Translations under genes and position numbers: made by a program
Assembly (NCBI GenBank): GCA_016871615.1
Contig: VHCX01000020.1
Coordinates: forward strand, 1 to 55,244
From: Verrucomicrobiota bacterium
GTDB lineage: Bacteria > Verrucomicrobiota > Verrucomicrobiia > Limisphaerales > UBA9464
Length of the DNA stretch: 55,244 bases
Reading direction: 5' to 3'
The notes under the pieces: generated by a model
The model's database searches: none
Told to the model about the DNA's origin: nothing
Seen by the model: only the letters and a program-made list of their open reading frames with translations
Shown here: positions 1-55,244 of the stretch, in pieces
How the letters are laid out: each line of letters begins with the position of its first letter
How positions within the stretch are numbered: position 1 is the stretch's first letter

Positions 1-1
1 G

Positions 2-553
2 AGCGGCCCCCTCGAGCCGACCAACCAGTGGTACGCCATCGCCAAGATCGCCGGCATCAAGCTCTGCCAGGCCTACCGGCGCCAGTACGGCTGCGACTTC
101 ATCGCCGCCATGCCCACCAACCTCTATGGACCGGGCGACAACTACGACCCGCTGGGCTCGCATGTCCTGCCGGCGCTGATCCGGCGCTTCCACGAGGCCA
201 AGGTCGCCGGCGCGCCGGACGTCACCTGCTGGGGCACCGGGGCGCCGCTGCGGGAGTTCCTGCACTCGGACGACCTCGGCGACGCGCTGGTCTTCCTCAT
301 GGAGAACTACTCCGAGGAACAGTTCATCAACGTCGGCTCCGGCCAGGAGCTGACCGTGCGGGAACTGGCCGGGCTGGTGGCGCGGGTTGTCGGGTACAAG
401 GGGGGCATCTCCTGGGATCCGTCCGAGCCGGATGGCACGCCGCGCAAGCTCATGGACAGCTCCCGCCTGCGGGCCCTCGGCTGGTCTCCCAAGGTCGACC
501 TCGAGGACGGCATCCGCGGCGCGTACCGGGACTTCCTCGACCGCGGCGCCTGA
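2..553 (+). CDS. fcl: GDP-L-fucose synthase, 3' part (cut by window start)
   Basis: NAD(P)-dependent epimerase/reductase that converts GDP-4-keto-6-deoxymannose to GDP-L-fucose for surface polysaccharide. Only the last 183 residues are in the window. The frame is open from base 2 and the family is usually about 310-320 residues, so roughly 130 N-terminal residues, including the Rossmann glycine motif, lie outside. The fragment has the short-chain dehydrogenase YxxxK pair (YAIAK, about residues 15-19), followed by the family-typical [13 protein letters not shown] segment and the substrate-domain stretch [12 protein letters not shown]. The ATG at 110 falls after the catalytic Tyr/Lys and is an internal Met, not a start. 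polX follows on the same strand after about 100 bases. The assignment rests on remembered family motifs; a related NDP-sugar epimerase is the only realistic alternative. Confidence 0.9.
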
Positions 554-655
554 ACCCCGGGCGACCGCCCCCGTCCCCGGCCGGGCGCAACCCTTGGGAT
601 TCCCCGACGAGGCGCGGACTTCCACGGCCGGCCGGCTTCCCCGTAGTCTGGACCC

Positions 656-2407
656 ATGGACAAGGACGAGGTGGCGGCCGTGCTGTCGGAGATCGGGACC
701 CTGCTGGAACTCAAGGGCGAGAACCCCTTCAAGACGCGGGCCTACCACAACGCGGCGCGCGTGCTCGAGGGCCTCACCGAACCCCTCGACAGGATCGTGG
801 CCGAGAACCGGCTGGGCGAGTTGAAGGGCTTCGGCGAGGCCCTCCAGGACAAGGTCGCCCGTCTGGTGACCACCGGAAGCCTCCCCTACCACGACGAGTT
901 GAAGGCCTCGCTGCCGCCGGGCCTGCCCGCCCTGCTTGAGGTCCAGGGCCTCGGGCCCAAGAAGGTCAAGCGGCTCCACGACGAGTTGGGCATCGATTCG
1001 ATGGAGAAGCTCGAGGCGGCCTGCCAGGCCGGGCGGATCGCGGCCCTCGAGGGCTTCGGCGAGAAGTCCCAGGCGAAGATCCTCGAGGCCATCGCCTTCA
1101 AGCGCCAGTTCGCCTCGCGGCACCGCCTCATCGACGCCCTCGTCTGCGCCGAGCCCATCCTCGAGTCGCTGCGGGGCCACCTCGACGTCGTCCGTTGCTC
1201 GACCGCCGGCAGCCTACGGCGCTGGAAGGAGGTCATCGGCGACATCGACTTCCTGGTGTCGTCCCGCGACCCGACGGCGGTCATCGGATTCTTCGTGGCC
1301 CAACCGGGCGTGCAGACGGTGCTGGCCCATGGCGACACCAAGGCGAGCGTGATCCTCGCCGGCGGCATCCAGGCCGACCTGCGGGTGGTGACCGACGAGG
1401 AATACCCCTTCGCCCTCGCCTACTTCACCGGCTCCAAGGAGCACAACATCGTCATGCGCCAGCGGGCCATCGCGCGGGGGCTCCGGCTCAACGAATACGG
1501 CCTCTTCCGCAGCTCCGAGGAGACCCGGGACCCGGCGCTGCGGGTGGAGTGCCGGGAGGAGCGCGACATCTTCGAGCACCTCGGCCTGGCCTACGTCCCG
1601 CCGGAGTTGCGCGAGGACCACGGCGAGTTCGCGGCCGCCGAATCGCGACGCATGCCCCGGCTGGTGGAGTGGACCGACCTGCGCGGCTCGCTGCACAACC
1701 ATTCCAACTGGTCGGACGGCCGCGATTCGCTGGAGGCGATCGCGGCGCAGGCCCATGAGCTGGGCCTGGACTACTGGGCCATCACGGACCACTCCAGAGC
1801 CTCCTTCCAGGCCAACGGGCTGGATGTCCGGCGGCTGGAGGAACAGCTCGGGGCGGTGGCGTCCGTGAACCGGTCCTACGCCGCCGAGGGAAGCGACTTC
1901 CGGCTGCTGACCGGCATCGAGGTGGACATCCTGAAGGACGGGCTCGACTTCGACGACGGGGTGATGGCCCGGCTGGACGTGGTGGTCGCCAGCCTGCACG
2001 TGCCCTCCAGCGACGCGCTCGAGAACACCCGGCGGCTGGTCCGCGCGGCCGAGAACCCCCAGGTCCACCAGCTGGGGCACCTGTCAGGACGCCTGCTGCT
2101 CGAACGCGAGGCCTACAAGTTCGACCTCCCGGCGGTGCTGAAGGCCTGCGCCGACACGAGCACCTGGATCGAGCTCAACGCCAGCCCCTACCGCTTCGAT
2201 CTCGACTGGCGGCTCTGGCGACAGGCCAAGGAACTCGGGGTCAAATGCGTCATCAACTGCGATGCGCACCGGCTTGACCACTTCGACTTCCTGCGCCTCG
2301 GCGCCGGCATCGCCCGCAAGGGATGGCTGACCCGGGAGGACATCATCAACACCCTCCCGCTGGCCGGGTTGAGGACGGCGCTGGCCCGCAAGCGGTCCGG
2401 GCACTGA
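656..2407 (+). CDS. polX: DNA polymerase X family protein with C-terminal PHP domain (PolX)
   Basis: Family X DNA polymerase fused to a PHP phosphoesterase, a gap-filling base-excision-repair enzyme with 3'-5' exonuclease or end-processing activity. Length 583 residues is normal for bacterial PolX. Order: N-terminal 8-kDa-like helical domain (about 1-80), helix-hairpin-helix (LLEVQGLGPKKVKRL, about 85-105), nucleotidyltransferase palm with GSLRRWKE near residue 185 and GDIDFLV near 195 (the two metal-binding Asp), then a PHP domain from about 340. PHP metal ligands are visible: LHNHSNWSDG, ITDHS, GIEVDIL, the His of VVASLH, and CDAHRLDH near the end. The start is the ATG at 656; no earlier in-frame start fits the family N-terminus. 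It converges with the leftward lipoprotein gene, leaving about 33 bases between stops. Confidence 0.95.
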   Translation: MDKDEVAAVLSEIGTLLELKGENPFKTRAYHNAARVLEGLTEPLDRIVAENRLGELKGFGEALQDKVARLVTTGSLPYHDELKASLPPGLPALLEVQGLGPKKVKRLHDELGIDSMEKLEAACQAGRIAALEGFGEKSQAKILEAIAFKRQFASRHRLIDALVCAEPILESLRGHLDVVRCSTAGSLRRWKEVIGDIDFLVSSRDPTAVIGFFVAQPGVQTVLAHGDTKASVILAGGIQADLRVVTDEEYPFALAYFTGSKEHNIVMRQRAIARGLRLNEYGLFRSSEETRDPALRVECREERDIFEHLGLAYVPPELREDHGEFAAAESRRMPRLVEWTDLRGSLHNHSNWSDGRDSLEAIAAQAHELGLDYWAITDHSRASFQANGLDVRRLEEQLGAVASVNRSYAAEGSDFRLLTGIEVDILKDGLDFDDGVMARLDVVVASLHVPSSDALENTRRLVRAAENPQVHQLGHLSGRLLLEREAYKFDLPAVLKACADTSTWIELNASPYRFDLDWRLWRQAKELGVKCVINCDAHRLDHFDFLRLGAGIARKGWLTREDIINTLPLAGLRTALARKRSGH

Positions 2408-2440
2408 TCCCGCCCCCGGAGGCTCCCATGCCGGCAGGCC

Positions 2441-3688
2441 TCAGGGCGGCGGCAGGGGGCCCAAGATCCTGACCTCGAAGGGCGACATCGGACTCATCCA
2501 GCCATCGACCTCCAGGTCCACCTCCCGGCCCGCGCGGACGTCCCCGAGGCGCAGCCCCCACCACCGGGTCTCGGGCAGGGCCAACGGCTGGGTTCGTCCG
2601 GTGGTGTTTACGAGGATCCAGTAGTCGCCGGGCGCGGCGAACCCGTTGCCCTGCGCCACGCGATGGACCGACCCGAACACGGCCGCTTCCAGCGCCTCGT
2701 TGCGCCGGTCGCCCAGGGGCTCGAGGCGGGGGATCGGCCGGTCCACGGCGGGGGCCGCGAAGATCGGCTCCCAGCGGCGGACCTCCTGCACCACGCGGGT
2801 CAGCGCGGCCCAGGTCTCCGGATGGCGCGGCATCTCCCAATGCCCGTCGCGGTAGGGATAGAAAAACACCGCGTCGGCCCCGAGCAGGCGTGCCCCCCAG
2901 GTCATGCTCCGCAGCTCGTCCTCGGTGGGCGGCCTCGGGTCGAAGGGCGGCGGGAACGGGAAGACCTCGTGGTAGACGCCCCAGTCCATCGCCTGGATCA
3001 CCGCGTGGAACTGCCGCCCGCCGACCCGCGCCGCCGTGGCCCCATGGCGCATGTGCTGGAAGAAGGCCGCCACGGGAATCCAGCCCACCGGGTAGAAGTC
3101 CACCATCAGGACATCGGCCGAGTGGAACTTGGCGAGGTTCCAGCCCCGGTAGACCACCAGCGAGGTGGGCTTGCGGCCGCCGGCCGCCCGGACGGCGGCA
3201 TGCGCCCGCTCGACGTCGTCCGGGGGAACCCCGTTGAGGTCGGGTTCGTCGACCAGGTACCAGCCTGCCAGCGCCGGGTGTCGATCCCAGCGCCTCACCG
3301 CCTCGCGCACCTTCGCCGGATCGAAGCCGGGGCCGGCGGAACTCCCCGGGGTGGCCACCACCTCGAGGCCGAGGCGCGCCGCCTCGTCCATGTAGACCGG
3401 ATCCAGGCTGCCCATGACCCGCGAGAAACCCGCCGCGTGCACGGCACGGAGATCCTCGACCCCGGGCACGCCGTAGATGCCGACGGGGAACGATGCTGAA
3501 ACGGGGAAGGATCGGGGGGCATCCGGGCGCTTCCCGGCCGTCGTCGTGGGGACGTTCCGGTGGCAACCCATCAGGAAGACCATCCCAAGGATCGCGAGGG
3601 CTGGCGCGATGGGAAGGGCTGGCGATCGTCCGGCCCGGACCCGGCGGCCGTGTGGACCCGGCAGGCGGGTGGATTCCGGAGGTTCCAT
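2441..3688 (-). CDS. Secreted lipoprotein with glycosidase-like TIM-barrel fold
   Basis: Predicted exported lipoprotein of 415 residues. A basic N-terminus with RR and a hydrophobic stretch ends in a lipobox-like LMGC (Cys about residue 41). The body reads like a (beta/alpha)8 glycosidase-like protein: VGIYGVPGVEDLRAVHAAGF near the start of the barrel, GWYLVDEPDLNG with an Asp-Glu at the end of a strand (typical catalytic position), VLMVDFYPVG, and a C-terminal beta-sandwich-like tail. No specific GH family can be named from sequence reading. The stop of the upstream PfkB kinase gene lies only 9 bases before the ATG, so the two are probably cotranscribed. A shorter start at the Met before VFLMGC would shorten the signal peptide too far. 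The function is inferred, with a role in glycan handling most likely. Confidence 0.7.
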   Translation of the reverse strand: MEPPESTRLPGPHGRRVRAGRSPALPIAPALAILGMVFLMGCHRNVPTTTAGKRPDAPRSFPVSASFPVGIYGVPGVEDLRAVHAAGFSRVMGSLDPVYMDEAARLGLEVVATPGSSAGPGFDPAKVREAVRRWDRHPALAGWYLVDEPDLNGVPPDDVERAHAAVRAAGGRKPTSLVVYRGWNLAKFHSADVLMVDFYPVGWIPVAAFFQHMRHGATAARVGGRQFHAVIQAMDWGVYHEVFPFPPPFDPRPPTEDELRSMTWGARLLGADAVFFYPYRDGHWEMPRHPETWAALTRVVQEVRRWEPIFAAPAVDRPIPRLEPLGDRRNEALEAAVFGSVHRVAQGNGFAAPGDYWILVNTTGRTQPLALPETRWWGLRLGDVRAGREVDLEVDGWMSPMSPFEVRILGPLPPP

Positions 3689-3697
3689 GGTCGGGAT

Positions 3698-4738
3698 TCA
3701 GCCGGCGAACATCCGCGAGCGGAGGTCGGCGACCGAGGCCGTGCCGGTCGTGCCGAGCTGGTGGATCACGCAGTGGGCCGCGGCCATCGCCAGTTGCATG
3801 GCCTCGGGCAGGTTGGCCCCGGCGGCCAGGGCGGCCGTGAGGTTGGCGCTGACGGAGTCCCCGGCGCCCACGATGTCGATCGGCCCGACGACCGGGTGGG
3901 CGGGCGCGTGGGCGACGGCCCCGTCGGCCGAGGCGCCGATCATCCCCTGTTCGGCCATCGTGACGAACAACGGACGGCCGAGGCGCAGCGCGGTCGAACG
4001 GGCCGCCGAGACCACCGAGGCGAGGTCCTCCAGCGGACGGCCCGCGAGCCGGGCCAGCTCGGCGGCATTCATCTTCCAGTGGGCCGCCGGCCAGCCCTCG
4101 AGGCTGCGCCGGCTATCCGCGAGGATCGGCAGTTCGGGCCGGGCCGCGGACAGTCGCCCGAGGCGCTCCCGCACCGCGACCGTCACCACGCCGGTCTCGG
4201 CGAGGTCCACCTGGTCCATGACCATCCAGGCGTCGGCTCCGTCCGGGTCGTCGGCCACCCGGTCCATCGCGGCGACCACGGCCGCCTGGGCGGATTCCGG
4301 AGTCGTGGTGACGTTCTTGAGGTCGAGGCGGCTCAGTTCCTCAGGCGGTCGGCCGGGCCGGTGGAGCAGGGGCTTGGTGTAGGTGAAGGTATGACGCCCC
4401 GGCACGGCCACGAAGCCCGCCAGATCGACGCCACGCCGGGCCGCGAGAGCTCGTTGGAGTTCAAACCCCTCGCCATCGTCGCCCCGAAGCCCGAGGCAAC
4501 GGATCGTGCCGACCCCCAGGGCCACGAGGTTGTTGAGGATGGTGCCCGCCGCCCCGGGCAGGCATCGGACCCCGGTGATGTTGTGGACCGGCAGGCCCGT
4601 CTCGATGGAGACCTCGGACCGCTCCGGGTCGATGTCGAAGTACCGGTCGAGGCAGAAATCGCCGAGCAACGCCAGTCGGAGGACCGGGTAGCGTCCCGTG
4701 ATCGCATCGAACCGTTCAGCGGTCATGCCGGGCTTCAT
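3698..4738 (-). CDS. PfkB-family sugar kinase (RfaE1/heptose kinase-like)
   Basis: Ribokinase/PfkB-superfamily kinase of 346 residues that phosphorylates a sugar or sugar phosphate with ATP. The N-terminal LLGDFCLDRYFDID resembles the first strand and Asp of the RfaE1 (D-glycero-beta-D-manno-heptose-7-phosphate kinase) subgroup. A glycine-rich PGAAGTILNNLVALG follows, and the C-terminal signature VGPIDIVGAGDSVSANL carries the GAGD anion hole and catalytic Asp. There is no cytidylyltransferase domain, so it is not a full bifunctional HldE. It sits in a leftward cluster, 44 bases after the ilvE stop and 9 bases before the lipoprotein gene. The substrate cannot be fixed; heptose kinase is the best guess because of the N-terminal region. 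The ATG four codons downstream is a possible alternative start. Confidence 0.85.
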   Translation of the reverse strand: MKPGMTAERFDAITGRYPVLRLALLGDFCLDRYFDIDPERSEVSIETGLPVHNITGVRCLPGAAGTILNNLVALGVGTIRCLGLRGDDGEGFELQRALAARRGVDLAGFVAVPGRHTFTYTKPLLHRPGRPPEELSRLDLKNVTTTPESAQAAVVAAMDRVADDPDGADAWMVMDQVDLAETGVVTVAVRERLGRLSAARPELPILADSRRSLEGWPAAHWKMNAAELARLAGRPLEDLASVVSAARSTALRLGRPLFVTMAEQGMIGASADGAVAHAPAHPVVGPIDIVGAGDSVSANLTAALAAGANLPEAMQLAMAAAHCVIHQLGTTGTASVADLRSRMFAG

Positions 4739-4782
4739 GCGGGCGGAGGCTTCAGGTGGACCGGGGGCCGGACCAAAGGGGC

Positions 4783-5664
4783 CTAGTCCTTGAAGATCAC
4801 TTCTCCATCATGGCGCGTGACGCCGCGGAAGGCCTCGAGCAACCGACCGGTGATCGGCCCGGGCTTGCCGTTGCCGATCACGCGCCCATCCACCTTGACC
4901 ACCGGGACCATCTCGGCGGCGGTGCCGGTGAGGAACATCTCGTCGGCGATGTAGAGGTCATAGCGGGTCAGATTGGGTTCAGCCACCTCGATGCCCATGG
5001 CACGGGCGCAGTCGATCACCGTGTTGCGGGTGATGCCGTAGAGGGCGCCCGCGCTCAGCGGCGGCGTGTACAGTTTCCCCTTCTGGACGATGAAGAGGTT
5101 GTCGCCCGTGCATTCGGCCACATACCCCTCCGTGTTGAGCATGATGGCCTCCTCCACGCCGATCAGGTTGGCCTCGATGCGCGCCAGGATGTTGTTGAGG
5201 TAGTTGAGCGACTTGATGGCGGGGTTTACCGAGTTCACCAACATGCGCGTGGTCGGCACGGTGGCGATGGTCATGCCATCACGGTAGACCGACTCGGGAT
5301 AGAGCTGGATGGTGGCGGCGATGATGATGACCGAGGGCTTGGGGCATCGGCGCGGATCGAGGCCGAGGGTTCCCTTGCCGCGGGTGACGATGAGCCGGAT
5401 GTACCCCTCGCGCAGGCCGTTGGCTCGGCAGGTCTCGAGGCAGGCCTCCATCATCTGCTCCGGAGTCATCGGGATCTCCAGCAGGATGGCCTTGGCCGAC
5501 CAGTAGAGGCGCTCGATGTGCTCCCGCAGCTTGAAGATGCGGTTGTGGTACATCCGGATGCCCTCGAAGACCCCGTCGCCATAGAGCAGACCGTGGTCGA
5601 AGACGCTGATGGTGGCGTCGGCTTCGTCGCGCAATTGACCGTCGATGTAGACCTTGATGGGCAT
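4783..5664 (-). CDS. ilvE: Branched-chain amino acid aminotransferase
   Basis: Class IV PLP-dependent aminotransferase that interconverts leucine, isoleucine and valine with their 2-keto acids; cytosolic. Its 293 residues are close to family length. Visible motifs: FDHGLLYGDGVFEGIRMY near residues 22-40, the PLP lysine in NPAIKSLNYLNN (about residue 155), EGYVAECTGDNLFIV, and LTGTAAEMVPV near the C-terminus, which fits IlvE better than 4-amino-4-deoxychorismate lyase or D-amino-acid transaminase. Upstream on the same strand, about 95 bases away, is a membrane-protein gene. Downstream is the PfkB kinase. No other branched-chain biosynthesis genes are present, so pathway regulation cannot be read from context. 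Confidence 0.93.
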   Translation of the reverse strand: MPIKVYIDGQLRDEADATISVFDHGLLYGDGVFEGIRMYHNRIFKLREHIERLYWSAKAILLEIPMTPEQMMEACLETCRANGLREGYIRLIVTRGKGTLGLDPRRCPKPSVIIIAATIQLYPESVYRDGMTIATVPTTRMLVNSVNPAIKSLNYLNNILARIEANLIGVEEAIMLNTEGYVAECTGDNLFIVQKGKLYTPPLSAGALYGITRNTVIDCARAMGIEVAEPNLTRYDLYIADEMFLTGTAAEMVPVVKVDGRVIGNGKPGPITGRLLEAFRGVTRHDGEVIFKD

Positions 5665-5758
5665 GTCTGGGGGAGGACGCTACGTGAGCCGATCCCGCCG
5701 CCGCAAGCACCGGAGTCCGGATTGCCCCGGGTCACGGACGGGAGGAGACCCTCCCGAC

Positions 5759-6313
5759 TCAGCGGTAGGCCGTGAAGGCCAGGGCCGAGATCAGCGCCCC
5801 CCAGCCCACGCCCGCCACGCCAAGCAGGCGCAGCCGCGGCTCGGAGGCGCTGCACCAGGCCAGCCAGTCCCGGACCCTCCACGGCGACAGCGCGACCCAG
5901 ATGGCCAGCGTCACCCAGAGGTACATCCAGACGGTCACGAGATGCCGAAGGGGGCTGGGATGCCAGCGTTGCGCATCGAGCACCACGTCGGCCACGAGGC
6001 AGGCCACGATGGCGGCCCCGCGCACGGCCAGGTAGTCCCGGACCACGAAGCAACTGGCCACTCCGATGGCGATCACGCCGCCCAGCAGGAACGGCCGGAA
6101 GGCGGCGAAGTCGGAGATCTCGGAGTTCTGGAGGTTCTGCTCGAACCAGATCGTTCCCACGAGCATGAGCACGACACCCACCGCGGTGTTGCGATGGAAA
6201 CCGCGCAACCAGGCCGCGCAGCCGGCCGGGCGGAGCATCGGCCAGAGATGGCCCACAAGACAGCCAAGACCCAGGACGAGGGCCGCTTGCGACAGGTTGG
6301 GGATCAGCTTCAT
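5759..6313 (-). CDS. Hypothetical multi-pass membrane protein
   Basis: A 184-residue inner-membrane protein of unknown function. Hydrophobic stretches near residues 7-25, 43-60, 75-93, 98-116, 125-143 and 162-180 suggest about six membrane helices. Loops are short and there are no recognisable catalytic motifs. The open frame reaches further upstream to a TTG at 6340, but the ATG at 6313 places a hydrophobic segment directly after a short Lys-containing N-terminus and is preferred. It lies between the Tat-exported isomerase-like gene and ilvE, all leftward, with gaps under 100 bases, so it may share a transcript with ilvE. I do not recognise the family. Confidence 0.7.
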   Translation of the reverse strand: MKLIPNLSQAALVLGLGCLVGHLWPMLRPAGCAAWLRGFHRNTAVGVVLMLVGTIWFEQNLQNSEISDFAAFRPFLLGGVIAIGVASCFVVRDYLAVRGAAIVACLVADVVLDAQRWHPSPLRHLVTVWMYLWVTLAIWVALSPWRVRDWLAWCSASEPRLRLLGVAGVGWGALISALAFTAYR

Positions 6314-6394
6314 CGACAGGTGGGCGTCAGGATCGGGCAAACGCGCCCCAAGGCGAGGGGAAAGAATCGCACCTTGGCGTGCCCGAAGCCCACC

Positions 6395-7315
6395 TCAATC
6401 GAGCAGGGGACGCATCTCCTCGAGCATCTGCGGCACGCGCACGAAGGGATCCTCCTTGAACTCGTACTCCAGGGCCACGAACCCCTGGTACCCGGCGTCC
6501 CGAAGGATCTTGAAGGTGCGGGCATAGTCGGCCTTCTCGACGCCGGGTTTCCCGTCCACATGGACCTTGCCCTTGAACTGGACGTTCACCGCCCAGGGGG
6601 CGCACAGGGCCAGTTCGCGGTAGGGGTCGCTCGAGTAGAAGTTGCCCGTGTCAAGGTTGATGCCCACCCAGGGACTACGGACCGCCTTGACGATGTCCAC
6701 GAGCGATTCGGCCCGACGCACGATGCCCCCGTGGTTCTCCACTCCCAGGAAGATGCCGGCCTTCCCGGCCTCCTCGCCGCACTCCTCCAGGGCCTCGATG
6801 GTCAGCCGGGCCGCCTCGGCCTCGGAGGTGCCATGGGCGCCGCCGGTGAAGACCCGGATGTGGGGCGCGCCCAGGATCGATGCCTTGCGGATCCACTCCT
6901 TGACCGAGGCGATTTCGGCGCTGCGCTTGGCCCCGGGAGGGTGGCAAAAATCGTTGCCGACGGCGGTCCCGCTGACGGTGACCCCGCGGAGGTGGGCATG
7001 CCGGCGGACCTCTCGCAGGTGGCCATCCTCCACCCGGGCCGGGAAGTAGTAGCTCGTGAGTTCCGCGCCACCGCACCCGTGGTCGGCGCAGTAGTCGACG
7101 AAGCGCTTCATGTCCATGCGGGCGGGGCTGCCATCCTTGGCGGGCTTGAAGTGGTCGCCGAAGGAATAGGCCGCCAACGAAAGCCTCAGCCGGGATCGGG
7201 AGGAGCGGGCGAACGGCTCGACGGCCGCCAGGGAACCGGCCCCTCCGAGGGAACCGAAGACCCCCAGTGCGGCGGACGCGCGCAGGAACCGGCGGCGACT
7301 CAATGCGGTGGGCAT
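6395..7315 (-). CDS. Tat-exported sugar phosphate isomerase/epimerase-like TIM-barrel protein
   Basis: Xylose-isomerase-like (AP endonuclease family 2) TIM-barrel protein of 306 residues with a twin-arginine signal: SRRRFLRAS is followed by an Ala/Gly-rich hydrophobic core. The start at 7315 places the RR motif at residues 7-8; the upstream Met at 7351 would bury it. Candidate metal ligands of this superfamily are seen as the Glu of GVENHGG, the Asp of INLDTGNFY, the His near VQFKGKVHVDG and the final Glu in FVALEYEF. Periplasmic isomerase/epimerase-like proteins are abundant in Verrucomicrobiota and Planctomycetes and are usually assumed to act in sugar or inositol metabolism. The substrate is unknown. 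Its upstream neighbour, the outer-membrane barrel gene, is divergent. Confidence 0.87.
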   Translation of the reverse strand: MPTALSRRRFLRASAALGVFGSLGGAGSLAAVEPFARSSRSRLRLSLAAYSFGDHFKPAKDGSPARMDMKRFVDYCADHGCGGAELTSYYFPARVEDGHLREVRRHAHLRGVTVSGTAVGNDFCHPPGAKRSAEIASVKEWIRKASILGAPHIRVFTGGAHGTSEAEAARLTIEALEECGEEAGKAGIFLGVENHGGIVRRAESLVDIVKAVRSPWVGINLDTGNFYSSDPYRELALCAPWAVNVQFKGKVHVDGKPGVEKADYARTFKILRDAGYQGFVALEYEFKEDPFVRVPQMLEEMRPLLD

Positions 7316-7505
7316 GGCGGCGACGCTAGGCACCCGCCCGGGGCGGGGCAAGACCGGGCTGTCGAGGCGCCCCGGGTCAACCGGCAGGGCCCGCCCCGCA
7401 TGGAATGCATCCGGCCCCCGGAAATCGGCATCCCGCCCCCTGGACTAGCCATCCGGCCCCAAAATCCGGTCCCACGCCACTCCCATCCACGATCCTGAAC
7501 CCACG

Positions 7506-8663
7506 ATGAACACTTCATCTTCCTTGGTCCGACACTCCCCCTGGATGGCCACCACCGCCCTGTGCCTGGGCGCGATGCTTCCGGAACAGGCCCTCGCGCA
7601 GGGCTGCGTCGCCGTGCGCGGCGGCGGCATGTGCACCATGAACCACTCGATCCTCGGCGAGGACGGTGGCGAGCACGGCCCGTGGCTGGCCTCCATCGGC
7701 TACCGGTTCTTCAAGTCGGACCGCCACTTCATCGGCGGCAAAGAATCCCGGAACGCCGCCGGGCTGAACCGGTTCCAACAGGGCACCGAGGTGATCAACG
7801 TCTCGCAGTTCATCGACACCAGCCTGACCTACCAGTTCACCCCGCAATGGTCGGCCACGCTGGTGCTGCCCTGGGTTCACCACATCCGCTCGGCCCCCTA
7901 CGAGCACAGCGGCGTGCGGCGCGACACCAGCGTCATGGGCATGGGAGATATCCGGGCGGTGGCCGGTTACTGGATCTGGGACCCGAAGACGCAGCCCAAG
8001 GGGAACCTCCAGATCAGCATCGGTGGCAAGGCCCCAAGCGGCGACTATCAGGCCGACGACACCTTCTATCAGGACCAGGACCCCACGGCGCTGGTCAACA
8101 TCCAGCCGGTCCGGCGCAATGTGGACCAGTCCATCCAGCCCGGCGACGGCGGCTGGGGCGTCTCCTGGGAACTCAACGGCTACCGCGAGTTGTTGCCCGG
8201 TTTCTTCGCCTATGGGCAGGCCTTCTACCTGTTCAACCCCCAGAACGTGAACGGCGTGAAGAGTCCCACCGCCCGCAGCGACGCCGGCCCCCGGGTCAAC
8301 GGGGTGAACCTCGACAACGGCATGGCGATCACCGACCAGTACCTCTTCCGGGCGGGCTTCTCCTACGTCGTGAGCCCGAAGCACCACGTGATGGTCTCCC
8401 TGGGCGGGCGCATGGAGGGCATCCCCGTGGAGGACCTCAACGGCAACGCCGGCGACGAGGAAGGCTTCCGGCGACCGGGCTATTCCATCGCCATCGACCC
8501 GGGCATCAACTGGATGCCTGGCAAGTGGAACGTCTCGGTGAACATCCCGTGGCGTCTGGCCGCCCAGCGCGAGCGCAGCTACTGGAACCTCCAGAAGGGC
8601 ACCCGGGGCGACGCGGCCTTTGCCGACTACCTCGTCACCCTTTCGGTGTCTCGCACCTTCTGA
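7506..8663 (+). CDS. Outer-membrane beta-barrel protein, transporter-like
   Basis: A 385-residue exported protein. The N-terminal segment ends in EQALAQG, a likely signal peptidase I site near residue 32. The rest is rich in alternating aromatic and polar strands (LTYQFTPQWSATLVLPW, FRAGFSYVVSPKHHVMVSLGG) and ends in Phe (SVSRTF), the usual terminal signature for barrel insertion by BAM. A Cys pair occurs just after the cleavage site. The family resembles the poorly characterised transporter-like barrels found next to metal or phenol pathways, but no ligand can be assigned. It is transcribed away from the isomerase-like gene and converges on flhA, with a strong hairpin in the gap. Confidence 0.72.
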   Translation: MNTSSSLVRHSPWMATTALCLGAMLPEQALAQGCVAVRGGGMCTMNHSILGEDGGEHGPWLASIGYRFFKSDRHFIGGKESRNAAGLNRFQQGTEVINVSQFIDTSLTYQFTPQWSATLVLPWVHHIRSAPYEHSGVRRDTSVMGMGDIRAVAGYWIWDPKTQPKGNLQISIGGKAPSGDYQADDTFYQDQDPTALVNIQPVRRNVDQSIQPGDGGWGVSWELNGYRELLPGFFAYGQAFYLFNPQNVNGVKSPTARSDAGPRVNGVNLDNGMAITDQYLFRAGFSYVVSPKHHVMVSLGGRMEGIPVEDLNGNAGDEEGFRRPGYSIAIDPGINWMPGKWNVSVNIPWRLAAQRERSYWNLQKGTRGDAAFADYLVTLSVSRTF

Positions 8664-8717
8664 TCCGGCGCGGTGCCTCTCCGGGGCACCGGTCGACCGG
8701 GACAGCGGATCCTTCGC

Positions 8718-8741
8718 GGGGACCCTGGCATCAGGGTCCCC
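8718..8741. terminator. Perfect 10-bp hairpin between convergent genes, possible terminator
   Basis: GGGGACCCTG (8718-8727), loop GCAT, CAGGGTCCCC (8732-8741) form a perfect 10-bp stem. It lies between the convergent ends of the barrel-protein gene and flhA. No run of T follows on either side, so it is not a textbook Rho-independent terminator, but the position fits a bidirectional transcription end. Confidence 0.4.
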
Positions 8742-8790
8742 GAACCGTTTCCGGGAGGCGACCCCCGATTCCCGCGCCCGGGGCGGGGTG

Positions 8791-10902
8791 TCATCCCTCG
8801 GGCACCACCAGCGTGCCGGCGCTCTGGATGTCCACCTTGCTGGGAACCTCCGAGTAGCTGAGCACGGTCAGGTCGCTGAAGGTCGCCTCGAAGAAGCGCC
8901 GGAAGGCCAGGCGGATGTGGGGCCCGCAGAGCACCACTGGAGCCTGGCCGGCGGACAGCAGGCTCTGGATCATCTTCGACAGGCTCTCGACCAGATGGCG
9001 GGCCAAGCGGGGCTCGAGCAGCAGGGCGATCTCGTTCTGGGACTGGCGAACCCCCTTGGCGATTTCCTGCTCGAGCCGGGGGTCGAGGGTGATGGCCTTG
9101 AGCACGCCTCGCTCGTCCTGGTAGGGCTTGACGATCTGGGGACCCAGGGCCCGGCGGGCCTGCTCGCTGAGTTCGTCGGGGTTCTTGGTGACACCGGCGA
9201 AGTCGCTGACCTTCTCGAGGATGCTCGCCAGGTTCCGGATGGAGATGCCCTCGGCAAGCAGGTTCTGCAGGATGCGCTGCACCTGACCGACGTTGAGCTG
9301 GGCCGGGATCAGTTCTTTGACCACCGTGGGATGGGTGGTCTTGAGATGGTCGAGCAACTGCTGGACGTCCTGGCGGGAGAGGATCTCGTGGCTCTGGTGC
9401 TTCACGACCTCCGTGAGGTGGGTGATCAGCACGCTGGAGGCGTCGACAACCGTGTAGCCGGCGATCTCGGCGGTCTTGCGCTCGACCTCGGTGATCCAGG
9501 TGGCCGGCAACTGGAAGACCGGCTCCGTGGTCGGGATGCCCTTGAGCGTGACCCGGCTGTTGGTGGCGTTCATCGCCAACGAATAGCCCGGCATCAGGCT
9601 TCCGGTGGCCACCGGGTTGCCCTTGAGCAGGAACCGGGACTCGTTGGCCGCGATCTGGAGGTTGTCCCGCAGCTTGATGGGCGGGATGAGCACACCCATG
9701 TCCTGGGCAAACTGCCGGCGCACCCCGGTCACCCGCTCGAGCAGGTCGCCGCCCTTGCGCGGGTCGGCCAGCGACACCAGCCCGAATCCAAGCTCGATGA
9801 GCATCGCGTCCACCCCGAGGAGGTTCTCGATCTTGTCGCCCGTCGGGGCCGCGGCCCCGGGAGCGGCCGCCGCGCCGGCCGGCGCATCGCCTGCCTTGCC
9901 TGCCTTGCCGTCGGCCTTGCGCGAGGCGTCGCCGGCGGCCGCCTGGGGCTTGATGTTCCGGCCGATGAACCCGGCGAGGATCGCCAGCACCAGGAACGGC
10001 ACCATGGGCAGGCCGGGCACCAGCGACAGCAGGCCAAGCATGGCCGCCAAGATGGACAGGGCGCGCGGGTAGGATGTGAGCTGGCGGCCCAGCTCTTCGC
10101 CGAAATTGTTCTTGGAGGCCGCGCGGGTGACCAGGAGTCCCGCCGCCATCGAGGTGACCAGCGCCGGGATCTGGGAGACGAGGCCGTCGCCGATGGACAG
10201 CAGCGTGTAGCGCGAGAGGGCCTCGGTGAAACTCATGCCCCGCTGGGCCATGCCGATGGCGAAGCCACCGACCACGTTCACCACCGTGATGATCACCGCC
10301 GCAATCGCGTCGCCTCGGACGAACTTCGAGGCACCGTCCATCGCTCCGTAGAAGTCGGCCTCCTGCTCCACCTTGCGGCGTCGGGCCCTCGCCTGCTGCT
10401 CGTTGATGATGCCCGCGCCCAGCTCCGCATCGATGGCCATCTGCTTGCCGGGCATCGCGTCCAACGTGAAGCGCGCCGCCACCTCGGCGATGCGGCCCGC
10501 ACCCTTGGTGATGACCACGAAGTTGATGATCACCAGGATGGCGAAGATCACGATGCCCACCACGTAGTTGCCGCCGACCACGAAGTTTCCGAAGGCCTCG
10601 ATGATGTGGCCCGCGTTGCCCGAGATGAGGATCAACCGGGTGGTCGCCACGTTGAGCGCCAACCGGAACAGGGTCACGAACAGAAGCAACGACGGGAACC
10701 CGGTGAACTCCGACGGATCATCGGTGTAGAGGATGACCAACAGGATGAGCAGCGACGAGGCGATGCTAACCGCCAGGAGCAGGTCCAGGAGGAACGGCGG
10801 CACCGGCAGGATCAGCAGCAGCACCGTGCCGAACACGCCGGCCACCAGCCAGAGGTCCATCTGGCTCAATCGTGTCAACCAACTGTCCTGGGTCTTGGTC
10901 AT
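8791..10902 (-). CDS. flhA: Flagellar export apparatus protein FlhA
   Basis: Core inner-membrane protein of the flagellar type III export gate, about 703 residues. The N-terminal half carries eight or so hydrophobic helices and the FHIPEP signature (LFRLALNVATTRLIL near residue 90), followed by the conserved loop DAMPGKQMAIDAEL...QARARRRKVEQEADFYGAMDGA that couples to proton flow. A Lys/Ala/Gly-rich linker at about 335-375 precedes the soluble C-domain, which has the usual HLTEVVKHQSHEILSRQDVQ and the segment VKELIPAQLNVGQVQRILQNLL. FlhA is preferred over the injectisome homologue SctV on overall length and sequence feel. The ATG at 10902 gives a normal N-terminus; an upstream in-frame TTG at 10944 is less likely. 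No other flagellar gene is in the window. The upstream neighbour is a divergent sigma-54 regulator. Confidence 0.93.
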   Translation of the reverse strand: MTKTQDSWLTRLSQMDLWLVAGVFGTVLLLILPVPPFLLDLLLAVSIASSLLILLVILYTDDPSEFTGFPSLLLFVTLFRLALNVATTRLILISGNAGHIIEAFGNFVVGGNYVVGIVIFAILVIINFVVITKGAGRIAEVAARFTLDAMPGKQMAIDAELGAGIINEQQARARRRKVEQEADFYGAMDGASKFVRGDAIAAVIITVVNVVGGFAIGMAQRGMSFTEALSRYTLLSIGDGLVSQIPALVTSMAAGLLVTRAASKNNFGEELGRQLTSYPRALSILAAMLGLLSLVPGLPMVPFLVLAILAGFIGRNIKPQAAAGDASRKADGKAGKAGDAPAGAAAAPGAAAPTGDKIENLLGVDAMLIELGFGLVSLADPRKGGDLLERVTGVRRQFAQDMGVLIPPIKLRDNLQIAANESRFLLKGNPVATGSLMPGYSLAMNATNSRVTLKGIPTTEPVFQLPATWITEVERKTAEIAGYTVVDASSVLITHLTEVVKHQSHEILSRQDVQQLLDHLKTTHPTVVKELIPAQLNVGQVQRILQNLLAEGISIRNLASILEKVSDFAGVTKNPDELSEQARRALGPQIVKPYQDERGVLKAITLDPRLEQEIAKGVRQSQNEIALLLEPRLARHLVESLSKMIQSLLSAGQAPVVLCGPHIRLAFRRFFEATFSDLTVLSYSEVPSKVDIQSAGTLVVPEG

Positions 10903-10995
10903 CGCGTCCGTTTCAGACCCTCCCGTCAGCAAGTATCGGTCCAACCCTCCTGAGCCGCTCGATTTGGGGAGTTTCCCTGATTCCCCCCATCCAAC

Positions 10996-11012
10996 CCGGC
11001 AATCCTTGCCGG
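10996..11012. promoter_or_regulatory. Palindrome in the flhA/regulator divergent gap
   Basis: CCGGCAATCCTTGCCGG is a perfect inverted repeat with 7-bp arms and a 3-bp centre. It lies midway between the flhA start and the regulator start, where an operator for autoregulation or for flhA would be expected. No convincing -24/-12 (GG-N10-GC) element could be found next to it, so the role is inference only. Confidence 0.3.
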
Positions 11013-11129
11013 CACCTTCGCACCCGAAGCACCGGCGCCGACGTCCACCGGGCTGTCCAGCCCAGGACTCGCCATCGCACCGGCCAAAAAAAGCAGACCG
11101 GATGCCGGCCGGGCCCTATCCTCCCGGAC

Positions 11130-12506
<1,377 letters not shown>

Positions 12507-12519
12507 GACGGGCCCCGAA

Positions 12520-13896
12520 TCACCCGTCACCGCCGGGGCCGTGCCGGCTGCCGCCCGCCGGGATTCCGGGGCCAAGCCATCGGTCGACGAGGACCGACCG
12601 CATGCGGTGGGCGTGGAGCCCGCACCCCGTGGCCACCAGGTCGGCGACCGTCACGGCGACCAGTCCTGGGAGCAACATGCCCGGTCCGAAGAGTTCGCAC
12701 CCGAGCACGGCGCAGGCCCACGGCGTGTGGCCCGCCGCCGCGAAGACGGCCACGAAGCCCAGGGCCGCGAATTCCCCCACCGGCCAGCCCCCGAGGGTCG
12801 CCACCGTCTGGCCCAGGGCCGCCCCGATGAAGAACAGCGGGGTCACCTCACCCCCCTTGAAGCCGCCGGCCAGGACCGCGGTGGTCAGCAACAGCTTCCA
12901 GAACCAGCTCCAGGCGGTCACCCCGCCGGGCTCGAAGCTCCGCACGATCGACGGGTCGGACGGCAGGCGGCCGGTGACCCCCAGCCCGAGGTAGGCGTCG
13001 GTCCCCAGAAGGGCCGTGCAGCCGATCACGATCCCAGACGCCGCGACGACCGGCGGGACACCCCCGGGCAGGATGCCCCCCAGCCGAGGGATCCGGCCAT
13101 AGGCCTGGGTCCATCCTCTCAGGGAGGCCACGAACGCCCGTGCGGCCAGCCCGGACACCACCCCGGCGAGGATCCACCGCCCGAGCGCCGCCGCGTCGCC
13201 GGGGCCGCAGTCGGCCCAGGCCGGGTAGGCCGTGTGATCGGCCCCGAGGAGACTGCAGGTCGCATGGCCGCACCAGGCCGCCACGAGGCAGGGAACCGCG
13301 TGCGCCCAGGAGAACCGGCCGGACACCGGCAGTTCGATCGCGTACAGCGCCCCGGCCCACGGGGTGCCGAACACCGCTCCGAATCCGCCGGCCATCCCCG
13401 CTAGCAGGGCCACGGAGGGATCGCCCGTGCCGGGGAGGAACCGCCGCCGGATCGCCGCGCCAAGCGAGGCGCCCATCTGCACCGCCGTGCCCTCCCGGCC
13501 GACCGGGGCGCCGCACAGATGGCTCAGCAGGGTCGCCGCGAAGACCATGGGCGCGAGGACCCAAGGCACCTCCACCCGGGGATCGCGGACGGCCTCGAGG
13601 ACCAGTCCGGTCCCCCGGTCGGATCCGCGGCCCCAAGCCCGGTAGGCCATCCGCATCGCCACGCCGGCGGCCGGCAGGAGAAGCAGCCACCCGGGCGACG
13701 CCCAACGCCACCGGGTCACCGCATCGAGGGCCCACAGGAACAGGGCCCCGGCCGCGCCGGCGGCGATGCCGGAGGTGACGGCAACCGGGAGGGAGCCCGG
13801 CGGGAACCCCGTCGCCCGGAGGCCTCGCGGGGCGTGCCGCGGCCCCGGGCCCGCCGACGGGTCGGGGGAGTCCGTCGGCTTCGGCACCTCGGGCAT
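12520..13896 (-). CDS. CLC-type antiporter with fluoride-subtype (CLC-F) motifs
   Basis: A 458-residue CLC-superfamily ion transporter with about ten or more membrane helices. The anion-gate Glu is in GAPVGREGTAVQMG (about residue 135). The classical GxFxP filter segment is replaced by GGFKGGEVTPLFFIGAALG, whose central Glu and Thr match the arrangement I recall from characterised bacterial fluoride/proton CLC antiporters. A role in fluoride efflux is therefore more likely than chloride transport. The N-terminal 35 residues are Pro-rich and soluble. No fluoride riboswitch can precede it, because only 42 bases separate its ATG from the upstream lipoprotein stop; cotranscription with that gene is likely. 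It converges on the sigma-54 regulator with 13 bases between stops. Confidence 0.8.
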   Translation of the reverse strand: MPEVPKPTDSPDPSAGPGPRHAPRGLRATGFPPGSLPVAVTSGIAAGAAGALFLWALDAVTRWRWASPGWLLLLPAAGVAMRMAYRAWGRGSDRGTGLVLEAVRDPRVEVPWVLAPMVFAATLLSHLCGAPVGREGTAVQMGASLGAAIRRRFLPGTGDPSVALLAGMAGGFGAVFGTPWAGALYAIELPVSGRFSWAHAVPCLVAAWCGHATCSLLGADHTAYPAWADCGPGDAAALGRWILAGVVSGLAARAFVASLRGWTQAYGRIPRLGGILPGGVPPVVAASGIVIGCTALLGTDAYLGLGVTGRLPSDPSIVRSFEPGGVTAWSWFWKLLLTTAVLAGGFKGGEVTPLFFIGAALGQTVATLGGWPVGEFAALGFVAVFAAAGHTPWACAVLGCELFGPGMLLPGLVAVTVADLVATGCGLHAHRMRSVLVDRWLGPGIPAGGSRHGPGGDG

Positions 13897-13938
13897 GACG
13901 GTGGACGCCGGGGCGGAGCGCGCGCCCCCCGGACCCGT

Positions 13939-14316
13939 TCAGCGGAGCCTCAGCGCGATCTGCTTGTCCAGTTCGCTGGCCAGCAGGATGTCCGCCTTGC
14001 CGCCGGACTGACGGGCCTGCACGAGGATGCGGCTGGCGGTGGGCTCGAGTTCCTCGACGCGCACCCAGAGGGTACGGTTCTCGATCTTGGCGGAGAGGGT
14101 CTTGCGGACCACGTCCTCGGAGGTCAGCGTGCCGTTGTAGACGAGGGTGGTCTTGGCCGCCTCGAACAACTGGGCGGCAGGCCTCTCGTAACGGCTCTCG
14201 ATGGTGTCCGAGGAGAACGGGACGCCCACCTTCATCCGGCCTTCCTGGGTCCGGTAGCATCCGGTGGCGCCGGCGAGGCCGATGAGCAGGGCGGAGACGG
14301 TCAAGAACTTGTTCAT
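13939..14316 (-). CDS. Small lipoprotein of unknown function
   Basis: A 125-residue exported lipoprotein. Starting at the ATG at 14316, the first residues MNKFLTVSALLIGLAGATGC give a short basic start, a hydrophobic core and a lipobox ending in Cys-20. The mature part has no recognised domain and reads as an alpha/beta fold (FEAAKTTLVYNGTLTSEDVVRKTLSAKI...TLWVRVEEL), resembling small envelope lipoproteins of the DUF3568-like kind, though I cannot confirm the family. The longer open frame to 14370 would bury the signal peptide. It is likely cotranscribed with the downstream CLC antiporter (42 bases). Confidence 0.75.
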   Translation of the reverse strand: MNKFLTVSALLIGLAGATGCYRTQEGRMKVGVPFSSDTIESRYERPAAQLFEAAKTTLVYNGTLTSEDVVRKTLSAKIENRTLWVRVEELEPTASRILVQARQSGGKADILLASELDKQIALRLR

Positions 14317-14493
14317 GCACGCGGATGCAACCACACCCCTCCGGCGGGTCAAGCCCACGCTGGCGACCATCCGGGCCGCCCGGGCCCCGGAAGGGCCCGC
14401 CCGAGGACCGCCGCGCCCGACGGATCCACCGGCTTCCCCCTCCCCGGGCGCCCCTCGCAGGACCCCAAAGAAGATGTTCTCGGAAATCGGTCA

Positions 14494-14521
14494 TTGACGC
14501 TCGCCCTGCCCCTGATAAAAC
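14494..14521 (+). promoter_or_regulatory. Candidate sigma-70-type promoter for rplM-rpsI
   Basis: TTGACG at 14494-14499 and TAAAAC at 14516-14521 are separated by 16 bases, about 33 bases before the rplM start. The local AT-richness (TGATAAAA) stands out in this GC-rich region. This is a visual match to a vegetative promoter only. Confidence 0.35.
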
Positions 14522-14554
14522 CCACGCTCCTTTTCGGAACCTTTCGGATATTTG

Positions 14555-14989
14555 ATGAAGACCTATCTGCCCAAAGTCGATGTGCAGCGCCGCGCGTGGC
14601 GCGTGATCGACGCCAACGGCGCCATCCTCGGCCGCCTCGCCGTCCAAGTCGCCGACGCCCTGCGCGGCAAGGACAAGCCCGTGTTCACCCCGCATCTCGA
14701 CGCCGGTGACTTCGTGGTCGTGATCAACGCCGAGAAGGTCGCCCTCAGCGGCAAGAAGGAGTCGGACAAGCTGTTCATGTCCTACTCGGGCTGGAAGGGC
14801 GGCGAGAAGTACCGCTCGGTGTCGCAGGTCCGGGCGGCCCACCCGGAGCGTCTCGTGATGCATGCCGTCAAGGGCATGCTGCCGAAGAACCGCCTCGGCG
14901 ACCAGCTGCTCACGAAGCTCAAGGTCTACACCGGATCCAACCACCCGCACGCGGCCCAGGAGCCCCGCGACATGAAGTACGCGGGCTGA
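14555..14989 (+). CDS. rplM: 50S ribosomal protein L13
   Basis: Large-subunit ribosomal protein, 144 residues, typical for the family (about 142). MKTYLPK at the start, WRVIDANGAILGRLAVQVADALRGK, the LSGKKESDKLFMSYSGWKGG segment and VKGMLPKNRLGDQLLTKLKVY are all characteristic of L13. The ATG at 14555 is preferred over the in-frame TTG immediately before it. It is followed by rpsI after a 110-base gap, the conserved L13-S9 gene pair. Confidence 0.97.
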   Translation: MKTYLPKVDVQRRAWRVIDANGAILGRLAVQVADALRGKDKPVFTPHLDAGDFVVVINAEKVALSGKKESDKLFMSYSGWKGGEKYRSVSQVRAAHPERLVMHAVKGMLPKNRLGDQLLTKLKVYTGSNHPHAAQEPRDMKYAG

Positions 14990-14998
14990 AGACAAACG

Positions 14999-15045
14999 AG
15001 GCCAAACCAAAGCGGCCAAACCAAAGCGGCCAAAACCAAACCCGC
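14999..15045 (+). repeat. Short tandem repeat in the rplM-rpsI spacer
   Basis: Imperfect tandem copies of a roughly 14-base unit (GGCCAAACCAAAGC) occupy the start of the spacer, giving an A-rich, purine-biased leader-like stretch. It may affect mRNA structure between the two ribosomal genes or simply be slippage-prone DNA. Confidence 0.6.
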
Positions 15046-15099
15046 CCGGAACACCTGAAAACCACCTCCCTCCCGGGCTGAACCCTCCCCTTCCCCACC

Positions 15100-15495
15100 A
15101 TGTCGACCACCAACGAATTCCTCGGGACCGGACGCCGCAAGACCTCCGTGGCCCGCGTCCGCATCAGCGCCGGCTCCGGCAAGATCCTCGTCAACGGCCG
15201 CACCTTCGAGGTGTACTTCCCGCTGGAGTCCCAGCGGATGGCCGTCCAGCAACCCTTCGTCACCACCGCGACCTCGGGCAAGTTCGACGTCTCGGTGAAT
15301 GTCGAAGGCGGCGGTCCGGTCGGCCAGGCTGGCGCCGTGCGCCATGGCATCGCCCGCGCCCTCATCGAGGCCGATGCGGCCCTGCGCCCGCTGCTCAAGG
15401 CCGACGGCCTGCTGACCCGCGACCCCCGCATGAAGGAGCGCAAGAAGTACGGCCAGCCCGGCGCCCGCAAGCGCTTCCAGTTCAGCAAGCGCTGA
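15100..15495 (+). CDS. rpsI: 30S ribosomal protein S9
   Basis: Small-subunit ribosomal protein, 131 residues. [16 protein letters not shown] at the N-terminus, the glycine-rich [21 protein letters not shown] helix region, and the basic tail [28 protein letters not shown] ending in -SKR are diagnostic; that tail reaches into the decoding centre. Second gene of the rplM-rpsI pair, followed by a strong Rho-independent terminator. Confidence 0.98.
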
Positions 15496-15538
15496 TCGGC
15501 CGGCCGCCGGGGACTCCCCCCGGGAGCCGCAGCATCCA

Positions 15539-15568
15539 GGCCCCGTCGGACCGCCGACGGGGCCTTTT
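15539..15568 (+). terminator. Rho-independent terminator after rpsI
   Basis: A perfect 11-bp GC-rich stem (GGCCCCGTCGG / CCGACGGGGCC) with a 4-base loop is followed directly by TTTT. It lies about 45 bases after the rpsI stop. Confidence 0.85.
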
Positions 15569-15721
15569 GCGTCCAGCGATCCACCGGCCCCGGTGCCGCG
15601 CCACGCCACCGTCCGAAACCCGCGCCCCCCCGGGCGCCCCGATTCCGGGATCGCCTCGACCCGCCGCCTTGTCACAGCATCGGCCCGACGCCTGCGTCCC
15701 GGGCGTGATCCCGAACCGACC

Positions 15722-16795
15722 ATGACCCCCAGCCCCCGATCCGTCCGCGTCGCCATCGTCGGAGCCTCCGGCTACTCCGGCGAGGAACTCGTGCGCCTGC
15801 TGCTGCGCCACCCCCATGCCGACCTGGTGGCGGTCACCTCCCGGCAGAGCGCCGGACAGACCATCGCCCAGGTGTTCCCCAGGTTCGCCATGCACCCGGT
15901 GGCCAGGTCGCTGAAGTTCTCCGACCCCGACACGTCGGCGCTGGCCCGCGATGCCGAGGTGGTGTTCCTGGCCCTTCCGCACGGCGTGGCGGCCGAGTAC
16001 GCCATCCCGCTGCTGCGCGGCGGGTGCCGGGTCATCGACCTGAGCGCCGACTTCCGGCTCTCGAGCGCCGCGACCTACAAGGAATTCTACGCCCATGACC
16101 ATCCCGCCCCGGAACTCCTGTCGGAATCGGTCTACGGCCTGCCCGAGGTCCACGGCGCGGCGATCCGGGGCGCGCGCCTCGTGGCCTCGCCCGGCTGCTA
16201 TCCCACCAGCATCCTGCTGCCGACGCTGCCGCTCTTGCGCGACGGGCTGATACGCTCCACCGGCATCATCGCCGACTCCATGAGCGGCGTCAGCGGCGCG
16301 GGGCGCAAGGCCGAGGTCGACTACCTGTTCTGCGAATGCAACGAAAGCGTCCGGCCCTACGGCGTGCCCAAGCACCGGCATCTGTCGGAGATCGAGGAAC
16401 AACTGTCGGCGGCCGCGGGCTCCGCCGTGGTGCTGCAGTTCACCCCGCACCTCATTCCCGTCAACCGGGGCATCCTCACCACGCTGTACCTGGCGCCGAG
16501 CCGGCCGATCACGACCCCGGAAGAGGTCGCCGCCCTCGGGGCAGACATCTCGGCCTCCTACACCCGGGCCTACGCGGGCGCGCCCTTCGTGCGCCTGCTC
16601 GAGGGCAAGGCCCTGCCGGACACCAAGAATGTCGTCGGCACCAACCTGCTCGAGATCGCCTGGCGGCTGGATCCGCGCACGGGGCGACTGGTCGTGATGA
16701 GCGCCGAGGACAACATCCTGAAGGGCGCCTCCGGCCAGGCCGTCCAGAGCCTGAACCTGATGTGCGGCTTCCCGGAGACGGCCGGATTGACCTGA
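15722..16795 (+). CDS. argC: N-acetyl-gamma-glutamyl-phosphate reductase
   Basis: NADPH-dependent reductase for the third step of arginine biosynthesis; 357 residues, within family range (about 340-350). The Rossmann motif VAIVGASGYSGEELVRLL lies near the start, VVFLALPHGVAAEY follows, the catalytic Cys is in VASPGCYPTS (about residue 160), and the His-containing PHLIPVNRGIL and KGASGQAVQSLNLMCGF near the end are typical. The ATG at 15722 directly precedes the nucleotide-binding strand; the open frame extends upstream without homology. Other arg genes are not adjacent. The gene lies between the rpsI terminator and grpE. Confidence 0.96.
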   Translation: MTPSPRSVRVAIVGASGYSGEELVRLLLRHPHADLVAVTSRQSAGQTIAQVFPRFAMHPVARSLKFSDPDTSALARDAEVVFLALPHGVAAEYAIPLLRGGCRVIDLSADFRLSSAATYKEFYAHDHPAPELLSESVYGLPEVHGAAIRGARLVASPGCYPTSILLPTLPLLRDGLIRSTGIIADSMSGVSGAGRKAEVDYLFCECNESVRPYGVPKHRHLSEIEEQLSAAAGSAVVLQFTPHLIPVNRGILTTLYLAPSRPITTPEEVAALGADISASYTRAYAGAPFVRLLEGKALPDTKNVVGTNLLEIAWRLDPRTGRLVVMSAEDNILKGASGQAVQSLNLMCGFPETAGLT

Positions 16796-16938
16796 GCGGC
16801 CGGCCCGGCCCCACCGCCCTCCCCGGTCCGCCCCGGGGTCCGGGGCCGGCGGAGGACCGACGTTTCACCGGCCTGCGGCTATTGCCCGATGCCGGCGCCG
16901 ATCCTATCCTGCCGGACCTGTCTTGAGACGTTTCGACC

Positions 16939-17553
16939 ATGACTGAGACTCCATCTGCCGACGCCCCCATCCCGCCCGGCGACACCGCCCGGGCCAACCC
17001 AGCCGCCACAGAACCGGCCACAGAACCCGCCGCCGGAACCCCGGGGTCGGACCCGGTGGCCGCGCAACTGGCCGAGGTGCAGGACCGCTATGTCCGGCTC
17101 TATGCCGACTTCGAGAACTTCAAGAAGCGCGCGGCGCGCGAGCGCGACGAGGTGCGCCGGGCCGCCACCGAATCGGTGCTGGGCCGGCTGCTGCCGGTGC
17201 TCGACACCTTCGAGATGGCCATGCAGGCGGCCGCGCAGGCGAACACCAACCTCGAGTCGCTCCGCGCCGGGGTGGCCATGATCCAGGGCCAGCTGCGCAA
17301 CACCGTCGCCGACTACGGGGTGGAGGAGATCGACGCGGTGGGCCGACCCTTCGACCCGTCGCTCCATGAGGCGCTCTCCCAGCAGGAGACGACCGGCGTG
17401 CCCGAGGGGCACGTGATCTCCCAGAACCGCAAGGGCTACCGGATGAAGGAGCGCCTGCTCCGGCCCGCCGCCGTCGTCGTGGCCCGCCGTCCGTCCCCGG
17501 CGGCGGCTCCCGCGCCGTCCGACGCCGCCAACCCAGCCAAGACCCAGTCCTGA
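16939..17553 (+). CDS. grpE: Heat-shock nucleotide exchange factor GrpE
   Basis: Exchange factor that releases ADP from DnaK; 204 residues. The first 40 residues are Ala/Pro/Thr-rich and disordered. A coiled-coil then begins (LAEVQDRYVRLYADFENFKKRAAREREDEV-like, about 40-75). The beta-domain signature is present as GVEEIDAVGRPFDPSLHEAL and GHVISQNRKGYRMKERLLRPAAVVVA. An Ala/Pro tail of about 20 residues ends the protein. dnaJ starts 3 bases after the stop, so the pair is probably translated together. dnaK and hrcA are not in the window. Confidence 0.96.
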   Translation: MTETPSADAPIPPGDTARANPAATEPATEPAAGTPGSDPVAAQLAEVQDRYVRLYADFENFKKRAARERDEVRRAATESVLGRLLPVLDTFEMAMQAAAQANTNLESLRAGVAMIQGQLRNTVADYGVEEIDAVGRPFDPSLHEALSQQETTGVPEGHVISQNRKGYRMKERLLRPAAVVVARRPSPAAAPAPSDAANPAKTQS

Positions 17554-17556
17554 CCC

Positions 17557-18732
17557 ATGGCCGCAAGCAACAAGCGCGACTACTACGAGGTCCTCGGGGT
17601 CGAGCGCAACGCGACGCCCGAGCAGCTCAAGAAGGCCTACCGCAAGCTGGCCGTCCAGTACCACCCCGACAAGAACCCGGGCGACAAGGCGGCCGAGGAC
17701 AAGTTCAAGGAGCTGGGAGAGGCCTATGAGGCACTCAACGACCCGCAGAAACGGGCCGCCTACGACCAGTACGGCCATGCCGCCTTCGACCCGCGCCTGC
17801 GGGCCGGGGCCGGCGGCGCCCGCGGCGGCGGCGGCGGCGGCTTCCACGACCCGGCCGACATCTTCCGCGAGGTGTTCGGCGGGGGCGGCGGGGGTGGTGG
17901 GAGCATCTTCGAGCAGTTCTTCGGAGGGGGAGGTGGTGGTGGGGGAAACGAGGAGGAGGCCCACGGCGAGAACCTGCGCTACGACCTCGAGATCACCCTC
18001 GAGGAGGCCGTCAACGGCACCGAGAAGGAACTCACCTTCACCAAGCCGGTGCGCTGCGAGCCCTGCGGCGGCGGAGGGGCCGAGAAGGGCTCCAAGACGA
18101 TCACCTGCCAGACCTGCGGCGGACGCGGGCAGGTGACCCGCAACGCCGGCATCATCATGATGCGCCAGACCTGCCCCCGCTGCTCCGGCGCCGGCAAGGT
18201 CATCGAGCGCCCATGCCGGGCCTGCTCGGGTGAGGGGCGCGTCAACCAGAGGTCCTCGGTGCGGATCCGCATCCCGGCAGGGGTCGACACCGGCGTGCGC
18301 CTCCGCTCCTCCGGCAACGGCGCGGCGGGCGTGCGCGGGGCGCCCAATGGCGACCTGCACGTCATGATCCACGTGCAGGAGCACGACATCTTCGGGCGCG
18401 ACGGCCGCGACCTCACCTGCGACGTGCCCATCCGCTTCGTCCAGGCGGCACTCGGTGGCGAGATCGACGTGCCGACCCTCACGGGCAAGGCGCGCATCGC
18501 CATCCCGTCGGGCACCCAGTCCGGCAGCACCTTCCGCCTCAAGTCCCGCGGCGTGAAGGACATCCAGGGTGGCGGCCAGGGCGACCTGCTGGTGACCGTG
18601 CGCGTGGAGATCCCCCAGCGGCTCAACGCGGCCCAGCGGGCCAAGCTGGAGGAGTTCGCCGCCCTGTGCGACGAGAACGTCAACCCGCAGTCCAAGGGGT
18701 TCTTCGAGAAGGCCCGGGACTTCTTCAAGTAG
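17557..18732 (+). CDS. dnaJ: Chaperone DnaJ
   Basis: Type I Hsp40 co-chaperone, 391 residues. J-domain at residues 5-70 with the HPD tripeptide in [10 protein letters not shown]. The Gly/Phe region is unusually glycine-rich, with three runs of six to eight Gly (about 88-128). The zinc-binding domain has all four CxxCxGxG motifs ([32 protein letters not shown]; about 168-230). The C-terminal substrate-binding region ([16 protein letters not shown] onwards) is complete. It follows grpE by 3 bases and precedes rsmE by 26, suggesting a grpE-dnaJ-rsmE transcript. No CIRCE element was seen upstream of grpE. Confidence 0.97.
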
Positions 18733-18758
18733 CCGGGCTCAGGCCCGCCGACACCGCC

Positions 18759-19580
18759 ATGCACCGATTCTTCGTCCCCCCGGACCGGTGCGCCGACCCG
18801 GAGTTCGCGCTCGGGGACGCCGAGGCGCGGCATGCCCATCAGGTGCTCCGGCTCGGCCGGGGCGACCGCCTCGAGGTCCTCGACGGCCGCGGCACGCTCA
18901 TCGAGGGCGAGATCGTTTCGGCCGCCCGCGGCCGGGTGGAGGTGCGGGCGCTGGCCCGCCAGGTCCGGCCCCGTGCCGCCCACCGGCTGATCCTGCTGCA
19001 GGCACTGCTCAAGGGCAGGGCGATGGACGTGGTCCTCGAGAAGTCGGTCGAACTCGGGGTCGATTGCCTGGTGCTGCTGGAGACCGAACGCTGCGTGGCC
19101 CGGGTGGCGGCCGAGGAGGCCGGGCGCAAACGGGCCGTGTGGACCCAGAGCCTGGTCGAGGCCGCCAAGCAGTCGCGCAACCCGTGGCTGCCCGAGCTGG
19201 TCGGGCCCCTGCCCATGGACCGGGCCCTTGAACGCCCCTCCAACCCGCCGGGGAGGCCCGGGACGACGACGCTCCTATTGGCCTCGCTCGAGCCCGGGAC
19301 ACCGCCCATGGGTGGCGTGCTGGAATCGTTCCGGCCGGGCCCACCGCCCCACTCCTGGGCCGTGGCCGTCGGACCCGAGGGCGATTTCAGCCCGGGCGAA
19401 CTCGACCGGCTTCGCCGGCACGGCGGCATCGGGGTTTCGCTGGGGCCGCTCATCCTGAGGGCCGAGACCGCCGCCATCGCCGCCATCGCGGTGCTGGCCG
19501 ACTTCACCCGCCGGGTCGGATGGACTCCCGGCCCAGGGGCTCCGCCCATCGCGTCACCGCCCATCGCCGCCGGACGATGA
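18759..19580 (+). CDS. rsmE: 16S rRNA (uracil-1498-N3)-methyltransferase RsmE
   Basis: SPOUT-class methyltransferase acting on U1498 of 16S rRNA, 273 residues. The N-terminal MHRFFVPP and HAHQVLRLGRGDRLEVLDG form the PUA-like domain. The trefoil-knot SAM site has VAVGPEGDFSPGELD and LGPLILRAETAAIAAI, the two hallmark segments. The ATG at 18759 fits the family start; the longer frame overlaps the end of dnaJ. The last about 20 residues are a Pro/Ala-rich extension, and the stop overlaps the start of the next gene as ATGA. The dnaJ-rsmE (often with prmA) neighbourhood is common in bacteria. Confidence 0.93.
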   Translation: MHRFFVPPDRCADPEFALGDAEARHAHQVLRLGRGDRLEVLDGRGTLIEGEIVSAARGRVEVRALARQVRPRAAHRLILLQALLKGRAMDVVLEKSVELGVDCLVLLETERCVARVAAEEAGRKRAVWTQSLVEAAKQSRNPWLPELVGPLPMDRALERPSNPPGRPGTTTLLLASLEPGTPPMGGVLESFRPGPPPHSWAVAVGPEGDFSPGELDRLRRHGGIGVSLGPLILRAETAAIAAIAVLADFTRRVGWTPGPGAPPIASPPIAAGR

Positions 19581-21661
19581 CCCCCACCGCACCCACCGCC
19601 TGTCTGCTGGCCGGCCTGCTGGCCCTCGGCGACGCCTGCGCCCAGGGCACCCCTGCGGCGTCGTCGGCCGCCCCGGCCCTGGATTCCCCGCCGGCGCCGA
19701 AGGCCCAGGCCCCGGCCAGGCCCGCGTCCCGGATCCCCCGCGACGCCTTCGTGCTCCGCCCGCTCGAGTGGATCCCCGGCGTGCCGCAGGCCCGTGTCCT
19801 GCCGGTCGCCTTCCCCGAGACCAAGCCCATGGGGTACATCCATGCCCTCGCCTCCACGGGGGAGCGCCTCTGGATCTCGGCCCATCCGTTCGCCGACACC
19901 AACCTCCCGCCGACGGCCGGCAGGCTCTGGAGCTACCATCCGGCCTCGAACCAAATCGGCCCCGCCACGGGCATCCTCGAGGGACATGCCGTCTCCGGCC
20001 TGCGGGCCCGGAGCGACGACCTCTGGCTGATGATCGACGGCGGGCTGGCCCGCCTCGACGGGCGCACCTTTGCGGTGGACCCCTTCGGCGCCGTGCAGGG
20101 CTTGACCAGCCGCAACCCGGTCGGGGTGGCCGAGACCCGGCGGGCCTTCCATGCGCTGGGGGATTCCGGGGCGTTGTACCGGCTTTCGGCCGACGAGCGG
20201 AGCTTCCCCCGCTTCGACGCGTCGCCGCCGCTTCTGGACGCCAACGACACCTCGGCCTGGCGGTTCCTCGCAGGCTCGGGCGAATGGCTCCTGGCCGCCA
20301 CCGACCGCCGCCTGGCGCTGCGACCCGACGACGCCGTTCGATGGAACGCGCAGGCCCCGGCCCTTCGCCCCCGTTCGCCGGAGCTGGATCCGGTCCGTAT
20401 CCTGGCCGTCTGCGGGGATGGCGAGGGAGGGTTCTGGATCGGCAGCGACGCCGGCCTCGCCTTCCTGCAGTCCTCGACCGGCGTGCTCTCCTTCCGGGAA
20501 CGCCCCGGCGGGGTCACCGTGCCCGGGGGCGTGGGCATCCCCATCGCCGCGGGCATGCAACCGACGGCCGCGGCGATCGAGGCGGCCCGGGAACGGGTGT
20601 CCGAGGGCATCCGTCAGCGCATGCGCACCCGCGCCCGGCTGGCCCGGGCCTCGGCCGGGGCCGCGGAGCCCGTCGACGCGGTCACCCCCGCCAGCCGGAT
20701 CCCCGGCGGCGTGCGGGCGCTGGCGATGGACCGCGGCTTCCTGTGGGTGGCCACCGCCGACCCGGTCTTCCCGTTGCGCTCGCGGATCCTCCTGTTCCAC
20801 CCGGGCAGCCAGAAGTGGGTGGGGTGGCTCCCCTTCGCCTTCCCGGTCACCGCGCTGGCGGTCGACGACCGCTTTCTGTGGATCGGTGCCGACACCCAGT
20901 ACACGCGGGCCACCCCGCTCCACGCGGTGGAGAAGTCGCCGTTGCTGTCGATCCCCGCCAGCCGCTGGACGCCCGACCGCATCGAGCGGGACGACCTCGA
21001 CGCCAAGGTCGCAGCACTCCCTCCGTCGGAACAGGTGGTCTTCGCGTTCTTCTCCGGGGACACGGACCGGGTGTTGCACCTCACCGCAGACGGGAACCCG
21101 AACGACGAGCAGCTCTTCCTGCGCGCGATGGCCCATGACCCGCTTGGCCTCGGAGCGCCGCAGGCCATGGCCCAGCACCTCCGGCGGCTGGTCCTCCAGC
21201 ATCCCGACAGCCTGTTCGCCGGGCTGGCCGCCCCACTGCTGGAACGGATGGCTCCGGAAGCCTCGGCCGAGGCCCCGACCGTCCGACCGGCCGCTGCGGA
21301 TCGCGGGGCCCCGGCGGGTTCGCCCGAGGCTTCGGCCCCCGGGCCCATCGCCCCGTCCGCCCCCACCGCCCCCGCAGCCACTCTGCCGACCGGCCCGTCC
21401 CCGGAACGCACAACGCCGCCGCGGGCCGCGACCGCCGCCGCCCCGATGCGCGGGACCAACCCTGCGACCAATCCCCCCGCGACCAACCCCGCCGCGACCC
21501 TGCAACGCCGCGACCTCAATCGCGATGGCCGGCTCAACCTGGTGGAGTGGCGGCTGTGGCTCGGCCCCAAGGCGGAACTCGGGGCCTGGGACCGGAACGG
21601 CGACGGCGAGATCGACCGCACCGAATTCCAAGCCTTCGCCGAGGCCCATCCGGAACGTTGA
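19577..21661 (+). CDS. Secreted propeller-like protein with C-terminal EF-hands
   Basis: A 694-residue exported protein whose start codon overlaps the rsmE stop (ATGA). A signal peptide is visible (hydrophobic CLLAGLLALGDACAQG). The middle has repeated strand motifs of the sort LWISAHPF, DDLWLMIDGGLARLDG, FWIGSDAGLAFLQ, FLWVATADPVF and FLWIGADTQY, which read as blades of a beta-propeller like two-component-regulator sensor domains. A low-complexity Pro/Ala/Thr linker (about 570-645) leads to two canonical EF-hand calcium loops, DLNRDGRLNLVE and DRNGDGEIDRTE. I know of no named function. Translational coupling to a rRNA methyltransferase is probably accidental; the secreted product suggests an envelope or extracellular role. 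Confidence 0.75.
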   Translation: MTPTAPTACLLAGLLALGDACAQGTPAASSAAPALDSPPAPKAQAPARPASRIPRDAFVLRPLEWIPGVPQARVLPVAFPETKPMGYIHALASTGERLWISAHPFADTNLPPTAGRLWSYHPASNQIGPATGILEGHAVSGLRARSDDLWLMIDGGLARLDGRTFAVDPFGAVQGLTSRNPVGVAETRRAFHALGDSGALYRLSADERSFPRFDASPPLLDANDTSAWRFLAGSGEWLLAATDRRLALRPDDAVRWNAQAPALRPRSPELDPVRILAVCGDGEGGFWIGSDAGLAFLQSSTGVLSFRERPGGVTVPGGVGIPIAAGMQPTAAAIEAARERVSEGIRQRMRTRARLARASAGAAEPVDAVTPASRIPGGVRALAMDRGFLWVATADPVFPLRSRILLFHPGSQKWVGWLPFAFPVTALAVDDRFLWIGADTQYTRATPLHAVEKSPLLSIPASRWTPDRIERDDLDAKVAALPPSEQVVFAFFSGDTDRVLHLTADGNPNDEQLFLRAMAHDPLGLGAPQAMAQHLRRLVLQHPDSLFAGLAAPLLERMAPEASAEAPTVRPAAADRGAPAGSPEASAPGPIAPSAPTAPAATLPTGPSPERTTPPRAATAAAPMRGTNPATNPPATNPAATLQRRDLNRDGRLNLVEWRLWLGPKAELGAWDRNGDGEIDRTEFQAFAEAHPER

Positions 21662-21715
21662 CCACGCCCCAGGGAGGGCTGTTTCGAGACCCCGGCCCAA
21701 ACCCCGGCCAGCCGC

Positions 21716-23786
<2,071 letters not shown>

Positions 23787-23848
23787 CGCCCGTTCGGGGC
23801 GGAGGGGGACCCTGCCCGAGGCCGGCCCTTCGATCCGCGTGCGCGAAT

Positions 23849-23886
23849 GGCCCCGGGACCGTGCCCACGGTCCCGGAGCCTTTTTT
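23849..23886 (+). terminator. Rho-independent terminator after eno
   Basis: CCGGGACCGT (23853-23862), a 4-base loop and ACGGTCCCGG (23867-23876), extended by flanking GGC/GCC, are followed by TTTTTT. It lies about 65 bases after the eno stop. Confidence 0.9.
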
Positions 23887-23960
23887 CGCGTCCCCGGGGC
23901 GGCAGCCGACCCGATCTTTCGATTGGCGAAACCGCCGATCCGAAGCCTACCTTGCCTCCC

Positions 23961-25061
23961 ATGACGCGCCTGTGGCAATGGCTGTTGACCGGGTTCCTGC
24001 TGGCCGGAGGAGCGCAGGCCGCGCGCTTCACGCCGCTGGAGATCCGGACCAACGACACGATCTTCTTCTCCTACGCCCAGTCCCCCGACGGACGATGGGT
24101 GGCCGGCGGGATGCAGCTCCGGCCCGACCCGGTGAAGACCAACCTGCCCCCCGCAGGCGGCACGGTGGTGCTCTGGAGCGCCTCGGACGGACGGCGGGAG
24201 GCCGACCTCGGCCGGCATGACGGCACGGTCAACTGGATGCAGTTCTCGGACGACGGCGGGACCCTCGCCAGCGCCAGCGGCACCACCGGCCTGCTCAAGG
24301 TGTGGTCGGTCGCCGAGCGTGGCCTCCGCCACACCCTGCGGCTCCGGGAGCCCCTGATCGCCTCGTCCACCCTCGGCTCCCAGCTGGTCTGCGCGCTGTC
24401 GCCCGACGGACGCCTGCTGGCCGCGGCCGGTGCCGTCGTCAAGCCCGTGGGGATCACCCAGACCTCCGAGGCGGCCACGCTGGTGGTCTGGGACCTGTCG
24501 ACCGGCCGCGAACTCTGGACGCTGCCGCGCTGCGGTGTCGGCGCCCTGGCCTTCACGCCCGACGGGAAGACCCTCCTGGCCTATTCGCGCAACGTGGTCT
24601 GGGAGGAGGCCGGGGGATTCCACTCGGCGCGGGTCGCCGACGAACGGCTGATGTGCTGGAACGCCACGAACGGCACCATCCATTTCATGTCGCCCATCCC
24701 GGGCATGAACCCCAGCCACCTCGTGGTCTCCCCGAAGGCGGGCGCCGTGCTGGCCCTCTCCGGCGACCGCAACACCTGGTACGACCTGAAGACCGGATCG
24801 GTGTCGCGCGAGCAACCGATCCAGCTGCGTCGATCGCTGCACGTGGCCGCCATGAACCGCACCGAGGACCACCTGATGGTGATCGAGTTCTCGGCCGAGA
24901 ACCTGCACCGCGTGCGCCTGGCCGATGGCGTCACCTCGCTGGCCGGCAGCTTCAAGGGACACACCAACCGGGTGATGTTCGCCTCGGTCTCCCGCGACCT
25001 GGACCGCATCGCGGGGACCCGGGCGGGTCGACCCGTCCTGGTGGACCTCGACAGGCCCTGA
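23961..25061 (+). CDS. Exported WD40-like beta-propeller protein
   Basis: A 366-residue secreted protein. The signal peptide (LWQWLLTGFLLAGGAQA) is followed by WD40-type repeats: SPDGRWVAGG, VVLWSASDGR, GTVNWMQFSDDGGTLASAS, LLKVWSV, LSPDGRLLAAAG, LVVWDLSTGRELWTL, LAFTPDGKTLLAYS. Six or seven blades are likely. The ATG at 23961 lies immediately before the signal peptide, while the open frame extends back through the eno terminator. Function unknown; such periplasmic propellers are common in Planctomycetes and Verrucomicrobia. It converges on a small lipoprotein gene. Confidence 0.8.
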   Translation: MTRLWQWLLTGFLLAGGAQAARFTPLEIRTNDTIFFSYAQSPDGRWVAGGMQLRPDPVKTNLPPAGGTVVLWSASDGRREADLGRHDGTVNWMQFSDDGGTLASASGTTGLLKVWSVAERGLRHTLRLREPLIASSTLGSQLVCALSPDGRLLAAAGAVVKPVGITQTSEAATLVVWDLSTGRELWTLPRCGVGALAFTPDGKTLLAYSRNVVWEEAGGFHSARVADERLMCWNATNGTIHFMSPIPGMNPSHLVVSPKAGAVLALSGDRNTWYDLKTGSVSREQPIQLRRSLHVAAMNRTEDHLMVIEFSAENLHRVRLADGVTSLAGSFKGHTNRVMFASVSRDLDRIAGTRAGRPVLVDLDRP

Positions 25062-25091
25062 GAGCCGGGAAACCCCGGCGGCGTCCCGCGG

Positions 25092-25472
25092 TCAGCGATC
25101 GGTCGAGGGGCCGGCCGAAAGGCGGACCATGCCCGAGGCGGGATCGTAGGAAAGCACCTTGCCCGGCGGAGCCTGCGGAACCCGGGCCAGGAAACCCGCC
25201 TCGACCAGTTCCTGAAGGCGCGCCGGGTATCTGTCCTCGGCCGCATGGAACTGCTGCAGCGCCGCCAGGAGGGGGGCGAGATCGACCACGGCCTCGGCCT
25301 TGCGTTTGCCGGCGGCGGTGGCCCCGAGGTAATCCACCGGCGCGGTCAGCGGTGACGACGTCGCCGGAGGCGGTGCCGCAGCGGATACCGCCGCCCCGGA
25401 GGGCTTCTCGCGCTCCCCGCACCCGGCCACCGCCAGCAGGATCCCCAACCGCCATGCCCATGCGCGCTTCAT
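25092..25472 (-). CDS. Small lipoprotein with pilin-like C-terminal segment
   Basis: A 126-residue lipoprotein: MKRAWAWRLGILLAVAGCGE gives a short signal ending at Cys-18. A Pro/Ala linker follows. From about residue 65 the sequence DLAPLLAALQQFHAAEDRYPARLQELVEAGFLARVPQAPPGK matches the pattern of the globular part of type II secretion pseudopilin-like proteins (a helix ending in RYP..L.ELV..G.L...P..P.G). It is not a pilin itself because it lacks the prepilin cleavage site. Function unknown. It lies between two convergent or divergent exported-protein genes and appears monocistronic. Confidence 0.7.
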   Translation of the reverse strand: MKRAWAWRLGILLAVAGCGEREKPSGAAVSAAAPPPATSSPLTAPVDYLGATAAGKRKAEAVVDLAPLLAALQQFHAAEDRYPARLQELVEAGFLARVPQAPPGKVLSYDPASGMVRLSAGPSTDR

Positions 25473-25662
25473 CGGCCTTCAGTCGACCGGTCCGGCGCGG
25501 AAAATCAAGACCTCGCTCCACGGCGGACGGCGCTCCGACGGTCTCTCCCCGGGCCCACCGCCGCTCCCCGGACCCCCGGGGCCCTTCGCCTTCCGCCATG
25601 CGCCTCGGATCACGCTTTCCTCGGCGACGGCCCCGCCGCATCCTCTTTCCAGCATCTGAGCG

Positions 25663-25995
25663 ATGTCCATGTCCGACACCCCACCCATCGAGGCTCTGAG
25701 CGCGGAACAGTTCGCGGCCGAACTGCGCGCCGCCCTCCGCAGCTATGAGCGCCATGTCGTCTGCATCGAGCAGGTGCCCGAGGAGACCGAGGCGGCCCTT
25801 CAATCGCTGCTCGAGAAGGCCATCCTCGCCTACCAGAACCGGGCCCCGGGGCTCAAACACGGCATCGCGCTGAACCGTCAGGTGACGGTGATCCTCAGCG
25901 AGAGCCCGGGCCCCAAGCCGCTGTGCGGGATCTACTTCAACCTGCACTCCCCCTACGCCAAGAGGATCGCCAAGGCGGAGCCCTCGAAGGGCTAG
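25663..25995 (+). CDS. Conserved-looking hypothetical protein
   Basis: A 110-residue soluble protein without signal peptide or recognisable motif. The N-terminal half is predicted helical (SAEQFAAELRAALRSYERHVVCIEQVPEETEAALQSLLEKAILAYQNR), and the second half looks like beta strands (RQVTVILSESPGPKPLCGIYFNLHSPY). The second ATG, two codons in, is equally plausible as the start. Codon use matches its neighbours, so it is probably a real gene. It ends 80 bases upstream of the PVC dehydrogenase/cytochrome gene. No function proposed. Confidence 0.6.
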   Translation: MSMSDTPPIEALSAEQFAAELRAALRSYERHVVCIEQVPEETEAALQSLLEKAILAYQNRAPGLKHGIALNRQVTVILSESPGPKPLCGIYFNLHSPYAKRIAKAEPSKG

Positions 25996-26075
25996 GCCAC
26001 CAAGCCCTTCCCGCCCTGCCATCGATCTCCCCGGAGGACCCGCCCCCAACGACACCACCGCCGACCGACCACCCC

Positions 26076-29009
26076 ATGACTCCGATCTCCCAGGGCGCCG
26101 GAACGGCGGCCACGCTGCTCGCGGCCCTCACCCTGTCGACGCTGCCCGGCCTGGTCCGGGCGGAGTCGGCGGACCATCCCGCCGAACGGACCCACACGCG
26201 GACGATCGGCGCCCACACCTTCACGCTCCCCGGGGGGTTCCACATCGAGGCCGTGGCCACGACCGACCAGGTGGCCCGTCCCGTGAATGGTTCGCTCGAC
26301 GACCGGGGCCGCCTCTACGTCACCGAGTCGAGCGGATCGACCGACGAGCCAGCCGCCCAGGCCAAGGACCCCCGGTGGCGGGTGATCCGGCTCGAGGACT
26401 CCGATGGCGACGGCCGCTACGACCGGTCGGTGGTCTTCGCCGACACGCTGCCCATGCTCCAGGGCATCCTCTGGCATGAGGGCGCGGTGTACGTGGGCGG
26501 ATCCCCGGCCATCTGGAAATTGACCGATGCCGACGGCGACGGCCGGGCCGACCGGCGCGACGAGTGGTGGAATGTCGGTCATCCATCGACCCATTGCGGC
26601 AACGAGGTCCACGGGCCGTATGCCGGTCCGGACGGCCTGATCTACTGGACCAAGGGCGCCTTCGAGCCCGTGCGCTGGACCAATTCATTCACCAGCGCCG
26701 TGCATCAGGACCGCGCCGCCCACATCTTCCGCGCCCGACCCGACGGCTCGGGCCTCGAGTCGGTGATGACCGGCGGCATGGACAACCCCGTGGACGTGGC
26801 CTTCGACACCGACGGCGAGGCCTTCTTCACCAGCACCTTCATCGATTTCTCGCAGCCGGGTTTCCGGGATGGCGTGGCCCATGCGTCCTTCGGCGCGGTC
26901 TTCGGCAAGGCCAATTCGGTGCTCGACGACCTGGCGGTCTTCCGTCCCGGGCCCGCCCTCGCCCATCCGATCGTGCAGCTCGGGGCGGCCGCCCCCAGCG
27001 GCCTCGACATCTACCACCACGACGCCTTCGGCCCGGGCTTCCGGGGCAACCTCTTCGCCTCGGCCTTCAACCTGCGCAAGATCTCCCGCGTCCGGGTGCA
27101 ACGCGAGGGGGCGTCGTTCCGGGCCACCGAGAGCGAGTTCGTGGCCAGCAGCAGCCTGGATTTCCATCCCACCGACGTGATCGTGGATGGCGACGGCTCG
27201 ATGCTCATCCTCGACACGGGCGGCTGGTACAAGCTCTGTTGCCCGAGTTCGCAGCTCTGGAAGGCCGACGTGCTCGGCGGCGTGTATCGGGTCACCCGGA
27301 CAGGGGCGTCGCATCGGCGCCCCAAGGCTCCGGTCTCGCCGGCTCCCGAGAGCGAACTGGCCCGAGTCCGCCGCCTGGGCGACCGGCGGGACCCGGCCGC
27401 GGTCCCGCTGGCCATGGCCCTGCTCGATCCAGCGCTGAAGTCCGGCCGAAGGGACGCCCAACTCGTGGCGATCACCGCGCTGGCCCGCCTCCGGCACGCG
27501 CCGGCGACACCGGCCATCCTGCGCGTCCTCCAAGGTCCCGATGACGAGGCCCTACGCATGGCCGCCACGGCGGCCCTGGCCGAACTGAGGGACACCGGTG
27601 CCCTGCGCCAAGCCCTCGCACACTCGAATCCCCGGGTCCAGGCGGCCGCGCTGCAGGCCCTCGAGCAAATCCCCGGTGGTGGATTGCGCGCCGAGGAGGT
27701 CGGGCCCGCGCTGTTCTCCGACCGGTCGCCGGTCCGGGAGGCGGCCCTCTGGGTAGCCCAACGCCATGCCGACTGGGGCGATGCCCTGGCCGGCTCCCTG
27801 CGCCAACGCCTGCTCACGGGCACCGCCGCCCCCGGGGGGCGCGACGGACTCGCCGCCCTCCTCGGCGGGCTGATGTCTTCGCCCGCGCTGCAGGCGCTGG
27901 TGGCCGAACTTGCCGCCTCGCCCCAGACGCCGGCGGAGACCCGTCTCGGGGCCCTCGACGCCATGGCCCAGCACCCCCCGAAGACTCCCCCGGAGTCCTG
28001 GGGCAAGACCTTGGCCGCCCTGCTGGCAACCGCCCCGAAGACCGCCACCCCGGATCCGCTGCTGCCAGCCCTGCGTGCCGCCCGCCACCTCGCCAGCCAG
28101 CCCGCCCTGCGCGAGGCGCTGCTCGCCACCGCCCGGAACCCGGCCCTGCCCGCATCGATGCGACTCCCGGCCTACGCCGCGTTGCCGGCGGGTTGGACGG
28201 CCACAGCCGCCGACCTGGTCCCGCTGCTCGCCGGTCTGCGCGAGCGTCAGGGATCGGCCGCCGAGGCCCTGTCCCGCGCCGCCCTGGAACCCGATCACCT
28301 CGACGAGATCGCCCGCACCCTGCCGGAGATCGGCCCCCTGGAGTTGACCCGAGTGTTGCCGGCCTTCGAACGCGGCCCGAGCGCGCGCGCCGGCGAATCC
28401 CTGCTGGCGGCCCTCGGACGCTCCAAGGCCCGCACCGCCATCCGCCCGGAGATGCTGCGTGCGGTCCTCAAGGGCTACCCGGCCGAGATCCGCGCCCAAG
28501 GCGACCGCTTCCTCGAGACCCTCGACACCGGACTGGCCGGTCGCCGCCAGCGCCTCGAGAAGATCCGCTCCGGGCTGCCCGTCGGGGATGTCCGCCGCGG
28601 ACAGGCCGTCTTCAACTCGCCCAAGGCCGCCTGCATCCAGTGCCACCGCCTCGGCTATCAGGGCGGCGACGTGGGGCCTGAACTCACCCGGATCGGCACC
28701 GTGCGTTCGGCCGACGACCTGCTCGAGGCCATCGTGGAGCCCTCCGCCAGCCTCGTCCGCAGCTACGAGCCCGTCTCGGTGACCACCCGCGACGGCGAGG
28801 AGCGCCCGGGAATCCTGCGCCGCGACGACGCCCGAGGTGTCACCCTGGTGACCGGCCCCGGCTCCACCCTGAACATCGACCGCGCCGACATCACCGCAGT
28901 GACCCCGTCGACCGTCTCCCTCATGCCCGCCGGCCTCGACGAACAAATCACCCGCCAGGATCTGGCCGACCTTCTCGAATTCCTCAAGAACACCCGCTGG
29001 GGGCGGTGA
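26076..29009 (+). CDS. Secreted PVC-type dehydrogenase with HEAT repeats and C-terminal heme domain
   Basis: A 977-residue exported protein of the large family typical of Planctomycetes and Verrucomicrobia (membrane-bound-dehydrogenase-like domain plus PVC heme-binding domain). Signal peptide ends near LVRA (about residue 28). Residues about 45-410 are a six-bladed propeller resembling soluble quinoprotein glucose dehydrogenases, with Asp-rich loops (EDSDGDGRYD, DADGDGRADR). Residues about 425-810 are Ala/Leu-rich HEAT-like helices. The C-terminal part has one heme c site, CIQCH, near residue 850, then GYQGGDVGPELTRIG and IVEPSASLVRSYEPV, characteristic of the family heme domain. It is thought to oxidise sugars or sugar derivatives and pass electrons to a cytochrome; that is inference. 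The ATG at 26076 fits the signal peptide. Confidence 0.88.
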   Translation: MTPISQGAGTAATLLAALTLSTLPGLVRAESADHPAERTHTRTIGAHTFTLPGGFHIEAVATTDQVARPVNGSLDDRGRLYVTESSGSTDEPAAQAKDPRWRVIRLEDSDGDGRYDRSVVFADTLPMLQGILWHEGAVYVGGSPAIWKLTDADGDGRADRRDEWWNVGHPSTHCGNEVHGPYAGPDGLIYWTKGAFEPVRWTNSFTSAVHQDRAAHIFRARPDGSGLESVMTGGMDNPVDVAFDTDGEAFFTSTFIDFSQPGFRDGVAHASFGAVFGKANSVLDDLAVFRPGPALAHPIVQLGAAAPSGLDIYHHDAFGPGFRGNLFASAFNLRKISRVRVQREGASFRATESEFVASSSLDFHPTDVIVDGDGSMLILDTGGWYKLCCPSSQLWKADVLGGVYRVTRTGASHRRPKAPVSPAPESELARVRRLGDRRDPAAVPLAMALLDPALKSGRRDAQLVAITALARLRHAPATPAILRVLQGPDDEALRMAATAALAELRDTGALRQALAHSNPRVQAAALQALEQIPGGGLRAEEVGPALFSDRSPVREAALWVAQRHADWGDALAGSLRQRLLTGTAAPGGRDGLAALLGGLMSSPALQALVAELAASPQTPAETRLGALDAMAQHPPKTPPESWGKTLAALLATAPKTATPDPLLPALRAARHLASQPALREALLATARNPALPASMRLPAYAALPAGWTATAADLVPLLAGLRERQGSAAEALSRAALEPDHLDEIARTLPEIGPLELTRVLPAFERGPSARAGESLLAALGRSKARTAIRPEMLRAVLKGYPAEIRAQGDRFLETLDTGLAGRRQRLEKIRSGLPVGDVRRGQAVFNSPKAACIQCHRLGYQGGDVGPELTRIGTVRSADDLLEAIVEPSASLVRSYEPVSVTTRDGEERPGILRRDDARGVTLVTGPGSTLNIDRADITAVTPSTVSLMPAGLDEQITRQDLADLLEFLKNTRWGR

Positions 29010-29039
29010 ATCCAAGGAGGGCCGAACCACATTTCGACC

Positions 29040-29265
29040 TCACGGCTTCAAGGGATTCCACACCCGCGAAAACCCGAAGCCCCGGAAATGCTTCCCGTTG
29101 GCGGTGGCGAAGTCGCTCACGTTGTAGTGCCGAAGGGTCAGAGCCAAGCGGATGTCGTCGATGCGGCGAACCGAGTCGGTTGTGCGTGCATGTCGCCACA
29201 CCTCGTTCATCAGACCCGGTCCCGGGAAATCGAGCCTGACCGGATTCCCAACTGGCTAGGCCAGA
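29040..29265 (-). pseudogene. PIN-domain toxin, C-terminal fragment
   Basis: Reading leftward from about 29265 to the stop at 29040 gives about 74 codons, with the recognisable PIN C-terminal pattern: RRIDDIRLALTLRHYNVSDFA, then FATANGKHFRGFGF and SRVWNPL. This corresponds to the conserved (D)xxLA, TxNxKDF and terminal WNPL segments of VapC-like toxins. The N-terminal half with the first catalytic Asp residues is missing, and there is no good start; an in-frame ATG lies inside the fragment. Its 5' end overlaps the 3' end of hicB. It is most likely a relic of a second toxin module abutting the HicAB locus. Confidence 0.6.
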
Positions 29266-29492
29266 CAGGCGTCTCTCATCGGTCGGGTGCTGACCGGAGG
29301 AAGTCCTTGGCCGTTTCGGTGTCGTTCCTCCACTTCCGCCAGCACGTGGGCGCAAAGATCCCGGTAGGTTTCCTCCTCAGTGATGGCGTGGCAAACGCCA
29401 CCCCATGGGAAAAGGTCGGGACAGTAACCCACGTACAAACGATCGGATTCCTCCCAGCGCACGTACTTGAGGTATTGGTCTTGCGGTTTCAT
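29256..29492 (-). CDS. hicB: HicB-like antitoxin
   Basis: A 78-residue protein of the HicB type, which neutralises the HicA mRNA interferase. The pattern YVGYCPDLFPWGGVCHAITEEETYRDL corresponds to the HicB core (Pro-Asp, Gly, then a Thr-x-Glu-Glu helix). The tail lacks a DNA-binding ribbon-helix-helix, so it is a short-form HicB. Its ATG overlaps the hicA stop as ATGA, the usual toxin-first order. hicA itself carries a frameshift, so the antitoxin may now be unopposed. Confidence 0.72.
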   Translation of the reverse strand: MKPQDQYLKYVRWEESDRLYVGYCPDLFPWGGVCHAITEEETYRDLCAHVLAEVEERHRNGQGLPPVSTRPMRDACLA

Positions 29493-29688
29493 TCGTGGGC
29501 AGCCCGAAGGGCGTTGCGGACCATGCGTTCCTGATGATGCCTGGCATCCTCACCGTCTCCGCCACTCAGGATCAACGATCCGGTGAGCTTCGGGTGGCGA
29601 AATTTCCGATGCGAACCTTCCCTCCAGGCACCTGAATGAAGCCGGAACGCTCAGGATCAGAAACCAGCCGGCGAAGTTTCCGCGGCAC
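29489..29688 (-). pseudogene. hicA: HicA-like mRNA interferase toxin, frameshifted
   Basis: From a GTG at 29688 the frame reads PRKLRRLVSDPERSGF then IQVPGGK, the N-terminal helix and strand of HicA. One base is then missing near 29617, and the next frame continues GSHRKFRHPKLTGSLILSG and GDGEDARHHQERMVRNALRA to a stop at 29489. The two halves join into the HicA pattern GGKGSHRKFRHP, including the catalytic His of GSH, if one G is restored after AAGG. This gives about 66 residues, normal for HicA. Either the toxin has been inactivated or there is a sequencing error in a G-run. The stop overlaps the hicB start. Confidence 0.68.
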
Positions 29689-29895
29689 ATGGAAAGGCTG
29701 GCACACAATACCCAACTCGGCCAGATCAAGCCTTATGTCGGCCCCGAATCGCCATAACGAGCGAGGCGAGCGAGCGCACTTTGGGACACGAAGGCGGCAC
29801 CCATGACAAGGACACCTCGCAGGGGAATCGACGCTTCCGGGCAGACCCGGTTGCGGTGTCACCGGATGGCGGCCACCCCAAGACCCCATCCCCCT

Positions 29896-30831
29896 TCAAT
29901 GCCGCAGCACGTGCCGGAGGTAGAGGTACATGAGGGGGGCGTTGAAGAGCAGGCTGTCGAGCAGGTCGAGGATGCCGCCGATGCCCGGGAAGAACCGGCC
30001 GGAATCCTTCACGCCCGCCTCGCGCTTGAAGAGCGACTCGATGAGGTCGCCCACCACCGCGGCCACGCTGAGGACCACGCCCAGGACCGCCGCGTGGAGC
30101 GGGGTCATCCCGGCCAGGCGATCGCCCAATAGCGCCGCCAGGCCCAGCGAGCACGCCGTGGAGACCACCACCGCGCCAGCGAATCCCTCCCAGGTCTTCC
30201 CGGGGCTGATGCGCGGGATCATCTTGTGCCGGCCGATCAGCGAGCCCGTGCAGTAGGCGCCCACGTCGCTGAACTTGGTCACCACGATGAAGTAGAGGAC
30301 GTAGAAACGCCCATCCACGCCGGGGAAGAAATTGATCTTCTGGATGAAGTTCAAGAGCCACGGCACGTACATCAGGCCCAAGAGGGTCATGGAGATGGCC
30401 GTCATGGCGTTGCCCTGGTTCTTCTTCGACACGAACTCCCGCAGGCACAGGCCCAGCACGAAGAGCACCAGCACCGCCGACTCGAAATCGGCCGCGCGCG
30501 ACGGTTGGCCCGAGAACCGCGACCCGGGCTGGTACACCGTGAGGTAAAAGAACGTCGCCGCCATCAGCAGCAGGCCGTTGGCCAGTCCCCAGAAGCGGAA
30601 GCACACGAACCCGCGCCGCTCGACCATGCCGTAGAACTCGACCAAGCCGGTACCGGCCAGGAGCATCATCAGGCCCAGGAACACGTAGCTGCGGATGAAG
30701 GCGTCGGTCGAGAAGATGGCCGCCAGGACGATCGACCACAGGAAGAGCGTGCTGCCCAGGCGTCGCAGGAAGACCTGCCCCTTGGACAGGGCGGCGGCGG
30801 GAGCGGGCGCGGGCACCGGGACGTCGGCCAT
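29896..30831 (-). CDS. cdsA: Phosphatidate cytidylyltransferase
   Basis: Integral membrane enzyme making CDP-diacylglycerol from phosphatidate and CTP, central to phospholipid synthesis. 311 residues with about eight hydrophobic helices. The CDS signature is present: VTKFSDVGAYCTGSLIGRHKMIPRISPGKTWEG, and SVAAVVGDLIESLFKREAGVKDSG with FFPGIGGILDLLDSLLFNAP near the C-terminus, including the metal-binding Asp residues. The start at 30831 (MADVPVP) gives a short cytoplasmic tail; the longer open frame has no homology. It is divergent from the multiheme cytochrome gene with a 189-base gap. Undecaprenyl synthase, its usual partner, is not adjacent. Confidence 0.95.
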   Translation of the reverse strand: MADVPVPAPAPAAALSKGQVFLRRLGSTLFLWSIVLAAIFSTDAFIRSYVFLGLMMLLAGTGLVEFYGMVERRGFVCFRFWGLANGLLLMAATFFYLTVYQPGSRFSGQPSRAADFESAVLVLFVLGLCLREFVSKKNQGNAMTAISMTLLGLMYVPWLLNFIQKINFFPGVDGRFYVLYFIVVTKFSDVGAYCTGSLIGRHKMIPRISPGKTWEGFAGAVVVSTACSLGLAALLGDRLAGMTPLHAAVLGVVLSVAAVVGDLIESLFKREAGVKDSGRFFPGIGGILDLLDSLLFNAPLMYLYLRHVLRH

Positions 30832-31020
30832 GCGGCAAACCTGACGCCAACCCGCCCGGGTCATCAATCCCGGCGTCGATCCAGGTTGCCAACCACCTTC
30901 CCTCCGATGACGGGGCCCGGATCCGCCCGGCGGGTGGGACCGACCGGCAGTTCGCCCCCGGAAACAGCCGGTTCGCCCCCGGAAACTGGAAAAAAACCAA
31001 ACCAGGTCCTCCATTCCCCG

Positions 31021-33960
31021 ATGGTCCCGGGAGATGATGAACCGAAGGAAACCCCGCCGCCGAAGGCCCGGCGCTACGTGCGCGCCATCGGCCCCCGGCT
31101 TCGCTGGGTGCTGAACCTCGTCTGGGTGCTGCTGGCCCTGTTGGGGGCCAACTCGGTGTACCTGCTCACCGTCACCTTCATGACCTGGAAGGATCGGGCC
31201 AGCGGGGTGAGCTACCAGAACTACGCCTACCAGATCCAGTTCCTGGCGCATCTCATCCTGGGGCTGCTCTTCGTGGTGCCGTTCCTCGTCTTCAACTGGG
31301 TCCACATCGCCAACACCTGGAACCGGCCCAACCGCAAGGCCGTGTACGTGGGCTACGCGCTCTTCGCCATCAGCCTCGCGGTGCTCATCTCAGGCGTGGT
31401 GCTGGTGCGCTTCGACGGACTGGAGTGGATGCAGGTCAAGAGCGAGTCGAGCCGATCGGTGGCCTACTGGGCGCATGTCATCACCCCCCTGCTCTGCGTC
31501 TGGCTCTACCTGCTGCACCGGTTGGCCGGCCCGCGCATCCGCTGGAAGGTCGGGATCAGCTGGGGCGCGGCCGTCGCCGCGGCCGTGGTCGTGCTGGTGG
31601 CCTTCCACCGGCATGATCCGCGCGTGTGGTCGGCCAAGGCCCCGGCGTCGGGCGAGAAGTACTTCATGCCCAGCAGTTCGCGCACGGCCAATGGCAAGTT
31701 CATCCCGGCCAAGTCCCTGATGAACAACGAGTACTGCCTCGAGTGCCACCCGGACGTGTTCGATTCCTACATCCACTCGGCCCACAAGTTCAGCTCGTTC
31801 AACAACCCCTTCTACCTGTTCAGCATCAAGCAGACCCGCGAGGTGGCCATGAAGCGGGACGGCTCGGTGCAGGCCTCCCGGTGGTGCGCCGGCTGCCACG
31901 ACCCGGTGCCCTTCTTCTCCGGCGCGTTCGACGATCCCGAGTTCGACATGGTGAAGCACCCGACCTCGCAGGCCGGCATCACCTGCGTCACCTGCCACTC
32001 CATCACGCATCTGGAGGGCGCCGAGAAGGGGCCCATCGGCAATGGCAACTACACCATCGAGGAACCGGTCCACTACCCCTTCGCCTTCGCGCCCACCAAC
32101 TCGCTGGCCTACTTCGTCAACAAGCAGCTGGTGAAGGGCAAGCCGCAGTTCCACAAGGAGACCTTCCTGAAGCCCTTCCACAAGACGGCCGAGTTCTGCT
32201 CGACCTGCCACAAGGTGGGCATCCCCTACGCGGTCAACCACTACAAGGAGTTCCTGCGCGGCCAGAACCACTACGATTCGTACCTGCTCTCGGGCGTGTC
32301 GGGGGTGAATGCGCGGTCGTTCTATTATCCCGACAAGGCCAAGGCCAATTGCGCCGAGTGCCACATGCCGCTGCAGGAATCGGCCGATTTCGGGGCCAAG
32401 AAGTACGGCACCAACGGGTTCCTGGCCGTCCACAGCCATGCCTTCCCGGGCGCGAACACGGGTGTTCCAGCCAAGGTGCTGCCGCCCGGGCCCGAGCAGA
32501 AGAAGGCAATCGCCCGTCAGCAGGACTTCCTGAAGGACTGCATCCGGGTGGACCTCTTCGGCGTCAAGGAGGGGGGCACCATCGATGCGCCCCTGATGGC
32601 GCCGCTGCGCCCCACCCTGCCCCGCCTCAAGCCGGGCAAGACCTACCTTCTGGAGACGGTCGTCCGAACGGTGAAGCTGGGCCATCCGCTCACCCAGGGC
32701 ACCGTCGACTCCAACGAGATCTGGGCCGACGTCTCGGTGACCGACGGCCAGGGCCGGGTCGTGGGCCGTTCCGGGGCCACCGGACGTCACGGCGAGGTAG
32801 ACCCGTGGTCCCACTTCCTCAACGTCTACATGCTCGACAAGGACGGCAACCGCATCGACCGGCGCAACGCCCAGGACATCTTCACGCCGCTCTACAACAA
32901 CCAGATCCCGCCCGGCGCGGCGCATGTGCTGCACTACCGGCTCACCGTGCCCGAGACCCAGCGCTCGCCGCTCACGGTCGAGGTGAAGGTGAACTACCGG
33001 AAGTTCGACACGATCTACTTCAACTACACCTACGCCTCGAACTACGTGAAGGGCGGGCCGTTTCTGGTGACCAACGACCTGCCGGTCACCGTGATGGCGT
33101 CGGACCGGCTCGAGTTCGAGATCGAGGGCGGATCCGGAGTCACGAGCACCAACGCGCCCTCCAAGATTCCGGAGTGGCAGCGCTGGAACGACTACGGCAT
33201 CGGCCTGTTCCTGAAGGGCGACAAGGGCAGCGAGAAGGGCGAACTCATCCAGGCGGCCGAGGCCTTCGGTCGGGTCGAGGCGCTCGGCCGCGCCGACGGC
33301 CCCCTCAACCTCGCGCGGGTGTTCTTCAAGGAGGGCCGCCTCGACGACGCCGTGGGTGCCCTGCAGCGCGCCAACGACCCCAAGCGTTTCGACCCGCCGG
33401 GCAACCGCTGGACCATCGCCTGGCTCAACGGCCTGGTGAACAAGCAGAACGGGTTCCTCGACGAATCCATCCGGCAGCTCACGAGCATCCTGGAAGACCG
33501 CTACCCGGAGCTGGAGAAGCGCGGGTTCGATTTCAGCCGCGACTACGAGGTGATCAATGAACTGGGTCAGACCCTGTTCGAGCGCGCCAAGATGGAGCGC
33601 GCCAATCCGGAGCGGAAGCAGGAGCACCTGCGGGCCGCCGCGGCGCGCTTCGAGCGCACCCTGGCCATCGATCCCGAGAACCTCACGGCCCACTACAACC
33701 TGGGCCTCATCCACGCCGCCCTCGGCGACGCGGCCGCCAGCGAGCGCCACCGGAAGCTCCACGAGCGCTATCGGCCCGACGACAACGCGCGCGACCGCGC
33801 CGTGGCCATCGCCCGCCGCAACCACCCGGCCGCCGACCACGCCGCACAGGCCATCGTGATCTACGACCTGCAGCATCCGCAGAGCCTCTCCCTGGCCGGA
33901 TCGCTGGCCGACTCCGATGCACCTGTGGCCCCGCCGGCAAACGCCACGGCGGCTCGCTGA
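31021..33960 (+). CDS. Membrane-anchored pentaheme cytochrome c with TPR tail
   Basis: A 979-residue redox protein. The first 205 residues contain about five hydrophobic helices, the first near 30-55, which anchor it and resemble a cytochrome b561-type membrane module. The exported part has five CxxCH heme c sites: CLECH (about 240), CAGCH (290), CVTCH (322), CSTCH (393) and CAECH (444), spaced as in cytochrome c554/NrfB-like multiheme folds. Residues about 530-710 are beta-rich (LGHPLTQGTVDSNEIWADVSV). From about 725 to 940 there are tetratricopeptide repeats (AEAFGRVEALGRADGPLNLARVF and similar). The downstream FG-GAP/ASPIC gene starts 58 bases after the stop. Role inferred: electron transfer across the inner membrane to a periplasmic or outer-membrane complex. 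Confidence 0.85.
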   Translation: MVPGDDEPKETPPPKARRYVRAIGPRLRWVLNLVWVLLALLGANSVYLLTVTFMTWKDRASGVSYQNYAYQIQFLAHLILGLLFVVPFLVFNWVHIANTWNRPNRKAVYVGYALFAISLAVLISGVVLVRFDGLEWMQVKSESSRSVAYWAHVITPLLCVWLYLLHRLAGPRIRWKVGISWGAAVAAAVVVLVAFHRHDPRVWSAKAPASGEKYFMPSSSRTANGKFIPAKSLMNNEYCLECHPDVFDSYIHSAHKFSSFNNPFYLFSIKQTREVAMKRDGSVQASRWCAGCHDPVPFFSGAFDDPEFDMVKHPTSQAGITCVTCHSITHLEGAEKGPIGNGNYTIEEPVHYPFAFAPTNSLAYFVNKQLVKGKPQFHKETFLKPFHKTAEFCSTCHKVGIPYAVNHYKEFLRGQNHYDSYLLSGVSGVNARSFYYPDKAKANCAECHMPLQESADFGAKKYGTNGFLAVHSHAFPGANTGVPAKVLPPGPEQKKAIARQQDFLKDCIRVDLFGVKEGGTIDAPLMAPLRPTLPRLKPGKTYLLETVVRTVKLGHPLTQGTVDSNEIWADVSVTDGQGRVVGRSGATGRHGEVDPWSHFLNVYMLDKDGNRIDRRNAQDIFTPLYNNQIPPGAAHVLHYRLTVPETQRSPLTVEVKVNYRKFDTIYFNYTYASNYVKGGPFLVTNDLPVTVMASDRLEFEIEGGSGVTSTNAPSKIPEWQRWNDYGIGLFLKGDKGSEKGELIQAAEAFGRVEALGRADGPLNLARVFFKEGRLDDAVGALQRANDPKRFDPPGNRWTIAWLNGLVNKQNGFLDESIRQLTSILEDRYPELEKRGFDFSRDYEVINELGQTLFERAKMERANPERKQEHLRAAAARFERTLAIDPENLTAHYNLGLIHAALGDAAASERHRKLHERYRPDDNARDRAVAIARRNHPAADHAAQAIVIYDLQHPQSLSLAGSLADSDAPVAPPANATAAR

Positions 33961-34018
33961 TCTCCGGGAGCGCCGATGTCCTGACGCCCGCACCGCTGCC
34001 TGATAGCCTTCTTTCGCC

Positions 34019-35884
34019 ATGCCCCAGAAACCGAACGGCCCGAACGAACCCGAGGAGTGGGTCGATTCCGACGACCGCGCCATCCGCACCGGACTCCGAT
34101 GGTCTCTGGTGGCCCTGATCGGTCTGGGGGTGGTGGGAGTAGGGGCCTTCTTCGCCCTGCGCAAAACCGCAGGACCGGCCAAGGTGCAGGTCACGCCCCT
34201 GGCGGCTCCGCAGACCGTGCAGACCGCCCAGAAACTCACCCTGCCGAAGGTGCCGTTCTCCGAGGTGGGCGAGGCGGCGGGCCTGAGGTTCCGGCACTTC
34301 ACGGGGGCGGCCGGCGAGAAACTCCTGCCCGAGACCATGGGAGCCGGCGCAGCGTTCTTCGATGCCGATGGCGATGGCGACGCCGATCTGCTCCTGGTCA
34401 ATGGCAACCGCTGGCCCTGGGATGCCCAGGGTGCGGCCTCGCCCGGAAGCGCCCTGTACCGCAATGACACCCCTCCCGGCGGCGCCATCCGCTTCACCGA
34501 CATCTCGGCGGGCTCAGGGCTCGAGGCCCCGCTTTACGGCATGGGTGCGGCGGTGGGTGACTATGACAATGACGGCCGGCCCGACGTGTTGATCACCGCC
34601 GTCGGCGGGGCCCGGCTCTTCCACAACGAAGGGGACGGACACTTCAAGGAGGTCACCACCACGGCCGGTGTCGGTGGCAAGCCGGACGACTGGAGCACCG
34701 CGGCCACCTGGTTCGACCTCGACAACGACGGCGACCTCGACCTCGTCGTGGCGCACTACGTGAAATGGTCCCGGGCGATCGACGCCGAGGTGGGCTACAA
34801 GATCGACGGGAGCACCCGGGCCTACGGTCCGCCCATGAACTTCCAGGGCACCTTCCCGAGCCTCTACCGCAACGAGGGCGGCGGGCGCTTCACCGACATC
34901 AGCAAGGAGGGCGGCGTGCAGGTCACCAACCCGTCCACCGGTGTCCCAGCGGCCAAGTCGCTCGGCGTGGTCGCCACGGACTTCAATGGCGACGGGCTCA
35001 CCGACCTCATCGTGGCCAACGACACGGTCCAGAACTTCGTCTTCGAGAACCAGCGCGACGGCCGCTTCAAGGAGGTGGGGGCGCTGACCGGCATCGCCTT
35101 CGACAGCTACGGCAACACGCGCGGAGCCATGGGCATCGACGCCGCCCGCTTCACCGACGACGGCAAACTGGGCATCGCCATCGGCAACTTCGCCAACGAG
35201 ATGACGGCCCTCTACGTCGGCGGGTCCACGGCGGGGCTTTTCACCGACGAGTCCATCTCCTGGGGCGTGGGCCCGGCCAGCCGGCTGCCCCTGAAGTTCG
35301 GCGTGTTGTTCCTCGACTGGGACCTGGACGGGCGTCTCGACCTGCTCAGCGTCAACGGCCATCTGGAGGAGGAGATCACCAAGGTCCAGGCCAGCCAGAA
35401 ATACCGTCAGCCGGCCCAGTTGTTCTGGAATGCGGGCGCGGACGGCTTCGTGCCGGTGGGGCCGGAGCAGGCGGGAGCGGCTCTCTTCACCCCGATCGTG
35501 GGCCGCGGCTGCGCCCAGGCCGACCTCGACGGCGACGGCGACGACGACCTGCTCTTCACCCAGGCCGGCGGCGCGCCGCTGCTGCTGCGCAACGACCGCC
35601 CCGCCGGAGGCCGTTGGGTGCGGCTCAAGCTAGTCGGCACGCGGTCCAATCGGGATGCCCTCGGGGCGACCGTGCAACTCAAGGCCGGCGGCAAGACCCA
35701 GTGGCGCACCGTCACGGCCAACCGCGGCTACCTGAGCTCCAGTGCCCTGCCCATCACCTTCGGTCTGGGCGAGGCCACGGCCGTCGAGTCCATCGAGATC
35801 ATCTGGCCCGGCGGCCAGCGCCAGAGTGTGCCTGCGGCCCAGGCCCAACCCGGAGCCGTCACGGAGATCCGCCAGGCGCCCTGA
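34019..35884 (+). CDS. CRTAC1-type protein: FG-GAP repeats plus ASPIC/UnbV domain
   Basis: A 621-residue protein. A single hydrophobic helix at about 27-48 acts as an uncleaved anchor. It is followed by FG-GAP/VCBS-like calcium-binding repeats with clear Asp-rich loops (DADGDGDADLLL, DYDNDGRPDVLI, DLDNDGDLDLVV, DFNGDGLTDLIV, DWDLDGRLDLLS, DLDGDGDDDLLF), forming an integrin-like propeller. The C-terminal ASPIC/UnbV domain is visible as RLKLVGTRSNRDALGATVQL and IEIIWPGGQRQSVP. The gene follows the pentaheme cytochrome by 58 bases and is probably cotranscribed. Such pairs recur in PVC and Acidobacteria genomes, but their function is not established. A surface-assembled complex with the cytochrome is plausible. 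Confidence 0.85.
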   Translation: MPQKPNGPNEPEEWVDSDDRAIRTGLRWSLVALIGLGVVGVGAFFALRKTAGPAKVQVTPLAAPQTVQTAQKLTLPKVPFSEVGEAAGLRFRHFTGAAGEKLLPETMGAGAAFFDADGDGDADLLLVNGNRWPWDAQGAASPGSALYRNDTPPGGAIRFTDISAGSGLEAPLYGMGAAVGDYDNDGRPDVLITAVGGARLFHNEGDGHFKEVTTTAGVGGKPDDWSTAATWFDLDNDGDLDLVVAHYVKWSRAIDAEVGYKIDGSTRAYGPPMNFQGTFPSLYRNEGGGRFTDISKEGGVQVTNPSTGVPAAKSLGVVATDFNGDGLTDLIVANDTVQNFVFENQRDGRFKEVGALTGIAFDSYGNTRGAMGIDAARFTDDGKLGIAIGNFANEMTALYVGGSTAGLFTDESISWGVGPASRLPLKFGVLFLDWDLDGRLDLLSVNGHLEEEITKVQASQKYRQPAQLFWNAGADGFVPVGPEQAGAALFTPIVGRGCAQADLDGDGDDDLLFTQAGGAPLLLRNDRPAGGRWVRLKLVGTRSNRDALGATVQLKAGGKTQWRTVTANRGYLSSSALPITFGLGEATAVESIEIIWPGGQRQSVPAAQAQPGAVTEIRQAP

Positions 35885-35937
35885 GCCGTGCGACGACCCG
35901 GGATTCCAGGCGCTGAATCACCGCCCCGCATCCGCGA

Positions 35938-37005
35938 TCACCGATAGGCCGAGACCGGCTTCGGAACCACACCGAGTTCGGCGTAGTTGAAACCGGCCTC
36001 CAAGGGCTTGTAAGTGCCCACGATGTCCACGCTCCGTCGGGCATCGATGGCCGCCTCCATGCCCAATCCCCAGTAGACGGCGTTGATGACCAGGCGGCGC
36101 AGATCGGCGCATTGAAGGTCGTGGGCACTGCCCATGGTGGACTGGAACACGCGGGCCCGGCGACCGTTGCGGGTCTCCCAATGCTTGAACCAGGCCACCG
36201 GCAGCGGTTCGAGCTTGGGATTGGGGGCATCGGTGGGTTTGCGCCCCAGGAGCGGCTGACCCCAGACCAAGGCCGTGCAACCCGCCGGCAACTGCCCGCC
36301 TTCCGGGTAGGTGCGGTACACATCGGAGTTGCCCCAGAGGTCCTTCACCCCGCGCAAGATCGGGTGGTCCTTCATCTCCGGAACCACGATCCCCCGGGTC
36401 GAATCGGCATGCCATTGGCCGTGATGGTTCATGAAGCTGCCGCCCAGCACGTCGTTGCCCCAATCCACCGGCTTGCCGTGGATCTTGTAGGGCAACGCCC
36501 CGTGGAACCCGTGGTTTCCTGTGCGCAGCGAGAGGATCGGGCGGCCCGAGTCGATGTAGCCCACGATGAGTTCGCGCTCCGCCATCGGCAGGGTCAGCAG
36601 GCGCGGATAGAACAGGACGAGGTCGGCCTTCGCCAGCAGTTCCAGGCCCGGGATGTGATGTTCGCGGAAGGGTTTCCCCTTCTCGGGATACACCGGCATC
36701 GTGGGATCCACCTCGCCCTTCTCGTTCACCGCGAAGAGCACCGTGCACTCGAAGCCATGATGCGTGCTGAGGATCTTCGCCATCATGGGCATGGACTGTT
36801 CGCTGCGGTACTCCTGATCGGCCGCGATCAGGACCACCCGCTTGCCCCGGCCGGGACCTGATTTCCCCGGATAGCTCAGCCATTGCTCGGAATCCGCCGC
36901 GTGACCTGGGCCCAGGCCGTGGGAGAACCACCAGGCTAGGACGGCCCACAGGCGGAATGCGGAGCCCGGCTTCAGGCCAAGGGCGCTAGTTCTTGGGGAT
37001 TTCAT
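35938..37005 (-). CDS. Secreted ThuA-like (class I glutamine-amidotransferase fold) protein
   Basis: A 355-residue protein, last gene of a three-gene leftward operon. Its start overlaps the end of the dehydrogenase-like gene by 20 bases. An N-terminal hydrophobic stretch (LWAVLAWWFSHGLGPGHA) acts as a signal peptide. The body resembles ThuA: KRVVLIAADQEYRSEQSMPMMAKIL, LLAKADLVLFYPRLL, GGSFMNHHG and TMGSAHDLQCADLRRLVINAVYWGLG near the C-terminus. ThuA proteins act in sugar (trehalose/trehaloside) utilisation, though the biochemical role remains unclear. In PVC bacteria they often accompany PVC heme proteins and propeller dehydrogenases, as here. Confidence 0.85.
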   Translation of the reverse strand: MKSPRTSALGLKPGSAFRLWAVLAWWFSHGLGPGHAADSEQWLSYPGKSGPGRGKRVVLIAADQEYRSEQSMPMMAKILSTHHGFECTVLFAVNEKGEVDPTMPVYPEKGKPFREHHIPGLELLAKADLVLFYPRLLTLPMAERELIVGYIDSGRPILSLRTGNHGFHGALPYKIHGKPVDWGNDVLGGSFMNHHGQWHADSTRGIVVPEMKDHPILRGVKDLWGNSDVYRTYPEGGQLPAGCTALVWGQPLLGRKPTDAPNPKLEPLPVAWFKHWETRNGRRARVFQSTMGSAHDLQCADLRRLVINAVYWGLGMEAAIDARRSVDIVGTYKPLEAGFNYAELGVVPKPVSAYR

Positions 37006-38530
37006 TGACCGTGTAGTAGGCCTTGGAGTGCACCAATCCCCCGCCGTCCTTGGATCGGATGCCGGACAGGTCGAACTCGTGGACGTGGTCCTCGACCACC
37101 CGGCCCAGGGTGATCTGCGCCGAGCGCCCGTCGGCCGCAGGCACCGCCGACAGGATCTTCGACGTGGTGTGGTCGACCTCCGGACTGCCGTAGCCTCCAT
37201 GGTACACATGGGTGTAGGTGACGATCCGGTACGAGGCGATGTCGGCGGCGGTCCGGGGATCCACCGGCGCGGTGAAGGTGATGCGGAACCCGTCTTTGCG
37301 GAGGTTGATCTCCTGGATCTCGAAGGGCGTGACCCCATTCCAATCGATGCGCTGCAGGGCGAAGGGTTCCTTGCCGCGCACCGGCCACTGCCGACTGGTG
37401 GTGAAGCCGCCGGCGATCAACTGGCCCTTCGGCGAGAACTCCACGTTCATGATCCCCGTCGCCAATCCCTCGCGGAAGGGATAACAGGCCCCCTGCCACA
37501 CCCCGTTGATCTGCTCGGTGGTGGCCCGCATCACCAGGCTCAGGCTGTAGTCGCCCAGGAAGATCTGCCCCTGGAACGGGCCGAACTTCCCGCCGGTCGT
37601 GTCCACGCGGAACCCGGAGATCGATCGGCCCATCTTGATGTACGGGAACTTCACGGCTGGCGGCACCAGTTCGGGCACCCGCTTCTTCTCCACGCCCATG
37701 CGGGAGTCGCTCTTCGGTTCCAGCGCGGGAGCCGCCACGCCGGGGGCGAAGGGATACCAGTTGTAGCTGGCCGGATGGCCCAGGAACCCACCGGGTTTGA
37801 GGTGCTTGAGCGAACAGCATCCGTTCCACGGGCCCTGGCTCTCGATGGCGAACATCACACCGGCGGCATTGGTGCCCACCCCGCCCGGGCTGCGCAGTCC
37901 GCTGCAAATCGGGATCATTTTCCCGGCCGGCGTGACCTTCACCGCCCATCCCCGGAAGAGGTTGTGGGACTCGTAGGAACCGCTCAGCCCCAGCGCGACC
38001 CAGACGTCTCCCGCCGGGTCGTGCTTCGAAGCGAAGGCGAACTCGTGCCCCTCGGCATAGCCCCAGCCGTTGCTCAAGGTATCGTAGCGGTCGGCCACCC
38101 CGTCCCCGTCGGCATCGGTGATGCGGGTCGCCTCGGCCCAACTGGTGGCGGTCATCGCGCCCTCCCGCCAGGACAACGAGAAGATCTCATCCTGCCCGCT
38201 GGCGAAGAGGTGGTAGTCGGGCCGCGGCGGTGAATCGAAGGCACCCCGCACGAAGTAGATGTCCCCACGGCGCGTGCCCACCGCCAACCGCCCATCGGGC
38301 AGGATCTCCAGCCCGCCGGGTTGCAGCGGGACGGTGCTGGGGATCGGAATGCGGACGATCGGGTAGTACTTGGCCTCCTCCTGGGCCGTGCCCCACATCG
38401 CGCCAAGGTCTTCCTCGGCGCTGAGCCACGGCATGCGAACCATCATCGCCACGGCCATCGCCCAAGCCATCGCGAGCTGCGGGGCCACCCGCGTCGCTCC
38501 TCGGATCCAGGTCGTTCGGGGGGTCACCAT
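36986..38530 (-). CDS. Secreted propeller dehydrogenase-like protein
   Basis: A 514-residue exported protein. The start overlaps the stop of the upstream cytochrome gene in ATGGTGA, so the two are translationally coupled. The signal peptide is long, with a hydrophobic AMAWAMAVAMMVRMPW. The body is a six-bladed propeller like soluble quinoprotein dehydrogenases or the PVC membrane-bound dehydrogenase domain: PGGLEILPDGRLAVGTRRGDIY, RITDADGDGVADRYDTLSNGWGY, SGLRSPGGVGTNAAGVMFAIESQG, GFLGHPASYNWYP. The last 120 residues are an immunoglobulin-like sandwich. No heme site is present in this protein, so electrons would have to pass to the upstream CxxCH protein. The substrate is unknown, probably a sugar or derivative. 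Confidence 0.8.
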   Translation of the reverse strand: MVTPRTTWIRGATRVAPQLAMAWAMAVAMMVRMPWLSAEEDLGAMWGTAQEEAKYYPIVRIPIPSTVPLQPGGLEILPDGRLAVGTRRGDIYFVRGAFDSPPRPDYHLFASGQDEIFSLSWREGAMTATSWAEATRITDADGDGVADRYDTLSNGWGYAEGHEFAFASKHDPAGDVWVALGLSGSYESHNLFRGWAVKVTPAGKMIPICSGLRSPGGVGTNAAGVMFAIESQGPWNGCCSLKHLKPGGFLGHPASYNWYPFAPGVAAPALEPKSDSRMGVEKKRVPELVPPAVKFPYIKMGRSISGFRVDTTGGKFGPFQGQIFLGDYSLSLVMRATTEQINGVWQGACYPFREGLATGIMNVEFSPKGQLIAGGFTTSRQWPVRGKEPFALQRIDWNGVTPFEIQEINLRKDGFRITFTAPVDPRTAADIASYRIVTYTHVYHGGYGSPEVDHTTSKILSAVPAADGRSAQITLGRVVEDHVHEFDLSGIRSKDGGGLVHSKAYYTVNEIPKN

Positions 38531-41460
38531 TGGTAGTCGAGGGTGAGGGTGGATCGCCCGGCCGGCGGATTCAGCGGAATCAAAACCTCCCCAGAGGCTC
38601 CGCGCCGCACGCGGGCCGAAGCATCGCCCACCAGCCGCAGGCGCAACGAATCGACGGTGAACTCCCGACCGGAGACCTCGGTGACCTGCTGGCCTGCGGC
38701 GGCCCGGAACTCGAACGGACGACCCGCCGCCGGGGCCGTGAAGGTCATCGTCCGGCGGAAGAACGGCTTGCCCTGGGGATCCAGCCGGTCCTCGAAGGAA
38801 TCCTCCACCAGCACCTCTTCGTAGCGGTACCGGAAGGTCGGGCGGCGCTGGGCATCGAGATGATAGCCCAAGAACTGGTAACCGTGATCTTGCGGGAAGA
38901 GGTGGTTGGCCTTGCCCTTGCGGGGCCACGCGGCCTCGGGCGATTCGAGCCGGTGGAACGGAATGCCCCGCGGCAGCGGGATCTGGTCGGTGCCCCGGGG
39001 ATGGAAGTGCCCGGCATCGATGCTGACGAACGAGCCCTTCCAAAGCATCCGCAGGGCCATCTCGCCGGAGTCGAAGGCGAGGTGGATGCGCTCCGGATAC
39101 CCGACGGCGATCCCCCGGTAACCCACCGGGCTTTGGCCACGGCACACTTCGGTGACATCCCCCACGCGCAGCTCGCGCGTCTGGCGGGACAGCCCCAGGG
39201 GCTTCTTGGCCCGCTCGCCGTCGGCCAGATACACCCACAGCGCCTCGATTTGTCGGGCGGCGTCGCCCTCCAGCACGTCGGTCCGGGGCGAACGACCGTC
39301 GGGCCAATACGCCGGCATGATGACCGTGGGGTTGAACCGCGCGGGCTCCCGCAGGTAGAGGTGGAACCAGTTCTTCTGCAGCCGATGAGACACGGTCGCC
39401 AGGTCCACCGCGCCCATCTCGCCGGTCTTCTGGCCGTTGAAGAGGTGGCAGGCAATGCAACTGAAGCCCTCGCTGCCGACCAGTCCGTGCCCCACGCGCC
39501 GGAGCAGGGCCTCGTCGGTGGCGGCTGGAACGCGGGCCGCCTCCAACCGATCGACACGGGCGAACAAATCCACCAGGTGGCCGACCTGCGCCTCGCCATA
39601 CTGGGGCATGCTGGCGTCGAGATAGGGCCGCGGCCGTCGGCCTCGCAGCAGCACATCGCGCAACCCCTCCGACGTCAGCTTGGCCCCGACGTGGTCCAAA
39701 GTCGGCGGCAGGCGACCGGCGTCGCCGAGACCGGGTTCGGATCCGGTGAAGAGGCCCTTGCGCTCGGCGACCACCCCGCCCACCTCCGACCGTTCGTGGC
39801 AGGCGATGCAGTGGAAGGTCACCAGCGTTTTCTGGATCCGGCGCGACGGCTCGGTTTCGGGGTGGTTCGCGATCGTCAGCGCCCTTGTGATTTGCGCGCG
39901 CTGATCCGGGCTGAGGCCATACTGCGGCCACCTGCCCACCCCCTCGCTCAAGCACCCCCGCCCCGCCCGCAGACCGGCCCACGCGGGTGCCGCCGGCGAT
40001 CGGAGTTGCAGATCGTCGTGGCAGTGGGCGCAGCCCCGCATCGCGAACGCCTCGCGCCCTTGGGCCGCCAGCGCCGGATCCACCCGGAAGGGTTCGAGGG
40101 CGGCGATGGGCTCCGGCGACACCGACAGCATGGACTCCGGGAGTGGGCCGCGCGGGAACCCGGGCCCCTCCATTTCAAGAGAGAACCGGGGATCATGCCC
40201 CGTGTGGAAGTAGGTGAGCCGGATCGGCCGCCACCCGGAGTCCAGGTCGAGCTCGACCTCCCACGACTTCACCCCGCGCCCGTCGCTGGGTTCCTGCTGC
40301 GCCAGCGAATGGCCGTCCACGGTCAGGTCGCCCCCGTTCATCGTCAGGAAAAACCGGTACCGGCCGCGGGTCGCGACCTTCATCCGCCCCTCGTAGCAGA
40401 CCGCCGTGTGGTGCCCCACCTGCCCGAGGCTCTTCAGGGCGAAGTCACGGACATGGCCCGCACGCTCGGCCCGGACCTCCTCGCTGGCGAGGCCTTCCCA
40501 GACGTGCCCGCGGTAGAGGGTGTAGGCCAAGGCCCCGGGCACGCGGGTGCGCCGCAGCAGGTGATGGGCGATGCGTTCGGCATCCTGGGGGCTCAGGCGC
40601 AAGTCCGGCATCCGGCCCGACGGACGGCTCACGTGCGGTTGCTGGAGAAACTCCGACAGGCTTCGGAAACTGTACTTCGATTCGAGCGCCCCCAACCGCA
40701 CCGAACTCCGGGCCAGCGGCCCCGACTCGAGGCGCTTGGCAGTCCCAGCATTCCCAGTATCACCAGCAGTCCCAGCAGTCCCAGCAGTCCCAGCATCACC
40801 AGCACCACCAGCACCACCAGCACCACCAGCACCACCAGCATCACCAGCACCACCAGCATCACCAGCGTTCGGAACCTTCCCGGTGCTCCTCGGGTTCCTC
40901 TGGCCCCGCATCCCCTCCTCCGTCCCATTCGCTCCATCGCTCTCGAGGGATGATTCATGGCAGGCCACGCACCCTCGCGACCGGAACAACCGCCGACCAT
41001 GCTCCGCCGCCACCGCGTCCGGAGGCTCCAGCGAGAACCGGTTCTCGCGCAGCGACATCAGGAAGTGGGTGATCGCCCGGGCCGTCTGGCGACGTTCGTC
41101 CGGCGGCAGCATCCCCAGCACATCCGGCATGGTGCTGCCCGGGGAGGTCGCGTGCGGGTCGGCGATGAACCGCTCCAGGTGGGCCGGGTTCACCCGCGAA
41201 CCGACCGCCGCCAGCCGGGGCGCCTGTTTCGACTGAGCCTTCAGAGACCCCTCCGCCGCATGGCAGGCCACGCAGTTCAGTTCCTCGATCAGCACCCGCC
41301 CGCGGAGTTCCGCATCGATCGTAGCCGTGGCCAACCCCGGGATGATGGGCTGGGCCCAGACCCCGAGCACCATCCCCCACCCCACGAGCACGGCCGCCGC
41401 GCGTCCCCAGGCCAGGCGCCAAGCCACCTGGAACATTCTGGACGTCACCTGGGCTCGCAT
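38524..41460 (-). CDS. Secreted multi-heme cytochrome c with PA14-like domain
   Basis: A 978-residue exported protein, first gene of the operon. The signal peptide ends near VWAQP (about residue 37). Five CxxCH sites are seen: CVACH at 63 and 164, then CAHCH, CIACH and CIACH further on (about 475, 545, 665), each with cytochrome-like flanks (GRRLFRSRGCVACH). Between the second and third there is a Gly/Ala tract (about 199-240) and then a PA14-like module (LAYTLYRGHVWEGLA, VDGHSLAQQEPSDGRG, RPIRLTYFHTG), a possible carbohydrate-binding domain. The C-terminal third is a beta-rich region. The protein probably takes electrons from the coupled dehydrogenase-like protein while attached to glycan. 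Its promoter region contains a MITE-like element. Confidence 0.82.
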   Translation of the reverse strand: MRAQVTSRMFQVAWRLAWGRAAAVLVGWGMVLGVWAQPIIPGLATATIDAELRGRVLIEELNCVACHAAEGSLKAQSKQAPRLAAVGSRVNPAHLERFIADPHATSPGSTMPDVLGMLPPDERRQTARAITHFLMSLRENRFSLEPPDAVAAEHGRRLFRSRGCVACHESSLESDGANGTEEGMRGQRNPRSTGKVPNAGDAGGAGDAGGAGGAGGAGGAGDAGTAGTAGTAGDTGNAGTAKRLESGPLARSSVRLGALESKYSFRSLSEFLQQPHVSRPSGRMPDLRLSPQDAERIAHHLLRRTRVPGALAYTLYRGHVWEGLASEEVRAERAGHVRDFALKSLGQVGHHTAVCYEGRMKVATRGRYRFFLTMNGGDLTVDGHSLAQQEPSDGRGVKSWEVELDLDSGWRPIRLTYFHTGHDPRFSLEMEGPGFPRGPLPESMLSVSPEPIAALEPFRVDPALAAQGREAFAMRGCAHCHDDLQLRSPAAPAWAGLRAGRGCLSEGVGRWPQYGLSPDQRAQITRALTIANHPETEPSRRIQKTLVTFHCIACHERSEVGGVVAERKGLFTGSEPGLGDAGRLPPTLDHVGAKLTSEGLRDVLLRGRRPRPYLDASMPQYGEAQVGHLVDLFARVDRLEAARVPAATDEALLRRVGHGLVGSEGFSCIACHLFNGQKTGEMGAVDLATVSHRLQKNWFHLYLREPARFNPTVIMPAYWPDGRSPRTDVLEGDAARQIEALWVYLADGERAKKPLGLSRQTRELRVGDVTEVCRGQSPVGYRGIAVGYPERIHLAFDSGEMALRMLWKGSFVSIDAGHFHPRGTDQIPLPRGIPFHRLESPEAAWPRKGKANHLFPQDHGYQFLGYHLDAQRRPTFRYRYEEVLVEDSFEDRLDPQGKPFFRRTMTFTAPAAGRPFEFRAAAGQQVTEVSGREFTVDSLRLRLVGDASARVRRGASGEVLIPLNPPAGRSTLTLDYQW
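40741..40870 (-). repeat. 9-bp microsatellite inside the cytochrome gene
   Basis: About fourteen imperfect 9-base units (variants of CAGCACCAC, CAGCATCAC, CAGCAGTCC on the + strand) lie in tandem. In the gene frame they encode a collagen-like run of Ala-Gly-Gly, Ala-Gly-Asp and Ala-Gly-Thr units, so unit gain or loss stays in frame. The run forms a flexible linker between the second heme site and the PA14-like module. Confidence 0.9.
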
Positions 41461-41524
41461 GACCCAAAGTCAGGAAGAACCCCGACCGGAAGTCACCCGC
41501 AAATCACCGAAGGGGTCGCGAAGA

Positions 41525-41648
41525 GGTCGGTCCTCACTATTGACACAAGACCTTGCATTTGTTTCCGGGGTTGCCCCTGGATTCCGGGGCGGTCACTGGG
41601 GCTACGAACCGGTCGGCAGGGGCGTTGTGTCAATAGTGAGGACCGACC
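41525..41648. mobile_element. MITE-like element with perfect 24-bp terminal inverted repeats
   Basis: The 24 bases at 41525-41548 (beginning GGTCGGTCCTCACTATTGAC) recur as an exact reverse complement at 41625-41648, enclosing 76 bases with no coding capacity; total 124 bases. No clear target duplication is visible. It lies between the divergent starts of the cytochrome and beta-helix genes, so it may supply or interrupt promoter sequence. A half-copy with two mismatches in 23 bases is at 53191. Short elements of this shape are typical of non-autonomous repeats moved by a transposase in trans, which is not encoded here. Confidence 0.75.
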
Positions 41649-41703
41649 CCTTTTTGGAGGTCGAATGCCTGCCACCGACGGCGAGTCTGGAACCGCCAAA
41701 ATC

Positions 41704-44700
41704 ATGCACCCCGTGACTTCCCCAAGACCCCTGGCCGGGGTCGCCCTGCTGATCCTCTGGCTTGCCACCACGATGCGGGGCGACGACGCGGTGGTGATCT
41801 GGCACTCGCAGCCGGTGCGACCCGGCCAGAGCGTGCTGGTCTATGGCGATCGGCTGGTCGAGGCCCGCGTCGTCGGGGCCCGGCTGAAGGATGCCCCGGC
41901 GGGCCTGCCCGGGGCCGACCGCACAACCCGGCGCGAGGGAAAGAGCCTTCGCCCCCTGACCGTGCTCCAACCGCGGGAACGGGCCCTGAAGGCCATCCTC
42001 CCCGACGAGGCCCCCGGGGTGTACGCCCTCGAGGTCTCCGCCGGCGGGCGGACCCAGCGCGTGCTGGTCAATGCCCCGCAGGTGTGGTGGGCCCGCGGAG
42101 CCGGGCAACTCGACGCGGTGGCCGGCTCGGACCTGCGGGTGTTCGGGCTCGGCCTCGGCTGGCGCGGGGTCCACGAAGCCCTGGCCGGCGAGCCACCGCG
42201 CGGGACCCGGACCCGCATCGTGCTGATGGGCGCCCGGACGGTCGAGCTGGCCACGGCCGACGCGGACCTGTACTCGGCCCGGGCGCCGCGTCCCGGGGCC
42301 GGACGGTCGAGCTGGCCACGGCCGACGCGGACCTGTACTCGGCCCGGGCGCCGCTTCCCGGGGACCTTCCGCCCGGCGACTACGCGGTGTGGGTGCACAA
42401 TGGCTGCGGTGGGCCAGAGGCTTGGGGACGCTGCCCTGAACCGCTGCGCGTCCGCCAACCCGCCCCATGGCCCGAGCGCGTGCACAACGTGCTCCGGTTC
42501 GGGGCGCGGGGCGACGGGGTCGCCGACGACACCGACGCCGTCCAGGCCGCGCTCGACGCGGCGGGATCCTCCGGCGGGGGGATCGTCCTCTGCCCCGCCG
42601 GGCAGTACCGCTTCAACCGCCCGCTCCGGATGCCGCGACGGGTGCTCCTGCGGGGCGAGCACCGGGACAAGTCCCTGCTCTACTGGAGCAACCGGCACTT
42701 CGCGCGGCTCCGGGGAATCGTCCACGGCGAGGCGCAGTTCGGGCTGGAGGACCTCACGATCTGGTACGCCGGGGCCGAGCGGGGCATCGAGAACATGGCC
42801 GAGGTGGAGGGCAAGAGCCTCTACTCCACGGCGAACCGACCCGAGTGGTGGCAGGAGGGCGACATCGTCCTCCGGCGTCTGGTGATCCGCTGGAGCCCGT
42901 ACGCGGCGCGGCCGGGATGGGGACAGCTCTCCGACACCATCGAGCTGACCCGGCAACTCAACTTCGAATCGCTGGACGCCGCCGGGAAGGGCGTCGCGGT
43001 GTGGCTCTGCGGCCGGGACATCCGCGTCGAGGACTGCGACATCTACTCCGGCGGGTTCCCGCTGCTCCTGGCCTTCCACTCCGACGGGAGCCTGGTGCGC
43101 AACAACATCCTACGGACCGGACGCGGCGGCCTGGTCTGGGCCCAGCGGGGGCGCAAGGTGATCTGGGAGGGCAACCAGATGCTGGGCGCGGACAACCTCT
43201 CCCGGGCCGGATGGAGCACCAAGGCCCACCCCTACTACGACCAGGTGTATTTCCGGGGCAACACCGTGGCGTTCGCCCAGTCGGCCGACTACGAGATCGT
43301 CGGCTCGGACGGGGCCTCCCCCGTCTACTACGGCGGGGTGGAGGCGGGCCGGGAGCGGGCCGTCCGCCTGCGCAAACCGGTGCGGGCGTGGCCCTTCGAG
43401 CCCGAGGGACACCTGGCCTTCGTCTTGGCGGGCCGGGGCAAGGGGCAGGCCCGCACGGTGGTCCGGGGATCCTCCCAGGAGATCGAGGTGGATCGCCCCT
43501 GGGACGTGGCCCTCGACGAAAGCTCGCTGATCGGGATCAACCACAGCCTGCGCCAGTGGCTGATGGTCGGGAACCTCATCGCCGACGGGGATTCGATGCA
43601 GATGTACGGGCTGAACCACGAGGTGGTGTTCGCCGAAAACCGGCTCGAGCGCGTGGGAGGCAGCTCGGAGGCGGCCCTTCGATTCCTGGCCTTCCAGCAC
43701 ACCAGCGACGGGCCCGAGGCGGCCGAGCCGTCCTTCTTCTCGCAGATGCTGGGCAACCGCCTCGTGGCCCACCGCATGGATCTGCGCCGGTTCGAGTCCG
43801 GCACCGCCGCCATGGAACTGAGCGGGGGCGATGTCGATTCGCTGGGCCAGGCCGAGACCCCCTGCCTGATGAATGCCGCCGTGCTCCGGGGCAACCACAT
43901 CCAGGGCGGCAAGATCCTGGTCTCGGTGGGCTCGCAGCGCCCCTTCCGTGCCGAGGACCTGCTGATCGAGGACAACCGGATCGACGAGTCGCCGGTCGGG
44001 ATCGAGATCGGTGCGCGAACCGCCGGGGTGATGCTGCGCCGCAACACCCTGGCGGCCGTGGTGGAACCCTTGGCCGGTGAGGGCATCGCCGGGGCCTGGA
44101 TGGAGCCCGGCGCCAGGTCGCGCCACTGGCTTGGTTCGCTGGAGGGCGTGGTCCGCCGCCTGGACGCCGGGGCGTGGCCGGCCATCGTCGCCGACCTGCC
44201 CCGCGAACACCGTCCCGACCCGGGGACCGACCCGGACGCCCAGCGGGTGGCCCTGCAGCGGGCGGCGGCGGCGAAGGTCACGCGGACGCTCGCGCCGCCC
44301 CACCATCCGGACCTTGCCCGCGTGCTGTGGGGGGCGCGGGTCGAGGTACGCGCCGACCCCGCGATGGAGTCGCTGCTCGACTCGGGCTCCGGGGGCGAGG
44401 CGGCGCTGCGCGTGCAGGTGCACCCCGGCGGGCCCGACGTGCCGGACTGCCGGGTGGAGGTCGACTGGCCCCGCGGCTGGACGGCCCTCCCGGTCGACGG
44501 TCCCACCCTGGGCGACCGGGGCGCGGCCCTCCGGCTGCCCGTCCGCCTGCCGCCGGGCACCTTCGGATCGTTCAGCTTCCCGGCCCGCGTGACACTCCGG
44601 GTCGGCGACGCGCCGGTGTCCTGGCAGGAGACCGTGTCGGTGGGCAGCGGCTCGGTGGGCGATTGGCGCGTGCTGGGGCCGATGCCCGCCGACGTCCTGA

Positions 44701-45188
44701 CCCGGGCCGCGACGCGGCTCCAACCGACCCGTGCCGGGGCCTGGCGCCTCGACGAACCGGTCGACCTCGGCCCGGACGGTCCCTGGACCTGGCGATCCGT
44801 GGCGAGGACCCACCGACTCGACCCCTCGGGCCTCCCGGGCGGCATCGCGGCCACCCCGGACGGGATCGTGGGAGCCTTCATGCTCGCCTCCTTCGTGGCC
44901 GGTCAGGATCTCTGGGCGGAGCTGACCGCCGCCACCGGCGCCCCAGGCGGGGGCCTGGAGATCCAGGTGCATCTGGATGGCCGGGAACTGTGGGACCTGC
45001 GCCTTGGCCGCGAGACCTGGTCGCCGAAGCGCCTCCCCCTCAAGGTCTCCCAGGGACGACACTGGCTCCTGGTCACCGGCCGAGCCCGCCGAGCCGCCCC
45101 GGACATCTCCCTTTCCATCCGGGAACTCGGCGTGCCGACCGGAGGCCGCATCCACCCCGTGCCCGTGGGCCCCGCCCCACCGCCCTGA
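41704..45188 (+). pseudogene. Secreted beta-helix (pectate-lyase-like) protein, frame broken by 65-bp tandem duplication
   Basis: An exported right-handed beta-helix protein, about 1140 residues if restored. The first frame, from an ATG at 41704, encodes a signal peptide (LAGVALLILWLATTMRGDD) and an Ig-like N-terminal domain up to about 42300. The second frame carries the rest: VWVHNGCGGPEAWGR, then the pectate-lyase-3-type start RFGARGDGVADDTDAVQAAL, beta-helix coils to about 44100, and C-terminal sandwich domains ending at 45188. The frames are separated by two near-identical 65-base copies (42235-42299 and 42300-42364); deleting one restores a single frame. It shares architecture with the gene at 49452-52106. 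Substrate probably an acidic plant or algal polysaccharide (inferred). Confidence 0.8.
42235..42364 (+). repeat. 65-bp tandem duplication causing a frameshift
   Basis: Two copies beginning CGGACGGTCGAGCTGG, 65 bases each, differ at only two positions. Because 65 is not a multiple of three, the second copy shifts the frame. Both copies encode RTVELATADADLYSARAP in different frames. Confidence 0.95.
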
Positions 45189-45199
45189 AGCCCTCAAGG

Positions 45200-45530
45200 G
45201 CCACCGTGGCGCTTAGCCGCACCAGTGCGCCCTCCTTGACCTGCTGACGGATGCGGGCCAGATCGGTCTAGAAGAGGCCTTCCCGGCGCAGCAGCTCGCC
45301 AACGGGTTTGTCGGTGTGACGTGACCTCGCAAAACTGATCCAGAGGGAGTGAGAGTCTGGGCGACCAAGAAAGGGACCAGACCATGAAAGGAAAGCGACA
45401 CACGACAGAGGACAACGGGTTTGTCGGTGGACTGCGCCTCCGGATAAATCTGGAATTTCTTCTCGGCGCTGAGGAAGCGGCGTTTCTTCGGGCCCGATTC
45501 GGGCGTGCCGGATGGATGGTCGTTGGTCAT
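45200..45530 (-). pseudogene. IS3-type OrfA-like transposase remnant
   Basis: Leftward from the ATG at 45530 the frame reads MTNDHPSGTPESG then KKRRFLSAEKKFQIYPEAQ and STDKPV, then is interrupted at 45429. Beyond the interruption it resumes as GELLRREGLF, a stop (TAG), and TDLARIRQQVKEGALVRL. This matches the helix-turn-helix start of IS3/IS911-type OrfA proteins. The interruption is a 97-base insert flanked by a 16-base direct repeat. Two lesions make it non-functional. It lies directly after the broken beta-helix gene and marks the left edge of the mosaic region. Confidence 0.6.
45301..45429. mobile_element. 97-bp IS-end fragment inserted in the transposase remnant, with 16-bp direct repeat
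   Basis: AACGGGTTTGTCGGTG occurs at 45301-45316 and again at 45414-45429. Between them lies TGACGTGACCTCGCAAAACTG..., related to the ends of the MITE family at 46037, 48838 and 52288 (TGACAGGACCGCAAAAACTG), followed by ATGAAAGGAAAGCGACACAC, which reads MKGKRHTTED, the start of an IS3-type OrfA. It looks like the left end of an insertion sequence truncated after its first ten codons. A 16-bp flanking repeat is too long for an IS3 target duplication and suggests a repair event. Confidence 0.6.
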
Positions 45531-45560
45531 GTCGTGGGTGGGTGTTGTGGGTGGGTGTTG

Positions 45561-45892
45561 TGACCACAGCGCGGGTGTTGCGACCACGCAAATCACCGGC
45601 ACCACCGAGCGGACCAAGTTCACCGACGGCCAAGGGCGCAGCACAGGCTCGGCGACGACCTACGCCACCGGCTCGTTGGAGCGGACGACCTTCCGCGATG
45701 CGTCGGGTCACACCACGGGAACCGCGACCACCCATCCCACGGGTTCTGGGAGCGAAATGACCACGTTCACCGACGGCAAAGGGCGCAGCGCGGGTTCAGC
45801 AACCACCCAGACCAGCGGAAACACGGAGCGCACAACCCTTCGGGATGCGGCCCGGGCAGGACCACGGAGATCGCCACCAAAGGTCGCTGATC
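45561..45892 (+). pseudogene. Fragment of a Thr/Gly-rich tandem-repeat protein
   Basis: The + frame encodes four successive units of about 24 residues, each with the pattern ERTxFxDGxGRxTGSATT (TERTKFTDGQGRSTGSATT, LERTTFRDASGHTTGTATT, EMTTFTDGKGRSAGSATT, ERTTLRDA). The fourth unit shifts frame near 45855 and finishes as PGRTTEIATKGR and a stop. No start codon or signal peptide is present; the 5' side runs into a short duplicated GTGGGTGGGTGTTGT stretch next to the transposase remnant. It is the C-terminal remains of a repetitive, possibly surface, protein of unknown function. Confidence 0.6.
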
Positions 45893-46036
45893 GAACCGTG
45901 GCTGATAGGGTTAGGGATCGAACAGGTGCGCCTGACGTATAAACACGGAGCCGGACGAAGAAATACTCCGTGTGCTGACTAAACATCCTTGCACGTAACG
46001 GGGTGGCCACCGGAAGTTGATGGGGGATGAAGCCTC

Positions 46037-46131
46037 TGACAGGACCGCAAAAACTGCTCCAAGGGATGTGAGAGTCTCAGGCGCTGGTTGATGGTGGTTG
46101 GTTCGCTGCGGAAAGTCCACCCCCGGTGGAG
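46037..46131 (+). mobile_element. Truncated copy of the 115-bp MITE family
   Basis: Begins with the full terminal repeat TGACAGGACCGCAAAAACTG and follows the internal sequence of the copy at 48838 (GGGATGTGAGAGTCTCAGGCG onward) to about CCCGGTGGAG at 46131, then diverges, so the right terminal repeat is missing. The 40 bases after it include CCGGGGATGGACTTT, an inverted near-copy of the preceding AAAGTCCACCCCCGG, which could be a rearranged end. Same orientation as the 48838 copy. Confidence 0.75.
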
Positions 46132-46172
46132 GGAGGGCGGAGCCCGACCGGAGCCGGGGATGGACTTTGAGT

Positions 46173-46294
46173 CTTGGCGAAGGCCGCCGGGCTGAAGAGC
46201 GGCGGCAAGCTGCGCCTCCGCAACCGCAGCTACCTTGGCGAAGGCCGCCGGGCTGAAGAGCGGCGGCAAGCTGCGCCTCCGCAACCGCAGCTAC
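46173..46294 (+). repeat. Perfect 61-bp tandem duplication
   Basis: The 61 bases from 46173 to 46233 (starting CTTGGCGAAGGCCGCC) are repeated exactly from 46234 to 46294. The unit shifts the frame. It spans the 5' end of the H-X9-DG protein remnant. Confidence 0.97.
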
Positions 46295-46705
46295 GCGATG
46301 AACGCGTTTATGGGCCAGACCGATACCTCGTGGGTCGCCAACCACCGGACCGTCTTCTCCGTCGTGACCAAGCTCGGCGATCTCACTAGTCCCGGGCCAT
46401 CGTCGGTCTTCGTGCTGATCGATGAGCACGAGAACAGCATCAACGACTCGCATTTCTTCCCGTTCGACAACCTTCGGACGTTCAACAACAACCCTTGGCT
46501 GGATGCGCCCTCGGGCCGTCACGGCAATGCCGCAGGATTCAACTTCGCCGATGGCCACGGCGAGATTCACAAATGGCAGGGCAATGTCTCCGGCTTCAAG
46601 CGTAACGGCAGCGAAGTCGTCCCGAACAACATTTCCTGGCTGCCGAAAGCCGGCCGGGCGGACCACACTTGGTTCACCAACCACATCGCGCCTTATGCCC
46701 CTTAG
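46235..46705 (+). pseudogene. H-X9-DG prepilin-type protein, 5'-truncated
   Basis: The frame encodes 156 residues with the hallmark [21 protein letters not shown] (His, nine residues, Asp-Gly) of prepilin-processing-associated proteins very common in PVC bacteria. NRSYAMNAFMGQTD and [14 protein letters not shown] are also typical of their C-terminal half. The N-terminal part with the prepilin signal (FTLIELLVVIAIIAILA-type) is absent; the 5' side instead has a tandem duplication and a MITE remnant. The protein would lack its membrane anchor and cleavage site. Its stop lies 32 bases before a glycosidase gene; in PVC genomes such proteins often precede secreted hydrolases. Confidence 0.75.
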
Positions 46706-46736
46706 TCTGTTCCCCTCAAAAAGACCTGGTCTTGCC

Positions 46737-48137
46737 ATGAGGCATTCCCTGCTGCTCCTTTATTTGGCGCTCGCCTTCGCCGCCACGGCCGCTCCGCTGC
46801 CCCGGCTGAAGGTCAGCGACAACCATCGTTTCCTCGTCACCGAGTCGGGACAGCCTTTTTTCTGGCAGGGTGACACCGCCTGGGAACTCTTCCACCGCCT
46901 CAACCGCGAAGACGCCGAGCGCTACCTGAAGAATCGAGCCCAACGCCGCTTCACTGTCGTGCAGGCCGTCGCACTCGCCGAATTGGACGGGCTCAATGAT
47001 CCCAATCCCTACGGCCAGAAGCCGCTCGTGGAAAACGATCCCACCCGGCCCAACGAGGCCTACTTCCAACACGTGGACTGGATCGTGAAACGCGCCAACG
47101 AACTGGGAATTTATGTCGGGTTCCTGCCGACCTGGGGCGACAAGTGGCACAAGGCTTGGGGCGCCGGCCCCGAGATCTTCACGCCGCAGAATGCCGAGGC
47201 CTATGGCGAATGGCTCGGAAAACGGTATCGCGACGCCGGCCTGATCTGGATCCTCGGCGGTGACCGCCCCGTGGACCAGGCCAAGGCCGACGCGCAGAAG
47301 GAGATCAACCGCGCCATGGCCCGCGGACTCCGGCGCGGTGACGGCGGCGCGCACCTCCTCACGTATCATCCGCCGGGCGGCGCCGGCTCTTCCGAACACT
47401 TCCATACGGACGAATGGCTAGACTTCAACATGCGGCAAAACGGCCACACCGCCGAGTTCACCGGCCGCTACGACCAGACCCGCGTGGACTACAACCGCTC
47501 CCCCGTGAAGCCGGTGCTCGATGGCGAACCGATCTACGAGGATCACCCGGTCTCCTTCGACGCGAAGAAGTTCGGCCACTCCATCGCCAGTGATGTGCGC
47601 CGACCACTCTACTGGGACCTCTTTGCCGGCGCCTTCGGCCACACCTATGGCCACCACTCCGTCTGGCAGATGTGGTCGCCCGGCAAGAATCCGGTCAACA
47701 ATCCGCTCATGCCATGGTCCGAGGCCATCAATCAGCCCGGCGCGGCTCAGATGCAGCACGGCCGAGCGCTGATCGAGTCGCGCCCCTTCCTCACGCGCAT
47801 CCCCGACGATTCGATCATCGTCACCGACCGGGTGCCCACGAGCGTGCCCGGCGCGGGCCGCTATCACTTTGCCGCCACACGCGACTCCGATGGCACCTAC
47901 GCGATGGTCTATGCGCCCATCGGCCGCGGCTTCAAGGTGCGCATGGAGTCCATCAAGGGGCCGAAGGTCAAGGCATGGTGGTTCAATCCGCGCGACGGCA
48001 AGGCCAGCGCCATCGGCTCGTTTCCCAACACGGGCGAGCGCGAATTCACCCCGCCCGACGCCGGCGAAATGCTAGACTGGGTGCTGGTGCTTGATGACGT
48101 CGCCAAGAAATACCCGGCCCCGGGGCGGATAAAGTGA
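46737..48137 (+). CDS. Secreted glycoside hydrolase, DUF4038/GH140-like
   Basis: A 466-residue exported TIM-barrel glycosidase. Signal peptide [18 protein letters not shown], then the DUF4038 opening [89 protein letters not shown] and, in the barrel end, [15 protein letters not shown]-terminal Ig-like domain ([15 protein letters not shown]) completes it. Related GH140 enzymes release apiose from the pectin rhamnogalacturonan II, but that substrate is inferred here. The ATG at 46737 is right before the signal. The base composition looks a little less GC-rich than in the left part of the window. Confidence 0.85.
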
Positions 48138-48499
48138 TGCGCGAGGCATTCCCCCGTCATGGAGACTGAAGCGGCCGACTGTCCCGCAGATAAGTTGGGG
48201 AGATTGTTTCGACGGACCTGGATTGTGCCCCATGTTCCTGAGCGCGCTCCTGGCGACCCATTCCCCTCCTGCTGGAGCGACCGGACCGGCGGGGAGTCGC
48301 GTCGCGGAATGGCGCGGCGGACAAAGGACCGATCGGTGCGGAGCACAGACGGAGCCAGTGTCGCGCCCGACCGCGGTCGGCAAGGCCAGATGTGCCCTCC
48401 ACCGTAAACCAGGCCGTCAGTGTCCGAAATTGCAGCTGGCAATGCCTTGCCGCTGGCGGTTCGCGAAGGAAGATCTTCAGGAACTTGGAGAAACGCATG
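48138..48499. other. Gap without recognisable gene
   Basis: Short open frames occur on both strands but none has a signal peptide, motif or coding feel that I can support. The sequence may be spacer between the glycosidase gene and the decayed region that follows. Confidence 0.5.
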
Positions 48500-48837
48500 A
48501 ACGGGCGTCAATCCGCTCAACCGCTCCGACCCAGTCCTGCGCGGGATCTAGCAGGTCCCACGTGACCGTAAGCGACGCCGACTGCCCCACCGCCAACGGC
48601 CGGAGCGGGGAGGTGAATTCCAACTCGACGTAAGGTGGCAAGCCGGGGAGCCGGAAAGGCGAATCATCGGGATCGGAGAATACCTCGGCGCGCCGGAACC
48701 GGGCCCGCGGTCCTCCGGGAAGTGCGGGAGTGCCAACGATGAACAGATGTCCGTCGACCGGCGCGGCCAGGCGATGGGCATCCAGCCCAATCTTCTGCCA
48801 CGGTGAAGACGGGCGGTGCAAGGTCACGAGGTCGCCG
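48500..48837 (-). pseudogene. Remnant of an exported-protein gene, cut at a MITE end
   Basis: The leftward frame reads LVTLHRPSSPWQKIGLDAHR, then LFIVGTPALPGG, ARFRRAEVFSDPDDSPFRLP, YVELEFTSPLRPLAVGQ and SASLTVTWDLLDPAQDWVGA, which resembles a genuine beta-rich extracellular protein rather than a chance frame. Its 5' side ends exactly where the MITE starts at 48838, and no start codon or signal peptide is available. The family is unknown. Confidence 0.4.
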
Positions 48838-48953
48838 TGACAGGACCGCAAAAACTGATCACAAGGGATGTGAGAGTTTTAGGCGCTGGTTCATGGTGGT
48901 TGGTTCGCTTCGGAAAGTCCATCCCCGGTGGAGCAGTTTTTGCGGTCCTGTCA
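48838..48953 (+). mobile_element. Complete 116-bp MITE, 20-bp perfect terminal inverted repeats
   Basis: Starts TGACAGGACCGCAAAAACTG and ends with its exact reverse complement at 48934-48953. Internal sequence is non-coding and almost identical to the copies at 46037 and (inverted) 52288. Left and right flanks (CCG and CTT) do not match, so the expected 3-bp target duplication is missing. Both flanking genes stop abruptly at the element, which points to recombination through the repeat or to an assembly join. Confidence 0.9.
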
Positions 48954-48955
48954 CT

Positions 48956-49417
48956 TCCCCTGGCCTCGTCGAGAACGTGCTGGTGGAGGTTTATGGATCC
49001 CAGATGCGCTTCCGCGAGCTTGCCGGCATCACGACGCCCGAGCCTCGGGTTTTGGTCATCCAGCCTTGGGATGCCACAACGGTACATCCCATTGAGAAAG
49101 CGATTCTCAAAGCGAACCTGGGTTTGAACCCGTCTGTGGATCGAAAAGTGATCAGGATTGTGTTGCGTGATCTCAGCCAGGAACGGCGACAGGAGTTCGT
49201 GAAGATTGCCCGCAAGATGGCTGAGGAAGGTCGTGTCGCCGTGCAGCATGTCCGGCGTGATGCGCTGGAGGCTTTGAAGAAGGAAGGCAAGAGCGGTGGA
49301 GTGACGGAGGATCAGGTCGAGATGGCCGAGAAGGAAGTTCAGAAGCTGACCGACCAGTATATCGGCAAGATCGACGCACACCTCGCCCACAAGGAAAAAG
49401 AGATCATGACCGTGTGA
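48956..49417 (+). pseudogene. frr: Ribosome recycling factor gene, 5' end replaced by a MITE
   Basis: The frame from about 48956 encodes 153 residues matching RRF from its residue 33 on: VYGSQMRFRELAGITTPEPR, VIQPWDATTVHPIEKAI, LKANLGLNPSVDRKVIR, LSQERRQEFVKIARKMAEEG, VAVQHVRRDALEALKK and LTDQYIGKIDAHLAHKEKEI. Full RRF is about 185 residues; the missing first about 32 form helix 1 of the three-helix bundle. The frame stays open back into the MITE, where an ATG at 48893 would give a chimeric 174-residue protein. None of the usual neighbours (rpsB, tsf, pyrH) is present. It is almost certainly non-functional as a recycling factor, implying an intact frr elsewhere. Confidence 0.85.
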
Positions 49418-49451
49418 CGGGTGTGACGGCGACGTTGCTCCGTCAATGACC

Positions 49452-52106
49452 CTACTTCTCGCCGGCCTTCTCGAGCACACCTATCCCGGGGGCCGGGCCG
49501 GCGCCGGGACCTTCCACGGTATTCTCATCCACCCAAGCCGAGGCTCGTGGGCGACCTAAACGAAAAGCAGTTGCGCCAGTCTGCTGAGCGGAACCATGCC
49601 AGAAGTAGGCATGGTTGCGCCGGAAAACCACGCCGTCGCTGCCCGCGCTGCTGGCGTATCCCGTCTGCATATCGCGGGCGACGTTCTGCTCAGCCACGAG
49701 TCCGACCACCACGGGGGAGTTCGGAGCTTCAGCCGTGCCGCCCGCGCCTCCGCTGATGGCGAGCGCCGTGCTCCGGCTGTTGAGGAGGGTGTTGTGTCGG
49801 AGGAGCGTTCCCAGGGTGAGGGGGAAACCTGTTGGAAACTTTGGCTCTTCATGCGCATTCACAAACAGGCCGAGGTTGCTCATTTCCACCCAGTTTCCCT
49901 CCACCGTATTAAAGTAACAGGTGCCCAACCCGCTGTTCCAGGTCCGGGGCATTGAACTGGCAAGTGTGCTCGCGCACGAATGCAGGAAAAGTCCCGGGCT
50001 GCGCATGCGACGGACCGTGTTGGCAGAAATGATGTTCTCATTGCAGCCGATCCACAGTTGGATGCCCGTCATGCCGTCGGCCACGGTGTTGCCCACGATG
50101 TGATTTCGAAAAAATCCCGTGCTGACGCTCGCCAGGCTCCCGCTCCGGGGCGGAACTTGCCACGGACGATCCAACTTCAAAGTCCTGCCCTCGCGGGCGA
50201 CGACACGCCGTGTTTGCCCTTGCCCTGGGCCCTGGAGGATCGTCACGCAGTACTCCCTGATCGCCGGTTCAGGCGAACCATCGTCGCGGTCTGGGGGCAG
50301 GAACAACTTTCCCTCACCACCGCCGTCTGCTTCGAGCTCCTGGCGTGAGACAGTGCCAAGCCGGGCGTCAGGTGTGGGCGGCACGGAGGCTGGAAGGGTG
50401 ATGTCCTGCTTGCTGGCATCGACGATTGCTCCGAAGTACATCGTCCGGTGATTGGCTTCGAATAGAATCACTTCGCCGACATTCTGGTTTTCATAGCCTG
50501 CAGCCGCGCCAAAAGCCATCTTTGGGCCATCCACGGCTCGTCCGCTGGAGTCCTGCTCGGACGTCGCGTTATGGCCCAGCCAGTTGTGCGTGACGGAACC
50601 GCGACCGGTAGCGACCCAAATCAGCCGTCGAGTCTGAGCGCCGCCGGCTTCCGCTCCCTGCGGGGCACGAGTCACATTGTGCTCGATGATGCAGCCTTCG
50701 AGCACTTCATTCCGACTCTGGATGGCGCCTTCGGCGGTCTCTTTGAATCGTGCGCCATAGCGGAGAACGGGGACCAGGATGTTGCTGGTAATGAGTGAGT
50801 GCGTGACCGCAGAGAGATCCACAAGGACGCGACCGTGCAGTTCGTTCTGACTGACGATGGCGTTCCGGGAGCGAAACAAGTGCACGGCGCTGATTTCCTG
50901 ATCCACTCCTTCGAGATCCGCAACCAGGCAGCGTTCAATGCGGCAATGATCCAACCACGCCAATGGATCGGGTGCCGCTGCAATAATTCCATTGCTGATC
51001 TCCGGGTTGCCGAGGACCGCCAGGTCGGTGATCGCTGAGCCGTGGCCGCTCAACCTCACGGCAGCCGTCGGAATCGAAGGCGGGGGCGTCTTTCCCTGGA
51101 CGACCGGCCTTGAGGAAGGGATGAGTGGAGCGCGCTGAAAGCCATCTTTCCCGCTCGGTTCGCATCGGATTTGCGTGAGTGCTTTGCCGGCTCCTTGGAG
51201 CGTGGTGTGAGCTGGGATAAGGAGTGTCTCCCGCATCGAAAAGACTCCAGGACCGAGCCGAAGCGTTCCGCCACCGTCTTGAGCAAGTCGAGCCAGAGCC
51301 TCATTTAGGTCGACGGGCCGGGCCGGGTCAGAGGTGGGAGAGAGATTCCTCCTGGCTTTCCGAATTTCCGGCGCTGCTTTCACGTTCATCGGCAGTGCCT
51401 CACCCCAGCCGTAACGGCCTCCATGTCCGGCATGCAACCAGATGAGGTAGCGCCCCGGACGAAGATCATCGGGCAACTTCATGGACACCTGGTATTTTTC
51501 GGCAGTGGCAATCTCAAGCCAGCGTCCGTTTTTTCCAGGCTCGGCGAGCCAGACATGGGCCGTGGCACGATCAGGCCGCCGGGCGAGGTCGCGTCCGAAC
51601 AGACGTACCACCTGGCCCGGTGCCGGTTCCGCGGGCCAATGCCACCAGGCTTGAGGAATGTTGAGCCGGATGGGCCGGGACCACCCCGCATCGTTGTGCG
51701 CCCAGACAAGGAACGGTCCTCCGTACGCGGTGATGTCGAGATGGGCAGTCAACCACTCCGAGCTGCCGGCCAGGATTCGAACCTTGCTTGACTCTCCGCC
51801 TGAAGCGCCGGCCCCACGCCCCCATGCGAACACCTGCCGTCCAAGCCGTTCCCCCGTGACGAAGAAGCTTTGGTCGGAACCCGCGTCGGCCGTGGACTCG
51901 AAGAGCGACGGAGCACTGGTGTTGACGGTGATTTCTGCCCGCATGGGGGGCGCGAATTCGACACCTGGAGCGACTGGAGCTGGATCAGGTGCAGGGAGCG
52001 ACTCAAAGGAGGGCAGGTCCAGGTCGGCCGCGTGGAGCGCGCTGCTGAGAATGACCGGCGAGAGACCAACAAGCCGGGTCAGCAATTTCAAAAGGGGTGT
52101 GAGCAT
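49452..52106 (-). CDS. Secreted right-handed beta-helix protein
   Basis: An 884-residue exported protein. Signal peptide LLKLLTRLVGLSPVILSSALHA, then an Ig-like N-terminal region (WLTAHLDITAYGGPFLVWAHN, LRPGRYLIWLHAGHGGRYGWG), the start of the beta-helix (VDLNEALARLAQDGGGTLRLGPGVFSMRE, LLIPAHTTLQGAG), and parallel coils such as HCRIERCLVADLEGVDQEI, NAIVSQNELHGRVLVD and LGTLLRHNTLLNSRSTALAISG. It resembles the broken gene at 41704-45188 in domain order and in the N-terminal motif, so the two are paralogues. No catalytic residues can be named. It is bracketed by two complete, inverted copies of the MITE (48838 and 52288) together with the frr fragment. Confidence 0.8.
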   Translation of the reverse strand: MLTPLLKLLTRLVGLSPVILSSALHAADLDLPSFESLPAPDPAPVAPGVEFAPPMRAEITVNTSAPSLFESTADAGSDQSFFVTGERLGRQVFAWGRGAGASGGESSKVRILAGSSEWLTAHLDITAYGGPFLVWAHNDAGWSRPIRLNIPQAWWHWPAEPAPGQVVRLFGRDLARRPDRATAHVWLAEPGKNGRWLEIATAEKYQVSMKLPDDLRPGRYLIWLHAGHGGRYGWGEALPMNVKAAPEIRKARRNLSPTSDPARPVDLNEALARLAQDGGGTLRLGPGVFSMRETLLIPAHTTLQGAGKALTQIRCEPSGKDGFQRAPLIPSSRPVVQGKTPPPSIPTAAVRLSGHGSAITDLAVLGNPEISNGIIAAAPDPLAWLDHCRIERCLVADLEGVDQEISAVHLFRSRNAIVSQNELHGRVLVDLSAVTHSLITSNILVPVLRYGARFKETAEGAIQSRNEVLEGCIIEHNVTRAPQGAEAGGAQTRRLIWVATGRGSVTHNWLGHNATSEQDSSGRAVDGPKMAFGAAAGYENQNVGEVILFEANHRTMYFGAIVDASKQDITLPASVPPTPDARLGTVSRQELEADGGGEGKLFLPPDRDDGSPEPAIREYCVTILQGPGQGQTRRVVAREGRTLKLDRPWQVPPRSGSLASVSTGFFRNHIVGNTVADGMTGIQLWIGCNENIISANTVRRMRSPGLFLHSCASTLASSMPRTWNSGLGTCYFNTVEGNWVEMSNLGLFVNAHEEPKFPTGFPLTLGTLLRHNTLLNSRSTALAISGGAGGTAEAPNSPVVVGLVAEQNVARDMQTGYASSAGSDGVVFRRNHAYFWHGSAQQTGATAFRLGRPRASAWVDENTVEGPGAGPAPGIGVLEKAGEK

Positions 52107-52287
52107 CCGGTACGCTACTCATTCGTCTGTCAGAAGCGCCAGTATTCTGTTGTTCGAGGAATGCTGAATATTCCTCGGAGGCGAAACCTTCACCGACTTT
52201 GGACCCGCGAGGTCTGCGACGGGGAAGAAGGGCGTAGGAAGCCCCACTTGCCCATTCACGCCGATGTCCAAACCTGCCTGGTGTGAG

Positions 52288-52402
52288 TGACAGGACCGCA
52301 AAAACTGCTCCACCGGGGATGGACTTTCCGCAGCGAACCAACCACCATCAACTAGCGCCTGAAACTCTCACATCCCTTGGAGCAGTTTTTGCGGTCCTGT
52401 CA
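52288..52402 (-). mobile_element. Complete 115-bp MITE, inverted copy
   Basis: Same 20-bp terminal repeats (TGACAGGACCGCAAAAACTG at 52288-52307, reverse complement at 52383-52402). The interior is the reverse complement of the 48838 copy with a few substitutions. It is flanked by GAG on both sides, a 3-bp target duplication that indicates a genuine transposition, typical of IS3-family elements. Confidence 0.9.
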
Positions 52403-52685
52403 GAGTCACTCTCCGCGCTCGATTGAGCGCGGCCCCGTTGGTTTGACTGGCATCCAAAACTCCCATCTAGCCTCCGTTGGCAAACGATACATTTGCTAAG
52501 CAACCGCGACTATCGTTGTGGCTCACAAACCACCAGTCATCGTAAAGCGCATCCTACCCAGGCTTTTCGGCTAGGATTTGAGGCGTGGGTCCCTCGCGAA
52601 CCTATCGCGGGAATTCGCCCCCTCCCACCCCTACCCCGTGGGGACGGTCTGGCCGCGGGAAAGGGATCCCTTAGGGGCCGCCCCC

Positions 52686-52769
52686 TATTGAGTCTCGGAT
52701 ATTACGGTGACAACCGTTTCCCCCACCCGCAAGTCCCGGACAAGGCACTCTATTGTGCGAGACTCAATA
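52686..52769. repeat. 12-bp inverted repeat around a 60-bp spacer
   Basis: TATTGAGTCTCG at 52686-52697 and its exact reverse complement CGAGACTCAATA at 52758-52769. The 60 bases between have no coding sense. It may be the ends of a tiny mobile repeat or a transcript stem. Confidence 0.6.
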
Positions 52770-53049
52770 AGATCGGGTCAGCGCGGGACTTGCCTTTGGG
52801 ATCTGGCCAGGCGATAGCGGGCTCGACGCCAACAACCCCCGTGGTGAATCGCGTCCACCGATCTGCCCTGTCGCGACTCCTCGAAACAGACAGCCGGCAA
52901 GGGATGCACCAGAACCGGACGGAACCTTTCCTGACTGATGAGAATCCCAGGCTCGTGACACCCATAAACACCCCTGACTTTGGCGGCGTTGTTGTAACTG
53001 AGTGTTGTAACTTTTAGCCTTCCGTTGCAGAAAGCCCGTAAAATCAAAA

Positions 53050-53116
53050 TGGTCGGGGCGGTGAGATTTGAACTCACGATTTTGTTGGCTTAGTGCCAAA
53101 GCTTACCGGGCTCGGC
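53050..53116 (-). tRNA. Pseudo-tRNA-Pro (3' half only recognisable)
   Basis: Read leftward, a T-arm (GTGAG TTCAAAT CTCAC), the 3' acceptor strand CGCCCCG, discriminator A and CCA match the 3' end of tRNA-Pro. Upstream the putative anticodon arm (TTTGG CACTAAG CCAAC) has a mismatched stem, lacks U33 and would give a CUA anticodon. The D-arm is degenerate and the 5' acceptor strand CGGGGCG is missing. It is a decayed gene or the tRNA half left at an integration junction. Confidence 0.5.
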
Positions 53117-53190
53117 GGATTTTTTTTGAAACGCGGCTCCATCAGCCCGCCTCAGGATCGCTGCGGCTTGAGATTCCGCTCGGGAAAGAC

Positions 53191-53213
53191 GTCAGTCCTC
53201 ACGATTGACACAA
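53191..53213 (+). mobile_element. Solitary terminal repeat of the 124-bp MITE family
   Basis: GTCAGTCCTCACGATTGACA followed by CAA differs at two positions from bases 3-24 of the repeat at 41525. No partner repeat was found within several hundred bases, so it is a single end. Confidence 0.6.
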
Positions 53214-53393
53214 CCCGGAGCCCACCGCCTCCCACCGGGACACCTTGGTATCGTTCCCTCAGGGAACCCATAGCCGGACGATCTTCAAATACAACGGGAA
53301 ACGGCCGCGCCGGGTCACCCGATAAGAAACCATGGGCTCGTCCGGGAACTGGGTTCTTGCTTCGAAAGCCCGCTACTTTTAGCCTAATCGGAC

Positions 53394-53705
53394 TTGGCTA
53401 GGCAACGGAGCGACAACGGGGATCCGACGGTGGCCTCAACGCGAGGCCCGGACCTTTGTGGCACCTTTGAAGAGGCCGGTGGCATCGGCGGACTGCTGTC
53501 GCGCAGCGAGTGGGATAGCGTCCGCAGCACCTGGAGCCACGCCTTCTGCTGCTCCGATGGCGTCAGCAACTTGACGGCGCTGGCCGTGTCCCGCGGTGGC
53601 GTCATCGTCTTCGGGGGCAGTTACCGCTGCGACCCGTTCGGCCGGTTGATCAGTGCCCCCAACGGCCTGACCACCCGCCACAGTCAACGTTTCAGCAGCA
53701 ACTGA
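53394..53705 (+). pseudogene. RHS/YD-repeat protein fragment
   Basis: The frame encodes about 100 residues reading GGIGGLLSRS, HAFCCSDGVSNLTALAV, YRCDPFGRLISAPNGLT and QRFSSN, a degraded version of the RHS core motif (GGIGGLL, H.YDGNGNVTAL, YDPFGR, RFSS). Key aromatic residues are changed to Cys, the repeats upstream are missing, and a stop follows FSSN where RHS proteins continue. It has no signal or start that fits. It is a relic of a toxin-type or wall-associated RHS gene. Confidence 0.6.
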
Positions 53706-53735
53706 AAGCAACAAGGCCCCCCGTTTTCCCTAACT

Positions 53736-55172
53736 ATGAACCCTCAATTTTCCTTAGAGCGAACAATCTCAATAGCGGCTAAGTGTTGTCTCGCGGTGCC
53801 TTTGGTCCTAGGTCCATTTCATGCTTTGCGAGCCGACAAAGCTTCATCCCAAATCGTTCAATGGTGGCTTTCCACAGAGGATCGAAAGGCGCGACTAGAG
53901 CGGCAGCCTGATCTTCGTTTTGGGGTAAGTCCCGAGTCCGTCAGGTCTAGAGTTCGAATCGAGATTGATGAAACCGCCAACCACCAGTCCATTCTCGGTC
54001 TTGGCAGTTCGTTCGAACACAGCACCTGCCACAATCTCAGTCTCCTGCCCGAAGCCCAACGGGAGCGGGTGATCCAAAGTCTGGTTGACCCGGACACCGG
54101 AATCGGGATGAGTCTGATGCGGATCTGCATCGGCACCTCGGATTTCGCCCCTGGGCCATTCTACACCTACGATGACATGCCAGACGGACAGGTGGATCCG
54201 CGGCTTGAAAGATTTTCAATCGACCGGGACCGGGACTACGTGCTGCCCGTGATCAAGCTGGCGCAGCGTCTTCACCCCGAATTGCGCTTTTTTGCTTCGC
54301 CTTGGACCCCCCCGACTTGGATGAAGACAAATCGTCGTATTGGCGGCGGATCCCTACGCCCGGAGTGTTACCCATTCTTTGCGGAATACCTTGTCCGATT
54401 TCTCGAGGCCTACCGTCGTGAAGGGGTCGAGATCGACGCCCTGACCGTGCAAAACGAGCCGGAGTTCGGCCCAACCGCCTATCCAAGCTGCCTTTGGACG
54501 GCTATTCAACAACGCGACTTCATTCGCGACCATCTTGGTCCCCTCATCAAAGCCCGGGGCCTAAAAACGACGATCTGGGCCTTCGATCACAATTTTAACA
54601 ATCCAGGGTTTCCCGCGACAATCCTCAAAGACCCTGCTGCGGCAAAGTTCGTTTCGGGGAGCGCCTTCCACCTTTATGAGGGACGTCCAGAAGCGATGAG
54701 CCGCCTCCATCGGGAATTTCCCGACAAAGCGCTGCTTTTCTCCGAAGGATCCGTCTATGGGGCCTTCGGCGGTTCCCAGATCATCTCCTACTTCAGGAAT
54801 TGGGCGGGAAGCTACAACGCATGGGTAACGATGATCGACCGGAACGGCAAGCCGAACATCTCCGGATTTCATGAATGCTCTCCGACCATAGTGGTCTTAG
54901 ATCCGACGTCTCTTGCGGTCGAATACCGGTCGGACTACTACCTCTATGGGCAGTTTATGCGGTTCATCCGTCCCGGTGCGGTGCGAATTGGGACGTCGTC
55001 GACGTCAAGTGGTGTGTCCAATGTAGGGTTCCGCAACCCCGATGGTCGGTTGGTCGTGGTCGTTGCCAACACAACCAAATCTCAACCTGACATCCTCTTC
55101 TCATGGAGAGGGACTCAACTCACGACTCGGCTCGCCCCTCTCTCCGTCGCTACGCTGGTTTGGAAACCATGA
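53736..55172 (+). CDS. GH30-family glycosidase (glucosylceramidase-like)
   Basis: A 478-residue secreted enzyme. An N-terminal hydrophobic segment (CCLAVPLVLGPFHALRA) acts as the signal. The body matches the GH30 fold: ILGLGSSFEHSTCHNLSLLP, MSLMRICIGTSDFAP, FFASPWTPPTWMKTNRRIGGG, the acid/base Glu in LTVQNEPEFGPT (about residue 248) and the nucleophile Glu in LLFSEGSVYG. The C-terminal beta-sandwich (IRPGAVRIGTSS, GRLVVVVANTTKSQPDILFS) is also typical. GH30 enzymes hydrolyse beta-linked glucosides, glucosylceramide or xylans; the exact activity is open. The start ATG at 53736 fits. Base composition is clearly less GC-rich than the left of the window, suggesting recent arrival. Confidence 0.9.
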   Translation: MNPQFSLERTISIAAKCCLAVPLVLGPFHALRADKASSQIVQWWLSTEDRKARLERQPDLRFGVSPESVRSRVRIEIDETANHQSILGLGSSFEHSTCHNLSLLPEAQRERVIQSLVDPDTGIGMSLMRICIGTSDFAPGPFYTYDDMPDGQVDPRLERFSIDRDRDYVLPVIKLAQRLHPELRFFASPWTPPTWMKTNRRIGGGSLRPECYPFFAEYLVRFLEAYRREGVEIDALTVQNEPEFGPTAYPSCLWTAIQQRDFIRDHLGPLIKARGLKTTIWAFDHNFNNPGFPATILKDPAAAKFVSGSAFHLYEGRPEAMSRLHREFPDKALLFSEGSVYGAFGGSQIISYFRNWAGSYNAWVTMIDRNGKPNISGFHECSPTIVVLDPTSLAVEYRSDYYLYGQFMRFIRPGAVRIGTSSTSSGVSNVGFRNPDGRLVVVVANTTKSQPDILFSWRGTQLTTRLAPLSVATLVWKP

Positions 55173-55244
55173 CCGGTTTCACAGCCACTCCTTATGGCTC
55201 CGCGCACGGGAAGGTTGCTTAGGCTCTTTTTCGGTAACCACCTG

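Follow-up and report, generated by a model that had tools for sequence, protein, structure and literature searches.

The window analysed here, a stretch of 55,244 nt from contig VHCX01000020.1 of a Verrucomicrobiota bacterium, carries on its minus strand three overlapping genes that we call A, B and C. The original prediction described them as a unit, with overlaps of 7 and 20 nt, in which a multi-CxxCH protein with a PA14-like module, a secreted dehydrogenase-like propeller without haem and a ThuA-like protein would together oxidise sugars. Coordinates, lengths and overlaps agree with that description, and the features of the locus are the following:

38524..41460, minus strand: gene A, 978 aa, a secreted-looking c-type cytochrome with five CxxCH motifs, a PA14-fold domain and a DUF6797-like C-terminal beta domain
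36986..38530, minus strand: gene B, 514 aa, ATG start, a haem-free propeller protein of the sGDH/Asd fold
35938..37005, minus strand: gene C, 355 aa, ATG start, a divergent ThuA-like protein
38524..38530, minus strand: A/B overlap of 7 nt, holding the stop of A and the start ATG of B
36986..37005, minus strand: B/C overlap of 20 nt, in which the ATG of C overlaps the stop of B
41260..41274, minus strand: haem 1, CVACH, A residues 63-67, likely Met ligand M111
40957..40971, minus strand: haem 2, CVACH, A residues 164-168, likely Met ligand M284
40123..40539, minus strand: PA14-fold domain, A residues ~308-446, from AF2 strands and Foldseek, with limits taken from secondary structure
40018..40032, minus strand: haem 3, CAHCH, A residues 477-481, without a conserved axial Met
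39952..39954, minus strand: Cys503 of A, invariant, candidate axial ligand of haem 3
39796..39810, minus strand: haem 4, CIACH, A residues 551-555, likely Met ligand M618
39445..39459, minus strand: haem 5, CIACH, A residues 668-672, likely Met ligand M715
38527..39198, minus strand: C-terminal beta domain of A, DUF6797-like, from a Pfam PF20601 match below cut-off and the model
37334..38401, minus strand: propeller of B, residues ~44-399, from the AF2 model and VIA
38045..38047, minus strand: His162 of B, aligned to the catalytic His of sGDH/Asd in 34/34 sequences
37892..37894, minus strand: Arg213 of B, aligned to sGDH Arg228 in 34/34 sequences
36989..37333, minus strand: C-terminal beta-sandwich-like domain of B, residues 400-514, from the AF2 model

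Judged by eye on the translations, all three proteins begin with a signal-peptide-like N-terminus. No promoter-like site was found at the operon, and terminator-like matches were not above those in shuffled sequences. Upstream of A, positions 41521-41652 form a strongly folding inverted repeat (z -7.5) with arms of 28 nt and 76 nt between them, the 24-nt core of which has 61 genomic copies when up to 3 mismatches are allowed and none in the reversed control. A Y1_Tnp gene of the same genome (G000:C6:52501-52836) is flanked by two inverted copies of this repeat, and the element upstream of A looks like a REP/REPIN-RAYT system placed in the operon leader. On the plus strand, the trio is bordered by a gene for a FG-GAP/UnbV_ASPIC protein convergent with C (34019-35884) and, on its other side, by one for a pectate-lyase-like protein (42084-45188, PF12708); a long ORF with several CxxCH motifs in its translation lies at 30226-33960 on the same strand.

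The five CxxCH motifs of A start at residues 63, 164, 477, 551 and 668, and Pfam matches cytochrome c domains in the protein, whose AF2 model has a mean pLDDT of 83. Among 59 A sequences, the likely Met ligand M111 is kept in 56, and M284, M618 and M715 are each kept in 59/59. Within the segment expected to hold the ligand of haem 3, Met residues are scattered (12/59) and Cys503 is the sole invariant candidate (59/59, and 34/34 in the 34-sequence set). With no conserved Met and Cys503 alone invariant there, this residue is thus, on alignment grounds, the candidate axial ligand of haem 3, and haem 3 could be an entry or catalytic site. The segment between the CxxCH of haem 2 and its Met holds an in-frame 9-bp minisatellite (40739-40866, A residues ~175-246) that encodes a collagen-like Gly-x-Ala run; this region is 72 residues long here, against 7 in every one of the 58 other A sequences compared.

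The PA14-like module announced for A was borne out by three kinds of comparison. Its model matches the PA14 sugar-binding domain 6x8a (Foldseek E 2.4e-5, TM by target 0.61), the 34-sequence profile of A matches the PA14 chain 6qdi at E 6e-31, and Pfam PA14, which finds nothing in A itself at E up to 10, matches the A paralogue of the same genome at E 4.6e-18. Going by the modelled fold, the domain may bind sugars. The A proteins encoded beside more distant B genes have ~150-200 residues fewer and match from about residue 455 onwards, with nothing in the PA14 region; the PA14 domain is therefore not universal. The DUF6797 family PF20601 scores below its cut-off of 24.9 bits both in A (E 0.039, 15.2 bits) and in the A paralogue (E 8.3e-5, 23.8 bits).

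Neither B nor C contains a CxxCH motif, and the claim of a haem-free and dehydrogenase-like propeller stands for B: its AF2 model (mean pLDDT 88) consists of a propeller and a C-terminal beta domain, and the propeller has the six-bladed fold of PQQ sugar dehydrogenases. Indeed, B superposes on 3a9g with a Foldseek E of 1.9e-12 and a VIA Z of 29.5 (2.7 Å over 298 residues, 17% identity), and VIA ranks 1-6 are all PQQ aldose/glucose dehydrogenases (Z 27.4-29.5), unrelated propellers scoring ~22-24. At the level of sequence, PF07995 has no match in B at E up to 10, and a search of the PDB with the B profile returned no PQQ enzyme and no useful relative. TIGR02604 reaches E 8e-4 in B (18.9 bits against a cut-off of 122.2) and DUF7133 15 bits, below its cut-off of 27. 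The B paralogue passes the DUF7133 cut-off (35 against 27) and scores 42.7 bits with TIGR02604 (E 4.6e-11), below that cut-off. By hhalign, B aligns over its propeller with a PF07995-type profile built from relatives (probability 70.9%, E 3.8e-5); set directly against a canonical Asd-like sequence, the profile of B gave 1.4%, that is, no match.

The residues of the putative cofactor site were read through this intermediate profile. The sGDH numbering of the profile was assigned from motifs recognised by eye and from the usual residue numbers of sGDH. The assignment was checked against the residues named in the available text of PMC6881789. In each of 34 B sequences, H162 falls on the catalytic His (His144 equivalent) and R213 on Arg228. 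By the same indirect alignment, the Asn229 equivalent is Ser in 34/34, the Lys377 equivalent is Ser, Gly or Cys (31/2/1), and the equivalents of Arg406/408 are Gly (34/34) and Leu, Met or Ile; R353 of B is conserved as 31 Arg and 3 Lys out of 34. According to the accessible part of PMC6881789, AA12 enzymes have no Lys377 equivalent and use a different Arg, Lys377 thus being dispensable, and E. coli makes use of PQQ supplied from outside. In view of the AA12 case, a rearranged PQQ site in B is conceivable. As to the origin of the cofactor, the genome under study has no PqqC match and a PqqE match only below cut-off, and both proteins exceed their cut-offs in the same 3 of the 97 genomes sampled from the order, one of which (G019) is alone in having B as well. 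PqqC over cut-off is missing from 64/65 B-positive genomes, two of which (G027 and G050) show weak matches; the search found no match in 14 control genomes and has the 3 positives as its only control. It is possible that the host imports PQQ.

The conservation of the locus was followed in named GTDB contigs, where the 80 loci considered are the best 80 of 577 relatives and thus the closest ones (B identity 65-88%), and in the 97-genome sample of the order, from which 40 loci and a further 20 single-chain loci were hand-picked among the matches listed. Within the best 80 of 577, A adjoins B in 66 of the 74 loci that have enough upstream sequence; 3 others have A further upstream, and 5 have no A in the fetched stretch. 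Upstream A on the same strand as B is found in 19/19 loci of the same family, and adjacent A in 34 of the 37 B-bearing loci hand-picked from the order sample. Other genes separate A and B in a few loci, namely PSCyt/DUF1553 and DUF1501 genes in L091 and, by eye on the sequence, prolyl-oligopeptidase-like genes in L092 and L094. Homologues at E <= 0.001, paralogues counted, occur for A in 71, for B in 65 and for C in 80 of the 97 genomes. A close B (at least 74% identity) is present in just 9/18 congeners, and the module is therefore accessory. The genome under study has a paralogous A-B pair on another contig (C3, L071 6451-10742); its B is 51% identical and starts with a GTG that overlaps the stop of A by 4 nt, and no C lies beside it within the fetched stretch.

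In most pairs the overlap of A and B is conserved to the nucleotide. Of 70 adjacent pairs from the best 80 of 577, 59 have the first usable ATG of B at precisely -7 relative to the stop of A, 65 have an ATG at the overlap position in any frame, and all 70 have Trp as the last residue of A; the -7 overlap recurs in 17/19 loci of the same family. As Trp followed by a stop yields an ATG only if the preceding codon ends in A, that codon was compared with synonymous usage in the same A and B genes. The codon has A as its third base in 64/66 pairs against 21.4 expected, 4 of the 70 rows (TCA, CAC, CGT and CGC) being omitted; if the two Arg rows are taken for misses, the figure is 64/68. The rows are related, so that the result is strong but carries no exact probability. 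It follows from this excess that the start codon is seemingly kept beyond what the protein end of A alone would dictate, and, as judged from codon choice, the start of B within the end of A seems to be maintained in its own right.

The association of C is looser. In the best 80 of 577, C adjoins B in 43 of the 76 loci with enough downstream sequence, lies elsewhere in the locus in 3 and is absent from 30; where both sides can be assessed (n=70), 38 loci have both A and C beside B, 25 have just A, 3 just C and 4 neither. Adjacency of C falls with the identity of B, from 6/6 at 80% and above to 21/29 at 75-80%, 16/29 at 70-75% and 0/12 at 60-70%. C is downstream in 17/19 loci of the same family, and in several genomes it is located elsewhere than beside B. 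Among the matches listed, a C of at least 60% identity occurs in 14 genomes, and 13 of these carry a B of at least 56% as well; in the fourteenth (G038), A is cut by a contig end. The 20-nt B/C overlap, present in 8/44 loci from the best 80 of 577 and in 8/17 same-family loci, is a local feature; elsewhere C usually starts 3-55 nt past the end of B. The conservation proposed as a check of the original prediction therefore holds for A and B, which stay together with a conserved overlap, and only by half for C. The unit that emerges is a real, conserved two-gene system, A-B, with C as a facultative third gene.

The assignment of C to ThuA is right in kind but short of the family threshold: PF06283 matches it at E 1.4e-6 with 29.2 bits, below the curated cut-off of 33.4, and the C profile found no PDB relative by sequence. 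In three loci (L064, L065 and L069), a single ORF of 851-883 codons directly downstream of A, starting 11 nt inside its end, encodes a ThuA region and, after it, a B region; the ThuA parts of the two that were searched exceed the PF06283 cut-off of 33.4 (L064 45.7, L069 36.5). In addition, single chains of ~800 aa carry DUF6797 ahead of a B-like propeller (L118, L189, L199, L208). Taken together, the ThuA-B fusions, the DUF6797-propeller chains and the DUF6797-like end of A suggest a physical association of the parts. A linkage of the genes beyond mere nearness is thus sustained by the A-B adjacency and overlap and by these fusions, but the prediction of the trio as one unit is not, since C stands beside B in little more than half of the assessable loci from the best 80 of 577.

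Many genomes of the order encode haem-free DUF6797-propeller single chains (L190-L208). One is encoded in the genome under study on contig C5 (L189, 5804-8221, plus strand), and in genome G088 (L199) a ThuA gene directly follows the DUF6797-propeller gene. No CxxCH occurs in any of the 20 hand-picked single-chain proteins, and a haem gene is a direct neighbour in 0/20 of their loci against a background of 3/106 genes, with crude gene calling in both. Propeller and cytochrome c are joined in one chain in L150, which has the order DUF7133-HEAT-cytochrome c and a GSDH match below cut-off. A published counterpart is Lac161_ORF7, which is encoded on a Verrucomicrobia cosmid and annotated as TIGR02604-HEAT-cytochrome c. 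Once purified, it released glucose from lactose with a Km of 1.8 mM and a kcat of 13.2 per s, as given in the available text of PMC5342196. This is the sole published assay of a related propeller-cytochrome protein, or paper naming TIGR02604, DUF7133 or DUF6797, that was found in a search largely confined to literature outside subscription.

In rhizobia, 3-keto sugars are the substrates of ThuA proteins. A chain encoded in the genome under study on contig C100 (L001, 868-2256, minus strand) joins a canonical ThuA domain to a DUF1080 domain (PF06439) on its C-terminal side, the family that Pfam names 3keto-disac_hyd. DUF1080 was considered as a pathway partner of the trio and rejected: it occurs in 6/80 of the named loci (best 80 of 577) and 2/40 of the order loci against ~5.3 and 3.2 expected from its 20 matches in the genome under study, counts near expectation that therefore give no enrichment around the trio. 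The L001 chain links ThuA, not the trio, to 3-keto chemistry.

These observations lead us to propose that the A-B pair probably works on sugars in the periplasm. The reading that we favour, with a probability of roughly 0.45, is that A and B of Verrucomicrobiota form a periplasmic dehydrogenase-cytochrome module acting on sugars or glycosides, with C as a ThuA accessory. Sugar or glycoside chemistry is likely; oxidation is our best single guess as to its nature, at a little under even odds. The substrate, a mono- or oligosaccharide that the PA14 domain of A may hold, would enter the pocket of the six-bladed propeller of B, where His162 would take a proton and from which electrons would pass into A, B and A presumably forming a complex. 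The odd haem 3, with no conserved axial Met and the invariant Cys503 as candidate ligand, may belong to this path, followed by the four putative His/Met-type haems and then soluble carriers. C might afterwards process the oxidised product. The cofactor could be PQQ that is scavenged and bound in an altered site, or a different acceptor. The oxidation of sugar by the propeller, as originally predicted, is supported by the fold that B shares with PQQ sugar dehydrogenases; counting against a redox reading are the changed PQQ positions, the scarcity of PqqC (below cut-off or absent in 94/97 genomes), the haem-free relatives (20/20 hand-picked proteins without CxxCH) and the hydrolysis of lactose described in the accessible part of PMC5342196.

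This last report is the starting point of a rather unlikely alternative, in which B would be a glycoside-cleaving propeller like Lac161_ORF7, and A an accessory that binds glycan and handles the electrons of another step. The release of glucose from lactose, the weak TIGR02604 match of B together with the better one of its paralogue, and the abundance of haem-free propeller relatives are all consistent with it. However, a score of 18.9 against a cut-off of 122.2 makes the relation distant, the activity is known from one report and a glucose-release assay in the available text of PMC5342196, and the tight conservation of B with a five-haem protein is left unexplained. It also appears unlikely that B is a true PQQ enzyme whose rearranged site is filled from the surroundings: the best structural matches are PQQ-Asd, His162 and Arg213 are kept, Arg353 is conserved, and the AA12 enzymes and E. 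coli, as presented in the accessible part of PMC6881789, offer precedents for another Arg and for outside PQQ, but the equivalents of Asn229 and Arg406/408 are lost in 34/34 sequences by indirect alignment and, in the order sample, 64/65 B-positive genomes have no PqqC that reaches the cut-off.

A module unrelated to sugars, with A as a respiratory or sulphur-type cytochrome and B as a structural propeller, seems quite improbable. A haem near an invariant Cys resembles SoxA-type haems, A exceeds the cut-off of NCBIfam SoxX TIGR04485 (65.8 against 61 bits), and the haem-free relatives show that the propeller fold is used without redox partners. The SoxX score, however, is summed over two stretches of a multi-haem protein, SoxB is over cut-off in 0/97 order-sample genomes (with weak matches in 7), and the trio includes no sulphur gene; a SoxX function for A was rejected on the first two counts. 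Within the redox readings, it would be a long shot that B combines the sGDH fold and catalytic His without any PQQ site, that the Met-less haem 3, with its invariant Cys503, docks onto it and takes the hydride electrons directly, a haem thus standing in for the lost quinone, and that ThuA handles the oxidised, perhaps 3-keto, product.

Many propeller and cytochrome proteins of Verrucomicrobiota are orphans in function, tied to carbohydrate turnover by context alone in the available text of PMC5615132. Among them, A-B is a well-defined and conserved two-gene target with a start overlap that seems to be maintained, and it lends itself to joint expression and assay. If the pair does oxidise sugars without canonical PQQ, it would represent a new cofactor solution for a textbook enzyme fold; hydrolysis of glycosides by it would help to account for the activity reported for Lac161_ORF7.

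No description of the trio was found in the literature, a weak argument for novelty since most subscription papers lay outside the search. The PQQ aldose dehydrogenases and sGDH (3a9g, 2ism, 3das, 2g8s, 1c9u) share with B the fold, the catalytic His and one Arg, whereas B has no PF07995 match, altered equivalents of Asn229, Lys377 and Arg406/408, and a five-haem cytochrome as its neighbour. C belongs to the same superfamily as the ThuA family PF06283, in which its fused relatives pass the cut-off; it differs in falling below that cut-off and in being placed with a cytochrome-propeller pair. The PSCyt1-3 cytochromes with carbohydrate-binding modules of freshwater Verrucomicrobia, for which a role in carbohydrate metabolism was proposed, resemble A in joining haem c to PA14-type modules (PMC5615132, available text). 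In contrast, A has no match to the PSCyt1-3 families of Pfam at E up to 10, and the accessible part of PMC5615132 describes no propeller or ThuA partner.

The closest relatives are the PVC propeller-cytochrome proteins (TIGR02604/DUF7133, HEAT and cytochrome c), exemplified by Lac161_ORF7 in the available text of PMC5342196, which belong to the same propeller-haem c superfamily of Verrucomicrobiota. While these are single chains with HEAT repeats, B is a separate protein below both family cut-offs, and A has a PA14 and a DUF6797-like domain. The closest precedent in composition is the fungal CcPDH, which, according to the accessible parts of PMC4332668 and PMC6881789, likewise brings together a cytochrome, a six-bladed sugar dehydrogenase and a carbohydrate-binding module (AA8 cytochrome b, AA12 propeller and CBM1). 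CcPDH is one chain with haem b and a demonstrated PQQ, whereas the trio consists of separate proteins with five c-type haems, a PA14 domain, a ThuA-like partner and PQQ as at most a putative cofactor.
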